From NCBI RefSeq assembly GCF_017876675.1, contig NZ_JAGIOI010000001.1, positions 4,154,001 through 4,218,000 on the forward strand: a DNA stretch of 64,000 nucleotides, read 5' to 3'. The translations under genes were made by a program, and so were the position numbers. Shown here one piece after another: positions 1 through 64,000 of the stretch (within the stretch, counting starts at the first letter, position 1; each line of letters opens with the position of its first letter). The notes beneath the pieces are model-generated. The model was not told where the DNA came from. It was given only the letters and a program-made list of their open reading frames with translations, and ran no database searches. This DNA is from Arthrobacter stackebrandtii. Lineage in GTDB: Bacteria; Actinomycetota; Actinomycetes; Actinomycetales; Micrococcaceae.

Positions 1-2030
1 ATCATGTACACCTTGAGCCCGTCCCGGCCACGGACCAAGCCATTGTCGGCCATGACGGCCAGGACACGGTCAGCCTCACCCAGTGTGCGGCAAAACGGCA
101 CCATGACAATGACGTTGGAGAAGCCGCAGTAGTTGCGCAGGCGCTGGATGGCCCGGCACTCGAGCTCAAAGCCGTCTTTGTAGCGCGGGTCGTAGTAGCG
201 TGAGGCTCCCCGGAACCCGATCATCGGGTTGGACTCCTCATCCTCGAAGGCTGAACCGCCCACCAGGTGGGCGTACTCGTTCGTTTTGAAGTCACTAAAC
301 CGCACCACTGCCGGTGCCGGGTAGAACGGCGCAGCCAGTTTGGCCAGGCCCCGTGCCAATGTGTGCACAAAATAGTCTGCTGGGTTTTCAAAGCCGCGCG
401 TGAGCTCCTTGATTCTGGACTGCTCCGCCGGGTCCGTGACACGTTCCGGATGGGCCAGTGCCATGGGGTGCACTTGGATCATGTCGTTGATGACGAACTC
501 CATGCGCGCCAGTCCAATGCCCTTGGCCGGAAGACGCCACCATTTGAATGCCTCGGAGGGGCTGGCCAGGTTGAGCATGACTTCCGTTCGCGTGGCCGGC
601 ATCTCGCCGAGGTCCACATCGTCTTGGGCACTTCCCAGGAGACCCTCATAGACATGTCCGGTGTCGCCGTCCGCGCAGGAGACCGTGATGGCCTGCCCAT
701 CGGCAATCGTGCTGGTGGCGTTGGAGGTTCCGACGACGGCGGTGATCCCCAGTTCCCGGCTGACGATGGCCGCATGGCTGGTTGCCCCGCCCCTGTCCGT
801 GACGATGGCCTTGGCCCGTTTCATGACCGGGACCCAGTCTGGATCGGTTTGTTCGGCTACCAGTACGGAACCGTCCACAAAGCTGCCGATGTCAGCGGCG
901 CTCTTGATCACGCAGGCGGTCCCCGAGGCAATCGAATCACCCACTGCGGCGCCTTCGGCCAGCAGCGGTCCTTCCTCGGTCAGCCGGTGCGTGCTCATCA
1001 CGGTGCCGCTCTTGCGGGCCTGGACAGTTTCAGGCCGTGCCTGGACGATGAACAGCTCGCCGCTCACCCCGTCCTTGGCCCATTCCATGTCCATCGGCCG
1101 GCCATAGTGGTTCTCGATCTGGATGGCCCACCTGCCCAACTGGACAATTTCTGCGTCGTCCAGGCAAAAGGAGGCCCGTTCCGCATCACTGCTGTCAACC
1201 ATGAGCGTTCCCGCACCGCCGCTGGCCGGGTACGTCAGTTTGCGCGTCTTGGACCCGAGCGTCTTTTCGATCACCGGTGAGAACGCCTCGGTGTCCAGGA
1301 GTGGTTTGAAGACCCCGTATTTGTCTGGGTTCACCATGCCCAGGACCACTGTCTCGCCCAGCCCCCAGTTTGCGCTGATGACGGCGGCCCTGGGAAAACC
1401 GGTTTCGGTGTCAATCGAGAACATGACACCGGCGGCGCCCACATCGGAGCGGACCATGAGCTGAACACCCACCGACAATGCCACCTCAAGCTGTCCGTAG
1501 TGCATGATCTGGCGGTAGCTGATGGCCCGGTCGGTGAAGAGGGAGGCATAGCAGCGAAGGCAGGCATCCACCAGCTGCTGCTCGCCCCTGACGTTCAGGA
1601 ACGTTTCCTGTTGGCCGGCAAAGCTGGCGTCGGGCAGGTCTTCGGCAGTGGCGCTGCTGCGGACGGCGACGGCGGGTTCTTCCTCTCCGCTGCGCTCGGC
1701 CAGCTCACGGTAGAAGGAACGGATTTGGGCGGCCGTTTCATCCGGAAACTTACCGCTGAGGATCAGTGCCCGAATCTCGCTTCCGATGTCCCGCCAGTTG
1801 GAGTCGCTGCCGTTCTTGCCTGCGAGTATCCGCGCCAGCTTGGGCGCCATGTTGTTCGCCACGATGAATTCGCGGTAGGCCGAAGCTGTGAGGGCGAAAC
1901 CGCCTGGCACCCTGACCCCTTCGGCGGACAGCGAATGGAGCATCTCACCCAGGGAGGCATTTTTTCCGCCGACATCGGCAACGTCCTTAATGCCAACATC
2001 CTCAAGCAAGACAACATTCTCTTTGTTCAC
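1..2030 (-). CDS. ppsA: Phosphoenolpyruvate synthase (partial, C-terminus outside window)
   Basis: Converts pyruvate, ATP and water to PEP, AMP and phosphate (gluconeogenic direction). The minus-strand frame is open from a GTG at 2030 to the window edge, about 676 residues of a usual ~790. The N-terminal ATP-grasp domain has the GGKNASLGEM and AVRSSATAEDLPDASFAGQQ motifs. The swivelling phosphohistidine domain follows, with GGATSHAAIVSRELG and the catalytic His near residue 419. The start of the PEP-binding barrel (GFRGASRYYD) is visible before the edge. The GTG is preceded by AAGGA about 12 nt upstream and by an in-frame stop at 2049-2051. It is divergent from the alcohol dehydrogenase gene, with two DosR-like palindromes between them. 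The long plus-strand frame opposite it is a shadow. Confidence 0.95.
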   Translation of the reverse strand, partial: MNKENVVLLEDVGIKDVADVGGKNASLGEMLHSLSAEGVRVPGGFALTASAYREFIVANNMAPKLARILAGKNGSDSNWRDIGSEIRALILSGKFPDETAAQIRSFYRELAERSGEEEPAVAVRSSATAEDLPDASFAGQQETFLNVRGEQQLVDACLRCYASLFTDRAISYRQIMHYGQLEVALSVGVQLMVRSDVGAAGVMFSIDTETGFPRAAVISANWGLGETVVLGMVNPDKYGVFKPLLDTEAFSPVIEKTLGSKTRKLTYPASGGAGTLMVDSSDAERASFCLDDAEIVQLGRWAIQIENHYGRPMDMEWAKDGVSGELFIVQARPETVQARKSGTVMSTHRLTEEGPLLAEGAAVGDSIASGTACVIKSAADIGSFVDGSVLVAEQTDPDWVPVMKRAKAIVTDRGGATSHAAIVSRELGITAVVGTSNATSTIADGQAITVSCADGDTGHVYEGLLGSAQDDVDLGEMPATRTEVMLNLASPSEAFKWWRLPAKGIGLARMEFVINDMIQVHPMALAHPERVTDPAEQSRIKELTRGFENPADYFVHTLARGLAKLAAPFYPAPAVVRFSDFKTNEYAHLVGGSAFEDEESNPMIGFRGASRYYDPRYKDGFELECRAIQRLRNYCGFSNVIVMVPFCRTLGEADRVLAVMADNGLVRGRDGLKVYM

Positions 2031-2136
2031 AGTAATCAGTTTTCCTTGTCACTTGTTCACCGGTGTTGCGCCGTAAGGCCTTCTTGGGCCAGCTGCCCAC
2101 GCAACGAGTCAAACCCCGTTGGAGGGTGCCCGGATA

Positions 2137-2213
2137 GGGGCCAAAGTCACGACTGTGCTGCAATGCGAGACGGACCATCTCGGAATGTCATACACCAGGA
2201 GGCCAAAGGACCT
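2137..2213. promoter_or_regulatory. Candidate DosR/OsdR-type operator pair between ppsA and adh
   Basis: Two imperfect palindromes lie in the divergent promoter region. GGGGCCAAAGTCAC at 2137-2150 matches 11 of 14 positions of the DosR core GGGACTWWAGTCCC. AGGCCAAAGGACCT at 2200-2213 is a related GGNCC-type dyad. That response regulators of this family control PEP/pyruvate dikinase and alcohol dehydrogenase genes in other actinobacteria is family knowledge. Assignment here rests only on motif likeness and gene context, and no such regulator gene lies in the window. Confidence 0.35.
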
Positions 2214-2307
2214 TGTGCCCTTGCGGGAGGCGCGCGCCGAGGTCACACTCAAAAGGAGCGCTGCTCGGCAACCGGGCCGGTGCCAGAATCCGGCGAAGGA
2301 GGCAGCC

Positions 2308-3309
2308 ATGCGTGCATGGTGGATAGAGGAACCGGGTCCGATGGCCTCGCATCCCCTTGTCTGGGGCGAACGGCCCGACCCGATACCCGGGCCCGGCGAA
2401 TTGCTACTGCGTGTATTGAGTTGCGGGGTCTGCCGCACCGACCTGCACCTTGCCGAGGGCGACCTTGCCCCCCGGCACCTGCACATGATCCCGGGCCACG
2501 AGGTGGTGGGAGTTGTAATCGGGATGGGTCCGGACTGCAACGAGGTTCAGATCGGCGACAGGGTTGGCGTGCCATGGCTGGGCCAGACGTGTGGTGCATG
2601 CCGGTTCTGCCTGCTTGGGGAAGAAAACCTGTGCCTCTCCCCCACCTTCACGGGCTGGGACCGTGACGGAGGCTATGCTGAACTCGTCACGGTGGTTGAG
2701 GCCTTCACCTACAGGATCCCTAAGGTGTTCAGCAACGTAGAGGCTGCGCCCCTTCTGTGCTCGGGCATCATCGGCTACAGGGCGCTCCAACGGGCTGCGC
2801 TGCCTGCCGGCGGGCGTCTGGGAATTTACGGTTTCGGCGGATCGGCCCACATTACGGCCCAGATCGCGTTGCATCAGGGTGCCTCCATCTATGTCATGAC
2901 ACGCTCGGCCGAAGCCCGCGCACTCGCTGTGGCACTGGGGGCAGTGTTCGTGGGTGATGCCATGGACGTTCCTCCCGAGCCTGTGGATTCTGCCATCCTC
3001 TTTGCGCCTGTTGGAGACCTGGTGCCGGTTGCCCTGCGGGCACTGGACCGTGGCGGAACCCTTGCCGTGGCTGGCATCCACCTCTCTGACATCCCTTCGC
3101 TGCACTACGAAACGGAGCTGTTCCAGGAACGGGCACTGGTCAGCGTCACGGCCAACACCCGAACGGATGGCCAGGAACTCTTGAGCATCGCCGCGCAGAT
3201 CCCCATCCAACCGACCACAACGACCTATCCTTTTTCAGCCGCCGACCAGGCCCTGGCCGACCTGGCCGGGGACTGTGTCACAGGTGCCGCCGCTCTCCTC
3301 ATGGACTAG
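2308..3309 (+). CDS. Zinc-dependent alcohol dehydrogenase family protein
   Basis: A 333-residue medium-chain dehydrogenase/reductase expected to oxidise an alcohol or reduce an aldehyde with NAD(P). Catalytic-zinc ligands are in CGVCRTDLHLAEGD and GHEVVG. The structural-zinc lobe CGACRFCLLGEENLC carries four cysteines. The nucleotide-binding region includes GIYGFGGSAHIT. The ATG at 2308 was chosen because GAAGGAGG sits 6 nt upstream and the protein then begins at the normal family position; the frame is open further upstream. Its TAG stop overlaps the stop of the convergent LigD-type gene in a CTAG tetranucleotide. It is divergent from ppsA with DosR-like sites between. The substrate cannot be told from sequence. 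Confidence 0.9.
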   Translation: MRAWWIEEPGPMASHPLVWGERPDPIPGPGELLLRVLSCGVCRTDLHLAEGDLAPRHLHMIPGHEVVGVVIGMGPDCNEVQIGDRVGVPWLGQTCGACRFCLLGEENLCLSPTFTGWDRDGGYAELVTVVEAFTYRIPKVFSNVEAAPLLCSGIIGYRALQRAALPAGGRLGIYGFGGSAHITAQIALHQGASIYVMTRSAEARALAVALGAVFVGDAMDVPPEPVDSAILFAPVGDLVPVALRALDRGGTLAVAGIHLSDIPSLHYETELFQERALVSVTANTRTDGQELLSIAAQIPIQPTTTTYPFSAADQALADLAGDCVTGAAALLMD

Positions 3310-4205
3310 CACGCCGACGGCGGAGGAATCACGGGAACCAGGCCGGCGTCGATTCTTTCGATGACCTCCCGGTACCCCAGTTGGGCGAGCCCGGGCGTGG
3401 CAATTTCGGACCACTGGCGCGGTGCCGCCGCGGTGGGCGTCGGCCGGCCTCGCAGCGAATAGGGCACAATGGTGGTCTTGGCCTGCCAGTTCTGGCTCCA
3501 GTCAATGAAGATCTTCCTGCGCCGCACGTCCTTGCCCATCCGGCTGACGACTAACTCGGGGTGGTCGTGTTCCATGGAAAGGGCCACCTCATGGGCCAGG
3601 GCAGCAATGTCCGCCGAAGACCGTCGGCCGTCCAGGCCGGCATACACGTGGATTCCCTTGCTGCCGCTGGTCACGGGCAGCGACGGCAGTCCCAGCCGGT
3701 CCAGTGATCCCTTGGCAATGAGCGCCACGGCTGCGCACTCAGCCAGCCCGGCACCTTCCCCGGGGTCAAGGTCAAGGACCAGCCGGTCCGGGTTTCCGGG
3801 CTTGCCGGCGTCAGAGAACTGCCACTGCGGAACGTGGATCTCCAAGGCCGATATTTGGGCGAGCCAGGCCAAGGTGCGGGCGTCGTTGACCAGCGGATAC
3901 ACGGCATCGTGGTCTTTGTGGTGCAACCGCTGCCTTATCACCCAGTCCGGTGTGCCTGTGTCGAGGTTCTTTTGGAAGAAACTATTCCCGGGGGCAGCGG
4001 CTGTTCCCACGCCGTCCACCCAACGTTTCCGGGTGGCGGGACGGTTCCTGGCCCACTGGATCAGCACGGGCGCAACATGCAGGTAGTAGCTGGCGACGTC
4101 GGTCTTTGTGGTGCCAGTTTCAGGGTAAAGGATCTTCGCCGGATGGCTTAGCCGGACTGTCCCGTCCCCTGCATCCATCCGTCGCCGTGCGCTTGCGTCA
4201 TTCAT
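3306..4205 (-). CDS. LigD-type DNA polymerase (primase-polymerase domain protein)
   Basis: A 299-residue stand-alone member of the polymerase domain family of bacterial DNA ligase D, the AEP-type enzyme that fills or extends ends during Ku-dependent non-homologous end joining. Visible motifs are LVLDLDPGEG (metal-binding Asp pair), VTSGSKGIHVYAGL, and RRKIFIDWSQN near the C-terminus. The ATG at 4205 has GGAGGG 5 nt upstream. The frame is open further upstream but that extension is low-complexity. No ku or ATP-dependent ligase gene lies in the window, so partners must be encoded elsewhere if the pathway is complete. It is convergent with the alcohol dehydrogenase, the two stop codons overlapping by 3 bp. 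Confidence 0.88.
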   Translation of the reverse strand: MNDASARRRMDAGDGTVRLSHPAKILYPETGTTKTDVASYYLHVAPVLIQWARNRPATRKRWVDGVGTAAAPGNSFFQKNLDTGTPDWVIRQRLHHKDHDAVYPLVNDARTLAWLAQISALEIHVPQWQFSDAGKPGNPDRLVLDLDPGEGAGLAECAAVALIAKGSLDRLGLPSLPVTSGSKGIHVYAGLDGRRSSADIAALAHEVALSMEHDHPELVVSRMGKDVRRRKIFIDWSQNWQAKTTIVPYSLRGRPTPTAAAPRQWSEIATPGLAQLGYREVIERIDAGLVPVIPPPSAC

Positions 4206-4711
4206 GCAGACCCTCCGTGCAGCTTGGGGTGCGGTCCGGGGCCTCGGCGGCGCTTTGGCCATCAGCGGCCGGAACACCGGAGCGCTGGCCGGGCCGGGTG
4301 TGCCCATGAGCCGGAAACAGTGAAGAATGCCTGTTTGCCATGGCACCGGCATCGGGATGTCATCCCGGCCCAGTCTAGGCCCTTCCCCTGCACCACGCAC
4401 CACTTGGCACTGCCCGTCCTAGCAGCAGTTGTTCCGGTCCGGCGAAACCACTCAAGACTCAGCGGTGAATCCGCGCGGCAGGCACATACGCGGGCCGTGG
4501 TGGATCACGGGGACTTCAGTTCCGGCGCAGAGCCCGATTCCCTTCTCCTGCTCAGGTTCCGGAGGTCCGTGGAACGGCTCTGCCACGTTTGAGATTCTCT
4601 GGCGGCTCATGTCCCGGCAGGGGACGTTTGGCACTAGTGGAACAGGCGGCCCTCAACAAGACTGCAGTTAACCACCTGCCACCGCACTGCCGCCAAAAAG
4701 GGGCCACTTAC
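4206..4711. other. 506-bp intergenic region between divergent ligD-type and flavodoxin genes
   Basis: No credible gene is seen here. The notable element is a DosR-like dyad at 4510-4523, annotated separately. Short frames in this stretch lack ribosome-binding sites and family-like sequence. Confidence 0.6.
4510..4523. promoter_or_regulatory. Candidate DosR/OsdR-type box upstream of flavodoxin gene
   Basis: GGGACTTCAGTTCC matches the DosR core GGGACTWWAGTCCC at 12 of 14 positions and is flanked by G on the left and GG on the right. It lies 188 bp upstream of the flavodoxin start and about 300 bp upstream of the LigD-type gene. It is the best of the DosR-like sites in this cluster. Function is inferred from motif and neighbours only. 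Confidence 0.4.
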
Positions 4712-5251
4712 ATGAGCATTGCCGTCATCTACGAATCAATGTTTGGCAATACGAGGAAGATTGCCCTCGCCATCGCTGAGGGACTTGCACCATTCGGGAT
4801 GGTGTCCACCGCGAATGTCAACGACCCGCGCGCCAGGAAAGCCGCCCATTCAGCCAACTTGCTTGTGCTCGGCGGTCCAACCCACGTGCACGGCATGAGC
4901 CGTCCATCCTCGCGTCAGGAAGCACTGACATGGTCCAGTGATCCCCGGAAGGACCTGGAGCTTGAACCCTTGGCACCAGGAACAGGCGTCCGTGAGTGGC
5001 TCCGGGACACCGAACTCATTCCTCCCCTGAGTGCGGCCTTTGACACACGGGTCGACATCGCCCACCTGCTTTCAGGTGCGGCCTGCGGCCACATCCAGCA
5101 TGCCTTGGCGAAGCGGGGCTCTCGTGAGGTCATTGCACCTGAAAGTTTGCTAGTCACCAAAGACAACATCCTAGGCGTAGGCGAACTGGCCCGTGCCCGG
5201 GACTGGGGCACCAGCGTGGGCCGGGCCATGGAGCGGTTCCGCGACCGCTGA
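4712..5251 (+). CDS. Flavodoxin-like protein
   Basis: A 179-residue protein with the flavodoxin-type phosphate-binding loop near its N-terminus (SMFGNTRKIA, residues about 9-18) and the LVLGGPTHVHGMSRP loop that contacts flavin. Expected to bind FMN and act in electron transfer or as a small reductase. The ATG at 4712 was chosen because the fold begins at once (MSIAVIYESMFGNT); the 41 residues encoded upstream in frame look non-coding. The C-terminal half is more divergent than classical flavodoxins. It sits among PEP synthase, alcohol dehydrogenase and DUF4389 genes, consistent with a low-oxygen or stress role (inference). Confidence 0.82.
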   Translation: MSIAVIYESMFGNTRKIALAIAEGLAPFGMVSTANVNDPRARKAAHSANLLVLGGPTHVHGMSRPSSRQEALTWSSDPRKDLELEPLAPGTGVREWLRDTELIPPLSAAFDTRVDIAHLLSGAACGHIQHALAKRGSREVIAPESLLVTKDNILGVGELARARDWGTSVGRAMERFRDR

Positions 5252-5671
5252 GGCGCCGCACACTGCAGGCTTTCCGCGAATGACCTCCGCGCCAATGCCA
5301 TCGTACTGAACAGACCTGGCCTTGTGTGATGCCGTGCTCAAGTGGCTGGCAAACGGCACCACAACCGGGCCCAACGCAAGAAACTGTCCCCTTGCGAGCC
5401 AAGGAGGCTGGCCTCGGCACGTCCCGCTGGCTGCCTTGCCCTGGCCAGGATCTTCCCGTGAGTGGCTTGGTGCGTCAGAAACTAGTGGGATCCCTTGTTT
5501 GCAACCTGATGGGCGTACATGCCAGCAAGGTTTCCCTTCCCGTGCCAGAGACCATTGTCCTGGCTTGGGGTTGGGTTGCCTGGATCGGGTCCAAAACCAC
5601 CAGGCCTTTCTCCTCTACTGCCGGTGCGCCGTACAGGACAAAGTGGAGAGCAACAGTCGGGGAGCGATGAG
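5252..5671. other. 420-bp intergenic region upstream of the DUF4389 gene
   Basis: No gene or clear terminator is recognised. An AACTGTCCCC segment near 5390 is only half of a DosR-like site and is not called. Confidence 0.5.
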
Positions 5672-6643
5672 ATGACAAGCACTGCAGAGATTGACAACGG
5701 CACACCGGATCCGGGAGGTGCCCGTGGTGGAGCCGCGGGTGGCGTCGTGGCGCTTGCGCTGGGAATTCTTCTGGCCTTGCTCGGTGCGACCGGGATCGCC
5801 GGTGGCATAGTTGCCTCCACGGTATCTGCCGGGCAGGGACCGGACGGATATCTCAGTTCCCCGGCACGGGAATTCACCACCACGTCCTACGCACTCACCT
5901 CTCCGCCAGCCAGGATTGGCACTGAGAAGGTTCCCTTTGACTTTGGCAGCTTCCGGCTTAAAGCCACACCCTCCCAGGCCGGAGGGCAGGTTTTCGTTGG
6001 CATCGGACCCAAGACTGACGTTGACCGCTACCTCAGCGGCGTCAACATCAGCGAAATCGCCGGCGTCGAGTCTTCTCCTTTCCGGGTGCAGTACCGGGAT
6101 GTTCCCGGAACTGCTGCCGCAACGCCTCCGGGTGACCAGGGCTTTTGGACCGAATCTTCCTCCGGGCCGGGGACCCAGCAGCTCACCGTGGACCTGCGCA
6201 GCGGCAACTGGGTTGCGGTTGTCATGAATTCCGACGCCGGGGCCGGCGTCACGGTGAATCTGCAGGCAGCGGTCCACTCCGCCTGGCTGGACACCGTCCC
6301 ACCAACCCTGTGGATTGGCGGGCTGGTGCTGCTGGTCCTTGGTGGCGGCCTGGTGGTGCTGGGTGCGATTCTCCTTGGCAGGCAGGCGGCCCCTTCGATG
6401 CGGCCAGGTGGCGATGCCGTCCCCGCCACGACCGGGGTCTACCCTGCAAGGCTCTCCGGGAAGCTTGACCTACAGCTGTCCCGAGGACTGTGGCTGGTCA
6501 AATGGCTCCTGGCCGTGCCGCACTTCTTCATCCTCTTTTTCCTGTGGGTCGCCGTCGCCATCACCACCATCACCACCATCATCGCCGGCTTCGCCGTCCT
6601 CTTCACCGGTCGGTACCCCCGTTACCTTTTTAGTAGCCCCTAA
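5672..6643 (+). pseudogene. DUF4389 membrane protein gene truncated by IS110 insertion
   Basis: The frame encodes 323 residues, of which about the first 316 are native. There is an N-terminal transmembrane helix (residues about 20-50), an extracytoplasmic domain, a second helix near residues 215-240, then the start of the DUF4389 domain (LWLVKWLLAVPHF, two hydrophobic segments, ending GRYPR). In this family the domain normally continues past GRYPRG with further helices. Here the frame runs into insertion-sequence DNA at about 6621-6624 and stops at 6641-6643. The missing C-terminus is not found beyond the insertion elements, so it was lost rather than displaced within this window. The ATG at 5672 has GGGAG upstream. 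Function unknown; the product is probably non-functional. Confidence 0.75.
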
Positions 6644-6879
6644 ACGAGTAAGAATTGGGGTTGTTGGTCTGTCGGTCCCGGCATGATTAAGTCCCCCAGT
6701 CGTTGATGATCCGGGGGGTGTTGTCACCGGGGTCCGATAGGCGCCAGGGGATCGCTAATGGGGACCGGACCAGCACAAGGAACCGTCGTGTAGGTCAGCC
6801 GTAACGTGGATGCCGAGCCTTGCCGCCGTAGGACAAGCCAACGAATGTTTCACAGGACTAGATTTCTGGGAGGTTTACG
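6640..6879 (+). ncRNA. Candidate IS110 bridge RNA locus (left-end non-coding region)
   Basis: IS110-group elements encode a structured bridge RNA in the non-coding end upstream of the transposase; this is family knowledge. The region here can fold into at least two hairpins. CCCCC 6693-6697 pairs with GGGGG 6713-6717, enclosing a 15-nt loop. GGTCC 6731-6735 pairs with GGACC 6762-6766, enclosing a 26-nt loop. Loop sizes are compatible with guide loops, but no covariation or guide-target match could be computed. Confidence 0.4.
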
Positions 6880-8079
6880 TTGATCAACAACCATGACGAA
6901 GTCGATATCTTCATCGGTATTGACGTCGGAAAGAGCAATCACCACGCGGTCGCTATTGACCGGGCAGGCAAGAAAATCCTGGACCGGGCGCTGCCTCAGG
7001 ACGAGGCGAAGATCCGGGCGATCATCCAGGCCGTGGCTGGGAAAGGCACCGTGCTGCTCGTCGTTGACCAGCCCTCGACCATCGGGGCGCTGCCGGTGGC
7101 CGTGGCCCGTGCCGAGGGCATCATGGTCGGCTACATTCCCGGCTTGGCCATGCGTCGCATCGCGGACCTGCACCCGGGAGAGGCGAAGACCGACGCCCGG
7201 GATGCTGCCATTATTGCCGAGGCAGCCAGGTCGTTGCCGCACACGCTGCGTTCGATCGCCCTGGCTGATGAGCAGGCCGCGGAACTGTCCATGCTCTGTG
7301 GTTTCGATGATGATCTGGCCAAGCAGGCCACCGCGACCTCGAACCGGATCCGGGGCCTGCTCACCCAGATCCACCCGGCCCTGGAACGGGTTATCGGCGG
7401 CCATCTGGACCACCCGGCCATGGCCGAGTTGCTGATCAAATACCCCTCCCCGGAGAAGATCCATAACGCCGGGCAAACCCGGGTCAGGACGCTGTTGACC
7501 AAGTACGCTCCGCGGGGCGGGAAACCCTGGTCTGCGGACATCTTCGCCGCCCTGAGCGAGCAGACAGTGACCGTGCCCGGGAGCGGTTCAGCCGGGATCG
7601 TGCTGGCCCAACTCGCCGCGATGCTCAAGCAGCTGCGCACTGCCCGCAATGAACTGCTGACACAGATCGAAGCTCTGGTGGAGGCCCACCCTCTTCACGA
7701 GGTCCTGACCTCCATGCCGGCCGTCGGTGTCAGGACCGCAGCACGCATCATCACCGAAGTCGCCGGCAAAGAATTCCAATCCTCCGGGCACCTGGCCTCC
7801 TACGCCGGCCTCGCCCCGGTCACCTGGCGCTCCGGGACCTCGATCCGCGGCGACCACCCCTCAAGGAAAGGCAACAAAACCCTGAAACGGGCGTTCTTCC
7901 TCTCCGCGTTCGCCGCGCTCAAAGACCCGCTCTCACGCGCCTACTACGACCGGAAACGCGCCGAGGGCAAACGGCACAACCAGGCCCTGATCGCCCTCGC
8001 CAGACGCCGCTGCGACGTCCTGTTCGCGATGCTCCGCGACGGCACCCTCTACGACGCCCCAACACCCAAAGCCACATAA
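6880..8079 (+). CDS. IS110 family transposase
   Basis: A 399-residue transposase. The N-terminal RuvC-like DEDD domain begins FIGIDVGKSNHHAVAI (Asp15) and has TDARDAAIIAEAAR near residues 105-120. The C-terminal transposase_20 domain has AVGVRTAARIITEVAG and YAGLAPVTWRSGTS, with the serine characteristic of the family. Start is TTG at 6880, with GGGAGG 6 nt upstream; no ATG fits better. The frame is intact, so the element may be active. It lies between the truncated DUF4389 gene and IS1249 copy 1. Confidence 0.93.
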   Translation: MINNHDEVDIFIGIDVGKSNHHAVAIDRAGKKILDRALPQDEAKIRAIIQAVAGKGTVLLVVDQPSTIGALPVAVARAEGIMVGYIPGLAMRRIADLHPGEAKTDARDAAIIAEAARSLPHTLRSIALADEQAAELSMLCGFDDDLAKQATATSNRIRGLLTQIHPALERVIGGHLDHPAMAELLIKYPSPEKIHNAGQTRVRTLLTKYAPRGGKPWSADIFAALSEQTVTVPGSGSAGIVLAQLAAMLKQLRTARNELLTQIEALVEAHPLHEVLTSMPAVGVRTAARIITEVAGKEFQSSGHLASYAGLAPVTWRSGTSIRGDHPSRKGNKTLKRAFFLSAFAALKDPLSRAYYDRKRAEGKRHNQALIALARRRCDVLFAMLRDGTLYDAPTPKAT

Positions 8080-8222
8080 CCACCAACGACTACCCGCCGG
8101 ACGAATCACCCCGCCGGCCACCCCAGCCTGCCCAAAAACACGCTCCCAAACTCTTTCGAAAAAGTGGGTTAGCGGCCAGAATGTGTGTATGAAAAGTGGC
8201 TTTTGGCCAGTAATCATATGGG

Positions 8223-9413
8223 ATGCAGGGCCCTGTACATGCTTTGAAAGCATGTACGGTGACAGTTCCCAAGAATCACCCCAGGTGTGGTGTATGTACT
8301 AAGAAGCTCGTAAAGAATGGCAAGACCAGCGCGGGAAGAACTAGGTGGCGGTGCAAGTCCTGTGGTGCTTCCAGCACCCAGTCACGTGTCGATGTCAGCA
8401 AGAAAGCAGAGTTCACAGCGTTCCTGTCCTGGATCACCGGCAAGGACCGTCAGGAAGCCCATGCAGGCTCCGCACGCACCTTTAGGCGTCAGAGTGCCTG
8501 GTGCTGGACGGTGTCCCCTACAGCCGTCGTGAGCGGCGAAATACACCCCCAGATCATGCTTGACGGAACGTACTTCAACGACTGGTGCGTGCTGGTCGCC
8601 TACACCGGCAACCACGTCATCGCCTGGCAGTGGTGCGACAGAGAAAAGAATGCGTCCTGGTCTGCCCTGCTGCAACAAATCCCGGCACCTGCGGTCGCGA
8701 TCGTTGACGGGCACAAAGGCCTGGAAAGTGCGCTGCGCGAGCACTGGCCAGAGACGAAGGTGCAACGGTGTCTTTTTCATATCCAGCAGAACATTCGAAC
8801 ACACCTCACGATGCGCCCAAACCTCGATGCCGGCAAGGAATTACTGGCACTAGCCAAGGCCCTGACACCGATCCAAGACCTTGACCAAGCCGCTGTCTGG
8901 GCCGGGGAATTCGCTTCCTGGGAAGCACGCTGGGAGTCCTTCTTGAAGACCCGAACCTACGCGAAGAAGAACGGCGAGAGGCCCTCCCATATCGGCACGA
9001 ACCAGCAATGGTGGTTTACACATCTACGCCTGCGTCGGGCCCGCGGAACACTGGCCACGGTATTGAAAAATGGGCACCTGTTCACTTGGCTCACCGCCGC
9101 CACCAACGAGCACAAGATCGACCGCACCACCAGCCCCTTGGAAGGCGGAATCAATGCCGGTCTCAAGCACCTTCTACGCGATCACCGTGGTCTCACCGAC
9201 GACCACGCCAAACGAGCCGTTGACTGGTACCTCTACCTCCACAGCGAGTCTCCGAAAGACCCCTGGACGTTCGTGAAACCCAGCCACTGGCAGCCCCAAA
9301 GAAAACAAAGCACAACCATCGAAGAGCCCATCGGGCCAGCCCTCTACGACACAGCCTTCAGCCCCGAAGACGGGAACGGAATCCAACAAGGATGGGGCGG
9401 AAGAAGCCGATGA
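8223..9413 (+). CDS. IS1249 family transposase (IS256-like), copy 1
   Basis: A 396-residue transposase. An N-terminal zinc-ribbon-like segment (CGVCTKKLVKNG and CKSCGAS) is followed by the DDE core, with MLDGTYFNDW, IVDGHKG and an HIQQNIRTHL segment. The C-terminal SPLEGGINAGLKHLLRDHRG carries the Glu. The ATG at 8223 is used. A GTG at 8259, just after a perfect hairpin (8235-8257), is an alternative that better matches the family N-terminus. The frame is intact. It differs from copy 2 by Ser versus Ile and Thr versus Lys. Confidence 0.93.
   Translation: MQGPVHALKACTVTVPKNHPRCGVCTKKLVKNGKTSAGRTRWRCKSCGASSTQSRVDVSKKAEFTAFLSWITGKDRQEAHAGSARTFRRQSAWCWTVSPTAVVSGEIHPQIMLDGTYFNDWCVLVAYTGNHVIAWQWCDREKNASWSALLQQIPAPAVAIVDGHKGLESALREHWPETKVQRCLFHIQQNIRTHLTMRPNLDAGKELLALAKALTPIQDLDQAAVWAGEFASWEARWESFLKTRTYAKKNGERPSHIGTNQQWWFTHLRLRRARGTLATVLKNGHLFTWLTAATNEHKIDRTTSPLEGGINAGLKHLLRDHRGLTDDHAKRAVDWYLYLHSESPKDPWTFVKPSHWQPQRKQSTTIEEPIGPALYDTAFSPEDGNGIQQGWGGRSR
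8235..8257 (+). other. Perfect hairpin at the 5' end of the IS1249 transposase gene
   Basis: GTACATGC, 7-nt loop, GCATGTAC. It is present identically in copy 2 (39397-39419). It could mask translation initiation on read-through transcripts, as hairpins do in some other IS elements (inference). Confidence 0.5.
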
Positions 9414-9520
9414 CACCCCCGGGCCATACACACATTCTGGCCGCTAACCCTGCGAAGTCACGGTGCAGGCGCTTAAACACGAAAACCCCCTGTCACCAGG
9501 AGGTTCCCGCACGAAAAAAG

Positions 9521-9601
9521 TACCCGAGGTGGGACTCGAACCCACACACCTTTCGATACTGCATTTTGAGTGCAGCGCGTCTACCATTCCGCCACTCGGG
9601 C
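9521..9601 (-). tRNA. tRNA-Leu (anticodon CAA)
   Basis: Acceptor arms GCCCGAG and CTCGGGT, a GGTTCGAGTCC T-arm, and an anticodon loop CTCAAAA between CTGCA and TGCAG, giving CAA, which reads UUG. There is a variable arm, as expected for class II. CCA is not encoded. A T-rich stretch follows the 3' end. It lies 71 bp from IS1249 copy 1. Confidence 0.95.
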
Positions 9602-9780
9602 CCCTGCAACACGGCCACAACGGCCTCCGTTACAAAGATCACGCTCTCATTATGGAATCTCTTCTCAACGAGTGCGCGGAACAACTCTACATGCATATAG
9701 GCTGTTTTGTAGAACCGAAGCCCGCCATGGGCATGATTTTTGCAAAATGTGGTGCACCTCACCCTTACAAGGAGTTACCT

Positions 9781-10383
9781 GTGTCTGAACAAACGGATTC
9801 CACCCCCACGTCCCCCGCACGCCGCGTCATCGTTGCCGAGGATGAGACCCTGATCCGTTTGGACATCATGGAGATCCTGCGCGGCGAAGGCTACGACGTC
9901 GTGGGCGAGGCCGACAACGGCGAAAAGGCCGTGGAGCTCGCGAAGGAGCTGCGCCCCGACCTGGTCCTCATGGACGTCAAGATGCCCGTCATGGACGGCA
10001 TCACTGCCGCGGAGCACATCGTCAAGGCCCGCATCGCCCCCGTGGTGCTGCTGACCGCCTTCAGCCAAAAGGAACTCGTGGAGCGTGCCCGCGACGCCGG
10101 CGCCATGGCCTACGTGGTCAAGCCCTTCACCCCCGCCGACCTCATCCCGGCCCTGGAGATTGCACTTTCCCGCCACGAGGAAATCAAGGCCCTTGAGGAC
10201 GAGGTTTCCGACCTCCAGGAGCAGTTCGCCACCCGCAAGCTCGTGGAGCGCGCCAAGTCCCTGCTGACCACCAAGATGGGCCTCACCGAGCCCGAGGCGT
10301 TCCGCTGGATCCAGAAGACCTCCATGGACCGCCGCCTGAGCATGCGCGAAGTTGCCGAGACCATCATCAACCAGGTCAACTAG
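9781..10383 (+). CDS. pdtaR: ANTAR-domain response regulator (PdtaR/Rv1626 type)
   Basis: A 200-residue two-domain regulator. The receiver domain has the acidic pair near Glu20-Asp21, phospho-acceptor Asp65 in LVLMDVKMPVMDG, and the conserved Lys in AYVVKPF. A coiled linker (about residues 135-160) leads to a C-terminal ANTAR domain (LVERAKSLLTTKMGLTEPEA). ANTAR domains bind paired-hairpin RNAs to control transcription termination. In mycobacteria the partner kinase is PdtaS; none is seen here. The GTG at 9781 was chosen because AAGGAG lies 7 nt upstream and the family N-terminus fits; the frame is open further upstream through the tRNA and is ignored. It is followed by a strong terminator and faces pyk convergently. 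Confidence 0.93.
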   Translation: MSEQTDSTPTSPARRVIVAEDETLIRLDIMEILRGEGYDVVGEADNGEKAVELAKELRPDLVLMDVKMPVMDGITAAEHIVKARIAPVVLLTAFSQKELVERARDAGAMAYVVKPFTPADLIPALEIALSRHEEIKALEDEVSDLQEQFATRKLVERAKSLLTTKMGLTEPEAFRWIQKTSMDRRLSMREVAETIINQVN

Positions 10384-10400
10384 GACTAACGCCGAACACT

Positions 10401-10468
10401 AAATGAAGCCGATCGTGCTTTCTGAGCCCGGGATTCCGGGATCAGAAAGCGGGATCGGCTTCATTTTT
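10401..10468 (+). terminator. Intrinsic terminator of pdtaR
   Basis: A long stem (AAATGAAGCCGATC paired with GATCGGCTTCATTT) contains an inner stem GCTTTCTGA/TCAGAAAGC, followed by a T run in the plus direction. It lies 18 bp after the pdtaR stop. Confidence 0.85.
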
Positions 10469-10486
10469 GCCCAGAGCCCTTAAAGC

Positions 10487-10539
10487 ACGACGGCGGCACC
10501 CGCCCAACGCGTCAAGCGAAAGGCAGGTGCCGCCGTCGT
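10487..10539. terminator. Hairpin in pdtaR-pyk convergent spacer
   Basis: ACGACGGCGGCACC (10487-10500) pairs with GGTGCCGCCGTCGT (10526-10539). It lies between convergent genes and has no clear T run. It may act as a secondary or bidirectional terminator. Confidence 0.45.
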
Positions 10540-10576
10540 TGTCTAACGAAGGTGCCGGGACCACGCGCCCGAGGCC

Positions 10577-10610
10577 CCAAGGCCCGGACGCGCGAGCGTC
10601 CGGGCCTTGG
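10577..10610 (-). terminator. Stem-loop terminator of pyk
   Basis: A perfect 15-bp stem CCAAGGCCCGGACGC with a GCGA loop, 13 bp downstream of the pyk stop. There is no strong T run. Confidence 0.65.
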
Positions 10611-10623
10611 GAGAGTGCGTGGA

Positions 10624-12111
10624 TCAGTCAGTGGGCCAGGGACCGATCTTTTCGCGGGTGGCGCCGCCGCCAACTCCGGCCTTGCCGAGGTCGGCGAGGT
10701 CGCCCACCTTGTGCACCTTGACCAGGTTGGTGGAGCCGGCCTGTCCGGGAGGGGAACCGGCGGCGATGACGACGAGGTCGCCCTCGTTTACGACGCCCTT
10801 TTCCAGCAGCGCGGTGTCGACCTGCTCCGTCATGGCGTCCGTGTGGGCGACCATGGGGACCAGGACGGGCTCGATGCCCCAGGCGAGGGCGAGCTGGTTG
10901 CGCACGCGCTCATCCGGGGTGAAGGCGAAGACGTGCTTGGCCGGGCGCAGGCGTGAGAGGCGGTGTGCCGAGTCGCCGGACTGCGTGAACGTGGCGATGT
11001 ACTTGGCGTCCAGCTGGTTGGCGATCTGCACGGCAGCTGCCGTGATGACGCCGCCACGGGTCTTCGGATCGGAGGTGAGCTTCGGGATCAGCTTCATGCC
11101 GGCCTCGGACTCAGCGGCCTCGATGATGCGTGCCATGGTCTGCACGGTCACGATCGGGAACGCACCGACACTGGTCTCGCCGGAGAGCATGACTGCATCC
11201 GCACCGTCGAGGACGGCGTTGGCGCAGTCGGAAGCCTCGGCGCGGGTGGGGCGCGGGTTCTCGATCATGGATTCGAGCACCTGCGTGGCCACGATGACCG
11301 GCTTGGCCCAGCGGCGTGCCAGCTCGACACAGCGCTTCTGCACCAGCGGGACGTCTTCCAGCGGAAGCTCAACGCCGAGGTCGCCACGGGCAACCATGAT
11401 GGCGTCGAAGGCGTCAACGATGGCCTCGAGGTTTTCGACGGCCTGCGGCTTCTCGATCTTGGCGATGACCGGCACGCGGCGGCCTTCTTCGTCCATGATC
11501 TCGTGGACGCGGGTGATGTCGGCGGCGTCGCGCACGAAGGACAGCGCGACAAGGTCGACGCCGCAGCCCAGGGACCAGCGCAGGTCCTCCTCATCCTTTT
11601 CGCTCAGGGCGGGGACGTTCACGGCAACGCCGGGGAGGTTGATGCCCTTGTTGTTGGACACCTTGCCGGGGACGGTCACCTCGGTGACCACCTTGACGTC
11701 GTCGACCGCGGTGGCGCGGACGGAAACCTTGCCGTCGTCAATGAGCATGATGTCGCCGACCTTGACGTCCTCGGTGAGGGACTTCAGGGTGGTGGAGCAG
11801 ATGTCCTTGGTGCCGGGGACGTCTTCGGTGGTGATGGTGAAGACATCGCCCACGGCCAGGTCGTAGCCTACGTCGTTGGCGAAGCGGCCCAGGCGGATCT
11901 TGGGGCCCTGCAAGTCAGCCATGATGGCGACGGGCTTGCCAAGCGCCTCGGCGGCCTTGCGCACGTTATCGTATGTGTTCTGGTGCACGGTGTAGTCACC
12001 GTGGCTCATGTTCATGCGGGCTACGTTGACGCCCGCTTCCAGTACCGCAAGTGTGTTTTCATAGCTGGCGATAGCCGGCCCGAAAGTCGCAACAATCTTT
12101 GCGCGTCTCAA
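10624..12111 (-). CDS. pyk: Pyruvate kinase
   Basis: A 495-residue glycolytic enzyme transferring phosphate from PEP to ADP. Landmarks are the N-terminal KIVATFGPA, MNMSHG, the GPKIRLGRF segment, the catalytic-lysine region VIAKIEKPQAVENL, ARGDLGVE, and TRAEASDCANAVLDGADAVMLSGET (split here by text only). A C-terminal regulatory domain is present. The start is TTG at 12111 because the family N-terminus RRAKIVATFGPA begins there. It is convergent with pdtaR and lies downstream of gltBD on the same strand with a 68-bp gap, so it may have its own promoter. Confidence 0.96.
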   Translation of the reverse strand: MRRAKIVATFGPAIASYENTLAVLEAGVNVARMNMSHGDYTVHQNTYDNVRKAAEALGKPVAIMADLQGPKIRLGRFANDVGYDLAVGDVFTITTEDVPGTKDICSTTLKSLTEDVKVGDIMLIDDGKVSVRATAVDDVKVVTEVTVPGKVSNNKGINLPGVAVNVPALSEKDEEDLRWSLGCGVDLVALSFVRDAADITRVHEIMDEEGRRVPVIAKIEKPQAVENLEAIVDAFDAIMVARGDLGVELPLEDVPLVQKRCVELARRWAKPVIVATQVLESMIENPRPTRAEASDCANAVLDGADAVMLSGETSVGAFPIVTVQTMARIIEAAESEAGMKLIPKLTSDPKTRGGVITAAAVQIANQLDAKYIATFTQSGDSAHRLSRLRPAKHVFAFTPDERVRNQLALAWGIEPVLVPMVAHTDAMTEQVDTALLEKGVVNEGDLVVIAAGSPPGQAGSTNLVKVHKVGDLADLGKAGVGGGATREKIGPWPTD

Positions 12112-12179
12112 TGTACCTACCTAGTGTGTGGTTTTCAGCATAAAACTTTGGTGCCCCCAGACAGCCTATCGTCTACAGG

Positions 12180-13646
12180 CTAGACACTGATAGCCGATTC
12201 ACTGGGTGAGACGGGGGCGGGGAGAAATGTTTCGCCCATCAGGAACTTGTCCACCGCCGCGGCACAGGCCCGCCCTTCCGCAATGGCCCACACAATCAGC
12301 GACTGGCCGCGGCCTGCATCCCCGGCGGCAAAGACCCCTTCACGGTCCGTCATGTAATGGCCGTCACGGTTAACATTTCCGCGGGCATCGAGGCTGACGG
12401 GCAGCTGGTGGGTCAGTTCCGCCGTTTCCGGACCGGTAAAGCCGAGCGCCAGGAACACCAGGTCCGCCGGGATGGTCCGCTCCGTGCCCTCCTTCGGCAC
12501 GCGCCGGCCGTCCACATATTCTGTCTCGGCAATGACCAGCCCGGTCAGCACGCCGTCCTCGCCCAGGAACTCCACGGTGGAGGCCAGGTAGCTCCGCTCG
12601 CCGCCCTCTTCGTGGGCACTGGCCACCTCAAACAAGTTCGGGAAAGTGGGCCACGGCTGGTTGGCCGTGCGCTCCAGCGGCGGCTGGGTGCCGATCGCCA
12701 GCGTCGTCACGGAGGCAGCGTGCTGGCGGTGGGCCGTGCCAAGGCAGTCAGCACCGGTGTCGCCGCCGCCCAGGATGACCACATGCTTGCCGGCCGCATC
12801 AATCCGGCCCGGACCTGCGCCGTCGAACGTGTCACCGGCGACGGCGCGGTTGGCCTGCACCAGGTAGTCCATGGCGAAGTGGACGCCGGACAGGGCACGG
12901 CCCGGGATGGGGAGGTCGCGCGGGACGGTCGCGCCGGTGCAGACCACGACGGCGTCATAGCGGCGCCGCAGCTGGTCCCAGCTGATGTCGCGGCCCACGT
13001 CGACGCCGGTGCGGAAGCGGGTGCCCTCGGCCTCCATCTGAGCGATGCGCCGGTCAATGCTTTCCTTCTCCAGCTTGAAGTCGGGGATGCCGTAGCGCAG
13101 GAGCCCGCCGATCCGGTCGTCGCGTTCATAGACGGCCACGGTGTGCCCGGTGCGGGTGAGCTGCTGGGCGGCCGCCAGCCCGGCCGGGCCTGAGCCGACG
13201 ACGGCGACCGTCTTGCCGGTGAGCCGCGCCGGGGGCAGCGGGTGCACCCAGTCCTGGTTGAACGCCTCGTCGATGATGGAAACCTCCACCTGCTTGATGG
13301 TGACGGCGGGCTGGTTGATGGACAGCACGCAGGCGCTCTCACACGGGGCGGGGCACAGCCGGCCGGTCCATTCCGGGAAGTTGTTGGTGGAGTGCAGGCG
13401 CTCCGCCGCCTCCTCGCCCTTGTCGCGCCAGGTGAGGTCGTTCCATTCGGGGATCAGGTTGCCCAGCGGGCAGCCCTGGTGGCAGAACGGCACGCCGCAG
13501 TCCATGCAGCGCCCGGCCTGGGACTTCAGGATGCCCTTCTCCTGCGCCTCATAGACTTCCTTCCAGTCCATGATGCGCACCGGGACGGGGCGACGCTTTT
13601 GGGTGATGCGTTCCCTGTTGTTCAAAAAGCCGTGCGGATCAGCCAC
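12180..13646 (-). CDS. gltD: Glutamate synthase (NADPH) small subunit
   Basis: A 488-residue FAD and Fe-S subunit that passes electrons from NADPH to GltB for glutamate synthesis from glutamine and 2-oxoglutarate. N-terminal cysteine clusters ([20 protein letters not shown] and [10 protein letters not shown]) bind the 4Fe-4S centres. Two dinucleotide folds follow ([17 protein letters not shown] and [15 protein letters not shown]). The C-terminal [17 protein letters not shown] segment contacts FAD. The GTG at 13646 overlaps the gltB stop by 8 bp, so the pair is translationally coupled; the frame open further upstream is gltB shadow. Confidence 0.96.
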
Positions 13647-16600
13647 CGGTGACCTCCAAAATTTTCTGCCAGGCGGCTGCACCGTCCGGGTCCTCTCCCA
13701 GCCCGGCTGATGCCAGGCGGGTTTCCAATACTGCCGCGTAGTCGCGGGGCAAAACCTTGGTGAAGCGGGCTGCGGCGGCGGGGAAGCCGGCCAGCAGCGC
13801 ACGTGCCGCCGCCGAGTCCGTCTCCTCGGCGTGCCGGGCCAGCAGTGAGCCGAGAATGTCGGTGTCTGCGCCGTCGAGCGCCAGCAGGGACAGCTCCCCG
13901 GAGTCCAGCGCGGCCTTGTTCAGCTGGCGCGGGTCAAGGTCCAGGACGTAGGCGGTGCCGCCGGACATGCCGGCTGCAAAGTTGCGGCCGATGGGCCCGA
14001 GGATGAGCGCGGTCCCGCCGGTCATGTACTCGCAGCCGTGGTCGCCGATCCCCTCCACCACGGCGGTGGCGCCGGAGTTGCGGACCAGGAAGCGCTCCCC
14101 CACGAGGCCGTTGAGGAACATCTCCCCGCTGGTGGCACCGTATCCGATCACGTTGCCGGCAATCACGTTGGTTCCGGCATCGAGGGCGCTGCCGCGGGGC
14201 GGGCGGACCGTGATGCGGCCGCCGGAGAGGCCCTTGCCCACGTAGTCGTTGGCCTCTCCGAGCAGGCGCAGCGTGATGCCGGCCGGCATGAACGCGCCGA
14301 GCGACTGGCCGGCCTGGCCCTCGAGGGTGACGTCGATGGTGTCCGGGCCCAGCAGTTCCGTGCCGAAGGTGCGGGTCACGTGGTAGCCGAGCATGGTGCC
14401 CACCGAACGGTCGGTGTTGACCACCGGCAGGCTGATTTTTACGGGCGTGCGGGCGTTCAGGGCCTCGGCGGACATGGCCAGCAGCTGCTGGTCGAAGTGC
14501 TTCTCAAGCTCGTGGTTCTGGCGGGTGAGGTTGCGCACCGGCGCATCGGCCGGGACGCCGGCGTCGGAGAGGATGGGCGTCAGGTCCAGGCCCGCCGTCT
14601 TCCAGTGGTCCACGGCGGCGGCCAGCTCCAGCACCTCGCTGTGGCCGATCGCCTCCTCCAGGCTGCGGAAGCCCAGTTCCGCGAGCAGTTCCCGCACTTC
14701 CTGCGCCAGGAACTCGAAGAAGTTGACCACAAACTCGGGCTTGCCGGTGAAGCGGCTGCGCAGCTCGGGGTTCTGGGTGGCCACGCCCACGGGGCAGGTG
14801 TCCAGGTGGCAGACTCGCATCATGACGCAGCCGGACACCACCAGGGGTGCGGTGGCGAAGCCGTATTCCTCGGCACCGAGCAGCGCGGCGATGACCACGT
14901 CGCGCCCGGTCTTGAGCTGTCCGTCAACCTGGACCACGACGCGTTCGCGCAGCCCGTTCAGGCGCAGGGTCTGCTGGGTCTCTGCGAGCCCGAGCTCCCA
15001 GGGCATGCCCGCGTGCTTGAGCGAGTTGAGCGGGCTGGCGCCGGTGCCGCCGTCGTGCCCGGAAACGAGTACGACGTCGGCCTTGGCCTTGGTCACTCCC
15101 GCCGCCACGGTGCCGATCCCCAGTTCGGAGACGAGCTTGACGTGGACGCGTGCTTCGGGGTTGGCGCGCTTGCAGTCGTGGATCAGCTGGGCCAGGTCCT
15201 CGATGGAATAGATGTCATGGTGCGGGGGCGGGGAGATGAGCCCGACGCCGGGTGTGGAGTGGCGGGTTTCGGCGATCCACGGGTACACCTTCTTGGCCAT
15301 GAGCTGCCCGCCCTCCCCCGGCTTGGCGCCCTGTGCCATCTTGATCTGGATGTCCTGGGCGTTGCTCAGGTACAGGCTCGTGACGCCGAAGCGGCCGGAG
15401 GCGACCTGCTTGATGGCGCTGCGCCGCTCCGGGTCGAGGAGGCGGTCAACATCCTCGCCGCCCTCACCAGTGTTGGACTTGGCGCCCAGCCGGTTCATGG
15501 CGATGGCCAGGGTCTGGTGGGCCTCCTGCGAGATGGATCCGTAGCTCATGGCGCCGGTGGAGAAGCGCTTGACGATGGTGGACACCGGCTCCACTTCCTC
15601 CAACGGCACCGGTGCGCGGTCCTTGAACCCCAGCAGCCCGCGGAAGGTGTTGAGCTTCTCTGACTGGTCGTTGACGCCGTCGCTGTACTTCTTGAAGATG
15701 TCGTAGCGGCGTTCCCGCGTGGCGTGCTGCAGGCGGAACACCGTGTCCGGGTTGAACAGGTGCGGCTCGCCGTCCCGGCGCCACTGGTACTCGCCGCCAC
15801 CAAGGAGCGGGCGATGGGGGACGTCGACGCCGTCCACGGGGTAGGCGTTCTGGTGCCGGGCCGCGACCTCGGCCGCGATGACGTCCAGGCCCACGCCGCC
15901 CAGCTGTGAGGCCGTGCCGGTGAAGTACTGGTTGATGAATCCCTGGGACAGGCCCAGCGCCTCAAAGGTCTGTGCGCCGCAGTAGGAGGACACGGTGGAG
16001 ATGCCCATCTTGGACATGATTTTCAGCACGCCCTTGCCCAGGCCCTTGATGAGGTTGTGGACGGCCTCCTCCGCGGAGACGCCGGTGACATCGCCGGTGC
16101 GGACCAGCTCCTCCACGGATTCCATGGCCAGGTAGGGGTTCACTGCCGCGGCACCGTAGCCCACCAGGACCGCCACATGGTGGACTTCCCGGACGTCCCC
16201 GGCCTCCACGACGAGCGAGACCTTGGTGCGGTTGGCGCTGCGCAGCAAGTGGTGGTGGACGGCGCTGAGCAGCAGCAGCGACGGAATCGGGGCCCAGGCT
16301 GCGGAGGAGTCGCGGTCCGAGAGCACAATGTACTGCACGCCGCGGTTGATCGCGCCGGAGACCTGCTCACAGATTTCGCCCAGCCGGGCACGCAGGGCGG
16401 GCTCACCGCCGTCGAGCTTGTACAGGCCGCGCACCTTCATGGCGATGCGCTCCCCGCCGGAGCCGTCCGGCAGGAACGGGCTTTCCATGTTGGCGATCTT
16501 GGCGAGGTCGTCGTTGTCGATGACGGGGAAGGTCAGCGCGAGCTGCGGCGCCTTGACCTTGCTGCGCGAGAGCAGGTTGCCCTGGGGACCGATGGTGGTG

Positions 16601-18276
16601 TTGAGCGAGGTGACAAGTTCCTCGCGGATGGCGTCCAACGGCGGGTTCGTGACCTGCGCGAACTGCTGGACGAAGTAGTCGAAGAGCAGGCGCGGGCGCT
16701 TGGACAGCACGGCCACCGGGGTGTCGGTGCCCATGGCACCCAGCGGCTCGGCACCGGTCTTGGCCATGGGGCCGAGCAGGATCTTCAGCTCCTCGGTGGT
16801 GTAGCCGAAGGTGCGCTGGCGGTGCAGCACGGAGGCAGTGGTGTGCACAATGTGCTCGCGTTCGGGCAGTTCGGCGAGGCGGAGTGTGTTCTCGCGGGCC
16901 CAGTCGGCGTACGGGTTCGCCGAGGAGGCCTGTGCCTTGATGTCGGAGTCGCTGACGAGCTCGCCCTTGTCCGTGTCAACCAGGAACATTGTTCCGGGAG
17001 CGACGCGGCCCTTCTCCACGATGGATTCCGGGGCCAGGTCCAGCACGCCGACCTCGGAGGCGAGGACGACAAGGCCGTCGTCGGTGACCCAGTAGCGGGC
17101 GGGGCGCAGGCCGTTGCGGTCCAGGGTGGCGCCGACGAGCGTGCCGTCCGTGAACGAGACTGCGGCGGGGCCGTCCCAGGGCTCCATCATGAGCGAGTGG
17201 TATTCGTAGAACGCCCTGCGGGCCGGGTCCATGGTGGCGTGGTTTTCCCAGGCCTCGGGGATCATCATCATAATGGCCTCGGTCATGGGGCGCCCGGACA
17301 GCCAGAGCAGTTCGGCGACTTCGTCAAAGGAGGCCGAGTCCGATGCCCCCGGGGTGCAGATGGGGAACAGCTCTTCCGGGGTGTCGCCCAACAGGGCGTG
17401 GGACATGGTGGACTGGCGGGCCCGCATCCAGTTGCGGTTGCCCTTGACCGTGTTGATTTCGCCGTTGTGGGCGATGGTGCGGAACGGCTGGGCCAGCGGC
17501 CAGGACGGGAAGGTGTTGGTGGAGAAGCGTGAGTGCACCACGGCGAGCTTGGTGGCGAAGCGGTCGTCGGAGAGGTCCGGGTAGAACGGCTCCAGCTGGG
17601 CCGTGGTCACCATGCCCTTGTAGACAATGGTCTTGGAGGAGAACGACGGGAAGTAGACGCCAAGCTTCTGCTGGGCCCGCTTGCGCAGGCGGAAGGCCTT
17701 GCGGTCAAGCTCGTTGGCCTGCTTCGTCTCCAAGACTTGGGCGCCATTGTGCAAAGACACGAAGAGTTGGCTGAAGTGCGGCATGCACGCCTCGGCGGCG
17801 GCACCCACGAGGCCGTGGGTCACAGGGACTTCCCGCCAGCCCAGGACGGTCAGGCCTTCGCTTTCCGCGAGTGATTCCAGGCCTGCCCTTGCGGCCGCCT
17901 GTTCCTGCGGGTCTGCGGGGAGGAAAGCGGTTCCGGCGGCGTAGTGCCCCTGGGCCGGCAGCTCGAAGCCCGCCACGGCGCGGAAGAACGCGTCGGGAAT
18001 CTGGATCAGGATTCCGGCGCCGTCGCCGGTGCCCTCATCGGCCCCCACCGCGCCGCGGTGTTCCAACCGGCGCAGGGCAATGAGCGCCTGAGTCACGATG
18101 TCGTGCCCGGCCGAGCCGCGCAGTGTGGCCACGATGGCCAGGCCGCAGGCGTCCTTTTCATTTTCCGGCTGGTACAGCCCGGCCTGGTCAGGCATGGCGG
18201 CGAAGCGCCTGAATGGCGAGATGGCCTCGGCTGCCTCTGGAATCTGGTGGGAGCCACGTGCATTGTTCAGTGTCAC
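13639..18276 (-). CDS. gltB: Glutamate synthase large subunit
   Basis: A 1545-residue enzyme. The class II amidotransferase domain uses Cys44 (in KDACGLAI), which becomes the N-terminus after propeptide removal. A central domain and the FMN-binding synthase barrel follow, including [19 protein letters not shown]. The 3Fe-4S cysteines lie in [15 protein letters not shown], and a C-terminal GXGXG beta-helix ends the protein. The GTG at 18276 has GGAAGGA about 11 nt upstream and gives a propeptide of normal length. The first gene of gltBD; upstream lies an unusually AT-rich 100-bp stretch that probably holds its control region. Confidence 0.96.
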
Positions 18277-18484
18277 GACGTGTGAGTCCTTCCCCGTGGA
18301 TGAGCGATTGGTGGGGACGACGCTGGCCCGGACGGTGGGGGGCGGATCCCGCCCAACGTAATCGGCGAACAGGCAGTTCACCGTGCACTTGCACAATAGA
18401 GAGCGGGTCGATGGACCCTCCGTTTTGCGCAGCGGTTTTTACTATATAGCCGTGCGCGGGACCGAAATATGCAATTCTCATTAT

Positions 18485-18512
18485 TTGACACGATATGCAA
18501 GAACAGTAATAT
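18485..18512 (+). promoter_or_regulatory. Near-consensus sigma70-type promoter with no known downstream gene
   Basis: TTGACA, 16 bp, TAATAT. It points away from gltB toward the convergent lgt end. It could drive an untranslated RNA or be part of the gltB operator region. Confidence 0.35.
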
Positions 18513-18621
18513 TAAAAGTTTTCAGCGGCACAAGCTGCTCCTCAGATGTCCACAGCACGGGCCTGCCGCGGCTCCCGCCCCAACGCCAGAGTCCGTGCCC
18601 AGCTGCCACCGGTCCGGCGTG

Positions 18622-18704
18622 AACTTATGCGGACTATCCGCGGGTCAGCCATGCGCATGACTCCTTATGCGCAAGCGCGGGCCGGGGATCCTGCGCATAA
18701 GTTC
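18622..18704. repeat. Inverted TTATGCGCA elements
   Basis: AACTTATGCG at 18622-18631 and its inverse CGCATAAGTT at 18694-18703 flank a third copy (CTTATGCGCA at 18664-18673) and a CATGCGCATG palindrome at 18650-18659. No coding role is seen. Confidence 0.5.
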
Positions 18705-18777
18705 GGAACGGCTCAAGGGACCGCACGGCGCGAGGGACCGCGGGCAGGGATGCCTGCTGAAGCGGGCGCTTAAACAA

Positions 18778-18828
18778 GAAGTCCCCGGCCCTGCCGCCAC
18801 GGTGTGTGGGGGCAGGGCCGGGGACTTC
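18778..18828 (-). terminator. Terminator of the trp-lgt operon
   Basis: An 18-bp stem GAAGTCCCCGGCCCTGCC with a 15-nt loop, followed on the minus strand by a T-rich TTGTTT. It is 17 bp past the lgt stop. Confidence 0.8.
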
Positions 18829-18844
18829 CAGTTGCGGGGACCGC

Positions 18845-19906
18845 CTACGCGCCGGGGCCGGAGTCCTTGGCATCGTCGCTGGCGGCATCCGAGGCACCGG
18901 CCTTGGCACCTCCAGCCGCGGCAGCGTCACTGTCCCTGGCCACGGCCTCACTCTTCGCCGGCGTGCTGACGGAAGATTCACCGTCGCCCGCCTGCGCAGC
19001 AGCCAGGGCCGGTTCACGGCCGGGGAGGTAGACGGACTCGTCGTCCTTGCCGCGGCGCAGGATGCCAATCGCGATGAATGCGGCAAGCGCCCCGACGAAC
19101 ACCAGGATGCTGGTCCACACGTTCAGGCGGGCGGTGATGCCCAGGAGGGTGATCTGCTCGGCGGCGTCGATGCGCAGCATCTCGATCCACACACGGCCCG
19201 CCGTGTAAATCATGGCGTAGAGCAGGAACAGGCGCCCGCTGCGCAGGCGGAACCTGCGGTCCACGAGGAGCAGCACAACAACGCCGAGGAGGTTCCAGAT
19301 GCACTCATACAGGAAGGTCGGGTGGAAGAGGGTCTCGGTGCCGTATCCGGCCGGGACAAACTCGGGTGAGACGCTCAGGCCCCAGGGCAGCGTGGTGGGG
19401 CCGCCAAAGAGTTCCTGGTTGAAGTAGTTGCCCCAGCGGCCGATGGCCTGGGCCAGCAGGATGCCGGGGGCGGCAGCGTCGATGAACGCCGAGATCCGCA
19501 CGTTTGCGCGGCGGCAGCCGATCCAGGCGCCGAGGACGCCCAGTACGACGGCGCCCCAGATGCCCAGCCCGCCGAGCCAGATCTGCGGGATGAGCGACAG
19601 GTCGCCGGTGCCGTCAAAGCCGGGGCCAAAGTACGCGTCCGGCGAGGAGAACACGTGGTAGAGCCGCCCGCCGACGATGCCGAAGGGGATGGCCCAGATG
19701 GCGATGTCCCAGATGGAACCCTCGGGCCCGCCGCGGCGGGACCAGCGGCGGTCCGTCAGCCAGATCGCCGCGATGATGCCCAGCAGGATGCACAGGGCGT
19801 AGGCATGGATGCGCAGCGGCCCGATGTCGAATCCGGACCAGGCGGGGGCCGGAATTGCGGCAGCGACGCTGCCGGCCAGGGCCTGCGGTGCCATCAGCCC
19901 AATCAC
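18845..19906 (-). CDS. lgt: Prolipoprotein diacylglyceryl transferase
   Basis: A 353-residue multi-pass membrane enzyme that transfers diacylglyceryl from phosphatidylglycerol to the lipobox cysteine of prolipoproteins. It has about seven transmembrane segments, the signature QAIGRWGNYFNQELFG, and HPTFLYE. The last ~55 residues are a disordered Ala/Asp/Ser-rich tail, common in actinobacterial Lgt. The GTG at 19906 overlaps the trpA stop as GTGA, so lgt is translationally coupled to the trp operon; an ATG at 19894 is an alternative. Confidence 0.95.
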   Translation of the reverse strand: MIGLMAPQALAGSVAAAIPAPAWSGFDIGPLRIHAYALCILLGIIAAIWLTDRRWSRRGGPEGSIWDIAIWAIPFGIVGGRLYHVFSSPDAYFGPGFDGTGDLSLIPQIWLGGLGIWGAVVLGVLGAWIGCRRANVRISAFIDAAAPGILLAQAIGRWGNYFNQELFGGPTTLPWGLSVSPEFVPAGYGTETLFHPTFLYECIWNLLGVVVLLLVDRRFRLRSGRLFLLYAMIYTAGRVWIEMLRIDAAEQITLLGITARLNVWTSILVFVGALAAFIAIGILRRGKDDESVYLPGREPALAAAQAGDGESSVSTPAKSEAVARDSDAAAAGGAKAGASDAASDDAKDSGPGA

Positions 19907-20730
19907 AGGGCGGCACCGGCGGCAGGGGCGTCAAAGCCCGTGCTGAGTTCCTTTGCCAGGGCGCCGACGGCGGGAACCCCGCCGTCGCGCAGGGCCGCCA
20001 CGAGGGCGGTGCCGACGATGACGCCGTCGGCGTAGGCTGCGATCTCCCGGACGTGCTCCGGGCGGGAGACGCCCAGTCCCACGCAGGCACGCTCGGCTCC
20101 CGCGTTGTGGGCGGCGGCCACGACGGCTTCGGCGGCGCTGGACACGGAGGTCCGGGCGCCGGTGACGCCCATGATGGAGACGGCGTAGACGAAGCCGCGG
20201 GTGGCCTCAACGGTCATGGCCACGCGTTCCGGCGTGGAGGATGGCGCCACGAGGAAGACACGGTCCAGGCCGTACTTGTCGGAGGCGGCAAACCATTCGG
20301 CTGCCTCGTCGGGGATGAGGTCCGGGGTGATGAGCCCGGCTCCCCCGGCTTCGGCCAGACGGCGGGAGAATTCATCGACGCCCATGCGCATGACGGGGTT
20401 CCAGTACGTCATGACCATGACGGCGGCGTCGGTCTCGGCCGTGATGGCGGCGACGATGTCAAAGACGTCGGAGACGTGGAAGCCATTGGCCAGGGCCGCG
20501 GTGGTGGCGGCCTGGATGACGGAGCCGTCCATGACGGGGTCCGAGTACGGGATGCCGATCTCGATGATGTCGGCACCGTTGCGTGCCACGGCGATGGCGG
20601 CGTCGATCGAGGCCTGCTTGTCCGGGAAGCCCGCGGGCAGGTAGGCGATGAGCGCCTTCCGCCCGGCTGCCTTGGCCCGGTCAATGGCCGCGGCGGACTT
20701 GCTCACGACTGCTCCTGTGGTCTCACTCAT
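19903..20730 (-). CDS. trpA: Tryptophan synthase alpha subunit
   Basis: A 275-residue TIM barrel that cleaves indole-3-glycerol phosphate to indole, channelled to TrpB. Seen are [12 protein letters not shown], the catalytic Glu in [17 protein letters not shown], and a GVTGAR segment of the phosphate-binding loop. The ATG at 20730 overlaps the trpB stop by 8 bp (ATGAGTGA), indicating coupling. The frame open further upstream is trpB shadow. Confidence 0.96.
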
Positions 20731-22150
20731 TGCTGGCGTCCTCCGCGTTGATGTCCATGTCCTCGGTGGCACCGGCTCCGTGGGCGGCACCCTTGGCGCT
20801 GCGGGTCGAGAGCATGGTGCCCTTGACGTTGCCGTCCTCATCCAGCAGGCCAAACCAGTCGGCAGCCGTCTGCACGTCCTTGTCGCCGCGGCCGGACAGG
20901 TTCACAATGATGACCTTGTCCGACGGCGTGGACGTACCTTCCGTGAGCCGGCGGCCCACCTTGAGCGCCCCCGCCAGTGCATGGGAGGACTCGATGGCGG
21001 GGATGATGCCCTCGGTGCGGCAGAGCAGCTTGAAGGCGTCCATCGCCTCGGCGTCGGTGATGGGCTCGTACGTGACGCGGCCAATGTCGTTCAGGTAGGC
21101 GTGCTCCGGGCCGACACCGGGGTAGTCCAGGCCGGCGGAAATCGAGTGGGACTCGATGGTCTGGCCGTCGTCGTCCTGCATAAGGTAGGAGCGGGCACCG
21201 TGGAGCACGCCGGGGCGGCCCAGCGTGATGGTGGCGGCGTGGCGGCCGGTGTCAACGCCGTCTCCGCCTGCCTCGAAGCCGTAGATCTTCACGGAGGGGT
21301 CGTCCAGGAAGCCGTGGAACAGGCCGATGGCGTTGGAGCCGCCGCCGATGCAGGCGCACACGGCGTCGGGCAGGCGGCCGATCTGCTCGATGATCTGTCC
21401 GCGGGCCTCTTCGCCGATGACTTCGTGGAAGAAGCGCACCATGGCCGGGAACGGGTGGGCGCCGGCGGCGGTGCCGAGCAGGTAGTGGGTGTTCTCGACG
21501 TTGGCAACCCAGTCGCGCAGGGCGTCGTTGATGGCGTCCTTGAGCGTCTGGGAACCGTTGGTTACGGGCACCACGGTGGCGCCGAGCAGCTGCATGCGGG
21601 CCACGTTCAGCGCCTGGCGGCGGCAGTCCTCGGCACCCATGTACACCACGCATTCCAGGCCGAGCAGCGCCGCAGCCGTGGCACTGGCAACACCGTGCTG
21701 GCCTGCGCCGGTCTCGGCGATGACACGGGTCTTGCCCATGCGCTTGGCCAGGAGTGCCTGGCCAAGGACGTTGTTGATCTTGTGCGATCCGGTGTGGTTC
21801 AGGTCCTCGCGCTTGAGGAACACGCGGGCGCCGCCTGCGTGTTCGCTGAAGCGCTTGGCCTCGGTCAGCAGCGACGGGCGGCCGGAGTAGTTCTTGTTCA
21901 GCTCGGCGATCTCGGCCAGGAACTCCGGGTCCACCTTGGCTTTTTCAAAGGTGTCTTCAAGTTCATCCAGGGCGGCGATCAGCGATTCCGGCATCCAGCG
22001 GCCGCCGTAGCTGCCAAAGTACGGTCCGGGGGCGTGGCGCAGGGAATGCTCCACATCCGGGTCTGCAGGGGCGCCGCCCTGCAGGAAAGCTGTTGCCGGA
22101 TCCACCATGTCGGCGGGATCTTGTGACGAAGCTGCTGGCATGTCAGCCAT
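20723..22150 (-). CDS. trpB: Tryptophan synthase beta subunit
   Basis: A 475-residue PLP enzyme condensing indole and serine. The PLP lysine is in [17 protein letters not shown]. The phosphate-binding loop is GGGSNAIG, and GRWMPE lies near the N-terminus. The ATG at 22150 has GGACGGTGG just upstream; ATG 22141 and GTG 22186 are possible alternatives. The C-terminus is somewhat longer than in classical TrpB (about 400 residues). A 132-bp gap separates it from trpC upstream; no terminator or attenuator is recognised in that gap. Confidence 0.96.
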
Positions 22151-22282
22151 CAGTTCCACCGTCCTGTTCCTTGGATAGTTGTGCACTGTTAATCAATGGG
22201 CGGCGGACCCGCCAGGGGCCCGCCGCCACGCACAGTGCCGTGTGCAAAAAAGTTTCCTTGGCCGCCGGGGCGGCCCCGGCGC

Positions 22283-23098
22283 CTACCGTGCGCTGATGGC
22301 CACCGCGCCGGCAGTCTTGAACGCAGCGATCCGCTCGCGCGGGGTTGCGTCCTTCACGAGGGCCTCCCCCACCAGGATGGCGTGGGCCCCATGGGCGCTG
22401 TAGTGCTCGACGTCGGCGACGTCGCGGACACCTGATTCCGCCACCACCACGGGACCTGCCGGGATGTTGCCGGCCAGTGCGGCAAAGACGCCGCGGTCCA
22501 CGTCGAGTGTCTTCAGGTTGCGGACGTTGATGCCGATGATGCGGGCACCGACTGCCACGGCCCGCTCAATCTCTTCCGCCGTGTGGGTTTCCACGACGGC
22601 GTTCATGCCCAGCTCATGCGTCAGGGCCAGGTACTGCGCCAGTTCGGCGTCAGTCAGCGACGCCACGATCAGCAGCACGAGGTCCGCGCCATGGGCCCGG
22701 GCCTCCCAGATCATGTAGGGATCGCAGGTGAAGTCCTTGCGCAGCACCGGGATGTCGACGGCGGCGCGCACGGCGTCAAGGTCTGCGAGCGAGCCGCTGA
22801 AGCGGCGCTCCTCGGTGAGGACACTGATGACAGAGGCACCGCCGTCGCGGTATTGCTGCGCCAGCTGCGCCGGGTCGGCAATGCCGGCGAGGTCGCCCTT
22901 GGAGGGGCTGCGGCGCTTGACCTCGGCAATGACCATCAGTTCCCGGCGGTCATCGGAAGGCCCGCCCAGCGCTGCCCAGGCGTCGAGCGCCGGGGCCGTG
23001 TGCTTGACGCGTTCCTGCAGCTCTGCCAGGCTGACCAGCTGCTGCCGGGCGGCCATGTCGTCACGGACGCCGTCAACAATGTCCTGCAATACGCTCAC
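22283..23098 (-). CDS. trpC: Indole-3-glycerol phosphate synthase
   Basis: A 271-residue TIM barrel converting CdRP to indole-3-glycerol phosphate. It carries IAEVKRRSPSKG (catalytic Lys and phosphate site), VLRKDFTCDPYMIWEARA, GINVRNLKT and VAESGV. The GTG at 23098 lies 2 bp after the HGxxPAAW gene stop and matches the family N-terminus (SVLQDIVDGVRDD). The single-function form is normal in actinobacteria. Confidence 0.96.
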   Translation of the reverse strand: MSVLQDIVDGVRDDMAARQQLVSLAELQERVKHTAPALDAWAALGGPSDDRRELMVIAEVKRRSPSKGDLAGIADPAQLAQQYRDGGASVISVLTEERRFSGSLADLDAVRAAVDIPVLRKDFTCDPYMIWEARAHGADLVLLIVASLTDAELAQYLALTHELGMNAVVETHTAEEIERAVAVGARIIGINVRNLKTLDVDRGVFAALAGNIPAGPVVVAESGVRDVADVEHYSAHGAHAILVGEALVKDATPRERIAAFKTAGAVAISAR

Positions 23099-23100
23099 GC

Positions 23101-23376
23101 TCAGTGGCCGTTGCTCTTCAGCTTGCTGCCGCCCACGCCGTAGCCGGCAGCCTTCAGGACCGGTCCCAGGATGACGCCGACCAGGATGACGCCCACGCCG
23201 ATCCAGAACAGGGTGGTGGCGCTCTCGCCGATGAGGAAGGCGATGCAGCCAATGACCACACCAACCAGCATGACGGTGACGCTGGTCCACGCCGCCGGGC
23301 TGTTTCCGTGCCCCAGTTCGATGCTGTGGTCGATGGGTTCCTGCACGGATACCTGTGCGGGCGAATTGTTGCTCAT
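23101..23376 (-). CDS. HGxxPAAW motif membrane protein
   Basis: A 91-residue protein with the namesake motif HGNSPAAW at residues 23-30, followed by two hydrophobic helices (about residues 32-48 and 55-73). The family is a small actinobacterial one found in trp operons between the TrpE-side genes and trpC; its function is unknown. Here it lies 2 bp before trpC and 98 bp after the Trp-associated membrane protein gene. The ATG at 23376 is the only sensible start. Confidence 0.88.
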   Translation of the reverse strand: MSNNSPAQVSVQEPIDHSIELGHGNSPAAWTSVTVMLVGVVIGCIAFLIGESATTLFWIGVGVILVGVILGPVLKAAGYGVGGSKLKSNGH

Positions 23377-23474
23377 GGTAAAACTCCCTATTTAACGCGG
23401 ATACTAAAAATACATTCTGCCATTAGTTGCCCATGGAAGCCGAAAGCGGCGCACCTTGGGACATCCGGCTGCGG

Positions 23475-24116
23475 CTAGTCCGTGGGGTCCTCGCCGCGGC
23501 TGAGCTGGTCCCAGCTGTCGATGTCGTCCACCGGACCCGTCTTTTGTGTCGGTGTACCGGTCTTGGCGGCATCATATTTGGTGCGCACATTCCAGCCGCG
23601 CCCAAACCACAGCAGCGCCAGGGCAGCCAGGGCCAGCACGGCCGCAGCTGCGATGGCGAGCACCGGGAACACTGTCACGGTGGCGTCCGAGGCCTGCCCG
23701 TCGATGCCGGTTGCCGCGCCCACCTCGGAGGCTGCTGCAGCCACCGGGTCCGCCAGCACCCCGGCCACGACGGCGATGATGCCCACCGCGCTGAGGAAGA
23801 CGACGGCGCTGGTGATGATGCGTGCGATTTTTCCGGCAATGGTGGTGGCGAGGGATCCCGCCAGCGCCACCAGGGCCAGCGCGGAGACGGCCACCGCCGC
23901 CTTGCTGCCAGGGATGTCCAGGTCGCTCTGTGCCACCTCGCTGGGGCCTATGGCGACGTGGATCCAGGTCTGCGTGGTGGTGCCGAACACGGCCAGGGCG
24001 GCGAGGACCGCGACCATGACAAGCGTCGACTTGCGCTGCCAGCGCGGCGGGGCGGCGGCGCTGCTGTGGGGGGTTCCGGCGTCAGGAAGGTCCCGGCCCG
24101 GCTGCTCGGTGCTCAT
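23475..24116 (-). CDS. Trp biosynthesis-associated membrane protein
   Basis: A 213-residue protein with four predicted transmembrane helices (about residues 30-50, 75-95, 103-122 and 148-170). The motif TTQTWIHV follows helix 1, and the polar C-terminus ends in an acidic tail. It matches the actinobacterial family found next to trpE and trpC (TIGR02234-type); biochemical role unknown. The ATG overlaps the trpE stop as ATGA, so it is coupled to trpE. Confidence 0.87.
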   Translation of the reverse strand: MSTEQPGRDLPDAGTPHSSAAAPPRWQRKSTLVMVAVLAALAVFGTTTQTWIHVAIGPSEVAQSDLDIPGSKAAVAVSALALVALAGSLATTIAGKIARIITSAVVFLSAVGIIAVVAGVLADPVAAAASEVGAATGIDGQASDATVTVFPVLAIAAAAVLALAALALLWFGRGWNVRTKYDAAKTGTPTQKTGPVDDIDSWDQLSRGEDPTD

Positions 24117-25681
24117 GGCTGTGTTCCCGCATTCTGCCCGGTGGCAACATCTTCGAGGGCGCGCAGCGATGCTGCCGCGTAGACGGCCCGCAGGGGTGCG
24201 GCCGCCTTGTTGACTGTTTCTTCCGCCTCGGTCTCGTTCACCGAGTCTGCCACAATCCCGCCACCGGCCTGCACATACGCGCGGCCGTTGCGCAGCAGTG
24301 CGGAGCGGATGGCGATGGCCATGTCCATGTCGCCGGCAAAGTCCAGGTAGCCCACCACGCCGCCGTAGATGCCGCGGCGGTGGGGTTCCAGCTCGTCCAG
24401 CAGGCTCAGGGCGCGCGGTTTTGGGGCACCGGAGAGGGTTCCGGCGGGGAAGGTTGCGGCGAGGACGTCGTACGCCTTCTTGTCAGGGCTGAGCGTGCCC
24501 ACCACGGTGGAGACCAGGTGCATGATGTGGCTGAAGCGCTCGACCTCCATGAACTGCGTGACGTCCACGGTGCCGGGTTCGCAGACCTTGGAGAGGTCGT
24601 TGCGGGAAAGGTCCACGAGCATCAGGTGCTCGGAGCGTTCCTTCTCATCCGCCAGCAGGTCCTTCGCCAGCCACTTGTCGTCCTCCGTGGTGCCGCCGCG
24701 CGGGCGGGATCCGGCAATGGGGTGCGTGATGACCTCGTTGCCGAGCACCGTGACGAGGGCCTCCGGGGAGGAACCGACGATGGAGTAGGGCCGGCCGGCC
24801 GCGTCCTCAAAGCTGAACAGGTACATGTAAGGGCTGGGGTTGGTGTTGCGCAGCACCCGGTACACGTCCAGGGCGGAGGCCTCGCACGCCATCTCAAAGC
24901 GGCGCGAAACCACCACCTGGAACACCTCGCCGTCAACAATGGCAACCTTGGCTGCGTCCAGCGCCTTCAGGTACTCATTGCGGTCCCAGCGTTCCTGGAC
25001 ACTCTCGGCAAAGCTCGCAGCGGGCACCTCAACAACGGACATGGGCTGCGCCACGGGAACCTGCAGCTGGGCCACCATGGCCTGGACGCGGGCGACGGCA
25101 TCGTGCCAGGCGCCGTCCACGTTTTCGTCGGTTCCATTGGCGTTGACGGCGTTGGCGATGAGCAGCACCGTGCCCTCATTGTTGTCGTGCACGGCCATGT
25201 CGGCCACCAGGTTCAGTGCCAGTTCCGGCAGCTGGAGGTCGTCCTCCGGCGGGGACGGCAGCTTCTCCCAGTGGCGCACGGCCTCCCAGCCCACAAAGCC
25301 GACGAGGCCGGAGGTGAACGGCGGCAGGCCCTCAAACCGTTCCGTGGCCAGCAGCTTCAGCGTCGCCTCCATGGCATCCACGGGGTTCCCGGCGAGGGGA
25401 ACGCCTATGGGGGGTGCCCCTTGCCAGAACGTCACGCCGTCGTCCGTGGTGAGCGTGGCGCTGGACCGGACGCCGATGAAGGAATAGCGGGACCAGACAC
25501 CGCCCACGGCAGCCGATTCCATCAGGAAGGTGCCCGGCGCCCCGGCGGCGAGTGAACGGTAGAGGCCGATCGGCGTTTGCGCGTCGGCGAGAACCTTCAG
25601 GTGGACCGGGATGACCCTGCGGGTGCGGGCGAGTTCGCGGAACTCGTCAAGGGAGGGGCTGATGACGCCTAGATCTTGCAT
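24113..25681 (-). CDS. trpE: Anthranilate synthase component I
   Basis: A 522-residue subunit that converts chorismate to anthranilate using ammonia from TrpG. The N-terminal Trp-binding element is FLMESAAVGG. The C-terminal chorismate-binding domain shows PIAGSRPRGGT, LVDLSRNDL, GTLSGAPKPRAL and YVQAGGGIVADS. The ATG at 25681 fits the family start (MQDLGVISPSLDEF). trpG and trpD are not in the window. Spacing to hisI upstream is 54 bp, so trp genes are probably read from the hisI promoter. Confidence 0.96.
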   Translation of the reverse strand: MQDLGVISPSLDEFRELARTRRVIPVHLKVLADAQTPIGLYRSLAAGAPGTFLMESAAVGGVWSRYSFIGVRSSATLTTDDGVTFWQGAPPIGVPLAGNPVDAMEATLKLLATERFEGLPPFTSGLVGFVGWEAVRHWEKLPSPPEDDLQLPELALNLVADMAVHDNNEGTVLLIANAVNANGTDENVDGAWHDAVARVQAMVAQLQVPVAQPMSVVEVPAASFAESVQERWDRNEYLKALDAAKVAIVDGEVFQVVVSRRFEMACEASALDVYRVLRNTNPSPYMYLFSFEDAAGRPYSIVGSSPEALVTVLGNEVITHPIAGSRPRGGTTEDDKWLAKDLLADEKERSEHLMLVDLSRNDLSKVCEPGTVDVTQFMEVERFSHIMHLVSTVVGTLSPDKKAYDVLAATFPAGTLSGAPKPRALSLLDELEPHRRGIYGGVVGYLDFAGDMDMAIAIRSALLRNGRAYVQAGGGIVADSVNETEAEETVNKAAAPLRAVYAAASLRALEDVATGQNAGTQP

Positions 25682-25735
25682 GGAATGTTTGGGCTTTCTT
25701 CGTTTCAAGGGCGAGGAATGGCTGGTGGTGCGGCG

Positions 25736-26152
25736 CTATTCGCCGCGGCTGCCCACCACGGCGGTGAGCGGGCGGGCATCGAAGCAGGTGTGGGTTCCTG
25801 TGTGGCAGGCGGCCCCGACCTGGTCAACGGCGATGAGCAGGGCGTCGCCGTCGCAGTCCAGGGCCACGGACTTCACGTACTGGTAGTGCCCGGAGGTGTC
25901 GCCCTTGCGCCAGTACTCCTGGCGTGAGCGTGAATAGAACGTCACGCGGCCGGTGGAGAGGGTGCGGCGCAGGGCTTCGTCGTCCATCCAGCCCAGCATC
26001 AGCACCTCCTTGGAGTCGAACTGCTGAATGATGGCGGCCACGAGGCCGGCACCGTCGTGCTTGAGCAGGGCCGCAACATCGGCAGGCAGTTCGAAGGCCT
26101 GCTGCTGGGCGGAATTCACGGGCAATGTCTGGGGATCTGGGCTTTGCTGCAT
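25736..26152 (-). CDS. hisI: Phosphoribosyl-AMP cyclohydrolase
   Basis: A 138-residue metal-dependent enzyme of histidine synthesis (third step). Metal ligands are in [10 protein letters not shown] and the C-terminal [21 protein letters not shown] and [13 protein letters not shown] are typical. The ATG at 26152 has no Shine-Dalgarno sequence but a TAGAAT hexamer ends 8 nt upstream, implying a leaderless transcript. It is the first gene of the hisI-trp-lgt cluster. Confidence 0.95.
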
Positions 26153-26160
26153 CAAGGCCA

Positions 26161-26166
26161 ATTCTA
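26161..26166 (-). promoter_or_regulatory. -10 element of a leaderless hisI promoter
   Basis: TAGAAT on the minus strand with 8 nt to the hisI ATG, leaving no room for a Shine-Dalgarno sequence. Confidence 0.55.
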
Positions 26167-26285
26167 GTGCCAGAGTCACCCGAAACGGGCCATCTTGACC
26201 GCTGGGCGGACGTCCGGGCCCCCGTATTGGGGAACACGGCGTCTCATTGTGGCGGTTCGAACTGCCACCGGCGGCCAATACATGC

Positions 26286-26291
26286 TAATTT
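26286..26291 (+). promoter_or_regulatory. Extended -10 of a leaderless promoter for the TIGR03085 gene
   Basis: TGC-TAATTT, ending 8 nt before the ATG at 26300. No ribosome-binding site is present. Confidence 0.5.
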
Positions 26292-26299
26292 CACAAGTG

Positions 26300-26944
26300 A
26301 TGCAATTTGTAGAACCTTCACGTGAAGTCCTCGCCGAGACCCTGCTGGCCGCCGGGCCGGGAGCCAGCACGCTCTGCGAAGGTTGGCGCACCCAGGAGCT
26401 GGCCGCGCACCTAGTGCTGCGCGAGCATAGTCCCCGCGTAGGCCTGGGCATGGTCCTCAAACCGTGGCGCAAGGCGTCCGAGAAGGCCATTGCAGAGCTC
26501 GCCGGCGCATCGGGCACGCCGGAGGCGTTTGCCGCACTCGTTGAGAAGTTCCGTGCCGGCCCGCCCAAGCTCTCCCCGTTTGCACTGAAGGCCATTGACC
26601 ACAGCGCCAACCTGACTGAATTTTTCATCCACACCGAAGACGTGCGCCGGGCCCGCGACCGCTGGGCACCGCGCGCCCTTGACGCGAACTACTCCCAAGC
26701 GCTCTGGGCCGAGCTGCTCAAGCGTGCGGCGTTCCTGTACCGCAGCGTGGACCTTGGCATTGTCCTGGTGAACCCCGACGGCCCCCGCCACGTTGCCAAG
26801 CGCGCGCCAGTCTCCGTGGCCATCATTGGCGATCCCGGCGAGCTGCTGCTCCATGCCAGCGGGCGCACCGGCGAGGCCCTGGTGTCCTTCGAGGGCCAGC
26901 CGGACGCCGTGGCGCTGCTGCAGACTGCCGACGTAGGCCTCTAA
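26300..26944 (+). CDS. TIGR03085 family metal-binding protein
   Basis: A 214-residue DinB/mycothiol-dependent maleylpyruvate isomerase-like protein. The family N-terminus (MQFVEPSREVLAETLLAAGP) and LCEGWRTQELAAHLVLRE carry the first metal-binding His. IDHSANLTEFFIHTEDVRRA carries the other two. The family is common in actinobacteria and its enzyme activity is unknown. The ATG at 26300 is preferred over the in-frame ATG at 26282 because of family alignment and the extended -10 at the correct distance. It is divergent from hisI and convergent with hisF. Confidence 0.9.
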   Translation: MQFVEPSREVLAETLLAAGPGASTLCEGWRTQELAAHLVLREHSPRVGLGMVLKPWRKASEKAIAELAGASGTPEAFAALVEKFRAGPPKLSPFALKAIDHSANLTEFFIHTEDVRRARDRWAPRALDANYSQALWAELLKRAAFLYRSVDLGIVLVNPDGPRHVAKRAPVSVAIIGDPGELLLHASGRTGEALVSFEGQPDAVALLQTADVGL

Positions 26945-27048
26945 CTTCCCCCACGCAGAATTCGTTGGAAGCACGGTATTCCTTGGAAGCACGGTGGCTT
27001 CCGGCCGCCGTGGTGCCTTAAGCCAAAAACCACCCGCCACAATTGACA

Positions 27049-27095
27049 ACGCAGTTGTTGGACCAATACCGGCGGAATCGGTCCAACAACTGCGT
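27049..27095. terminator. Stem-loop between convergent TIGR03085 and hisF genes
   Basis: A 16-bp perfect stem ACGCAGTTGTTGGACC with a 15-nt loop. There is no T run, but its position suits a bidirectional terminator. Confidence 0.65.
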
Positions 27096-27134
27096 CATCG
27101 ATGGCAGGTGCCAGCGGCGGTGGGGCGTTCCGGG

Positions 27135-27905
27135 CTAGCGGACCTCGTAGCCGGCGTCGCGGATGGCCTGCTTGACGTCGGCGATGGCGTTGTCCGGACC
27201 GAAGTGGAAGATGGACGCTGCCAGCACGGCGTTGGCGCCCGCCTCCACTGCCGGCGGGAAGTGTTCCGGCTTCCCCGCGCCACCCGAGGCGATGATGGGG
27301 ATGTGCACGGCGGCGCGGACGAGCCGGATCAGCTCGAGGTCGAAGCCCTCCTTGGTGCCGTCGGCGTCGATGGAGTTGAGCAGGATCTCGCCCACGCCGC
27401 GGTCGGCCGCCTCCTTGGCCCATTCGATGGCGTCTATGCCGGTGCCCTTGCGCCCGCCGTGCGTTGTCACTTCAAAGCCCGACGGCGTGATGCCGCCCTG
27501 GGTGCGGCGCGCGTCAACGCTGAGCACCAGGACCTGGGAGCCGAAGCGCCGGGTGATCTCGTCAATGACTGCCGGGCGGGCAATCGCCGCGGTGTTGATG
27601 GAGGCCTTGTCGGCCCCGTGGCGCAGCAGCTTGTCCACGTCGGACACCTCGCGCACTCCCCCGCCAACGGTCAGCGGGATGAAGACTTGCTCGGCAGCGC
27701 GTGAGACCACGTCAAAGGTGGTCTCCCGGTTGCCGGAGGACGCTGTGACATCAAGGAACGTCAGCTCGTCCGCACCGGCGCGGTCATAGCGCTGTGCGAG
27801 CTCAACGGGATCACCGGCGTCGCGCAGGTTTTGGAACTTGACGCCCTTGACCACGCGGCCGGCGTCGACGTCCAGGCAGGGGATGACTCGGATGGCAACA
27901 CTCAT
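27135..27905 (-). CDS. hisF: Imidazole glycerol phosphate synthase subunit HisF
   Basis: A 256-residue TIM barrel that, with HisH, makes IGP and AICAR. It has [19 protein letters not shown] (catalytic Asp in CLDVDAGR), the second catalytic Asp in NSIDADGT, and phosphate loops GGGVR and ASGGAGK. The ATG at 27905 has AAGAAGG upstream. hisH is not in the window. It is last in hisE-hisG-hisF. Confidence 0.96.
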
Positions 27906-27964
27906 GGCATGTACCTTCTTCGAATGAAATTGTGGATGGGCCCGGCGGGCGGGGGTGGCTGGCG

Positions 27965-28810
27965 CTAGATGCGGCAGGCGTGGATGTTGCTGACCAGGAT
28001 GGCGCGTGCGCCGAGGTCGTACAGTTCATCCATGATGCGGTTGGTGTCCTTGGCCATGACCATGGAGCGCACGGCCACCCAGTCGGTGTCGCGCAGCGGG
28101 GAAACCGTGGGCGACTCCAGGCCGGGGGTCAGGGCTGTGGCCTGGTCCATGAGCGACTTGGGCACGTCGTAGTCGAGCAGGACATACTGGCGGGCCACAA
28201 GGACGCTGTGCAGACGGCGGATGAGCACCTCTAGGCCGGGGGGCGCGGTGACGCCGCGGCGGCCGATCAGCAGTGCCTCGGACTTGAGGATGGGCTCGCC
28301 GAAGATCTCCATGCCCGCGGCCTTGAGCGTGCTGCCGGTTTCCACGACGTCGGCAATCGCGTCTGCGACGCCGAGGCGGACGGAGGATTCCACGGCGCCG
28401 TCGAGGCGGACCACCTGGGCGTTGATGCCCAGCTCGGAGAGGTATTCGCGCAGCAGGCCGTCATAGCTGGTGGCCAGGCGCTTGCCCTCAAGTTCGGCGG
28501 CGCTGGTGAAGTCGCCCACCGGTCCGGCAAAGCGGAAGGTGGAGACGGCGAATCCCAGGGGAAGCAGCTCTTCGGCATCGACCTGGGCGTCCATCAGCAG
28601 GTCGCGGCCGGTGATGCCGACATCCAGGGTGCCGGCACCAACGTACACGGCAATGTCGCGGGGGCGCAGGAAGAAGAATTCAACGTTGTTTTCCGGATCC
28701 ACCATGACCAGTTCACGGGAGTCCCGGCGTTGGCGGTAGCCGGCCTCGGCCAGCATGGCGGAAGCGGATTCGGACAGTGATCCCTTGTTCGGGACGGCAA
28801 CACGCAGCAT
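27965..28810 (-). CDS. hisG: ATP phosphoribosyltransferase (long form)
   Basis: A 281-residue first enzyme of histidine synthesis. Its long form has a C-terminal ACT-like regulatory domain (from about residue 205) that binds histidine for feedback inhibition, so HisZ is not needed. N-terminal [22 protein letters not shown] and the PRPP-binding [11 protein letters not shown] are visible. The ATG at 28810 matches the family start. It lies 94 bp after hisE and 59 bp before hisF. Confidence 0.96.
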
Positions 28811-28904
28811 AATAAAGTTTCTTTTCAGGTTGGTTCAAGCAAAAGTTTTTCAGCGTTGCGCACAACGCCATTTCAGGGTTGTCTCAAGCAGCCACGGCAC
28901 GTGG

Positions 28905-29168
28905 CTAGAGATGCTTGTAAACGTCCTGAAGGGTCAAACCTTTGGCGATCATCATGACCTGGAGGTGGTAGAACAGCTGGGAAATCTCTTCGGCGCAGGC
29001 TTCTTCCGATTCATACTCGGCAGCCATCCACACCTCAGCGGCTTCCTCAACCACTTTCTTGCCGATACCGTGAATGCCGGAATCAAGTTCGGCGACGGTA
29101 CGGGAGCCGGCGGGCCGCGCTGCGGCTTTCTCACTCAGCTCATCAAAAAGGGATTCGAAGGTCTTCAC
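28905..29168 (-). CDS. hisE: Phosphoribosyl-ATP pyrophosphatase
   Basis: An 87-residue all-alpha MazG-like hydrolase (second step of histidine synthesis). The metal-binding motif is [20 protein letters not shown], followed by [14 protein letters not shown]. The GTG at 29168 has AAGG 8 nt upstream and gives the usual family start [14 protein letters not shown]; a GTG three codons upstream (29177) is possible. It is the first gene of the hisE-G-F unit; hisI is encoded separately. Confidence 0.94.
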
Positions 29169-29338
29169 GCCATCCACCTTACTGGTTGGGCATCGTGTTT
29201 ACGGATTTTGAGACGCGGTGCGTCCACATTGTGAACACGTTCCACCGCGCGGCAGGCCGGCGCAGGCTGTCCGGCGCGCCGGGCATGGGAGCAGCGTCAC
29301 AGCGCAGGCGTGGGGCAACGGGGCCCAGTTATGGGCAA

Positions 29339-29394
29339 CAGCCGCCGTTGTCCCACACCTCAGCGCCGTGCAGCCGCCGTTATCTCACTTCTCA
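29339..29394. repeat. Two-copy 32-bp tandem motif between ribH and hisE
   Basis: CAGCCGCCGTTGTCCCAC at 29339-29356 and CAGCCGCCGTTATCTCAC at 29371-29388, offset by 32 bp; the similarity continues over about 24 nt each (18 shown). The second copy runs into the end of ribH. Confidence 0.5.
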
Positions 29395-29873
29395 AGGGAG
29401 GCCAGGGTGAGAGCTGTGGCCACCGCGGCGGTCAGCGCCTCATGCCCCTTGTCCTCCTCAGAGCCGGGCAGACCGGCGCGCGCCAGCCCCTGCTCCTCGG
29501 TGTCACAGGTGAGCACGCCGAAGCCCACGGGCACGCCGGTGCGCACGCTGACATCCGTCAGGCCCATCGTTGCGGCTTGGCAGACATAGTCAAAGTGCGG
29601 GGTGCCGCCGCGGATCACAACACCCAGCGCCACCACAACGTCGAAGGACTTTGCCAGCCGGGCCGCCGCGACCGGCAGTTCAAAGCTGCCGGGCACACGC
29701 ACCACCACGGGTTCGGCGATGCCGGCGTCAGCCGCTCCGCGCAATGCCCCGGCCAGCAGGCCGTCCATGATCTCGGTGTGCCAGCTGGCGGCGACAATGG
29801 CCACCTTCAGCGCCGCGGCCTGCGCCTGGCCCGCCGGGTCGAATCCGATCGTGGGTGCTCCGTGTCCGCTCAT
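29385..29873 (-). CDS. ribH: 6,7-dimethyl-8-ribityllumazine synthase
   Basis: A 162-residue capsid-forming enzyme condensing the RibA and RibB products. It has [49 protein letters not shown] (with the catalytic His in PHFDY) and [16 protein letters not shown]. The ATG at 29873 overlaps the ribA stop (ATGA). Last gene of the riboflavin operon. No intrinsic terminator was recognised before hisE. Confidence 0.95.
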
Positions 29874-30619
29874 GATGAAAGTCCTTCCGGGTTGCCGGCT
29901 GGTGCCGGTGTGGCTTCGTTGACGCGGAGCGCATGGTGCATGCGGTCCCGCTTGGTGATCAGGTAACGCAGGTTTTCCTCCCGGGCAGGCACCTCGGCCG
30001 GCACCACTTCCAGCACCTCGATGCCGTGGCGGGCCAGGTCCTGCCCCTTGAGCGGATTGTTGCTCAGCAGCGCGATTCGGCTCAGCCCCAGCGACCGCAG
30101 GATGCCGGCCGCCGCCGCGTAGTCGCGCGCATCCACGGGCAGCCCCAGCTGTTCGTTGGCCTCGACGGTATCGGCGCCTGCCTCCTGCAGGCTGTAGGCC
30201 CGCATCTTGTTGGCCAGGCCAATGCCGCGTCCCTCGTGCCCCCGCAGGTAGACCAGGGTGCCGCCGCGCCGGTGGATGAGCTCCAGTGCGTAGTCCAGCT
30301 GCTCGCCGCAGTCGCAGCGGTAGGAGCCAAAGACGTCCCCCGTGAGGCATTCGGAGTGCAGCCGCACCAGGGGCACGACGCCGGGTCCCGGCCCTGCGCC
30401 GTAACCCCCGCCTTCCAGCGGCTCGCCGGGCGCGCTGACGCTCAGGTGCTCAGCCCCCGTTGCGGCATCGATCCAGGCCTGGGCGGTAAAGGTGCCAAAA
30501 CGGGTGGGCAACTGCACCTGCGGACCACCGCTGACGGCACCTGTGGTGGACTCCGGGCCGTTGCTGCCGGACGGGCTGTCCGGGCGGGTGCCCGCGGGGA
30601 CAGGCGGCTGTGCGCTCAC
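29870..30619 (-). CDS. ribA: GTP cyclohydrolase II
   Basis: A 249-residue zinc enzyme opening GTP for riboflavin synthesis. Zinc cysteines are in [17 protein letters not shown]. The active region includes [18 protein letters not shown], and [12 protein letters not shown] is typical. The first ~35 residues are a Pro/Ser/Gly-rich extension. In many actinobacteria this domain is fused to RibB. Here the GTG start overlaps the ribB stop as GTGA in a different frame, giving two coupled proteins. Confidence 0.94.
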
Positions 30620-31275
30620 GGCCGTGCCTCCGCACCGTTCGTGGCGGCAGCGGCCGGCTCTGCCGCCAGGTGCGCAACGAGGTCCGCGATGGAAATGAGG
30701 ACCAGGCCGTTGGCGTCGGCAAAGTCGCGCAGCCCGTGCAGGCGCAGCATTTCACCGCCGTCGTCCACAACTTCGGCAATCACGCCGACGGGTTCGGCCC
30801 CCGCCAGCCGGCAGAGGTCCACCGCCGCCTCGGTGTGCCCCGGGCGCTGTCGCACTCCCCCGGCCACGGCGCGAAGGGGGAAGATGTGCCCGGGCCGGGT
30901 GACGGCGTCGGGCATGGAGGAAGGGTCAGCCAGCACGGTGGCGGTGAGCGAGCGGTCCGTGGCGCTGATCCCGGTGGTGACGCCGTGCGCCGCATCGCAC
31001 GAGACGGTGTAGGCGGTGCCCTTAGCGTCCTGGTTGTCGGCGACCATGGGCGGCAGGGACAGGCGGTCGGCGCGGGCTTCGTCCATGGGGATGCAGATGA
31101 CGCCCGAGCTGTGGCGGATTGTCCAGCCCATGAGTGCGGGGGTGCTGTACTGGGCGGCAAAGATGATGTCGCCCTCGTTTTCGCGGTTTTCATCGTCCAC
31201 CACAAGCACGGCTTCCCCGCGGGCGATCGCGGCGACGGCCAGCGGCACCGGGTCCAGGAGTGTCAGCGGGTTCAT
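30616..31275 (-). CDS. ribB: 3,4-dihydroxy-2-butanone 4-phosphate synthase
   Basis: A 219-residue enzyme that makes DHBP from ribulose 5-phosphate. The acidic loop [27 protein letters not shown], and [16 protein letters not shown] with [11 protein letters not shown] carry the substrate and metal ligands. The last ~20 residues are Ala-rich. The ATG at 31275 overlaps the ribE stop (ATGA), and its own stop overlaps ribA. The fused RibBA form is the common alternative; here the frames are separate. Confidence 0.94.
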
Positions 31276-31898
31276 TGTGCGCCGCCCGTGGCGAATTCCA
31301 GCAGGCGCTTGGCGTACTTGGCCAGCACGTCCACCTCAAGGTTGACGGCGCCGCCGGCTTCCTTGGCGCCAAGCCCTGTGGCGGCAAGCGTGACGGGGAT
31401 GAGCCCCACCTCGAACCACTGGTCCTGCTCGGCGGCGCGGCTGACGGCGGTCACAGTCAGGGACACCCCGTCCACGGCGATGGAGCCCTTTTCGGCGATG
31501 TACTGGCCCAGTTCGCGGGGAACGGAGAAACGCAGCGTGTCCCAGGCGCCCTGCTTCTCGCGGTGCAGGAGGGTGCCCACGCCGTCCACATGCCCCTGGA
31601 CCACGTGGCCGTCGAGGCGTCCGCCGGCCGGGACGCAGCGTTCGAGGTTGACGGTGTCCCCGGCGGCCAGGGATCCGGTGGTGGTCCGGCGCAGGGTTTC
31701 ACCCATGACGTCCACGGCCACGGTGCCCCCGGCCAGTTCGACGGCGCTCAGGCACACGCCGTTGACGGCGATGGAGCCGCCGAGGTCCATCCCGTCAAGG
31801 ATCTCCCCGGCCGCCAGCACCAGCCGTGCGGTGCCCTTCTCGGGCAGGTTTTCCAGGGCGAGCACGGTGCCGCGCCCTGCAACAATTCCAGTAAACAT
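31272..31898 (-). CDS. ribE: Riboflavin synthase alpha chain
   Basis: A 208-residue two-barrel dismutase converting two lumazines to riboflavin. It begins with the family signature [12 protein letters not shown]. Each repeat has an [12 protein letters not shown]-like or [11 protein letters not shown] motif, and [12 protein letters not shown] lies between them. The ATG is 1 bp after the ribD stop. Some naming schemes call this gene ribC. Confidence 0.95.
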
Positions 31899-31899
31899 T

Positions 31900-33051
31900 T
31901 CAGCTTCCTTCCGGAGCGGCCTTGGCCGGCATGAGTGTCAGCTTCAGGTCCGGCCCAAGGATTTCCACGGGGCCGGTGAGTGTTGCATCCCATTCCCAGC
32001 GCTGGGCCTGGGCGAGGGTGCCGATGCCGAGGTCGGTGAGGGCCGGGATGCCCGAGCCCAGCAGGGTGGGTGCCAGGTAGACGACGAGTTCGTCCACGAG
32101 CCCCTGTTCAAGGAACGAGGCGTTGATGGTGGCCCCGCCCTCGATCATGAGGTGCCCGACGCCACGGGACTGCAATTCCTGCAGGACGGAGCGGGGGTCG
32201 TGCGTGCGCAGGTGCAGGAAGTCGTCGTCACCGAGGCGGTCCGGGCTGCTCGGTGTGCCCGCCGTGCCGCGGACTGCCGCGTCCTGGGGCACCTCGCGCA
32301 GGCCCATGACCACGCGCAGCGGCTGCTTTGCGGCGTCGGAACCGTCCGCAGCCCGGGCGGTCAGGCGGGGGTTGTCGGCGATGACGGTGCCGGTGCCCAC
32401 CACAATCGCGTCCACGCGGGCCCGCAGTTCGTGCGAATCCTGGCGGGATTCCTGGGAGGTGATCCACTGGCTGGTGCCGTCGACGGCGGCAATCCGCCCG
32501 TCCACTGTCTGTGCCAGCCGGGCCGTGACGAACGGCCGTTTCTCCCGAACTGCCACGAACCACTGCCGGTTCAGGTCCTCCGCTTCCGCGGCCATCAGTC
32601 CCATGCGCACGTTGATGCCCTCGTTGGCCAGGATCTCGGCGCCTCCCGCGGCAGGCTGGTGGGGGTCGCGCACGGCAAACACCACGTTGCCGATTCCCGC
32701 GTCCAGGATCGCCTGCGTGCAGGGGCCCGTCAGGCCCGTGTGGCTGCACGGCTCGAGCGTGACAATCAAGGTTGCCGCCGAAAGGTCGCGCTTGACGCCC
32801 GTGCCCAGCAGCCGGTTGATGACGTCGGTTTCCGCATGGGCCGTGCCGGCGCCGCGGTGGTATCCGATGGCAAGGAACGTTCCGTCGGCGTCGATGATGA
32901 CGGCGCCCACCAGCGGGTTGGCGCCGCGCACGCCCTGGCGTGCGGCCGAGAGTGCCGTTTCCATGCCGAGGATTTCTGCATCGCTGAAAACCTCGGGCTC
33001 ATTGTTCTGCTCATTGTGCTGGTTGGCGGGGAACAGTTCGCTGAAATTCAT
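31900..33051 (-). CDS. ribD: Bifunctional riboflavin-specific deaminase/reductase
   Basis: A 383-residue two-domain enzyme. The N-terminal deaminase has zinc ligands in TAHAETDVI and LEPCSHTGLTGPC. The C-terminal reductase has FVTARLAQTVDGRIA, QDSHELRARVDAI and MIEGGATINASFL. The ATG overlaps the ribM stop as ATGA, so it is coupled to the transporter gene. Confidence 0.95.
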   Translation of the reverse strand: MNFSELFPANQHNEQNNEPEVFSDAEILGMETALSAARQGVRGANPLVGAVIIDADGTFLAIGYHRGAGTAHAETDVINRLLGTGVKRDLSAATLIVTLEPCSHTGLTGPCTQAILDAGIGNVVFAVRDPHQPAAGGAEILANEGINVRMGLMAAEAEDLNRQWFVAVREKRPFVTARLAQTVDGRIAAVDGTSQWITSQESRQDSHELRARVDAIVVGTGTVIADNPRLTARAADGSDAAKQPLRVVMGLREVPQDAAVRGTAGTPSSPDRLGDDDFLHLRTHDPRSVLQELQSRGVGHLMIEGGATINASFLEQGLVDELVVYLAPTLLGSGIPALTDLGIGTLAQAQRWEWDATLTGPVEILGPDLKLTLMPAKAAPEGS

Positions 33052-33788
33052 GGTTTGGCCTCTCGATTGCTCACGGTAATGTCAGGAAAGGTGGTGTCCA
33101 CCGAAACCTGGCGGTCCTGCACATCACGATTGTGCCGCACCCGCCACCAGACAAAGAATCCGGCCAGGGTGAAGGCTCCGTAGAAGACGTACATGAACGC
33201 CGAGGCGTAGTAGCCTGCGCTGAACAGCAGGGGCACGCCCACCAGGTCAACGGCCACCCAGATCAGCCAGAACTCCACCCAGCCCTTGGCCATGCCGTAG
33301 GTGGCCAACAGGGATCCCATGAAGATCCAGGCATCCGCCCAGACGGGTTCGTAGGAGCCCATGGCCCTGAAAATGGGGGTCAGTATGGCTGTGCCGGCGA
33401 TCATGGCGGCCACCAGGAGCCAGCGTACGCGGCCCCCCGCCCAACGGGGCTCGACGGCTTCGCCCACGTGGGTGCCGGCGTCGTCCCGGCCGCGGCGGGT
33501 CTGGTTCCAGCGGTGCCATCCGTAGATGGACACGGCGATGAACATGATTTGGCGCCCGGCCTGGCCAAGCAGGTTGACGTGGTCGGCGGTGCCGAACAGT
33601 GTGCCCACGAAGACCGTGAACAGCAGTAGGTTTCCGATGATGCCCACCGGCCATGCCCAGATTTTACGGCGCATGCCGCCGAGGGCGCTGGCGAGCCCAA
33701 AAATGTTGCCTATGACTTCGCGCCAGAGGAGGAACCCGCCACCGGCGAATTCCATTTTGGCGTCAAAGAGCCATCGCAGAAAGTCCAT
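33048..33788 (-). CDS. ribM: PnuC-family vitamin transporter, probably riboflavin importer RibM
   Basis: A 246-residue membrane protein with about seven hydrophobic helices. It has PnuC-family features such as NIFGLASALGGMRRKIWAWP and SIYGWHRWNQ. PnuC-type proteins import nicotinamide riboside, but actinobacterial members first in an FMN-riboswitch-controlled riboflavin operon (RibM/PnuX) import riboflavin. The FMN element directly upstream and coupling to ribD support the latter. The ATG at 33788 has GGGAAGG 5-6 nt upstream; the longer upstream frame reads through the riboswitch and is rejected. Confidence 0.88.
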   Translation of the reverse strand: MDFLRWLFDAKMEFAGGGFLLWREVIGNIFGLASALGGMRRKIWAWPVGIIGNLLLFTVFVGTLFGTADHVNLLGQAGRQIMFIAVSIYGWHRWNQTRRGRDDAGTHVGEAVEPRWAGGRVRWLLVAAMIAGTAILTPIFRAMGSYEPVWADAWIFMGSLLATYGMAKGWVEFWLIWVAVDLVGVPLLFSAGYYASAFMYVFYGAFTLAGFFVWWRVRHNRDVQDRQVSVDTTFPDITVSNREAKP

Positions 33789-33910
33789 TGTTACCTTCCC
33801 TTTGCAAGACCGCGATGGCTCCGGGGGTAACGTACGGCCAAGGCGCCGGGGTGCAGGGGCGCGCGGCACGGTGGTGCCGGCACACCCCTGGCCTGGCGGC
33901 CAAGGCTGTT

Positions 33911-34051
33911 CGTGCTTCTCCCATCCAGACTTTAACTGTCGGTTCCGGAATTTCACCAGATCAACCGTGCGCTGCCTGCTGTTTCCAGTGGGCTGCGCGC
34001 GGGTCGCGGACTATAACCGCCGGTTCGGAATTACACCGACCCCGGAGCACG
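33911..34051 (-). promoter_or_regulatory. FMN riboswitch (RFN element) of the riboflavin operon
   Basis: On the minus strand the conserved RFN blocks appear in order: GGGGTCGGTGTAATTCCGAA, ACCGGCGGTTATAGTCCGCG, then after a variable stem TTGATCTGGTGAAATTCCGG, AACCGACAGTTAAAGTCTGG and ATGGGAGAAG. It lies about 120 bp upstream of the ribM start. FMN binding is expected to shut off the operon. The mechanism (termination or RBS masking) was not resolved. Confidence 0.96.
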
Positions 34052-34159
34052 TAATATTCAATTGCGCCCGCGGTTGCGGGCGACTTCCTCCATTATGGCA
34101 CCTTTTCGATGCCGTCCTGCCCCGCCCCTCGCGGGGCGAATGCACAGAGCATAAGCGTA

Positions 34160-34186
34160 CCGGGGCAGGATTCATTCCCGCCCCGG
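34160..34186 (-). terminator. Stem-loop downstream of rpe
   Basis: CCGGGGCAGGA pairs with TCCCGCCCCGG (one mismatch) around a TTCAT loop. It lies 97 bp past the rpe stop and ahead of the riboswitch, so it could end the def-fmt-rsmB-rpe transcript. No T run. Confidence 0.5.
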
Positions 34187-34282
34187 CCGCGCCAGCGGAG
34201 CCCCGCGGCAGTTGCTGGACCGATTCGAGCCAAGATCTACTGTTTGGCCCAACGGCCGCCACAAGGAATCGGCAGCGACCGT

Positions 34283-34969
34283 CTACCGGCCTGCTTGCCC
34301 GAAGGCGAGCTGCCCCTTGGCGCGCAGGGAGTTGATGGCGTCCTCGGGCGAGGGCTTGCCGTATACCGCCGAGCCCGCCACGAAGATGTTCGCACCGGCC
34401 TCGGCAGCGCGCGTGATGGTTTCCTCCGTGATGCCGCCGTCCACCTGGATGGCCACGTTGACGCCGCTGCCTTCGATGGCGGCGCGTGCGCGCCGGATCT
34501 TGGGCAGCGTGACATCCAGGAACGACTGCCCGCCAAAGCCCGGTTCCACGGTCATGATCAGCAGCATGTCCAGTTCCGGCAGCATGTCCAGGTAAGGTTC
34601 GACGGCGGTTGCCGGCCGAAGCGCCATGCCCGCCTTTGCGCCGCGGGCACGCAATTCACGGGCCAGCTTGATGGGCGCATCCGACGCCTCCACGTGGAAG
34701 GTGACCGAATCCAGCCCGGCATCTGCATACAGCGGCGCCCAGCGGTCGACGTCGGCGATCATCAGGTGGGCGTCCAGCGGCACGGGGCTGACCTGCTGGA
34801 TCCGCTCCACCACGGGCAGCCCGATGGTCAGGTTGGGCACGAAGCGGTTGTCCATGACGTCCACGTGCACGGCGTCTGCATTGGCGATGCGGGCCAGTTC
34901 GGCCTCAAGGTTGACGAAATCTGCCGAAAGGATGCTGGGGTTGATGCAGCAGGCAAGTGGTTTGCTCAC
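34283..34969 (-). CDS. rpe: Ribulose-phosphate 3-epimerase
   Basis: A 228-residue TIM barrel interconverting ribulose 5-phosphate and xylulose 5-phosphate. It has [35 protein letters not shown] (metal His/Asp), [24 protein letters not shown] and [10 protein letters not shown]. The GTG at 34969 has AGGAA upstream and matches the family start; the longer upstream frame is rsmB shadow. It lies 71 bp after rsmB. Confidence 0.96.
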
Positions 34970-35040
34970 GAAAAGTTCCTCATCATTTTCTTGGATTTGG
35001 CGGGTGTGCCGGCGCGGGACGCAGCCGGCGCCGGCCGGTG

Positions 35041-36615
35041 CTAGTTCTTGCGGATCAGGGCCATGAACATGGCGTCGCTCTGGTGGATGTGCGGCCACAG
35101 CTGCGCCATCATCCGGTGGGCGGGAACGGCCGAGGTGGTGTTGCCGGCACCGATGCTTCCGCTGAGGCTGACGGCGTCCAATGCGGCGCCGGCGTCGAGC
35201 AACTCCAGGTCCGTGCGCTTGCGCATGGCATCCTCCACGACGGCGATGGTCTCGGCCACGTGCGGGGAGCATGTCACGTAGGCCACGACTCCCCCGGGCT
35301 TGACGGCCGCCAGGGCGGATTCCAGGAGCTCGCGCTGCAGCGGGCCGAGCTCGGCGACGTCGGAGAGCTTGCGGCGCCAGCGTGATTCCGGGCGGCGGCG
35401 CAGGGCGCCCAGGCCCGTGCACGGTGCGTCCACGAGGATGCGGTCAAAGGCTTCGGGGTGTTCCCTGCCAATGTCGCGCCCGTCGCCGGTGCGCACGGTC
35501 CAGCTGTCGGCAGGCACGGCGGCCAGGGCCTGCGAGACTAGCTTGGCGCGGTGCGGTGCCGGTTCATTGGCGAGCATCCAGGCATCCTGCTCGGCGGCCA
35601 GGGCGGCCAGCAGCGCTGCCTTTCCACCCGGGCCGGCGCACATGTCCAGCCAGCGTTCCTCGCCGTCGGTCTTCTCGGTGGAGACCATGACCGCGGCCAG
35701 GGCGCGGGCCACCAGCTGCGAACCGGCATCCTGGACGCGCACGGAACCGTCGCGGACACTGTCCAGCCGGCCCACGTCGCCGCCGGAGGACAGCGCGGAA
35801 TCGATCACGAGCTCACCCGGCGTGAAGCCGGCGTCGAAGGCTTCGTCCAGGCTGCCCAGGCCGGGCAGGGCCACAAGGTTCACGACCGGTGCGGCGTTGT
35901 CGGCCTCGAGCAGCGCCTCGATTTCGCTGACGTCGCGGCCGTGGGCAACGAGCGCCTGGCGCATGGCCCGCACAATCCATTCCGGGTGGGCATGCACGAT
36001 GGATGCGATTTTGACGTCGTCGCCCAGCCCGTCGGTGAGCTCGGCCAGCCACTGCGGCAACTCCTTCGCGGCAACCTTGCGCAGCACGGCGTTGACCAGG
36101 CCCGACGGTCCGGCACCAATGACGGCACGGGCAAGGCCAACGGTCTGGTCCAGCGCGGCGTGGGTGGGCACGCGCATGGCCATGAGCTGGTGGGCGCCGA
36201 TGCGCAGGGCGTCCAGAATGGCGGGGTCAAGCTCGGACAGCGGGCGGTCCACGCACTTGGCCAAGATGGCGTCGTACGTGCCCTGCGCGCGGAGCGCCCC
36301 GTAAGTCAGTTCGGTGGCGAATCCGGCGTCGCGGCGGTCCAGCCCGTGCTTGCGAATGCGCGTGGGCAGCACGAGGTTGGCGTAGGCGTCGTCGGCCGAG
36401 ACCGCACGGAGCACCTCAAAGGCGACGAGCCGTGCGGGGTCGGCCACGCGGGTGCGCTGGCCGGGCGCCGTCTCGGTCCGGTTGCGCCCCGTGCTGCGGT
36501 TGCGTTCGCGGCCGGCATCGTCACGACGCCGGACGCCTCCCCCGCGCTGGCCTCCGCCGGAGTTCTGGCGGGCCGAGTTCTGGTGGCCCGAACGTCCGCC
36601 TTGTTCGCTGGTCAT
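35041..36615 (-). CDS. rsmB: 16S rRNA (cytosine-5) methyltransferase, RsmB/Sun family
   Basis: A 524-residue AdoMet enzyme. A disordered Arg/Gly-rich N-terminus (about residues 1-55) leads into a NusB-like RNA-binding domain (about 60-200). The Rossmann methyltransferase domain follows, with [18 protein letters not shown] (AdoMet site). The catalytic cysteines are in [16 protein letters not shown] and [10 protein letters not shown]. The ATG overlaps the fmt stop by 4 bp. Part of def-fmt-rsmB, a common grouping. Confidence 0.94.
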
Positions 36616-37532
36616 TCAAACACCACATCTTCCTTGTTGGCCAGGCCCCTGGCCCAGTCTGTTGCCTTCATCATTTTCTTTCCTGCCGGCTGGACCTCGC
36701 CGAGTTCAACGGCATGCGATCCCGTCCCCACCAGCACGGCCTTGCCGTCAACCCGCAGGCGGGCCGGCGCCAGGTCCGCCACGTCGGCGCGCAGTGCCAC
36801 CGGTCCCAGCTTGAACCTTTGCCCGGCCAGCATGGTCCAGGCGCCGGGTTCGGTGGTGACGCCGCGGATGCGCCGGTTGATGGCCAGGGCGGGGTCCGTC
36901 CATGAAACATGGCCGTCCTCGAGCGTCAGCTTGGGCGCCAGCGAGATTTCCCCCTGCTGCGGCACTCCGGTGACCATGCCGGCGCCGATGCCGTCGATGG
37001 TCTGGGCCAGCAGCACGGCGCCGCTGTGCGACAGCCGTTCCAGCAAGGCCGCACTGGTGTCGGCGGCGCCAATGGATTCGGTCATGGTGCCGTAGACGGG
37101 GCCGGTGTCCAGCCCCTTCTCCAGCAGGAACGTGGAGGCGCCGGTGACCTCGTCGCCGTTGATGATCGAATGCTGCACGGGCGCCGCACCGCGCCAGGCG
37201 GGCAGCAGCGAAAAGTGCAGGTTGATCCAGCCGTGGACGGGGATGCCCAACGCACTCTCCGGGATGAGGGCGCCGTAGGCCACAATGGCGGCGACGTCCG
37301 GTGCGGCGGCGGCGATCGCCGCGGCAGCCCCGGCGTCGATCTTGTCCGCCTTGATGACATGCAGGCCCAGCTCGGCGGCCCGGGCGGCGACAGGCGACGG
37401 TGTCATGATGCGCTTGCGGCCCAGTGGCGCATCGGGGCGGGTCAGGACGGCGACGATTTCATGGCCGGCGGCCTGGAGGGCTGCCAGGGAGGGCAGCGCT
37501 ACGGCGGGGGTTCCGGTAAAAAGCACCTTCAC
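36612..37532 (-). CDS. fmt: Methionyl-tRNA formyltransferase
   Basis: A 306-residue enzyme that formylates initiator Met-tRNA. It has VLFTGTPAVALPSLAAL, the catalytic block NLHFSLLPAWRGAAPVQHSI (Asn/His), and TGASTFLLEKGLDTGPV. A C-terminal OB domain follows. The GTG at 37532 overlaps the def stop as GTGA. The upstream frame extension is def shadow. Confidence 0.95.
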   Translation of the reverse strand: MKVLFTGTPAVALPSLAALQAAGHEIVAVLTRPDAPLGRKRIMTPSPVAARAAELGLHVIKADKIDAGAAAAIAAAAPDVAAIVAYGALIPESALGIPVHGWINLHFSLLPAWRGAAPVQHSIINGDEVTGASTFLLEKGLDTGPVYGTMTESIGAADTSAALLERLSHSGAVLLAQTIDGIGAGMVTGVPQQGEISLAPKLTLEDGHVSWTDPALAINRRIRGVTTEPGAWTMLAGQRFKLGPVALRADVADLAPARLRVDGKAVLVGTGSHAVELGEVQPAGKKMMKATDWARGLANKEDVVFE

Positions 37533-38104
37533 TGGGCGGCCCCGAAGGCAGCACCGGTGCCGAAGGCCGAGCCCACGGTGTGGGCCCTTTTGGCAACGGT
37601 CTGCGCCGTGACGTCGTGGTAGTTGGCCATGCGGATGGCGCGGAGGGCATCCTTGCGGTCCTCGCCTTCCAGCCGGTCCACGTACAGCTTGCCGTTGAGA
37701 TGGTCGGTCTCGTGCTGGAAGCACTTGGCCAGGGTTCCGGTGGCCTCAAGGTCAATGGTGGCCCCGTTGACGTCGACGCCGGTGATCCGGACCCAGCGGT
37801 GGCGCGGGACCGTGTATCCCAGGCCCGGGACGGACAGGCAGCCCTCGGGTTCGCCCGGGGCAAAGTCGTCACTGGCCACGATGACCGGATTGATCACATG
37901 GCCCTCTTCGCCGTCGACCGCGTAGGTGAAGATCCGCTTGTTCACGCCGATCTGGGGGGCGGCGAGCCCGGCTCCGCGGACGTCATGCATGGTCTCGGCC
38001 ATGTCCTCGACAAGTTTGGCCAACTCCGGGCCGAAGGTGGTCACTTCCTCGGCGGTTTCCCGGAGGACGGGGTCGCCGATGATGCGAATGCTCAGGATGG
38101 CCAT
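37529..38104 (-). CDS. def: Peptide deformylase
   Basis: A 191-residue metalloenzyme removing the N-formyl group. All three motifs are present: GAGLAAPQIG, EGCLSVP (metal Cys) and QHETDHLNG (two metal His, catalytic Glu). The start ATG at 38104 matches the family N-terminus (AILSIRIIGDPVLR). A short Ala/Gly-rich C-terminal tail is present. First gene of def-fmt-rsmB. Confidence 0.96.
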   Translation of the reverse strand: MAILSIRIIGDPVLRETAEEVTTFGPELAKLVEDMAETMHDVRGAGLAAPQIGVNKRIFTYAVDGEEGHVINPVIVASDDFAPGEPEGCLSVPGLGYTVPRHRWVRITGVDVNGATIDLEATGTLAKCFQHETDHLNGKLYVDRLEGEDRKDALRAIRMANYHDVTAQTVAKRAHTVGSAFGTGAAFGAAQ

Positions 38105-38174
38105 GGGGTGGCACCTCACTTTGAAATTGGCGCGGACCCTGTTTGCGGACCGCTGACTGCTGGCGCCTTCCAGT

Positions 38175-39029
38175 CTAGTTGGACGGCTGGTGCGGCGGGG
38201 GCGCAATCTCCAGCAACGGTGTCCCTGCCTGTGCCGCTTCCAATGAGGTTTGCCACACCCGGCGCAGCGAGGCGAACTTAAACCAGTGGGACTTGAGCAC
38301 TTCGGGGTTGGCGCGCAGGGTGCGCACCTCCGTTTCGCCGATGGCGACGCCCAGCAGAATGGGGTCCTGGCCGTACTTCCAGGGCTCCCATGTACCGGCG
38401 GCCTCGTCCACGATGGACTCCTCGGCCTTCATGCCGGCCACCAGCTGCATGACCACCTTGGCGTCAAGGGATTTCACCTGGCCGTTGCGGTCGGTGCCCT
38501 TGGTCTTGAAGTCGATGATGCACAGCTTGCCGCCAATGGTGGCCACCAGGTCCAGCGTTCCCGCGTAGCCGAGTGTTTCATTCCAGACAGTGATCTCCGG
38601 ATCCAGCGGCTTGACGGCGTAGTCCTCCCACCACTGGTCAAACCGCAGGGCGAAGTTCTCCTCACCCTTCTCGGCAAGCGCCTCCCGCGCCTCCTGCAAC
38701 TGGTGGGGCCGGTCCAGCGCGCGCAGCGACACCTGCTCGCAGTAGTGGTGGACGCGGTCACCGCGGGCGGCTGCGGCATCCCTGAACTGTTCGGCCGCGT
38801 TGGAGCTGTCCCGCACCACCGTGCGCAACTGTCCGGGATTGCCGACGGCGGCACCCAGGTCCGGGTGCTGCGCCACTGCGTTGGCTGCCATGTAGCCGAT
38901 CCAGCCGTCCAACGACATGGCCTGCTGGCCGATGACGGTGGTGATGGAGGGGACCTTCGGCGGGTCCTGCAGGGAGCGGGCGTACATGCGCCCCAGGTCT
39001 GTACTGTGGGCCAAGGCTGGTGCTGTCAT
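38175..39029 (-). CDS. PD-(D/E)XK nuclease-superfamily protein
   Basis: A 284-residue protein with the nuclease-core pattern GTLDLVATIGGKLCIIDFKT, giving a metal Asp followed by the DxK-type motif DFKT near residues 180-200. This resembles Cas4/RecB-like and phage exonuclease folds. The N-terminal half is helical and has no motif I recognise. Likely acts on DNA ends, but substrate and pathway are unknown. The ATG at 39029 was picked from the domain layout (MTAPALAHSTDLG). It is 70 bp upstream of def on the same strand; no CRISPR array or other cas gene is present, so a CRISPR role is not suggested. Confidence 0.75.
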   Translation of the reverse strand: MTAPALAHSTDLGRMYARSLQDPPKVPSITTVIGQQAMSLDGWIGYMAANAVAQHPDLGAAVGNPGQLRTVVRDSSNAAEQFRDAAAARGDRVHHYCEQVSLRALDRPHQLQEAREALAEKGEENFALRFDQWWEDYAVKPLDPEITVWNETLGYAGTLDLVATIGGKLCIIDFKTKGTDRNGQVKSLDAKVVMQLVAGMKAEESIVDEAAGTWEPWKYGQDPILLGVAIGETEVRTLRANPEVLKSHWFKFASLRRVWQTSLEAAQAGTPLLEIAPPPHQPSN

Positions 39030-39204
39030 GCCTCCACTATTCCACCCCGCGCCGACACATCCCAGCCCGACCGGACCAACTTGTGGATAACCCCGCGATG
39101 CTGTTAGGGGATGTCGGCCAACAGCCGCGGCGGGCCAGGCGCCGTCGAGCCTCACAGCAGCAAATGGCCGGCGCACCGCCAGCCCCGGACCGCCACAGGG
39201 CAGC

Positions 39205-39231
39205 AAAAAGGCCCCTGCATCAACAGGAGCC
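39205..39231 (-). terminator. Terminator after tRNA-Val
   Basis: On the minus strand GGCTCCTG-TTGAT-GCAGGGGCC (one wobble pair) is followed by TTTTT. It lies 10 bp beyond the tRNA 3' end. Confidence 0.85.
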
Positions 39232-39240
39232 TGCGTAGTG

Positions 39241-39312
39241 TGGGCGATACTGGGATCGAACCAGTGACCTCTTCCGTGTCAGGGAAGCGCGCTACCGCTG
39301 CGCCAATCGCCC
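39241..39312 (-). tRNA. tRNA-Val (anticodon GAC), copy 1
   Basis: Acceptor GGGCGAT/ATCGCCC, anticodon loop CTGACAC between CTTCC and GGAAG, and T-arm GGTTCGATCCC. The same sequence recurs at 40841-40912 and 41129-41200. IS1249 copy 2 begins 15 bp upstream of its 5' end, separating it from the rest of the array. Confidence 0.96.
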
Positions 39313-39327
39313 CAGGCCGCGCCACGG

Positions 39328-40612
39328 GGGTTAGCGGCCAGAATGTGTGTATGAAAAGTGGCTTTTGGCCAGTAATCATATGGGATGCAGGGCCCTGTAC
39401 ATGCTTTGAAAGCATGTACGGTGACAGTTCCCAAGAATCACCCCAGGTGTGGTGTATGTACTAAGAAGCTCGTAAAGAATGGCAAGACCAGCGCGGGAAG
39501 AACTAGGTGGCGGTGCAAGTCCTGTGGTGCTTCCATCACCCAGTCACGTGTCGATGTCAGCAAGAAAGCAGAGTTCACAGCGTTCCTGTCCTGGATCACC
39601 GGCAAGGACCGTCAGGAAGCCCATGCAGGCTCCGCACGCACCTTTAGGCGTCAGAGTGCCTGGTGCTGGACGGTGTCCCCTACAGCCGTCGTGAGCGGCG
39701 AAATACACCCCCAGATCATGCTTGACGGAACGTACTTCAACGACTGGTGCGTGCTGGTCGCCTACACCGGCAACCACGTCATCGCCTGGCAGTGGTGCGA
39801 CAGAGAAAAGAATGCGTCCTGGTCTGCCCTGCTGCAACAAATCCCGGCACCTGCGGTCGCGATCGTTGACGGGCACAAAGGCCTGGAAAGTGCGCTGCGC
39901 GAGCACTGGCCAGAGACGAAGGTGCAACGGTGTCTTTTTCATATCCAGCAGAACATTCGAACACACCTCACGATGCGCCCAAACCTCGATGCCGGCAAGG
40001 AATTACTGGCACTAGCCAAGGCCCTGACACCGATCCAAGACCTTGACCAAGCCGCTGTCTGGGCCGGGGAATTCGCTTCCTGGGAAGCACGCTGGGAGTC
40101 CTTCTTGAAGACCCGAACCTACGCGAAGAAGAACGGCGAGAGGCCCTCCCATATCGGCACGAACCAGCAATGGTGGTTTACACATCTACGCCTGCGTCGG
40201 GCCCGCGGAACACTGGCCACGGTATTGAAAAATGGGCACCTGTTCACTTGGCTCACCGCCGCCACCAACGAGCACAAGATCGACCGCACCACCAGCCCCT
40301 TGGAAGGCGGAATCAATGCCGGTCTCAAGCACCTTCTACGCGATCACCGTGGTCTCACCGACGACCACGCCAAACGAGCCGTTGACTGGTACCTCTACCT
40401 CCACAGCGAGTCTCCGAAAGACCCCTGGACGTTCGTGAAACCCAGCCACTGGCAGCCCCAAAGAAAACAAAGCAAAACCATCGAAGAGCCCATCGGGCCA
40501 GCCCTCTACGACACAGCCTTCAGCCCCGAAGACGGGAACGGAATCCAACAAGGATGGGGCGGAAGAAGCCGATGACACGCCCGGGCCATACACACATTCT
40601 GGCCGCTAACCC
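39328..40612 (+). mobile_element. IS1249-type element, copy 2, with 8-bp target duplication
   Basis: 1285 bp with perfect 26-bp inverted repeats (GGGTTAGCGG... and ...CCGCTAACCC). The target duplication CGCCACGG is at 39320-39327 and 40613-40620, marking a clean insertion into the tRNA array. It is nearly identical to copy 1 (8166-9450) and in the same orientation. Confidence 0.96.
39385..40575 (+). CDS. IS1249 family transposase (IS256-like), copy 2
   Basis: A 396-residue transposase with the zinc-ribbon-like N-terminus and DDE core described for copy 1. It differs by Ile for Ser in the CGASxTQ segment and Lys for Thr near the C-terminus (QSKTIEEP). The frame is intact. The ATG at 39385 is used; GTG at 39421 is an alternative. 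Confidence 0.93.
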   Translation: MQGPVHALKACTVTVPKNHPRCGVCTKKLVKNGKTSAGRTRWRCKSCGASITQSRVDVSKKAEFTAFLSWITGKDRQEAHAGSARTFRRQSAWCWTVSPTAVVSGEIHPQIMLDGTYFNDWCVLVAYTGNHVIAWQWCDREKNASWSALLQQIPAPAVAIVDGHKGLESALREHWPETKVQRCLFHIQQNIRTHLTMRPNLDAGKELLALAKALTPIQDLDQAAVWAGEFASWEARWESFLKTRTYAKKNGERPSHIGTNQQWWFTHLRLRRARGTLATVLKNGHLFTWLTAATNEHKIDRTTSPLEGGINAGLKHLLRDHRGLTDDHAKRAVDWYLYLHSESPKDPWTFVKPSHWQPQRKQSKTIEEPIGPALYDTAFSPEDGNGIQQGWGGRSR

Positions 40613-40641
40613 CGCCACGGGGCACTGCCGGGAAATGAAAA

Positions 40642-40673
40642 GGACCGCCGAAACGCGAAAGTTCCGGCAGTCC
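40642..40673 (-). terminator. Terminator after tRNA-Gly copy 1
   Basis: On the minus strand GGACTGCCG pairs with CGGCGGTCC (one T-G pair) around a 14-nt loop, followed by TTTTCATTT. Confidence 0.75.
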
Positions 40674-40687
40674 CGTTCCTTATTCCG

Positions 40688-40760
<73 letters not shown>

Positions 40761-40802
40761 ATGCTTGCTGCCGGGCCTGAAGTGCTTCAGGGCTCCAGCG
40801 CA

Positions 40803-40830
40803 TAAAAACGCCCCTGCCTCAACAGGGGCC
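40803..40830 (-). terminator. Terminator after tRNA-Val copy 2
   Basis: GGCCCCTG, short loop, CAGGGGC followed by GTTTTTATG on the minus strand. Confidence 0.85.
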
Positions 40831-40840
40831 TTCAAATGCG

Positions 40841-40912
40841 TGGGCGATACTGGGATCGAACCAGTGACCTCTTCCGTGTCAGGGAAGCGCGCTACCGCTG
40901 CGCCAATCGCCC
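40841..40912 (-). tRNA. tRNA-Val (anticodon GAC), copy 2
   Basis: Same sequence as copy 1 at 39241-39312. Confidence 0.96.
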
Positions 40913-40948
40913 AAGGCCGCACCCCAAGCGGGGTGGGCCGAGGCTGAA

Positions 40949-40979
40949 CAAAACTGCCGAAACCCTCAGGTTCCGGCAG
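40949..40979 (-). terminator. Terminator after tRNA-Gly copy 2
   Basis: CTGCCGGAACC, short loop, GGGTTTCGGCAG then TTTTG on the minus strand. Confidence 0.8.
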
Positions 40980-40996
40980 ATGCGTCCAAACATGCG

Positions 40997-41069
<73 letters not shown>

Positions 41070-41128
41070 ATTTTACTGCTGAACAACACTATCTGATTTC
41101 TCAGAAACAACCAACCGAAGTTGATTCG

Positions 41129-41200
41129 TGGGCGATACTGGGATCGAACCAGTGACCTCTTCCGTGTCAGGGAAGCGCGCTACCGCTGCGCCAATCGCCC
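41129..41200 (-). tRNA. tRNA-Val (anticodon GAC), copy 3
   Basis: Same sequence as the other two GAC copies. No terminator follows directly; 59 bp separate it from the next tRNA-Gly. Confidence 0.96.
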
Positions 41201-41248
41201 AATGCATCCCGCTGAACTATACAGCAAAATACCTTTGATTCAGCCAAA

Positions 41249-41322
41249 TGGAGGTGGGAACGGGATTCGAACCCGTGTGCACGGATTTGCAGTCCGTTGC
41301 CTCGCCTCTCGGCCACCCCACC
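41249..41322 (-). tRNA. tRNA-Cys (anticodon GCA)
   Basis: Acceptor GGTGGGG/TCCCACC (G-T at the last pair), anticodon loop CTGCAAA, T-arm GGTTCGAATCC. The 3' CCA is encoded (41249-41251), unlike the neighbouring Val and Gly genes. Confidence 0.95.
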
Positions 41323-41346
41323 ATGCAAACTGAATGGTGTAAAGCG

Positions 41347-41419
<73 letters not shown>

Positions 41420-41929
41420 ATTAGCAATCATTTTCTCCCGTTTGCGTCTCGCATTCGGTAGTCCGTGTTGCTGCGGTGAAAACATTACCCGAGCAGTTTC
41501 CCAAACACCAAATCGAGGGCCCGCCGCTGGCAGTGCAGGCGAGGGCAACCCGCCCGATTCCCCGGGTTTGTGCGGAAGTTGGCCCCATCACTCGAATTAC
41601 AAGCATGTGATTCAGGGGCCGGATAGGCCCGTTTTTGGGCTTCCAGGGCCAAAATGGGCCTTGAGGCGCTCGTCACACCCAATCTTTGGTGCACGACGCC
41701 GGACGGCCGGCTCCTGCAAAGGGGCGGCACCCTATTGCGGTGCGCGCCACCCGCCACGGTAGCGGCTGCCCGGCGCCGGACGGGCCTGCCTGCCGAACGA
41801 CACAGGGCCGCCGGCCACCATAATCAGGCACTCGAACACGGGCGATTATGCACTCGCGAAACTTTGGGCTATTGTTTTTTACGCACCGAGCAGCACGCAT
41901 GGTCCGCCCGCGGACCGAGCATGCGGATT
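41420..41929. other. 510-bp spacer between divergent tRNA units
   Basis: It must hold promoters for the minus-strand tRNA array and the plus-strand tRNA-Val, but no consensus -35/-10 pair stands out. A GGGCC-GGATA-GGCCC stem followed by GTTTTT at 41617-41637 looks like a plus-strand terminator without an upstream gene. No protein gene is supported. Confidence 0.5.
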
Positions 41930-42004
41930 GGGCGATTGGCGCAGTGGTAGCGCGTTCCGTTCACACCGGAGAGGTCACTGGTTCGAACCCAGTATCGCCC
42001 ACCA
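41930..42004 (+). tRNA. tRNA-Val (anticodon CAC)
   Basis: Acceptor GGGCGAT/ATCGCCC, anticodon loop TTCACAC between TTCCG and CGGAG, T-arm GGTTCGAACCC. CCA is encoded at 42002-42004. It shares its acceptor and D-arm with the GAC isoacceptors on the other strand. Confidence 0.96.
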
Positions 42005-42013
42005 AGGGAAAAG

Positions 42014-42054
42014 TCCCTCCGACCAGCACAAACGCTGGTCGGAGGGGCTTTTTC
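42014..42054 (+). terminator. Terminator of tRNA-Val(CAC)
   Basis: CCCTCCGACCAGC, ACAAAC loop, GCTGGTCGGAGGG then CTTTTT. Confidence 0.9.
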
Positions 42055-42158
42055 GTGTCGCAATTCAGCTCGCAAAATCGGCACAGTGCATCAAACGTGC
42101 ATCATCCCCCATCCTCATCCCCCCGCCCTCCGCCACGCACTCGGCCACTCCCCCAACC

Positions 42159-42215
42159 CCCTCGCAGCAATGGCAGCTTATTGCTGAGCCCCCTCGCAAT
42201 TCAGCCCCATCCCTC
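42159..42215 (+). repeat. Intergenic short repeat cluster A
   Basis: CCTCGCAGCAATGGCAG at 42159-42175 is followed by degenerate CCCTCGCAATTCAG (about 42191) and CCCTCGCAGGCCTG (about 42211). It belongs to the family with core ACGCNNTCGCAGCAATGGC seen in five further spacers. Confidence 0.6.
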
Positions 42216-42360
42216 GCAGGCCTGCTCAGTGCCCGGACGGCACCCGGCTCCGCCTTGGCAGGGTGCCGGGTGCCCGCCGTCGCCCTTGTCAAGGCAGTCC
42301 ACCTGTTACGGACCGATCCAATGTCCCGGCACTTTCTTGTACGCCACAGACGACTTGGCG

Positions 42361-42388
42361 TTGACATTGTGAGTCATGGCACTAGGCT
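42361..42388 (+). promoter_or_regulatory. Promoter of the MT0933-like gene
   Basis: TTGACA (42361-42366), 16 bp, TAGGCT (42383-42388), about 49 bp before the TTG start. Confidence 0.6.
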
Positions 42389-42436
42389 GGAAAAAGTTGG
42401 GGCGCCAATGGCCCCAGGAGCGAAGGGAGGTGCCTG

Positions 42437-42622
42437 TTGTCTATTTTTGACGATTTGAAGGGCAAGGCTGAAGGACTCATCAAGGGCAATGAAGAGGCCA
42501 TCAAGGATGGCATCGAAAAGGCCGGCGACGTTGTCGACAGCAAGACCGGTGACAAGTTCAAGGGCCAGGTTGACCAGGTCCAGCAGGCTGCCAGCGATTT
42601 TGTGGATGGCGCCAACAAGTAG
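42437..42622 (+). CDS. MT0933-like antitoxin family protein
   Basis: A 61-residue highly charged, helical protein (SIFDDLKGKAEGLIKGNEEA then KAGDVVDSKTGDKFKGQVDQ) of the Rv0909/MT0933 antitoxin family. Start is TTG at 42437 with GGGAGG 7-8 nt upstream. No toxin gene is adjacent: the next gene, zapE, is convergent. It may therefore be an orphan family member with another role. A strong terminator follows. Confidence 0.82.
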   Translation: MSIFDDLKGKAEGLIKGNEEAIKDGIEKAGDVVDSKTGDKFKGQVDQVQQAASDFVDGANK

Positions 42623-42658
42623 TCCCCACCCCTTCGCCCTATAAATGGCGTCAAGAAA

Positions 42659-42698
42659 GGCGCCGGTCCGCTCGAGAGAGCGCACCGGCGCTTTTTCG
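42659..42698. terminator. Bidirectional terminator between MT0933-like gene and zapE
   Basis: GCGCCGGT...GCTC, GAGA loop, GAGC...ACCGGCGC then TTTTT on the plus strand. The stem also follows zapE on the minus strand. Confidence 0.85.
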
Positions 42699-42715
42699 CT
42701 TTAATGCCGTCGGGT

Positions 42716-43819
42716 TCAGCCCACTGGGGCGGGCACAGCCGATTCCTGGGCCTCTCGGGCCAGGGCTGTCAGGCGGGAGACTGCACGGAAGTACTTCTTC
42801 TGGTACCCGCCCGTCATCATTTCCGGGGTGAACAGCTGGTCCAGGGGAACGCCGCTGGCAAGGATCGGAACATCCTTGTCATACAGCCGGTCGGCCAGCA
42901 CCACGAAGCGCAGGGCCACGGACTGCTCCGTAATGGTGTGGACATTGCGCCACACGACCGCGTCGATTCCCTCCAGCATCTGGCGGTAGCGGGACGGGTG
43001 GACGCCGGTCAGGTGGTCCATGAGGATGCCAAAGTCGTCCACGGCAACGCCCTTGCCGGCAAAGTCCCGGCGCATGCGGGCGTCAAGGTCGCTGTTGGGC
43101 ACCGGTTCCGGCGGCGTGGGCAGCCCGCGGTGGCGGAAATCCTCGCCGTCGATGTGCAGGATCTCAAACTGGTCCGCCAGGACCTGGATCTCACGCTGGA
43201 AGTCAACAGCAGCAAAGCGCCCATCACCCAGTGCACCGGGCAGGGTGTTGGAGGTCGCCGCCAACTTGACACCGGCGTCGGCCAATTCACGCATGAGCCG
43301 AGACATCAGCACGGTGTCTCCGGGGTCGTCCAGTTCAAATTCGTCGATGCAGACCAGCTTGTAGCTGCTGAGCGCCTCCACGGTCTTGCGGAACGACAAT
43401 GCGCCCACCAGGTTCGTGTATTCGACGAAGGTGCCGATCGCCTTGGGCCCCTCCGCCTCGTGCCACAGGGATGAGAGCAGGTGGGTCTTGCCCACACCAA
43501 AGCCGCCGTCGAGGTAGATGCCGGCCGGCTTGCCACCGTTGGCCTTGGACTTGCCATTCGCCTTGCCCGCAGGCTTGGCGCCGTTGGCTTTCGCCTTCCC
43601 GCCAAACAACCGGCGAAGGCCGCCGGCAGGCTTTCCGCCGGTGCGGGCCGCGAAGCCTTGAAGCAGGTCCACCGCTTCTGACTGGGTGGGCTGTGCCGGA
43701 TCCGGGCGGTAGGTGCCAAAGGAGACCTCGCCAAATCGGGGCGACGGGACAAAGCCCGCCAACAGTTCCTCCACCGAAACGGCCGGCTTGCGGGTGGAAA
43801 GTTGCTCAACGTGTACCAA
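42716..43819 (-). CDS. zapE: Cell division protein ZapE (AFG1-like ATPase)
   Basis: A 367-residue P-loop ATPase. Walker A is GGFGVGKTHLL (about residues 104-114) and Walker B is YKLVCIDEFEL. AATSNTLPGALGDGRF and HIDGEDFRHRG are typical. In proteobacteria ZapE modulates the Z ring; in actinobacteria its role is less clear. A Lys/Ala/Gly-rich insertion (about residues 73-99, with repeated KANG and KPAG units) lies before Walker A and is unlike the compact family form. The start is TTG at 43819, chosen from the family N-terminus (VHVEQLSTRKPAVS). Confidence 0.88.
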   Translation of the reverse strand: MVHVEQLSTRKPAVSVEELLAGFVPSPRFGEVSFGTYRPDPAQPTQSEAVDLLQGFAARTGGKPAGGLRRLFGGKAKANGAKPAGKANGKSKANGGKPAGIYLDGGFGVGKTHLLSSLWHEAEGPKAIGTFVEYTNLVGALSFRKTVEALSSYKLVCIDEFELDDPGDTVLMSRLMRELADAGVKLAATSNTLPGALGDGRFAAVDFQREIQVLADQFEILHIDGEDFRHRGLPTPPEPVPNSDLDARMRRDFAGKGVAVDDFGILMDHLTGVHPSRYRQMLEGIDAVVWRNVHTITEQSVALRFVVLADRLYDKDVPILASGVPLDQLFTPEMMTGGYQKKYFRAVSRLTALAREAQESAVPAPVG

Positions 43820-44082
43820 GAAAAATTGTCCGATCCTGAAGGCTGTTCATCGGGCCGGGCGCATACGGCACCGGGCCCACGGATACAAGAATACCCACCG
43901 CATATTGCGTTAAGTTAACGCCGGGGAAGTAAACGGCACCCCAACTCGTTAGTCTGATAGACAGGAAAAGCGCCTGCACCCATCATTCGTGGCGGCGCCG
44001 CTTTCCGCACCTCACGGCAATGGAACGGCCCCAGACTGAGCTGGGGAGGCACCCGCCTGAGAAGTTTACGAGAAGGGGCATC

Positions 44083-45003
44083 ATGCCTGTTGCAGTTGAA
44101 ACAAATGAAAAGTTCGCCGCCTACGCACACCCGGAGCGCCTGGTTTCCACCGAATGGCTTGCCGAGGCAATCGCCAACGGCGCCACGAAGGACGGCAACC
44201 TCGTGGTGGTCGAGTCCGACGAGGACGTGCTGCTGTACGAAACCGGCCACATCCCCGGCGCCGTCAAGATTGACTGGCACACGGACCTGAACGACGACGT
44301 CACCCGGGACTACATCGACGGCGCGGCTTTTGCGCTGCTCGCCCAGGCGAAGGGCATCTCCCGTGACAGCACCGTTGTCGTGTACGGCGACAAGTCCAAC
44401 TGGTGGGCCGCCTACGCACTCTGGGTCTTCACCCTGTTCGGCCACGAGGACGTCCGCCTGCTGGACGGCGGCCGCGACAAGTGGATCGCCGAGGGCCGCG
44501 AGCTGACCACCGAACGCACCGTCACCACCCCCTCCGCAGGCTACCCGGTTGTGGAGCGCAACGATGCCCCCATACGCGCCTACAAGGAAGACGTGCTGGC
44601 CCACCTGGGCAAGCCGCTCATCGACGTCCGCTCCACCGAGGAATACACGGGCGAGCGCACGCACATGCCGGCATACCCGCAGGAAGGCACGCTCCGCGGC
44701 GGGCACATCCCCACCGCAGCCTCCATCCCGTGGGCCCGTGCCGCTGCAGAGGACGGCAGCTACAAGTCCCGCGCCGAGCTTGAGGCGCTCTACCTCGACG
44801 AAGCCGGCCTTGTCCCCGGCGACGACGTCGTGGCCTACTGCCGCATCGGCGAGCGTTCCAGCCACACCTGGTTCGCCCTGAAGTACCTGCTGGGCTTCGA
44901 GACGGTCCGCAACTACGACGGCTCCTGGACCGAGTGGGGCAACGCCGTGCGCGTTCCCATCGCGGTAGGCGCCGAGCGCGGCGAACTGCCCTCCGCCAAC
45001 TAG
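44083..45003 (+). CDS. sseA: Thiosulfate sulfurtransferase (two-domain rhodanese)
   Basis: A 306-residue tandem rhodanese moving sulfane sulfur to cyanide or thiols. The first, inactive domain includes [16 protein letters not shown] and [13 protein letters not shown]. The second domain carries the active loop [12 protein letters not shown] with the catalytic Cys. The ATG at 44083 has AGAAGGGG upstream; an earlier in-frame start is non-family sequence. It is followed by a GC-rich stem-loop and then sufE, a natural partner for persulfide handling. Confidence 0.93.
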
Positions 45004-45010
45004 TCGCACC

Positions 45011-45042
45011 AGGCTGCCGGGCCGTTCGCGGCCCGGCAGCCT
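45011..45042 (+). terminator. Stem-loop after sseA
   Basis: AGGCTGCCGGGCC, 6-nt loop, GGCCCGGCAGCCT. Only a weak T run follows. Confidence 0.65.
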
Positions 45043-45097
45043 TTGGCCGCACCCACTGGTTTCACACTCTTAAGAAAAGAATCGTACGCTTTAGTTG

Positions 45098-45556
45098 ATG
45101 ACTACTTCACAAGCACTCCCGCAAGCACTGGCCGAGATCGTCAACGATTTCAAGGAACTCGAGGAAGCCGACCGGCTCACGCTGCTGCTCGAATTCTCGC
45201 GCGGCCTGCCGCCGCTGCCGGAGCGCCTGAGCAACCACCCCGAACTGCTGGAGCAGGTGGTGGAGTGCCAGTCGCCGCTGTTCCTGACGGTTGAGTCGGA
45301 AAAGACGGACGACGGCGACATCATCCGCTTGTTCTTCCAGGCACCCCCCGAGGCGCCCACCACGCGCGGCTTCGCGGCGGTTCTCTTTGAGGGCCTGGAC
45401 GGCCTGACTGCTGAGGAAATCCTCGCCGTGCCCGACGACATGCCCGAGCAGCTCGGCCTGACCCGCGCCATCTCCCCTCTCCGCATGCGCGGCATGTCCG
45501 CCATGCTGGGCCGGGTCAAGCGCAAGATCGCCAACGGCGTGCGCCCCTCCGCCTAG
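45098..45556 (+). CDS. sufE: SufE family Fe-S cluster assembly protein
   Basis: A 152-residue SufE-fold protein with the persulfide Cys in VVECQSPLFL (about residue 58). Expected to accept sulfur from a cysteine desulfurase or the neighbouring sulfurtransferase. ATG 45098 is preferred over TTG 45095. TACGCT ends 7 nt upstream without a Shine-Dalgarno sequence, suggesting a leaderless transcript. Confidence 0.92.
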   Translation: MTTSQALPQALAEIVNDFKELEEADRLTLLLEFSRGLPPLPERLSNHPELLEQVVECQSPLFLTVESEKTDDGDIIRLFFQAPPEAPTTRGFAAVLFEGLDGLTAEEILAVPDDMPEQLGLTRAISPLRMRGMSAMLGRVKRKIANGVRPSA

Positions 45557-45563
45557 CCTGGCC

Positions 45564-46061
45564 ATGGCAAGGAAATCCGCGGCGGGGGCCGGAACCCCCG
45601 CCACAGTTGAACTGACCAAGGCCGGCATTGCCTTCACCGGGCACGCCTATGAGCACGACCCCGCCGCCACGAGCTACGGCATGGAGGCGGCGACCGTTTT
45701 GGGCCTGGATCCGGCCCGCGTGTTCAAGACACTTGTGGCCGATGTCGGGGGAACCCTGGCCGTGGCGATCGTCCCGGTCAGCGGCACCCTTGACTTGAAG
45801 GCGCTGGCGCACGCGCTGGGCCAGAAAAAGGCCGCCATGGCCGACCCTGCCCTGGCCCAGCGCCGCACCGGCTACGTCCTGGGCGGCATCTCCCCCATCG
45901 GCCAGCGCCAGCACTCCCCCACCGTGCTGGACCATTCAGCCCTGGCCCACGAGACCATCTTCGTCTCTGGCGGACGCAGGGGATTCGACATTGAGCTCTC
46001 CCCCGCAGACCTCATCGCCGTCACGAAGGCGTCAACCGCCCCCATCGGCCACCAGGCCTGA
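45564..46061 (+). CDS. ybaK: YbaK/EbsC-type Cys-tRNA(Pro) deacylase
   Basis: A 165-residue YbaK-domain protein that hydrolyses Cys mischarged on tRNA-Pro. Typical features are YEHDPAATSYGMEAATVLGL, RVFKTLVA (conserved Lys), GYVLGGISPIGQR and FVSGGRRGFDIELSPADL. It starts 7 bp after sufE, so it is probably co-transcribed with it. Confidence 0.92.
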   Translation: MARKSAAGAGTPATVELTKAGIAFTGHAYEHDPAATSYGMEAATVLGLDPARVFKTLVADVGGTLAVAIVPVSGTLDLKALAHALGQKKAAMADPALAQRRTGYVLGGISPIGQRQHSPTVLDHSALAHETIFVSGGRRGFDIELSPADLIAVTKASTAPIGHQA

Positions 46062-46468
46062 CGCGCCCCCGCCTCCGGCGCCGGCCAGTACCGCCCAGCA
46101 CCACCCGGCACCGGCGCCGGCCAATCCCGCCGCCTTCCAACCCGGGCGTCCAATCCCGGCATCCAATCCTGACGCCATCGCACCATTAGCTGGTTTTTCC
46201 CCGACCCCGTCGCACCAATGGCTTGTTGCTTGACGAATGCTGTCGCACCTTCCGGCACACCGGGTCCGCAGTGTTGACCAGCTGGCCGGCCACTCGCATC
46301 CCCCATTTTCCGGCAGCTTTCAGGGCCGCTAAGTCAAGGGTTGTCCGGTTCGCTGCAGTTCAGTTGGGAGGGGAACACGTCGTTGATTCTGACCATGATG
46401 GGCGGACGGGCGCGCTCCCTGCATCGGATGTGGCGTGCCTGCTCCCCGGTTTCTCGAATCGGGTCCTG
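46062..46468. other. 407-bp convergent spacer with repeat cluster B
   Basis: No gene is supported. It holds Pro-codon-like GC-rich tracts, then three members of the short intergenic repeat family at 46171-46252. No clear terminator is visible for ybaK. Confidence 0.55.
46171..46252 (+). repeat. Intergenic short repeat cluster B
   Basis: GACGCCATCGCACCATTAGC (46171), GACCCCGTCGCACCAATGGC (46203) and GACGAATGCTGTCGCACC (46232), spaced 32 and 29 bp. All point the same way and carry CGCACC in place of CGCAGC. Confidence 0.7.
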
Positions 46469-47635
46469 TCAGAGGAAGGCAATGGTTCCGGCAGTTCCGT
46501 CCACTGCGATTTGGGCGCCGTTGCCGATGAGGGAAGTCGCATGGGCAACTCCGAGCACGGCGGGAATCCCGTATTCGCGGGCAACGATCGCAGCGTGTGA
46601 GAGCGCCCCGCCGGTCTCTGTGACAACCCCCGCGGCCACGGTGAACAGCGGCGTCCAGGCCGGGTCGGTGTAGGGGCAGACCAGGATGTCGCCACGGCGG
46701 ACAGTTGCAAATGCGGAGGGGCCGCGCACAATCCGTGCGGTCGCGGCGGCTGTTCCATGGGAACCGGGTGTGCCCGTCAGCACCCCGGCAGGACCGGACG
46801 GTCCAGGTACCCTCCTGGCAGGAAGTTCCGCCGTAATGGGGCGTGCCTGCAAGATCCACAACTTGCCGTCCGCGACAGCCCATTCCACGTCCTGCGGCCC
46901 GCCAAGGGTCCCCGCTATCTGCCCACCCAGGCCAGCCAGCGCCGCGACCACCCCGTCATCCAAGGTGCGTGCTGTTTGCTGCTGTGCAGCGACGGCGCTG
47001 CCAACAACACCGCTGAGCCCGTGGGCCAGGTCGATTCGGGCCAGTTTGCTTCCCACCAAGCAGTCAATGGTTCCGTCTGCCGCTGCCTCGTAGGCGTCCG
47101 GGGTGACGATTCCGCCCACCACTGACAGCCCCAGTCCCCAGGACGCCTCGATCCTGGTGGGTTCGCCCGGCCGCTGCGGCGTGAACATGACGCCGGAGAC
47201 CTCCGCCTCAACCACTCGCTGGACCAGCACCGCCATGCCCGCGGCACCATGCGGGTTGCCGGAACTCGTTCGACGGCGGTAGTCACCAACGCGTGCGGCG
47301 CCGGCTGACATCCTGCAGGAGGCTATGGCGTGGCATACCTCGGCGGTTCCACGAACACCGATTACGGTTTCGTACTGGCCGGCCGCCGAGGCGGCAACGC
47401 CGTCCTCATCCGACGCTGACGACCGGACTGCCACGACGGGGTCACCCAGCCGTGCCAGTGCACCGGCGACCGCTACCTGCAAGGAGGCACCGCCGTCGGA
47501 CGTGGCCAACGGAGCTGGGTTGGGCACCACGAACCCGTCAGGCACTGGAAATCCCCCTCGAAGCAGCACCGCCAGTGCACCCGCCTTGCCCCCTGAGGTG
47601 GCCGGGTCGGCATCGCAAAGCCTCGACAGCACCAC
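46469..47635 (-). CDS. Two-domain PEP dikinase-like protein (ATP-grasp plus phosphohistidine domain)
   Basis: About 389 residues. The N-terminal ATP-grasp domain (GGKAGALAVLLRGGFPVPDG, VAVRSSASDEDGVAASAAGQ, DVEWAVADGKLWILQARPI) leads to a C-terminal swivelling domain with ETGGALSHAAIVAREYG, whose His should be phosphorylated. The third domain is missing: there is neither a PEP/pyruvate barrel as in PpsA nor a rifampin-binding domain as in Rph. Its acceptor is thus unknown. GTG 47635 is chosen because AAAGG precedes it; TTG 47647 is the longest option. It is divergent from a DNA-binding protein gene across a perfect palindrome. Confidence 0.8.
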   Translation of the reverse strand: MVLSRLCDADPATSGGKAGALAVLLRGGFPVPDGFVVPNPAPLATSDGGASLQVAVAGALARLGDPVVAVRSSASDEDGVAASAAGQYETVIGVRGTAEVCHAIASCRMSAGAARVGDYRRRTSSGNPHGAAGMAVLVQRVVEAEVSGVMFTPQRPGEPTRIEASWGLGLSVVGGIVTPDAYEAAADGTIDCLVGSKLARIDLAHGLSGVVGSAVAAQQQTARTLDDGVVAALAGLGGQIAGTLGGPQDVEWAVADGKLWILQARPITAELPARRVPGPSGPAGVLTGTPGSHGTAAATARIVRGPSAFATVRRGDILVCPYTDPAWTPLFTVAAGVVTETGGALSHAAIVAREYGIPAVLGVAHATSLIGNGAQIAVDGTAGTIAFL

Positions 47636-47650
47636 AAAACCTTTCAATGA

Positions 47651-47665
47651 AATGTTGACAACATT
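47651..47665. promoter_or_regulatory. Perfect 15-bp palindrome, candidate operator
   Basis: AATGTTGACAACATT (7+1+7), followed at once by a third half-site ATGTTGA. It lies between the divergent dikinase-like gene and the helix-turn-helix gene, overlapping the probable start region of the former. It is a likely binding site for one of the two adjacent regulators (inference). Confidence 0.5.
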
Positions 47666-47691
47666 ATGTTGATGCTAGCAGGATGGGCGGC

Positions 47692-48081
47692 ATGGAAAGC
47701 ACGCAGGGGCCCGACCCGACCGGCAATATCGACCACACGCAGGCCCGCCGTGAGCGCGAAGCCCGCGACCGGATTCTCGACCGGGGGGCAAAGGACCTGG
47801 CGCCTCGCCCGTGGCGGCCGGCGCCGGTTCCACCCTCAGCGCTCGACTTGACGCAATTTGCCCTGTGGCGTTCATCCGAGCCCGACCCCGGTGAACTGCT
47901 CGATGCGCTGTCACTGCTGCCGGCAGCGAGGGCGGAAGTCGACGGCGTTGAGGCCGGGCTGCTCTTCGCGGCCCGCAATGAGGGGCTGACCTGGGCGCAA
48001 ATCGCCGAGGCGATGGGCTTTCGCTCCCCGCAGGCGTGCCAACAGTACGTGAACCGGCTCAGTGCCAGGCAGGCCAAGTGA
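47692..48081 (+). CDS. Small helix-turn-helix DNA-binding protein
   Basis: About 129 residues. The basic, disordered N-terminal half (HTQARREREARDRILDRGA) leads to a C-terminal HTH of the sigma-region-4-like kind (GLTWAQIAEAMGFRSPQACQ). ATG 47692 has AGGA about 8 nt upstream; ATG 47683 is an in-frame alternative. Its stop overlaps the next gene as GTGA, so the pair is coupled. Likely a regulator of the divergent dikinase gene or itself; target unproven. Confidence 0.7.
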   Translation: MESTQGPDPTGNIDHTQARREREARDRILDRGAKDLAPRPWRPAPVPPSALDLTQFALWRSSEPDPGELLDALSLLPAARAEVDGVEAGLLFAARNEGLTWAQIAEAMGFRSPQACQQYVNRLSARQAK

Positions 48082-48719
48082 CCACGGCACACCCTTCCAC
48101 ACAGGAATTGTTGGTGCTGCACGCCGTATGCCTTCTGGGATTCGCGGACAGCAGGGCCGTTGCCGAACGTGCCGGGACCAGCCATGGCACGGCCGTGCAG
48201 GTGCTGGGGCGCGCGGAACGTGCCGGGTGGATTCAGCACTTCACCTTCGCCGACCTGGCCGGCTGGTCACTGACAGACCCAGGCAAGTCCGAGAACGAAC
48301 GCCAACTGGCAGCAGAACGCGGGACCGTCGACCGGGAAAACACGATTCCAGCGATCTACGGCGGATTTCTCCCGCTCAATGCCCGCCTGCTGCGTGCCGT
48401 CACCGACTGGCAGATCAAACCAACGGGCGCGGACCGGTTCGGCACCAACAACCACGACGACCCGGAATGGGACCGTGGCATCCTTGACGAACTGTCTGCA
48501 CTAGGCAGTGAACTGGCACCACTGGCCGGGCGCCTGTCCGCCTTGCTGATGCGCTTCGACGGCTACGTGGCCCGTTACGAATCTGCTCTGGAAAAGGGAA
48601 GGAACGGTCAGCACAACTGGATCGACACGACCACTGTGGATTCCTGCCACCGGGTGTGGTTCCAACTCCACGAAGACCTCATCGCCACGCTGGGCATCAG
48701 CCGCCACGAGGAAGCCTAG
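48078..48719 (+). CDS. Putative winged-helix transcriptional regulator
   Basis: A 213-residue protein. An N-terminal winged-helix-like segment (LLVLHAVCLLGFADSRAVAE then AVQVLGRAERAGWIQHF) is followed by a helical effector-type domain (ENTIPAIYGGFLPLNARLLR, then a long acidic helical part). The overall form resembles MarR- or PadR-like regulators but no family signature is certain. The GTG at 48078 overlaps the upstream stop by 4 bp. Works with its partner in an operon divergent from the dikinase-like gene. Confidence 0.62.
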   Translation: MTTAHPSTQELLVLHAVCLLGFADSRAVAERAGTSHGTAVQVLGRAERAGWIQHFTFADLAGWSLTDPGKSENERQLAAERGTVDRENTIPAIYGGFLPLNARLLRAVTDWQIKPTGADRFGTNNHDDPEWDRGILDELSALGSELAPLAGRLSALLMRFDGYVARYESALEKGRNGQHNWIDTTTVDSCHRVWFQLHEDLIATLGISRHEEA

Positions 48720-48792
48720 AGTTCCTGGCCCGGGACTGCCGGCTGCCGTCGCCGTCCCGGCCGTCATGGCTGCGACAGGGCTCATTAAAATC

Positions 48793-48849
48793 CAGCCAAT
48801 GGTGCGACAGGGACTGGGGAAAAGCAACCAATGCTGCGATGGCGTCGAG
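48793..48849 (-). repeat. Intergenic short repeat cluster C
   Basis: Two minus-oriented copies: CCAGCCAATGGTGCGACAGG (from 48793) and CAACCAATGCTGCGATGGCG (from 48825), about 30 bp apart, in a 156-bp convergent spacer with no evident conventional terminator. Confidence 0.65.
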
Positions 48850-48875
48850 AGGCGGAGGCGGCAGGCAGTTCTGCG

Positions 48876-50093
48876 TCAGTGGCGGGGCAGGCCGTGCCGC
48901 CCCAGCCGGGGGCGCAGCCATGCTTCCACCTCTTCTTCCCAGCGCTCGGAATCCACGTTCCACTCCTTGGTATGCCGGGCCTTGCTGAACGGTTCGAAGG
49001 TAACCATTTCCGGGTTGCGGCGCGCCAGTTCAGCGGTGGGCTCGTACGGAACAAAGTCATCGTCGATGCTGTGCAGGATCAGGGTGGGGGTGCGCAGTTC
49101 AATCGCGCGGCTGACCCAATCCATGGCCTTGAAGTCCACGGGCGCGGCCAGCCCCGTGATGCGCCGCCCCATCGGATGGCTGAGCATCAGCTCCCCGTAC
49201 TTGCCCACATAGTTGGGGATCCGGTTGAGCTGCGCCTGGTGCGCCAGGACATCAACCCAGTTGATGACCGGCGCGTCCAGCACCAGCGCCAGCACGTGCT
49301 TCCTGTTGCGGGCGAGGTCGGCAACCTGCAGGCTGATCGCCCCGCCCATGGAGTAGCCAAACAGCACCACGTCCTTCGCACCGTGGGCGATGGCGTAGTC
49401 GATCGCCACCTCGATGTCGGCCCACTCGGTGACCCCCAGCCCATACCTGCCGTCGGGCGCTGCGGGGGCATCGCCGTCGTTCCTGTAAGAGACCAGCAGC
49501 GCGTTCATGCCGAGCCGGTGGGCGGTGGGGACAGCCCGCAGGCCCTCGTTGCGGCGGGCGCCGCGGCCGTGGACCATGATGGCCCAGGTGGATCCGGCGT
49601 TCAGCGCCGGCAGGAACCAGCTGGGGCCGGGGCCGCCGGGCAGCGCCAGCTCCACTTCGGAAAATTCCAGGCCCATCTGTGCAGGGTCGGCGTAGGGGTT
49701 GCCCGACCACCAGCCGGAGGTGGCCTGGCGCAGGTCCCCGCCGTGGACGGAGATTACCTCGCGGGTGACGCTGCCCTCCCGGGGCACATACGAGGTGATG
49801 CGGCCGATGACGGCATTGGCGGTGCTGTCGTTGAAGTACAGTCCGTAGCGGCCGTCGATGACCGTGTCCGCGGTGGCCTCCAGGACTACGTGGAGTGAGG
49901 GTCCGTCGGGGATGACAGCAAGGATGGCGACGTCGTCGGCCCGGTGCTTCTCCGGGGTCACCACGCGCCGGGCAAAAAATGCGGCGAGCCCTGAGGTGGC
50001 GGTCAGGACAACCGCTGCCCCTCCCCCTGCCGCGGCGGCGCCCAGGGCACCCCATTTGAGCCATGAACGCGACTGCTGATCCGTGGAAGCCAT
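48876..50093 (-). CDS. Membrane-anchored alpha/beta hydrolase
   Basis: A 405-residue protein. An N-terminal transmembrane anchor (about residues 14-36, Ala/Gly-rich) precedes a ~120-residue beta-rich domain and a serine hydrolase domain. The nucleophile elbow is GYSMGG, with HSIDDDFVPYEP (acid region) and a C-terminal His in KARHTKEW. The ATG at 50093 marks the natural start; the frame is open upstream through an overlapping gene and is ignored there. Probably exported-face esterase or peptidase-like; substrate unknown. Confidence 0.83.
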   Translation of the reverse strand: MASTDQQSRSWLKWGALGAAAAGGGAAVVLTATSGLAAFFARRVVTPEKHRADDVAILAVIPDGPSLHVVLEATADTVIDGRYGLYFNDSTANAVIGRITSYVPREGSVTREVISVHGGDLRQATSGWWSGNPYADPAQMGLEFSEVELALPGGPGPSWFLPALNAGSTWAIMVHGRGARRNEGLRAVPTAHRLGMNALLVSYRNDGDAPAAPDGRYGLGVTEWADIEVAIDYAIAHGAKDVVLFGYSMGGAISLQVADLARNRKHVLALVLDAPVINWVDVLAHQAQLNRIPNYVGKYGELMLSHPMGRRITGLAAPVDFKAMDWVSRAIELRTPTLILHSIDDDFVPYEPTAELARRNPEMVTFEPFSKARHTKEWNVDSERWEEEVEAWLRPRLGRHGLPRH

Positions 50094-50213
50094 GCTCCCA
50101 TTCTGCCCATGGCGTGCGGCCGAGTCGAGCGGCTCACCGCGGCCTGCGTAACTTTCTTCGCGAATCCGCGGGCGCCGGCCGGATTTCTGGTTGTGAGCGC
50201 CTAAACTGAACCC

Positions 50214-50705
50214 ATGACCGAGTCGATCATTATCCTGACCGAAGAACCCTTGACCGCCCTCGACGTGGAGAACGTCACCGATCTTTACGGGCCCGACGAC
50301 GATGTTGAGCTGGTGCTGCTGGTGCCCAACGACACCAAGCGGAACTTGTTTGTCGATGTCATCGACCAGCTGACCATGCTGGATATTCCGGGCGCGCTGA
50401 AGGAATTTGCACCCCAGCCGGACGCCAAGACCCGCGAGCACGCCGCCCAGGAAGTGCTGGCCTCCTCGCTGGCGGCCCTTGCTGCCGGCGGCGCCAAGGC
50501 CACCGGTGAAGTTGCCGAGGGCGACGCCGTTGCTTCCCTGGTTGCCAAAGTCACCGAAACGGGTGCCCGGCAGGCAGTGGTCATCACCCGCCCGCACGCG
50601 GTTGCGGACACGTTCCGCCAGGACTGGGCCAACCAGGCACAGCGCAAGCTGGGGCTGCCGGTTCTGCACCTGTACTCCGATTCGGGATTTATTGGCGACT
50701 CCTAA
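50214..50705 (+). CDS. Conserved hypothetical protein, Usp-like fold suspected
   Basis: A 163-residue soluble protein beginning MTESIIILTEEPLTALDVEN, with alternating hydrophobic strands (VELVLLVPND, QAVVITRPHAV, PVLHLY) that suggest a Rossmann/Usp-like alpha/beta fold. I recognise no family motif. The ATG has TAAACT 6 nt upstream and no Shine-Dalgarno sequence, so it is probably leaderless. It is 13 bp from msrB and likely co-transcribed. Confidence 0.72.
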   Translation: MTESIIILTEEPLTALDVENVTDLYGPDDDVELVLLVPNDTKRNLFVDVIDQLTMLDIPGALKEFAPQPDAKTREHAAQEVLASSLAALAAGGAKATGEVAEGDAVASLVAKVTETGARQAVVITRPHAVADTFRQDWANQAQRKLGLPVLHLYSDSGFIGDS

Positions 50706-50718
50706 GCGTTATGCAGTC

Positions 50719-51135
50719 ATGAGCACTTCTGACTACTCCCCGACCGTGACCAAGACCGATGAGCAGTGGCGGGAGGAACTGAGCCCCGCCGAGTACCAGG
50801 TGCTGCGGCAGGCCGGGACCGAACGTCCCTTCACCGGCGAGTATTGGGACTCCATGCAGGAAGGCGTGTACGCCTGCCGGGCGTGCGGGGCCGAGTTGTT
50901 CACCTCCAAGGAAAAGTTCTCCTCACACTGCGGCTGGCCGTCGTTCTTTGCCCCGCTGGCGGAGGGCACCGTGCGCTACCTGCACGACAACTCCCTGGGC
51001 ATGGAGCGCATCGAGGTGCGCTGCACGGCCTGCGACTCGCACCTGGGCCACCTGTTCAAGGGTGAAGGCTATGAGACTCCCACGGACGAGCGCTTCTGCA
51101 TCAACTCGGTGTCCCTGAGACTCAAGGACGCCTGA
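50719..51135 (+). CDS. msrB: Peptide-methionine (R)-S-oxide reductase
   Basis: A 138-residue enzyme reducing methionine-R-sulfoxide. Zinc cysteines are CRACG and CTACD. The catalytic block is RFCINSVSLRL, with the Cys near residue 128, plus HCGWPSFFAPL and HLGHLFKGEG. The ATG at 50719 matches the family start. It is followed by a strong terminator. Confidence 0.96.
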   Translation: MSTSDYSPTVTKTDEQWREELSPAEYQVLRQAGTERPFTGEYWDSMQEGVYACRACGAELFTSKEKFSSHCGWPSFFAPLAEGTVRYLHDNSLGMERIEVRCTACDSHLGHLFKGEGYETPTDERFCINSVSLRLKDA

Positions 51136-51254
51136 GCGGCGGCCCATCGCCACAACCCCGCCCGGCACCTGCATACCAATCCGGCCTGGCACAGGCCCCA
51201 CCGCCCCTGCGCACCGGCAAGGGCACCCGGCGCTGTCGTGAGAAACGCGGAAAC

Positions 51255-51295
51255 AGCCCCTGAGCATGAGAATTTCTTATGCTCAGGGGCTTTTC
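51255..51295 (+). terminator. Terminator after msrB
   Basis: AGCCCCTGAGCAT, 11-nt loop, ATGCTCAGGGGCT then TTTCTG. Confidence 0.9.
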
Positions 51296-51372
51296 TGATT
51301 AGTTTTGTTGTTCCATTGCTACGCTCGGAAAAAAGGGCCCCGGGCCAGAGCAGCAGCAAGGAAGCGACCTCC

Positions 51373-52758
51373 ATGAACCTCACCATTGAAAACGCCGGCA
51401 CGGCCGGAACCGTCGACACCACTGCCCTGGCCGCCAGCCCCGCCTGGCTGTCGCTCAAGGCTGCCGCCACAGGGCTGCAGGGCCTGCAGGCCAAGGACGG
51501 CTCCGTCCCGGATCCGGCGGACCACCCCGCCGCCGCAGCCCTGGTGCGCTCCATCACGGAGTCCGTCGCGGAACTGGCCCCGCACTTCCCCCACGACGCC
51601 CGCTACCTGGAGCTGCTGGTCGCAGACTTCACGAAGTGGGTGGATTCGGGCCTGGCCATCCCCGACTTCCTTGACTCGCTGCTGGCGTTCAACCCGCAGG
51701 AACACCGAACCAACGGGCTGGGCCACCTGGTGGTCTTCCCCATGTACACCCAGAACGGCTCCACCTCCCGCTTCGTGGAGGCGGTCCTGGTCGAGGTGAT
51801 CTGGCCCGAATTCATTGGTGAGCTGGAGGCCGGCAACTACTCCAACAAGCTCTTCGTCCCGCTGCGCTTCATTGACTTCACTCCCGGCTACGACACCAAC
51901 TCCGCCGTGCTCTTCCCGGAAAGCGTCTCCGTCCGCGAAACCCCCACCTTCACGTGGGGCGCCATCTTCCAGGACCGGGAGGCCGCCCGCTTCCGCCGCG
52001 TGGTCCGGGAGGCCGCACAGGTGACGCGCCTCGAGCTGCCGGGCGACGCCGTCGAACTTCTGGACAACCAGGAACTGACACAGGAAACGTTCGTCATGTG
52101 GGACCTCATCCACGACCGCACGCACATGCGCGGGGACCTGCCCTTTGACCCGTTCATGATCAAGCAGCGCATGCCGTACTTCCTGTACTCCCTGGAGGAG
52201 CTGCGCTGCGACCTGACCGCGTACCGCGAATCCGTGGCAGTGGAGAAGGACGAGAAGGCGTCCTCCGAGGCCCGCCGGCACGCCAAGCTGGTCCAGTACG
52301 CCGTCATATTTGACCGGATCTTCCGTTTTGCCATCACGGGCTCGCGCGTGCGCAACTACGACGGCCTGGGCGGGCAGCTGCTGTTTGCCTGGCTGCACCA
52401 GCATCACGTGCTGCACTGGACCGACACCAAGCTGACCATCGACTGGGCGGAGGTGCCGGATGTGGTGATAGCGCTGGGCCACGAGATCGAGGAGCTGTAC
52501 TGGCGCTCGATCGACCGGCCCAAGCTGGCCCACTGGCTTGCCGCGTATGAACTGGTGTCCGGCACGCTGACGCCCAATCCGGCGTCCACCTGGGCGAAGG
52601 GCCCGGACGCGCTGCCGCTCACCGCCCCGCTGCGCGAGATCACCGACCAGGTCATGGACGACGAGTTCCCGCTCTCCATGTTCTACGAGGCCTTGAGCAA
52701 GAAAATGCGGGGCACCATTGAATCCACGGCGGGCATCACCGGTGCCAGCGCCGCATAA
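51373..52758 (+). CDS. DUF6421 family protein
   Basis: A 461-residue soluble protein. Conserved-looking blocks are GHLVVFPMYTQNGS, FVPLRFIDFTPGYDTNSAVL, and MWDLIHDRTHMRGDLPFDPF, whose clustered His/Asp suggest a metal site, followed by YFLYSLEELRCDLTAYRES. Function is unknown. The ATG at 51373 has AAGGAAG upstream. It is followed within 18 bp by a short-chain dehydrogenase gene, an arrangement I associate with this family, suggesting a joint catabolic role (inference). Confidence 0.8.
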   Translation: MNLTIENAGTAGTVDTTALAASPAWLSLKAAATGLQGLQAKDGSVPDPADHPAAAALVRSITESVAELAPHFPHDARYLELLVADFTKWVDSGLAIPDFLDSLLAFNPQEHRTNGLGHLVVFPMYTQNGSTSRFVEAVLVEVIWPEFIGELEAGNYSNKLFVPLRFIDFTPGYDTNSAVLFPESVSVRETPTFTWGAIFQDREAARFRRVVREAAQVTRLELPGDAVELLDNQELTQETFVMWDLIHDRTHMRGDLPFDPFMIKQRMPYFLYSLEELRCDLTAYRESVAVEKDEKASSEARRHAKLVQYAVIFDRIFRFAITGSRVRNYDGLGGQLLFAWLHQHHVLHWTDTKLTIDWAEVPDVVIALGHEIEELYWRSIDRPKLAHWLAAYELVSGTLTPNPASTWAKGPDALPLTAPLREITDQVMDDEFPLSMFYEALSKKMRGTIESTAGITGASAA

Positions 52759-52776
52759 GTGGGTACTGTGGAAAGC

Positions 52777-53526
52777 ATGAACAGTCCCTTGGTATTGATC
52801 GCCGGCGGCAGCAGTGCCGCCGGCGTTGCCGTGGCCGGCGCCCTTTTGGGTGCCGGCATGCGTGTGCTCACTGTGGGGTCCGACGCCGGACGCATCAGTG
52901 CCGCGGCCGGCCTCACCCCCGGCGCCGTCCCCCTCGTGTGCAATTTGGCCGACCCCGAGGACGTGGCCGAGCTGGCCGCCGACATCAAGGAAGGCTACGG
53001 CCCCGTTGACGGACTGATCCACCTGGTGGGCGGCTGGCGCGGCGGTGCCGGGATTGCCGGGCAGTCCGATTCCGACTGGGACTTCCTGCACCACACCGTG
53101 CTGGCCACCCTGCGCAACACGAGCAAGGCGTTTTACGACGACCTGGCCGCCTCACCCGCGGGGCGGCTGGCCATCGTCTCCTCCACCACCGTCACGCACC
53201 CCGGCCCCGGGGATGCCAACTACGCCTCCATCAAGGCCGCCGCGGAGACCTGGGTGCAGGCCGTTGCCGCCGGCTTTGCCGGCGGGCCGGGCACCGGTTC
53301 CGACGCAACCAGCGCCGGCGGGCAGGCCGCGGCACCCAACGCAGGCGCCGCCGTCGTGCTGGTGGTGAAGGCGCTCGTGGACGATGCCATGCGCGCCCGC
53401 TCCCCCGAAAGGCGCTTCCCCGGGTTCACCGACGTCAGCGTGCTGGGGCAGGCGGTGGCGGGCCTCTTTGACACCCCCGCGGCGCAGCTCAACGGCGCAC
53501 GCCTGATCCTTGACACCGTCGCCTGA
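52777..53526 (+). CDS. Short-chain dehydrogenase/reductase
   Basis: A 249-residue SDR. The Rossmann loop is GGSSAAGVAVAGALLGAG, the catalytic Ser is in IVSSTTV, and YASIK gives the YxxxK pair. The substrate is unknown. The ATG at 52777 has TACTGT 7 nt upstream, a leaderless layout. It lies just after DUF6421 and 39 bp before the threonine aldolase gene. Confidence 0.87.
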   Translation: MNSPLVLIAGGSSAAGVAVAGALLGAGMRVLTVGSDAGRISAAAGLTPGAVPLVCNLADPEDVAELAADIKEGYGPVDGLIHLVGGWRGGAGIAGQSDSDWDFLHHTVLATLRNTSKAFYDDLAASPAGRLAIVSSTTVTHPGPGDANYASIKAAAETWVQAVAAGFAGGPGTGSDATSAGGQAAAPNAGAAVVLVVKALVDDAMRARSPERRFPGFTDVSVLGQAVAGLFDTPAAQLNGARLILDTVA

Positions 53527-53565
53527 CATATTTTCGTTCCACACACCATCCGAGAAAGACACCCT

Positions 53566-54624
53566 GTGAGCACCTTTGAACAACTGCACGACACCGCACT
53601 GACGAGCTTTGCCTCGGACAACTACTCCGGCTTCCATCCCGAGGTCATGGCGGCCCTGGCTGCGGCCAACGGCGGGCACCAGGTGGCGTACGGCGAAGAC
53701 GCCTACACGGCGCGGCTGGGGCGGGAGCTCACGGAACTGTTTGGCCGCGACGTGGAGGTGTTCCCGGTATTCAACGGCACGGGCGCCAACGTGACGGCAC
53801 TGCAGTCGCTGCTGCCGCGGTGGGGTGCCGTGGTGTGCGCGGCCACGGCCCACATCAACATGGATGAGAACGGGGCGCCGGAGCGGGTGGGCGGCATGAA
53901 GCTGTTGCCCGTGGCCACCCCCGACGGCAAGCTGACCCCGGCGCTGATCGACAAGGAGGCGTGGGGCTTTGGCGACGAGCACCGCGCACAGCCGCTCGCC
54001 GTGTCCATCACGCAGACCACGGAACTGGGCACCTGCTACACGCCCGCCGAGGTGCGTGCCATCTGCGACCATGCCCATGCCCTCGGCATGAAGGTGCACA
54101 TGGACGGCGCCAGGCTGGCCAACGCGGCGGCCTTCCTGGGCGTGCCGGTGCGTGAATTCACCTCGGATGCCGGCGTCGATGTCATCTCCTTTGGCGGCAC
54201 CAAAAACGGGATGCTGTTCGGCGAGGCCGTGGTGGCGCTGAACCCGGACGCCTGCGACGGGCTGATCTACCTGCGCAAGATGAACATGCAGCTCTCCTCC
54301 AAGATGCGCTTCATCTCCGCCCAGTTCCTGGCCATGCTCGACGGCGGGCTGTGGCTGCGCTCTGCCGGCCACGCCAACGCCATGGCTGCACGCCTTCGCG
54401 CGGCGGTGGAAGGGCTTCCAGGTGTGGAGCTGACGCGCGCCACGGAATCCAACGGCGTCTTCGCCGTGCTGCCGCCCGGGGTTGCCGACCGCCTGCGCAC
54501 CCGGTTCCGTTTCTATGACTGGGACGAGGCCGCCCGCGAGGTGCGCTGGATGTGTTCCTACGACACCACAGAGGCCGATGTCGACGCCTTTTCGGCCGCC
54601 GTTGCGGAGGAACTGGGCAGCTGA
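53566..54624 (+). CDS. ltaE: Low-specificity threonine aldolase-type PLP lyase
   Basis: A 352-residue fold-type I PLP enzyme of the beta-eliminating lyase/threonine aldolase group, expected to cleave threonine to glycine and acetaldehyde. Seen are FASDNYSGFHPEVM, FNGTGANVTAL, HMDGARLANAAAFL and the PLP lysine in SFGGTKNG. GTG 53566 begins the family N-terminus. Other beta-hydroxy amino acids are possible substrates. Confidence 0.87.
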   Translation: MSTFEQLHDTALTSFASDNYSGFHPEVMAALAAANGGHQVAYGEDAYTARLGRELTELFGRDVEVFPVFNGTGANVTALQSLLPRWGAVVCAATAHINMDENGAPERVGGMKLLPVATPDGKLTPALIDKEAWGFGDEHRAQPLAVSITQTTELGTCYTPAEVRAICDHAHALGMKVHMDGARLANAAAFLGVPVREFTSDAGVDVISFGGTKNGMLFGEAVVALNPDACDGLIYLRKMNMQLSSKMRFISAQFLAMLDGGLWLRSAGHANAMAARLRAAVEGLPGVELTRATESNGVFAVLPPGVADRLRTRFRFYDWDEAAREVRWMCSYDTTEADVDAFSAAVAEELGS

Positions 54625-54727
54625 GGCGCCCGGGCGCGCCGGGGGAATTGTTACGGCCAACAGTCGCAGTTGCACCCCTGCGGCGCGCCTGCCGCTGTTT
54701 CCGCCGGCAGCATCGTAGCCTTCGTGT

Positions 54728-55303
54728 GTGAACCCCAATCCTGACCTTCCGGCCGACTTCCAGCAAGCACTTGCCTCCCTGCGGAGCGCCCGGACCCGCA
54801 GGGAGCTCAAGCTGGCCGAAGTTCCTGCGCCGGCACGGCTGGCCCCCTACCGCGTGGCCATCGGCGCCGAGGCAGTGGTCCATGGCGAAGAGACGGCCAC
54901 GGGCCGCTTCATCCTGCTGCACGATCCCGAAGGATCCCCCGTGTGGGGCGGCACCTTCCGGATTGTCACCTACATCCGCGCCCAGCTTGAACCCGAAATG
55001 GGCCACGACTCACTGTTGGGCAATGTTGCCTGGGCCTGGCTGGTTGAGGCACTGGAGTCGGCCGGCGCCAAGTACGGCAATGCCGGCGGCACGGCAACGC
55101 GTGTGCTGTCGGAAAGCTACGGAGCCCTGGCTGGGCGGCCCGACTCCATCGACCTGGAGCTGCGCGCCTCCTGGACCCCCTGCGGCACTTCGTCCATGGC
55201 CAACCACCTCGAAGCGTGGTCCAACATCGTATGCACCTTTGCGGGCCTGCCGCCCCTTCCCGACGGCGTGACCCTCCTCGCCCCTCGGCGCAAGCGCTTC
55301 TGA
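54728..55303 (+). CDS. DUF3000 family protein
   Basis: A 191-residue actinobacterial protein of unknown function with LAPYRVAIGAEAVV, GRFILLHDPEGSPVWGGTFR and WLVEALESAGA. Its pairing with the ribonuclease D gene that follows is a conserved actinobacterial neighbourhood. The GTG at 54728 has TAGCCT ending 6 nt upstream and no Shine-Dalgarno sequence, so a leaderless transcript is likely. Confidence 0.88.
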   Translation: MNPNPDLPADFQQALASLRSARTRRELKLAEVPAPARLAPYRVAIGAEAVVHGEETATGRFILLHDPEGSPVWGGTFRIVTYIRAQLEPEMGHDSLLGNVAWAWLVEALESAGAKYGNAGGTATRVLSESYGALAGRPDSIDLELRASWTPCGTSSMANHLEAWSNIVCTFAGLPPLPDGVTLLAPRRKRF

Positions 55304-55434
55304 GCCTCCACTGGCACGGGTGAAGCAACCGGGCCGCCACCCCGGGCCCGCCCGGCGCCCGCTGGCTGCCGCCCGGCGCACCGGTTTCGGCCACCGGCCC
55401 GGCCGCTTCGGCTGTTCGGTAGACTAAAGGCATC

Positions 55435-56841
55435 ATGACCAACCCACAAGCAAGCGCCCACAGCCGCGCCAGGGCCAAAATGTCCGCGACCCACACGGGC
55501 CATGCCGCCAAGGACCGCACCGGGGGAACCGCCACGGAAGTGGCCCCTGAGCCGCTGACCTCGGTCCTTATCGACGGCGTCCAGGTTGAGTTGGGCGAAC
55601 TGCCCGACCTTGTGGACCTGGACATGCCCCGGGACGGGATTCCCGCCGTCGTTGACACCGACCCTGCACTCCGGCGCTGCGCCGCCGCCCTGGCCGCCGG
55701 CCACGGGCCGGCAGCAGTCGACACCGAGCGCGCTTCCGGCTTCCGCTACGGCCAGCGCGCCATGCTGGTGCAGATTCGCCGCGACGGCGCCGGCACCTGG
55801 CTCATCGACCCCGAAGCCTTCCCGGACCTGAAGATCATCGACCAGGCCCTGGACGGCGTCGAGTGGATCCTCCACGCAGCCAGCCAGGACCTGCCGTGCC
55901 TCGCCGGAGTGGGCATGTGGCCGGACAGGCTCTTTGACACCGAGCTGGCCGCCCGCATCGCCGGCCTCCCCCGGGTGGGGCTGGGCGCCGTCGTCGAATC
56001 CCTGCTGGGCTACCACCTGGCCAAGGAGCATTCAGCAGCCGACTGGTCCACCCGCCCGCTGCCCGAGCCGTGGCTGCGCTACGCCGCACTGGACGTGGAG
56101 GTGCTGGTGGACCTGGAGGAGGAGCTGCTGGCCCTGCTGGAGGACAGCGGCAAACTTGAATATGCCCGGCAGGAATTCGCCCACCTGGTTGATTCCGGCG
56201 TGCCGGCACCGCGGGTTGATCCGTGGCGCCGCACCTCCGGATCGCACACCATCCGCAACCGCGTCCAGCTGGCCGCCGTCCGGGATCTGTGGCAGACCCG
56301 GGAAAAACTGGCAGAGCACCGCGACATCGCCCCGGGCCGGCTGATCCCCGATTCGGCCATCATTGCCGCGGCCAAGGGCATGCCCACCACTGTCCCCGCG
56401 CTGCTGGCACTGCCCGGATTCCACGGCCGCTCGGCAAAGCGCGACGCCCCCAAGTGGCTCCACGCCATCCAGACCGCCAAGAACACCACGGACCTGCCTC
56501 CCCTGCAGCTGGCCAACAACGCTCCCCCGCCGCCGCGCGTGTGGGCAGAACGCGATCCGGCCGCCGCCGCCCGCATGGCCACCGCCCGGCCCCGCCTGGC
56601 CGCCCTGTCCGAGGAACTGAACATTCCGGCGGAGAACATTCTCACGCCCGACCACCTGCGCCGCATCTGCTGGCGCCCCCCGGCCGAGCCCACGGAAGCC
56701 GCCGTCTCCGCCGCGCTTGCCGAGCTGGGCGCCCGCCCGTGGCAGATCGGCCTCACGGCAGCGCTGCTGGCCGACTCCATCGCCAACCCCGATCCACTGG
56801 AACCCCGGAAGCCCAGGCACGACGGCGACTCCCCCGCCTAG
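55435..56841 (+). CDS. rnd: Ribonuclease D-like exonuclease with HRDC domain
   Basis: A 468-residue DEDD 3'-5' exonuclease. Residues about 80-270 hold AAVDTERASGFRYGQRAMLV, QDLPCLAGVGMWPDRLFDTE and RYAALDVEVLVDLEEELL. A C-terminal HRDC-type domain follows. Expected to trim structured RNA 3' ends. The ATG at 55435 has TAGACT 9 nt upstream. Confidence 0.93.
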   Translation: MTNPQASAHSRARAKMSATHTGHAAKDRTGGTATEVAPEPLTSVLIDGVQVELGELPDLVDLDMPRDGIPAVVDTDPALRRCAAALAAGHGPAAVDTERASGFRYGQRAMLVQIRRDGAGTWLIDPEAFPDLKIIDQALDGVEWILHAASQDLPCLAGVGMWPDRLFDTELAARIAGLPRVGLGAVVESLLGYHLAKEHSAADWSTRPLPEPWLRYAALDVEVLVDLEEELLALLEDSGKLEYARQEFAHLVDSGVPAPRVDPWRRTSGSHTIRNRVQLAAVRDLWQTREKLAEHRDIAPGRLIPDSAIIAAAKGMPTTVPALLALPGFHGRSAKRDAPKWLHAIQTAKNTTDLPPLQLANNAPPPPRVWAERDPAAAARMATARPRLAALSEELNIPAENILTPDHLRRICWRPPAEPTEAAVSAALAELGARPWQIGLTAALLADSIANPDPLEPRKPRHDGDSPA

Positions 56842-56883
56842 CGCCGCCTGGACCAACGGCCCAGCCAAGCGGACGCCACACAC

Positions 56884-56965
56884 GACGCTGTCGCAGCAAT
56901 TGCGGGTTTTGTCGCGACGCCCTCGCAGCAATGGCGGGCCTAGTCGCAACGCCCTCGCACCCGCC
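56884..56965 (+). repeat. Intergenic short repeat cluster D
   Basis: GACGCTGTCGCAGCAATTGC (56884), GACGCCCTCGCAGCAATGGC (56916) and CAACGCCCTCGCACCCGCC (56947), all same orientation, spaced 32 and 31 bp. Confidence 0.75.
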
Positions 56966-56985
56966 TTCGTCTTCGTCTTCGTCTT
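56964..56985 (+). repeat. CTTCGT hexanucleotide microsatellite
   Basis: About three and a half tandem CTTCGT units directly after repeat cluster D. Confidence 0.8.
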
Positions 56986-57170
56986 CTGATGCGAAACCCT
57001 TTTGATCGACAGACTTGTGCCGTAAAGTGTGCGGGCAAGGTGTCCTGCTCCCAGCGTGAGCGGACCAGTCCGCCGGCCTGTGGAGTGGCCGGGGCTGCCG
57101 GCGCTGCGGCGTGACTCCCATTCGCAGGACCTCGCGGCCCGGCATCGAGAAAACTTGAGGAGGTGCAGCC

Positions 57171-57245
57171 GTGGTGCTTGATTGCACAAGGGCATGCCCT
57201 GCCACCACGGATTGCTCGGGGCCGGCCGCGCCCCAGGGACTCTAG
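57171..57245 (+). CDS. Possible 24-codon leader ORF upstream of MmcQ gene
   Basis: GTG start with GAGGAGG 6 nt upstream, the best Shine-Dalgarno in this area. It encodes VVLDCTRACPATTDCSGPAA and four more residues, with three cysteines, and its TAG ends 2 bp before the MmcQ ATG. Could be a leader peptide or simply a ribosome-loading site for the next gene. No homologue recognised. Confidence 0.3.
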   Translation: MVLDCTRACPATTDCSGPAAPQGL

Positions 57246-57247
57246 CC

Positions 57248-57607
57248 ATGGCGGTCACCGAGGACGTTCTGTCATTGGGCGAGGAATTGGAACGCTCCTA
57301 CCTTGCATACGTGCGCGGGCAGTTGAAGTTCCGCGTCGGCCAGATCGTCTACGTCGCGTTCTCCCTCGACGAGAGCGTGATGGGGTTCGCCTTCCCGAAA
57401 GACATGCGGGCTGCCCTCATCGGCGGGGATCCAGATGAGTTCATGCTCCCCCGACAGTCGGACATGCGCTTCAACTGGGTCCACGCCAATCTGGCGTTGC
57501 TGGACCCGGCCGAGGCCCGCGAGCTTGTCGTGGAGGCCTGGCGCATGGTCGTGCCGGCGAAAGTCTCCCGCAGCTACGACCTCAGCCATCCCACCGGTCC
57601 GCAATGA
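57248..57607 (+). CDS. MmcQ/YjbR family protein
   Basis: A 119-residue YjbR-fold protein. It has the family's run of motifs: GQIVYVAFSLDESVMGFAFP, FMLPRQSDMRFNWV, ALLDPAEARELVVEAWRM and VPAKVSR. The fold is DNA-binding-like but the function is unclear. The ATG at 57248 follows the possible leader ORF by 2 bp. Its stop overlaps the ATG of the decaying hydrolase frame as ATGA. Confidence 0.84.
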   Translation: MAVTEDVLSLGEELERSYLAYVRGQLKFRVGQIVYVAFSLDESVMGFAFPKDMRAALIGGDPDEFMLPRQSDMRFNWVHANLALLDPAEARELVVEAWRMVVPAKVSRSYDLSHPTGPQ

Positions 57608-58410
57608 CAACAGGCGAGCACCCATGAGCGGCGCCGCTGGTGTTGCTCGCGGGCGGCACGACCATGCTGTCCTGGCCCGATCGGCTCTGCGAGGCGCTTG
57701 CACACCGGGGGCGGCACGTCGTGAGATACGACCTTCGCGACTGCGGAGCCTCGACGACCGTCGATCCTCAGGCCCCGGCCTACACATTGCGTGACCTCGC
57801 AACTGACGCCGCAGCACTCGCCCGCGCACTGGACGACCGCCCCGCCCACCTCGCAGGCGTCGGCGTCGGCGGGATGGTGGCGCAGGTCGCTGCAATCGAG
57901 CACCCGTCAGCGTTCTCGGCACTCACCCTGGCCGGCACCAGGCCAGTGGCACCTGGCCCTGTTCCCCACGACCTTCCCGACCATGCCGCGGCAACAATAG
58001 CCAGGTTGTTTGCACGCCCGTTTCCCGACTGGTCGGACCGCACCGCGGTGGCCGAGTTCGCCGCCGCCGGCGCAGAAATCCTCGGCGACGATCCCGACAC
58101 CGCCCGCTCAGCCGCAGCGCGCAAGTGGGACCGCACCCCGGGCACGGATGCCGCACTGCAGATGGCCAATCAGCTGGGCCTGGTGTTCTCGCGCCTCGAC
58201 TGCAAGCCAAGCTGGCGCAGGTATCTCCCCGAGATCGCTGTCCCGGCATTGGTGGTGCACGGACGCCACGACCCCTTCTTCCCCGTCGGCAACGGCGAAG
58301 CGCTTGCCCGGGAGATCCCCGGCGCAAGGCTGCTCGTGCTCGAACACGCCTCCACGGCTATTCCGGAGGCGGCGGCGGCCCAGGTCGCCGACGAGATGGC
58401 ACTGCTGTAA
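57604..58410 (+). pseudogene. Degenerate alpha/beta hydrolase
   Basis: The natural start appears to be ATG 57604, overlapping the MmcQ stop (ATGA), but an in-frame TGA follows seven codons later (57625-57627). A remainder of 256 residues stays open from GTG 57640. It shows the family pattern (LVLLAGGTTMLSWPDRL, VVRYDLRDCGAS, YTLRDLATDAAALARAL, VVHGRHDPFFP). The nucleophile elbow reads GVGVGG instead of GxSxGG, and the usual C-terminal GHxLP reads STAIP. The Ser and His of the triad are thus absent. Probably an inactive remnant; a non-catalytic role cannot be excluded. Confidence 0.68.
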
Positions 58411-58449
58411 CCCGCCCGGCGCTGACGCGGCCTTGGCCGGATCCTTCCC

Positions 58450-58538
58450 AACGCTTTCGCAGCAATGGCTGGCTCTTACGGGACGCCATTGCTGCGACAT
58501 GGACCGTGAAAATGCAGCCAATGGTGCGATGGCGTCAA
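58450..58538. repeat. Intergenic short repeat cluster E
   Basis: AACGCTTTCGCAGCAATGGC (plus, 58450), then inverted copies GACGCCATTGCTGCGACATG (58482) and CAGCCAATGGTGCGATGGCG (58515). Spacing is about 30-33 bp; the first and second copies can form a hairpin. Confidence 0.75.
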
Positions 58539-58642
58539 CGATTTGGTGCGGAAGTTACCCGCTAGTAACATGATGTTCAACACAACCGCCGAGAAGCCCC
58601 CTAGGCTGGCGGTATCCGTTGAACGCAATCGAGGAGATAGAC

Positions 58643-59875
58643 GTGAGCCAAAATCGGCAGATCAGGGACGTGGTCTTTGTTGACGGCGTCCGCACACCCT
58701 TTGGCCGGGCGGGAGAGAAAGGCATCTACGCCAACACCCGCGCCGACGACCTGGTGGTCAAGTGCATCCGCGAATTGATGCGCCGCAACCCGTCGCTGCC
58801 CGCCGAGCGCATTGACGACGTCGCCATCGCCGCGACCACCCAGACCGGCGACCAGGGTCTGACCATCGGCCGAACAGCCGCCCTGCTGGCCGGGCTGCCG
58901 CAGTCCGTCCCCGGCTTTGCCATTGACCGCATGTGCGCGGGTGCCATGACGGCCGTGACGACGACGGCGTCGGGCATTGGTTTCGGCGCCTACGACGTCG
59001 TCATTGCCGGTGGAGTGGAGCACATGGGCCACCACCCCATGGGCGCCGGTGCGGATCCGAACCCACGCTTCATGTCCGAGCGCATCGTTGACCCGGCCGC
59101 GCTGAACATGGGCAACACGGCCGAGAACCTGCACGACCGCTTCCCGGCCATCACGAAGGAACGCACCGACGCGTACGCCGTCGCGAGCCAGGACAAGCTT
59201 GCAGCCGCCTACGTAGCGGATAAGATCCAGCCGGACCTCGTCCCCGTCGCCACCATGAAGCCCTCCGCCGGCTGGACCGTCAACACCGTGGATGAGCCGC
59301 CGCGTCCCGGCACCACCCTCGAGGACCTGGCCGCGCTGCGCACCCCGTTCCGCGCCCACGGCCGCGTCACCGCCGGCAACGCCGCCGGACTGAACGACGG
59401 CGCGACGGCGGCACTTTTGGCCTCGGCCGACGCCGCCGAAGAGCTGGGCCTGCCCGTCAAGATGCGCCTGGTCAATTACGCGTTCGCCGGCGTCGCCCCG
59501 GAGGTCATGGGCATCGGCCCCGTCCCCGCCACCGAGAAGGCGCTGCGCCTGGCCGGGCTCACCATCGAGGACATCGGCCTGTTTGAGATCAACGAAGCCT
59601 TCGCCGTCCAGGTGCTCAGCTTCCTGGACCACTTTGGCATTGCCGACGACGACCCCCGCGTCAACCGCTACGGCGGCGCCATCGCCGTGGGCCACCCCCT
59701 CGCTTCCTCCGGGGTGCGTCTCATGAACCAGCTGGCCCGCCAATTCGAAGAAGACCACACCGTGCAGTACGGCATCACCACCATGTGCATCGGCCTGGGC
59801 ATGGGCGCCACCGTCATCTGGGAAAACCCGCATTTTTCTCCCGCCGCCACCACCCCCGAAGGGAGCGCAGCATGA
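58643..59875 (+). CDS. fadA: Acetyl-CoA C-acyltransferase (thiolase)
   Basis: A 410-residue thiolase that cleaves 3-ketoacyl-CoA. The acylated Cys is in DRMCAGAMTAV. GGVEHMGHHPMG, the NEAFAVQVLSF His loop region, GGAIAVGHPLASSGVRLM and the C-terminal CIGLGMGAT Cys are all present. GTG 58643 has GAGGAG 7 nt upstream; an upstream TTG at 58619 lacks support. Its stop overlaps fadB as ATGA, so the complex subunits are coupled. Confidence 0.94.
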   Translation: MSQNRQIRDVVFVDGVRTPFGRAGEKGIYANTRADDLVVKCIRELMRRNPSLPAERIDDVAIAATTQTGDQGLTIGRTAALLAGLPQSVPGFAIDRMCAGAMTAVTTTASGIGFGAYDVVIAGGVEHMGHHPMGAGADPNPRFMSERIVDPAALNMGNTAENLHDRFPAITKERTDAYAVASQDKLAAAYVADKIQPDLVPVATMKPSAGWTVNTVDEPPRPGTTLEDLAALRTPFRAHGRVTAGNAAGLNDGATAALLASADAAEELGLPVKMRLVNYAFAGVAPEVMGIGPVPATEKALRLAGLTIEDIGLFEINEAFAVQVLSFLDHFGIADDDPRVNRYGGAIAVGHPLASSGVRLMNQLARQFEEDHTVQYGITTMCIGLGMGATVIWENPHFSPAATTPEGSAA

Positions 59876-62016
59876 GCGCCCAGGACTTTAGCAAGCTCGC
59901 CGTTTTGTTCCCCGACGAGGTAGTGACGCACTCCTACGTCCAGGACATCACACTGCCCGGCGTCGACGGGGCCCCCAGCGCCGGCACCTTCGCCCTCATA
60001 ACCCTGGACAACGGCCTGGACCACCGCCGCCCCAGCACGCTGGGACCCAACACACTCGTGGAATTCGGCACCGTGCTCGAGACCCAGCGTGAACGCGCGG
60101 CCCGCGGCGAAATCCAGGGCGTGGGCGTCACCGGCAAGCCCTTCTTCCTGGCCGCCGGCGCGGACCTGTCCGCCGTCAAGAGCCTGAAGGATCCCGAGGC
60201 TGCCCTGTGGATGGCCCAGCTGGGCCACGACGTCTATTCCACCCTGAACGAGATGGGCGTGCCCAGCTTTGTCTTCATCAACGGCGTGGCACTGGGCGGC
60301 GGGCTCGAAATCGCGCTGAATGCCAACTACCGCACCGTCTCCACCGGTGCCGGCGCCCTTGCACTGCCCGAGGCGTTCCTGGGCCTGGTCCCCGGCTGGG
60401 GCGGCGTGTACCTTCTCCCCCGGTTGATCGGCCCCGACAACGCCGTGCAGGTCATGATCGAGAACTCCCTGTCCAACAACCGCACCCTCAGCGGCCCGGC
60501 AGCCTGCAAGCTCGGCATTGCCGACGCCATGTTTGAGCCTGCCGACTTCATCGAGCAGTCGCTGAACTGGGCGGCCCGCGTCCTCGCAGGCGCCGAAACA
60601 CCAAGCCGCCCCAACGCGGTGGCCGACCCCCTGAGCGAGGACAACAGCGCAGCCTGGGATGCCGCCGTCGTGCGTGCTAGGAAGTTCGTGGAGGCCAAGA
60701 CCTCCAACGCAGCCCCCGCCCCGGCGAAGGTGATCGAGCTGCTGGAGAAGGGCAAGAATTGGACGAAGGCGGAGTCGTTCGCCGCGGAGGACGACGCCCT
60801 TGCGGAACTCATGGCCACGCCGCAGTTCAAGGACACCGTCTACGCGTTCCTGGACCTGGTGCAGAAGCGCGCCAAGAAGCCGGCCGGCGCGCCGGATCCG
60901 AAGCTGGCGCGCCCCGTGACGAAGGTGGGCGTGGTGGGTGCCGGGCTCATGGCAGGGCAGTTTGCGCTGCTGTTTGCCCGCCAGCTCAAGGTCCCGGTGG
61001 TCATGACGGACATCAGCCAGGAGCGCGTGGACAAGGGCGTGGCCTACGTGCACGGCGAGGTGGACAAGCTCCTCGCCAAGGGCCGGATCAGCCAGGACGG
61101 CGCCAACCGCACCAAGGCACTGGTCACCGGATCGGCCACGAAGGACGTGTTCGCGGACGCCGACTTTGTGATCGAGGCCGTGTTTGAGGAACTCGCCGTC
61201 AAGAAGCGGGTGTTTGCAGAGGTGGAGGCCATCGTCTCACCCGAGTGCATCCTCGCCACGAATACCTCCTCCCTCTCCGTGACCGCCATGGCCGAGGACC
61301 TCAAGCACCCCGAGCGGCTGGTGGGCTTCCACTTCTTCAACCCCGTTGCCGTCATGCCGCTGCTGGAGATTGTGCGCGCACCCAGGACCGACGACGCCGC
61401 CCTCGCCACCGCGTTCGCCACGGCCAAGGCGCTGCGCAAGACGGCGGTGCTGGTCAAGGACGCGGCAGCGTTCGTGGTCAACCGCGTGCTGCTGCGCCTC
61501 ATGGCCGAGGTGTCGGCGGCCTTCGACGAGGGCACCGACGCCCACACGGCCGACACCGCGCTGCGCCCCATGGGCCTGCCCATGACCCCGTTCAACCTGC
61601 TTGCGATGGTGGGCATCCCTGTGGCGCAGCACGTGACGGAGTCGCTGCATGCGGCGTTCGGCGACCGCTTCCACGTCTCCGCCAACCAGCAGGCGCTCAT
61701 CGACGCCGGCAAGAAGGGGCTGTGGGAGACGGCTGCTGACGGCACCCAGGAGATCCCCGCCGACACACTGGCCCTGCTGACCTTCGGCGACACGCCGTCC
61801 ACCGGTGAGGAGCTGCTGCTGCGCACGCAGGACGCCCTTGCCGAGGAGATCGGGCTCATGCTGGAGGAGGGCGTGGTGGCCGGCCCGGAGGACATCGACC
61901 TGTGCATGATACTGGGTGCCGGCTGGCCCATGCACCTGGGCGGCATCACCCCGTACCTGGACCGGGTCGGCGCTTCCCAGCGAATCAACGGGAAGCTGTT
62001 CCACCCGGCCGCCTAG
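59872..62016 (+). CDS. fadB: Multifunctional enoyl-CoA hydratase/3-hydroxyacyl-CoA dehydrogenase
   Basis: A 714-residue beta-oxidation enzyme. The N-terminal crotonase domain includes GKPFFLAAGADLSAV and GVALGGGLEIALNANYR with the oxyanion hole. The NAD domain (from about residue 345) has KVGVVGAGLMAGQFALLFAR, ATNTSSLSVTAMA and GFHFFNPVAVMPLLEIV. The C-terminal dehydrogenase domains follow. It forms the trifunctional complex with FadA. A strong terminator lies 29 bp downstream. Confidence 0.95.
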   Translation: MSAQDFSKLAVLFPDEVVTHSYVQDITLPGVDGAPSAGTFALITLDNGLDHRRPSTLGPNTLVEFGTVLETQRERAARGEIQGVGVTGKPFFLAAGADLSAVKSLKDPEAALWMAQLGHDVYSTLNEMGVPSFVFINGVALGGGLEIALNANYRTVSTGAGALALPEAFLGLVPGWGGVYLLPRLIGPDNAVQVMIENSLSNNRTLSGPAACKLGIADAMFEPADFIEQSLNWAARVLAGAETPSRPNAVADPLSEDNSAAWDAAVVRARKFVEAKTSNAAPAPAKVIELLEKGKNWTKAESFAAEDDALAELMATPQFKDTVYAFLDLVQKRAKKPAGAPDPKLARPVTKVGVVGAGLMAGQFALLFARQLKVPVVMTDISQERVDKGVAYVHGEVDKLLAKGRISQDGANRTKALVTGSATKDVFADADFVIEAVFEELAVKKRVFAEVEAIVSPECILATNTSSLSVTAMAEDLKHPERLVGFHFFNPVAVMPLLEIVRAPRTDDAALATAFATAKALRKTAVLVKDAAAFVVNRVLLRLMAEVSAAFDEGTDAHTADTALRPMGLPMTPFNLLAMVGIPVAQHVTESLHAAFGDRFHVSANQQALIDAGKKGLWETAADGTQEIPADTLALLTFGDTPSTGEELLLRTQDALAEEIGLMLEEGVVAGPEDIDLCMILGAGWPMHLGGITPYLDRVGASQRINGKLFHPAA

Positions 62017-62044
62017 CCGCCGCGGATCTTTCCGCCTGTCCAGC

Positions 62045-62093
62045 ACGACGCCGGAGGCGCACCTTGGCTGCCAAGGTGCGCCTCCGGCGTCGT
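62045..62093 (+). terminator. Strong stem-loop terminator after fadAB
   Basis: A perfect 23-bp stem (ACGACGCCGGAGGCGCACCT then TGG, with its exact complement) and a 3-nt loop. T run is weak. Confidence 0.8.
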
Positions 62094-62198
62094 CCGGCTT
62101 ATGTGCCCTGTGCCCGCCAGTCCCGTGGTGTCAGGTCTCACTGCGGGGCACTGGCGCCCGTTTCGCTTTCCCGCGGGGCTGCCTGAAAGAATGGGGGC

Positions 62199-62651
62199 AT
62201 GACTGTTGAGCCTTCCGTTTCACGCCGTTCCACCCTGCGAGCCACCACGGCAGCCACCGGCGCCGCCTGCGCCCTGGCACTGGCGGGCTGCGCGCCTTCC
62301 GCCTCCGACATCAAGAAGAAGGGCAGGACGCCCGCCGAAATCCCCACCGGCGGCACGCCCGTCCAGGTGGGGAAGGTGTCGGAGCTTCCCGTGGGCGGCA
62401 CTGCGGCTGCGACGGCCGGGGACGTGGAGGTCATGCTTTTCCGCCCCGACGAGACCACCGTGCTGGCCTACACCGACATCTGCACGCACGCCGGCTGCAA
62501 GGTGGCCCCGGATGGCGCCGACTTCAAGTGCCCGTGCCACAGCAGCGTCTTCAAGGGCAGCGACGGCACCGTGGTCTCCGGCCCGGCCAAGGAGGCGCTG
62601 CCGCGCTACGCCGCCGCGATCGACGGCGAATGGATCACCGTTTCCGTGTAG
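62199..62651 (+). CDS. Secreted Rieske 2Fe-2S lipoprotein
   Basis: A 150-residue protein. A twin-arginine signal (SRRSTLRATTAATGAACALA) ends in the lipobox LAGC, so it is probably exported folded and lipidated by Lgt. The Rieske ligands are CTHAGC and CPCHSS. Expected to carry electrons outside the membrane; partners are not in the window. The ATG is preceded by GAAAGAATGGGGG. Confidence 0.9.
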   Translation: MTVEPSVSRRSTLRATTAATGAACALALAGCAPSASDIKKKGRTPAEIPTGGTPVQVGKVSELPVGGTAAATAGDVEVMLFRPDETTVLAYTDICTHAGCKVAPDGADFKCPCHSSVFKGSDGTVVSGPAKEALPRYAAAIDGEWITVSV

Positions 62652-62708
62652 CCGGCCCGGCCCGATTGGCAGCGACGGCGGCAGGCGGGCCTGCCCCCGA
62701 CGGCCCTC

Positions 62709-63698
62709 CTAGAAGAGTGCGACCTTGGGAGTCCGGGGGAAGATTTCATCCAGCTGCGCCAAGTCCTCCGCCGTGGGCTTCCAGGAGGCGGCCACCGCGT
62801 TTTGTCGGACCTGTTCCGGCTTGGTGGCACCGGCGATCACGCTGGCCACGGAGGGCTGCGCCGCGAGCCAGCTGAATGCGACCTCTAGCTCGGTCAGGCC
62901 CCGCGCGGCCGCAAACTCGCCGTACGCCTGCAACTGGCCATAGTCCGCATCCGAGACCATGTGCTGGCGCGTGTGGGAGAGCCTGCTGCCCGCGGGCGCC
63001 TTACCCGAGCTGTACTTGCCGGTCAACAGGCCGTTGGCCAGGGGGAAGTATGGCAGGACGCCCAGTCCGAAGGCCTCCGCTGCCGGGGTGATTTCCAGTT
63101 CGGCACGGCGGTCCAGCAGGTTGTAGTGGCTCTGGCTGGAAATGAACCGGTTCGCTCCCAGCTCGCGGGCCACGAACTCAGCCTCGGCCACTTGCCAGCC
63201 GGCCCGGTTCGAGTGGCCGATGTAGCGCACCTTGCCGGCGCGGATGAGGTCGTCCAGGGCGCTGATGGTTTCGGCAATCGGGGTGTGCGGGTCGGGCGTG
63301 TGGAACTGGTAGAGGTCGATGTAGTCGGTCCCCAGGCGGCGCAGCGACGCCTCAACCGACTGGATGATGTACTTGCGCGAACCGCGCCGCCCCCAGTCCA
63401 CCCCGTTGGCCCCGTCCACGTCCATGCCAAACTTTGTTGCCACGACGACATCGGCACGGTGCGCGCCGAGCGCCCTGCCCAGGATGCTCTCACTGAGCCC
63501 GGGCGTCTTGCCATAATTGTCGGCCACGTCAAAGAGGGTGATTCCGGCATCCAACGCGGCATGGACAACGGCGTCGGATCCCTCCTGCGTCTCGGTGACG
63601 GTTCCCGTGCGGCCCAAGTTGTTGCACCCGAGCCCCACGGTGGAAACTGTCAGTCCGGAGCGGCCCACCTGGCGGTATTCAATTTCATTCTGCGTCAT
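62709..63698 (-). CDS. Aldo/keto reductase
   Basis: A 329-residue NADPH-dependent TIM-barrel enzyme. It has GLGCNNLGRTG, FDVADNYG (catalytic Asp/Tyr), VVATKFGM (Lys) and YIDLYQFHTPD (His). VIAGATKPEQVRQNAVA binds the cofactor. The ATG at 63698 matches the family start (MTQNEIEYRQVGRSGL); the longer upstream frame runs into the repeat cluster. Substrate unknown. Confidence 0.93.
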   Translation of the reverse strand: MTQNEIEYRQVGRSGLTVSTVGLGCNNLGRTGTVTETQEGSDAVVHAALDAGITLFDVADNYGKTPGLSESILGRALGAHRADVVVATKFGMDVDGANGVDWGRRGSRKYIIQSVEASLRRLGTDYIDLYQFHTPDPHTPIAETISALDDLIRAGKVRYIGHSNRAGWQVAEAEFVARELGANRFISSQSHYNLLDRRAELEITPAAEAFGLGVLPYFPLANGLLTGKYSSGKAPAGSRLSHTRQHMVSDADYGQLQAYGEFAAARGLTELEVAFSWLAAQPSVASVIAGATKPEQVRQNAVAASWKPTAEDLAQLDEIFPRTPKVALF

Positions 63699-63749
63699 GC
63701 TTCCACTGTATCGAACACGCTGCGGGGTGAGCCGCCCCGGCCCCTTCAT

Positions 63750-63919
63750 GACCCCGTCGCAGCAATGGCCGTTAAAACGGCAACGCCATCGCAGCAAGCA
63801 GGTGCGATGGCGTTGCCAAGAATGCCGACATGGCCGTTGCCGCGATGGCGTCCTGGAAAAACCGACCATTGCTGCGACAGCGTCGTGAAAGAACCGACCC
63901 ATGCTGCGAGGGCGTCCGG
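63750..63919. repeat. Intergenic short repeat cluster F (largest)
   Basis: Six copies: plus at 63750 (GACCCCGTCGCAGCAATGGC) and 63781 (CAACGCCATCGCAGCAAGCA); minus near 63800 (GCAGGTGCGATGGCGTTGCC), 63831, 63864 (GACCATTGCTGCGACAGCGT) and 63896 (GACCCATGCTGCGAGGGCGT). Spacings are near 31-33 bp. The array fills most of the spacer upstream of the aldo/keto reductase. Confidence 0.78.
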
Positions 63920-63951
63920 AGGCGGGGCAGGCTGTGGGGGGCTGCCGGTGG

Positions 63952-64000
63952 CTACAGGGTGAAGGCCGTCCCGCCGGTGGCGCTGTGCTTGGCGCGCAGC
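63952..64000 (-). CDS. C-terminal end of a gene running off the window
   Basis: On the minus strand the frame ends LRAKHSATGGTAFTL and TAG at 63952-63954. Only about 15 residues are visible and the family is not recognised. Confidence 0.4.
   Translation of the reverse strand, partial: LRAKHSATGGTAFTL

Follow-up and report, generated by a model that had tools for sequence, protein, structure and literature searches.

Two mobile elements lie end to end in the Arthrobacter stackebrandtii chromosome, between an interrupted membrane-protein gene and a tRNA-Leu gene, and one of them, a copy of IS1249, is flanked by two different octamers. Which event produced this junction is the question raised by a stretch of 64,000 nucleotides, referred to below as the window. 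An earlier note had read the junction as a probable genome rearrangement, in which an accessory cluster was joined to the core block starting at tRNA-Leu by recombination between IS1249 copies or by an IS-linked deletion. Our analysis retains the IS-linked deletion as the best reading of the junction and speaks against the long-range rearrangement: most likely, the unusual junction arose when DNA was deleted between two ordinary mobile elements beside a tRNA gene. In addition, elements of the IS1249 family are found repeatedly just downstream of tRNA and rRNA genes, nearly always in the same orientation, a habit for which we found no report in open-licence PMC papers, its status as unreported being provisional.

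Results

In accordance with the earlier note, the DUF4389 gene is cut at about position 6621; its frame ends at ~6616-6621, where IS110 starts (Table 1). Relatives have the gene as a single unbroken frame of 494-602 aa, with 56-65% identity over the shared part and extending about 165-245 residues beyond the cut, and a full-length relative of the cut gene matches PF14333 (DUF4389). The C-terminal part does not lie beyond the IS pair, as had been stated, nor elsewhere in the closed 4.43 Mb genome: a 191-aa C-terminal query taken from a relative gave no convincing match in this genome (best E 0.02) and the remainder is therefore missing genome-wide.

The element that interrupts the gene belongs to the IS110 family (NF033542, 241 bits, cut-off 140; PF01548 and PF02371 also match), and the DEDD N-terminal and Transposase_20 domains are both present. 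The non-coding stretch at its left end (6618-6879) is shared with the copies of relatives; in the IS110 family a bridge RNA in the non-coding end specifies target and donor. The IS110 copy of one relative (G018) aligns up to 8165 and then continues into its own right end, and because intact relatives carry ~39 bp more after the position of GAAAAAGT, we conclude that the copy in the window has been cut by IS1249. What is gone at the junction is the right end of IS110, the 3' half of the DUF4389 gene and any DNA that separated them, and the left end of IS1249 is fused into IS110.

Table 1. Positions of the elements, flanks and RNA genes discussed in the text, numbered within the window
Feature	Position	Strand	Remarks
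DUF4389 membrane-protein gene, 5' part, cut by IS110	5675..6619	+	Uninterrupted frame in relatives
IS110-family element, right end truncated (last ~39 bp gone)	6618..8165	+	Ends set by alignment with copies in relatives
IS110 DEDD transposase gene, intact 399-aa frame	6880..8079	+	
GAAAAAGT, left 8-bp flank of IS1249 copy 1	8158..8165	+	Inside IS110 right end, from alignment with G018 IS110
IS1249 copy 1	8166..9450	+	1285 bp; perfect 26-bp TIRs (8166-8191, 9425-9450); NF033544, 435 bits
IS1249 transposase, 396 aa	8223..9413	+	N-terminal Cys4 zinc site; putative D114, D162, E307; C183, H186
TGCGAAGT, right 8-bp flank of IS1249 copy 1, tRNA-Leu side	9451..9458	+	
Terminator-like hairpin and U-tract of tRNA-Leu	9482..9503	-	Between tRNA and IS1249 copy 1; read from sequence
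tRNA-Leu(CAA)	9520..9601	-	3' end 69 bp from right end of IS1249 copy 1
IS1249 copy 2	39328..40612	+	CGCCACGG on both flanks; right end 74 bp from 3' end of tRNA-Gly(GCC)
tRNA-Gly(GCC), RNA gene faced by IS1249 copy 2	40687..40760	-	

The IS1249 copies of this genome are 99-100% identical. The flanks described previously are confirmed, copy 1 having GAAAAAGT on the left and TGCGAAGT on the right and copy 2 a clean 8-bp duplication, CGCCACGG. Perfect 8-bp duplications surround three of the five full copies (copy 2, 3400668 and 2803500) and two (copy 1 and 1038090) are without; an ISL3-like element abuts the right end of 1038090. Each of the five full copies, and a relic as well, is located downstream of a gene for tRNA or 5S rRNA, and in all six the transposase gene points with its 3' end towards that of the RNA gene. 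The full copies face tRNA-Leu(CAA) at 69 bp, tRNA-Gly(GCC) at 74 bp, tRNA-Val(UAC) at 115 bp, tRNA-Met at 65 bp and, discounting a 1447-bp ISL3-like insert, 5S rRNA at 176 bp, and the relic faces tRNA-Phe at 58 bp.

An inversion or translocation by recombination between IS1249 copies, joining the accessory cluster to the tRNA-Leu block, would be consistent with the lack of a duplication at a second copy, 1038090, as well as at copy 1. However, an exchange with a surviving copy would leave reciprocal flanks, and GAAAAAGT, TGCGAAGT and their complements are absent from the other four full copies and from the relic; the matching flanks that the earlier note had proposed to look for are thus not there. 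The missing duplication of 1038090, moreover, coincides with the abutting ISL3-like element, and we reject a reciprocal exchange of this copy with copy 1, the flanks of the two matching in no orientation. Finally, four relatives (G001, G002, G011 and G014) already have the DUF4389 gene upstream of the same tRNA-Leu gene, on the same side and in the same orientation, at a distance of 8.4 to 118 kb. The gene is decayed in G001, and one further relative, G004, is an exception in which it is oriented opposite relative to tRNA-Leu. Given these data, we regard a long-range exchange as very improbable. What looked like an additional match between 2803500 and the right flank of copy 1 is a gapped alignment of two terminator regions and not a shared flank. 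Relocation of the interval between DUF4389 and tRNA-Leu of G002 was also considered: a 19.5-kb query gave, outside the tRNA-Leu block of the A. stackebrandtii genome, only scattered matches of ~50-520 bp at 66-90% identity, a weak test as the interval was perhaps never present here.

To the left of tRNA-Leu, relatives have a variable region that is a hotspot for integrases, with a tyrosine integrase beside the 3' end of the tRNA gene (L030, L032 and L037-L040). An integrase frame was sought within 6.6-9.5 kb of the window and none was found, so this interval does not qualify as an att element of tRNA-Leu. The right side of the copy 1 junction retains the tRNA-Leu context of the relatives, and in G022 an IS1249 copy at the same tRNA-Leu has a clean TTGAAGCG duplication. 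From the absence of reciprocal flanks, the conserved order in relatives and the integrase hotspot it follows that the mismatch between the two flanks of copy 1 is a scar of local origin, within an island next to tRNA-Leu.

No relative was found in which IS110 is still whole within this DUF4389 gene, and we infer the state of the locus before the deletion from the anatomy of the junction. The DUF4389 gene, in the island on the left of tRNA-Leu, would first have received IS110. Afterwards, a deletion running from precisely the left end of IS1249 to a point inside the right end of IS110 would have taken away ~39 bp of IS110, the 3' half of the DUF4389 gene and the intervening DNA, leaving copy 1 without a duplication. 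The deletion could have been made by the IS1249 transposase as an adjacent deletion from its own left end, for which a single IS1249 copy suffices. Alternatively, homologous recombination may have occurred between two direct IS1249 copies, one in the right end of IS110 and one at tRNA-Leu. The product would be a hybrid element whose two flanks differ; direct copies stacked at a single RNA gene exist (L240, L248, L254, L382 and L384) and a copy inside IS110 is possible because 44 of the 127 elements surveyed below lie away from RNA genes. Recombination, however, needs an additional off-target copy in IS110, which is seen in no genome, and we give this route a substantial chance that stays somewhat below even.

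Near-identical IS copies are classical points of misassembly, and the junction might be an artefact of this kind. The genome is, however, one closed contig that is 99.95% complete, and the junction combines the tRNA-Leu context of the relatives on its right with the right end of IS110 on its left; such a fusion is available from no other pair of copies, and an artefact is therefore extremely unlikely.

With 69 bp between it and the 3' end of tRNA-Leu(CAA), copy 1 obeys a placement rule that emerges from a survey of the IS1249 family. This comprised 143 element rows, of which 127, from 58 genomes or record groups, were evaluable and 16 lacked the transposase 3' end or the 300 bp right flank. 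A class-level search had given few elements (7 of 394 genomes, E 1e-40) and a search of the bacterial family with the protein gave hits in 50 of 395 genomes (E 1e-30). Five matches were dropped before counting as duplicates of fetched regions (L131, L132, L147, L151 and L157); the counts leave out about a dozen partial or contig-end matches and one further match in G554, and two rows (L238 and L373; 2536 and 2594 bp) each merge two neighbouring copies, leaving two stacked copies uncounted. Where the motif search did not locate the right end (48 of 143 rows, 35 of the 127 and 11 of the 69 described next), the transposase end plus 40 bp was used.

A minus-strand tRNA gene lies within 300 bp on the right of 69 of the 127 elements (median 84 bp; 15 amino-acid types), and as the 127 rows, from 58 genomes or record groups, are not independent, we note that these 69 positives represent 68 genome-by-tRNA combinations. 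Twelve further elements fit via 5S rRNA or stacking, with 5S rRNA facing the right end at 123-313 bp in five more (L252, L254, L280, L389 and L390) and six elements stacked behind a rule-keeping copy. The orientation is reversed in two of the 127 (L380 and L275); a plus-strand tRNA gene within 300 bp on the right is present in none and any tRNA gene on the left in four. At tRNA clusters, 17 of 20 positives are placed after the last tRNA gene, and the transposases of the positives share 36-100% protein identity with that of copy 1. This comparison of sequences shows that the IS1249 family has a preference for insertion a short way downstream of stable-RNA genes (tRNA genes, and 5S at the ends of rRNA operons), with its right end, at which the transposase gene ends, turned towards the RNA gene's 3' end. 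Given the 44 elements without a stable-RNA gene nearby and the two reversed ones, this is a strong preference and not an absolute rule. Target duplications of 6-8 bp flank 59 of the 80 elements with both ends located.

The distance between element and tRNA gene spans 26-239 bp. A fixed distance from the terminator finds no support, since measuring from the terminator stem did not reduce the spread (sd 34 vs 33 bp in the 33 positives with a detected stem), and with distances this variable no fixed-distance recogniser is visible.

Alternatively, IS1249 might insert randomly, with selection sparing just those copies that land in harmless spacers downstream of tRNA genes; spacers that follow terminators are plausible safe sites. 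However, IS256 and IS110 elements, which are under the same selection and were scanned alike, have no tRNA gene within 500 bp at any of the 30 control loci of either family (Fisher p 5e-16; the controls are the best matches returned and no random draw), and Rfam detected no tRNA or rRNA in 30 IS256 and 10 IS110 control loci. Moreover, spacers between protein genes far outnumber those at tRNA genes, and the near-constant orientation (69 right/minus vs 0 right/plus) also argues against selection alone, which we find hard to credit.

Nor is it likely that the association reflects a mere local DNA preference, for triple A/T or the U-tracts of terminators, in high-GC genomes. Terminators of protein genes outnumber those of tRNA genes, and tRNA and 5S genes nevertheless dominate; a local motif alone would not fix how the element is oriented towards the gene. 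On the right side, 35 of the 69 positives indeed have a terminator-like hairpin directed at the IS, but just 13 of 58 negatives do. What speaks for a local component is that AAA or TTT occurs in 20 of 58 eight-bp duplications vs 11% expected at equal GC, so that the triple A/T preference published for IS1249 is also seen here, in agreement with the parts of PMC1590026 considered.

Discussion

Combining the anatomy of the junction with the survey, we consider it highly probable that IS1249 prefers the downstream sides of stable-RNA genes and that copy 1 subsequently underwent a deletion into IS110. In the mechanism that we favour and put forward as a proposal, recognition of terminating stable-RNA transcription units, the transposase as the sole protein of a 1.3-kb element would recognise a feature common to the ends of these units, one candidate being the terminating RNA polymerase with its factors, rather than a tRNA sequence. 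Contacts within this complex might be made with RNA polymerase, with Nus factors or with the RNA that is released. More tentatively, and with doubts that outweigh our confidence, we suggest that IS1249 is the first bacterial insertion sequence to home with a single protein downstream of stable-RNA units via the terminating complex, the direction of transcription fixing its orientation, and as such a counterpart of tRNA homing in yeast and Dictyostelium. The Ty1/Ty3 and Dictyostelium TRE elements gather in the surroundings of tRNA genes, which serve them as a safe haven, in some cases at distances that vary; they are retroelements using RNA polymerase III factors, unlike the bacterial DNA element IS1249.

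With its NF033544 transposase, TIRs, 8-bp duplications and A/T-triplet enrichment, the element resembles IS1249/Tn5432, which is IS256-like and known from corynebacteria and bifidobacteria. In the parts of PMC1590026 considered, the only target preference given is triple A/T and Tn5432 yields 0.2% auxotrophs; neither these parts nor those of PMC10383950 make a link to tRNA or rRNA genes. Among other systems, and likewise from portions of the respective papers, the eukaryotic Dada elements encode a DDE transposase distantly related to IS256 and target tRNA and snRNA genes (PMC3706591), but they insert within the RNA gene, always at one site, and each family has a gene of its own, whereas IS1249 lies outside, downstream, and at many RNA genes. 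The ISAjo2 group of the IS1202 family in Acinetobacter is similar to IS1249 in being small, with one transposase and an oriented target beside a defined genomic site, and contact with a bound protein is suggested by its authors (PMC10132070); its target is pdif/dif at a fixed ~5 bp, however, and its transposase is of a different family. Tn7-like elements and CASTs with tRNA attachment sites insert beside diverse tRNA genes (PMC11406308) by means of TniQ/TnsD or guide RNAs and several proteins, in contrast to one protein and 1285 bp in IS1249; no TniQ/TnsD or guide-RNA module was found in copy 1, which is filled by the single transposase frame.

A one-protein element at a safe, universal and oriented site would offer a simple model of the way in which transcription units are read by a transposase, and it might be developed into a tool for the targeted insertion of DNA in actinobacteria without gene disruption. 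The habit could also help to explain how Tn5432, an IS1249-based resistance transposon, settles in chromosomes. For the junction in the window, it means that what had been taken for a rearrangement breakpoint becomes an insertion at a predictable place, with a deletion added later.

The transposase scores 435.2 bits against the IS1249 family model NF033544 (cut-off 300) and 50.7 bits against that of IS256 proper, NF033543 (cut-off 150); its TIRs and the 8-bp duplications, present in three of the five copies in this genome and lacking at copy 1, also agree with the IS1249 family. Its features were read from an alignment of 40 sequences (A1), in which C183xxH186 is invariant in all 40, and D114, D162 and E307 are assigned as a putative catalytic DDE triad from their conservation and from the DDE pattern of the family. 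In the AlphaFold2 model (pLDDT 84), the predicted structure has an IS256-type fold with the (C/D)xxH motif, and the closest solved structure is that of ISCth4 (IS256; PDB 6xgx, E 2e-9, TM 0.43).

Results

The window covers positions 4154001-4218000 of a genome that consists of a single contig of 4,427,938 bases and contains five full IS1249 copies (99-100% identity) together with one relic of 44-47 bp. Three of the five full copies have perfect 8-bp duplications, the exceptions being copy 1 and the copy at genome position 1038090. The unequal flanks of copy 1 and the clean duplication of copy 2, from which the earlier note had derived a genome rearrangement or IS-linked deletion, are confirmed.

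IS1249 copies in the window and their flanking sequences
Feature	Position	Ends and flanks
IS1249 copy 1	8166-9450	perfect 26-bp inverted ends; left flank GAAAAAGT, right flank TGCGAAGT
IS1249 copy 2	39328-40612	CGCCACGG on both sides

By tRNA detection, four of the full copies in this genome have their right end (the side on which the transposase gene ends) turned toward the 3' end of a tRNA gene 65-115 bp away, namely tRNA-Leu, Gly, Val(UAC) and Met; for the relic it is tRNA-Phe, at a distance of 58 bp. The right end of the fifth copy (1038090) adjoins an ISL3-like element (1447 bp; L392:5376-6822) without a gap, and 176 bp beyond this element a 5S rRNA gene points its 3' end toward it. The ISL3-like element masks the link of this copy to the 5S rRNA gene.

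The same orientation recurs across the IS1249 family. Our sample, drawn from the genus, 395 genomes of the bacterial family, 394 of the class, GTDB contigs and extra copies from four multi-copy genomes, comprises 143 rows, of which 127 from 58 genomes or record groups are evaluable. A minus-strand tRNA gene lies within 300 bp to the right of IS1249 in 69 of the 127, at a median distance of 84 bp (interquartile range 71-107 bp); these elements come from 37 of the 58 sources, and the tRNAs they face represent 15 amino-acid types, most frequently Ser (11), Phe (9) and Pro (7). None of the 127 elements has a tRNA on the plus strand on that side. On the left, minus-strand tRNAs occur at three elements, all within tRNA clusters in which the right side fits as well, and plus-strand tRNAs at one (L380). 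In five of the tRNA-negative elements (L252, L254, L280, L389, L390), Rfam placed a 5S rRNA gene opposite the right end, 123-313 bp away, and it also revealed a reversed 5S case (L275). Six further elements are second copies stacked behind a copy that keeps the rule (L240 twice, L248, L254, L382, L384). In total, and including the copy at 1038090, 81 of the 127 elements conform to the rule that the right end points, directly or from within a stack, toward the 3' end of a tRNA or 5S rRNA gene; two are reversed, and at 44 there is no stable-RNA gene. This applies over the whole range of divergence: tRNA-positive elements make up 13 of the 17 below 40% identity with copy 1 and 10 of the 14 above 60%.

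Control loci of other IS families had no tRNA within 500 bp (0/30 for IS256, 0/30 for IS110; Fisher test of the tRNA class against IS1249, p 5e-16), and Rfam, applied to the 30 IS256 loci and to 10 of the 30 from IS110, found neither tRNA nor rRNA at any of them. In the genome studied here, the second copy of IS110 is located in an rRNA spacer and, therefore, rRNA proximity is shared by IS1249 with another element, whereas the oriented tRNA pattern is unique to it.

On the left side of the junction, the DUF4389 frame gives way to an IS110-family element at 6616-6621. Full-length relatives have a frame that is ~165-245 residues longer and contains PF14333 (DUF4389). A search of the genome with the C-terminal 191 residues of a relative gave nothing convincing (best E 0.02), in line with the earlier claim that the gene is cut near 6621 and its C-terminal part missing. 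The left end of the IS110 element, CCCGTTACC, is common to the IS110 copies of relatives, which run ~39 bp past the position matching GAAAAAGT and have right ends of the form ...CTTGACGAAAAACATAGGGACACCCC. These ~39 bp are absent at the junction, and the IS110 element is thus cut by IS1249. A right end is likewise lacking from the second copy of IS110 (1047685), leaving neither copy in this genome complete on that side. This second copy (within locus L019, G000:C1:1046185-1050649) sits in a tandem-repeat spacer between two rRNA operons, and its left flank is repeated after the stop codon, a pattern that looks like a tandem duplication in place of the right end. The island genes left of the junction (2119-6619) encode a zinc alcohol dehydrogenase, a LigD-type primase-polymerase, a flavodoxin-like protein and DUF4389; similar stretches are found left of tRNA-Leu in the relatives G001, G011 and G014.

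On the right side, the spacer between IS1249 and tRNA-Leu(CAA) is the normal downstream region of this gene, has a terminator-like hairpin and is common to relatives. The left side of tRNA-Leu is a hotspot in relatives: tyrosine integrase frames adjoin it in G013, G018, G004, G009, G015 and G017, and an IS1249-type element (78-82% identical) occupies the same place in G001, G022 and G019. In G022 the IS1249 arms lie on two contigs, both with the 8 bp TTGAAGCG, i.e. a clean duplication. DUF4389, with its orientation retained, is also found to the left of tRNA-Leu in G002 (24.9 kb), G011 (118 kb), G014 (109 kb) and G001 (8.4 kb, decayed) and is oppositely oriented in G004; G007, G008, G018 and G020 are uninformative on this order (DUF4389 and the tRNA-Leu match on separate contigs, or long matches lacking). 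The order DUF4389 then tRNA-Leu is thus likely ancestral, and the oddity here is the absence of the intervening stretch. In G011 (L086, L087), short repeats of the tRNA-Leu terminator region left of tRNA-Leu, near C1 2910334, 2971411, 3026931 and 3032936, look like traces left by islands that integrated one after another at a single att site.

Discussion

We suggest as the simplest history of the junction that (i) IS110 inserted into DUF4389, (ii) IS1249 inserted downstream of tRNA-Leu, and (iii) a deletion reached from the left end of IS1249 into the right end of IS110. This deletion would have made the flanks unequal and removed the IS110 terminus and the 3' half of DUF4389. The IS-linked deletion proposed earlier is thereby retained; reciprocal recombination with another surviving IS1249 copy is excluded by the flanks of the copies in this genome. 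The deletion could have been made by transposase acting next to IS1249 or by recombination between two direct IS1249 copies, and these data are compatible with either.

The transposase, the sole gene of the element, combines a DDE core with an N-terminal Cys4 zinc site and a CxxH motif, features conserved across 40 homologues, and the closest match to its AlphaFold2 model (pLDDT 84) is the IS256-family ISCth4 transposase. We favor a model in which IS1249 would recognize terminating stable-RNA transcription complexes, because tRNA and 5S genes are without evident common sequence, distances to the RNA gene vary, 17 of the 20 positives within tRNA clusters are placed after the last tRNA, and orientation follows the direction of transcription. 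Two observations speak against a simple terminator model: a detectable hairpin points at the IS in only 35 of the 69 positives versus 13 of the 58 negatives, and distances vary just as much when measured from the stem as when measured from the tRNA. A local preference exists as well, with A/T triplets in 20 of 58 duplications, in agreement with the preference described for IS1249 in PMC1590026. The same paper quotes a low yield of auxotrophs for Tn5432 (0.2%), which would fit insertion outside coding genes.

IS1249 is already known as an element; the open-licence PMC literature searched gave no account of it targeting tRNA or rRNA genes. Related insertion habits are described in published work on Dada transposons, the IS1202 family and Tn7-like elements.

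At L240 (G554:C1:1593571-1602637), L248, L382, L384 and L254, at least two IS1249-family copies stand head to tail behind one tRNA or 5S gene, and these stacks look as if the same site had been used repeatedly. In the reversed cases L380 (genome G446) and L275 (G609), it is the left end of the IS that points toward the RNA 3' end, that of a tRNA-Glu array and of a 5S rRNA gene, respectively, which makes them useful material for testing what sets orientation.
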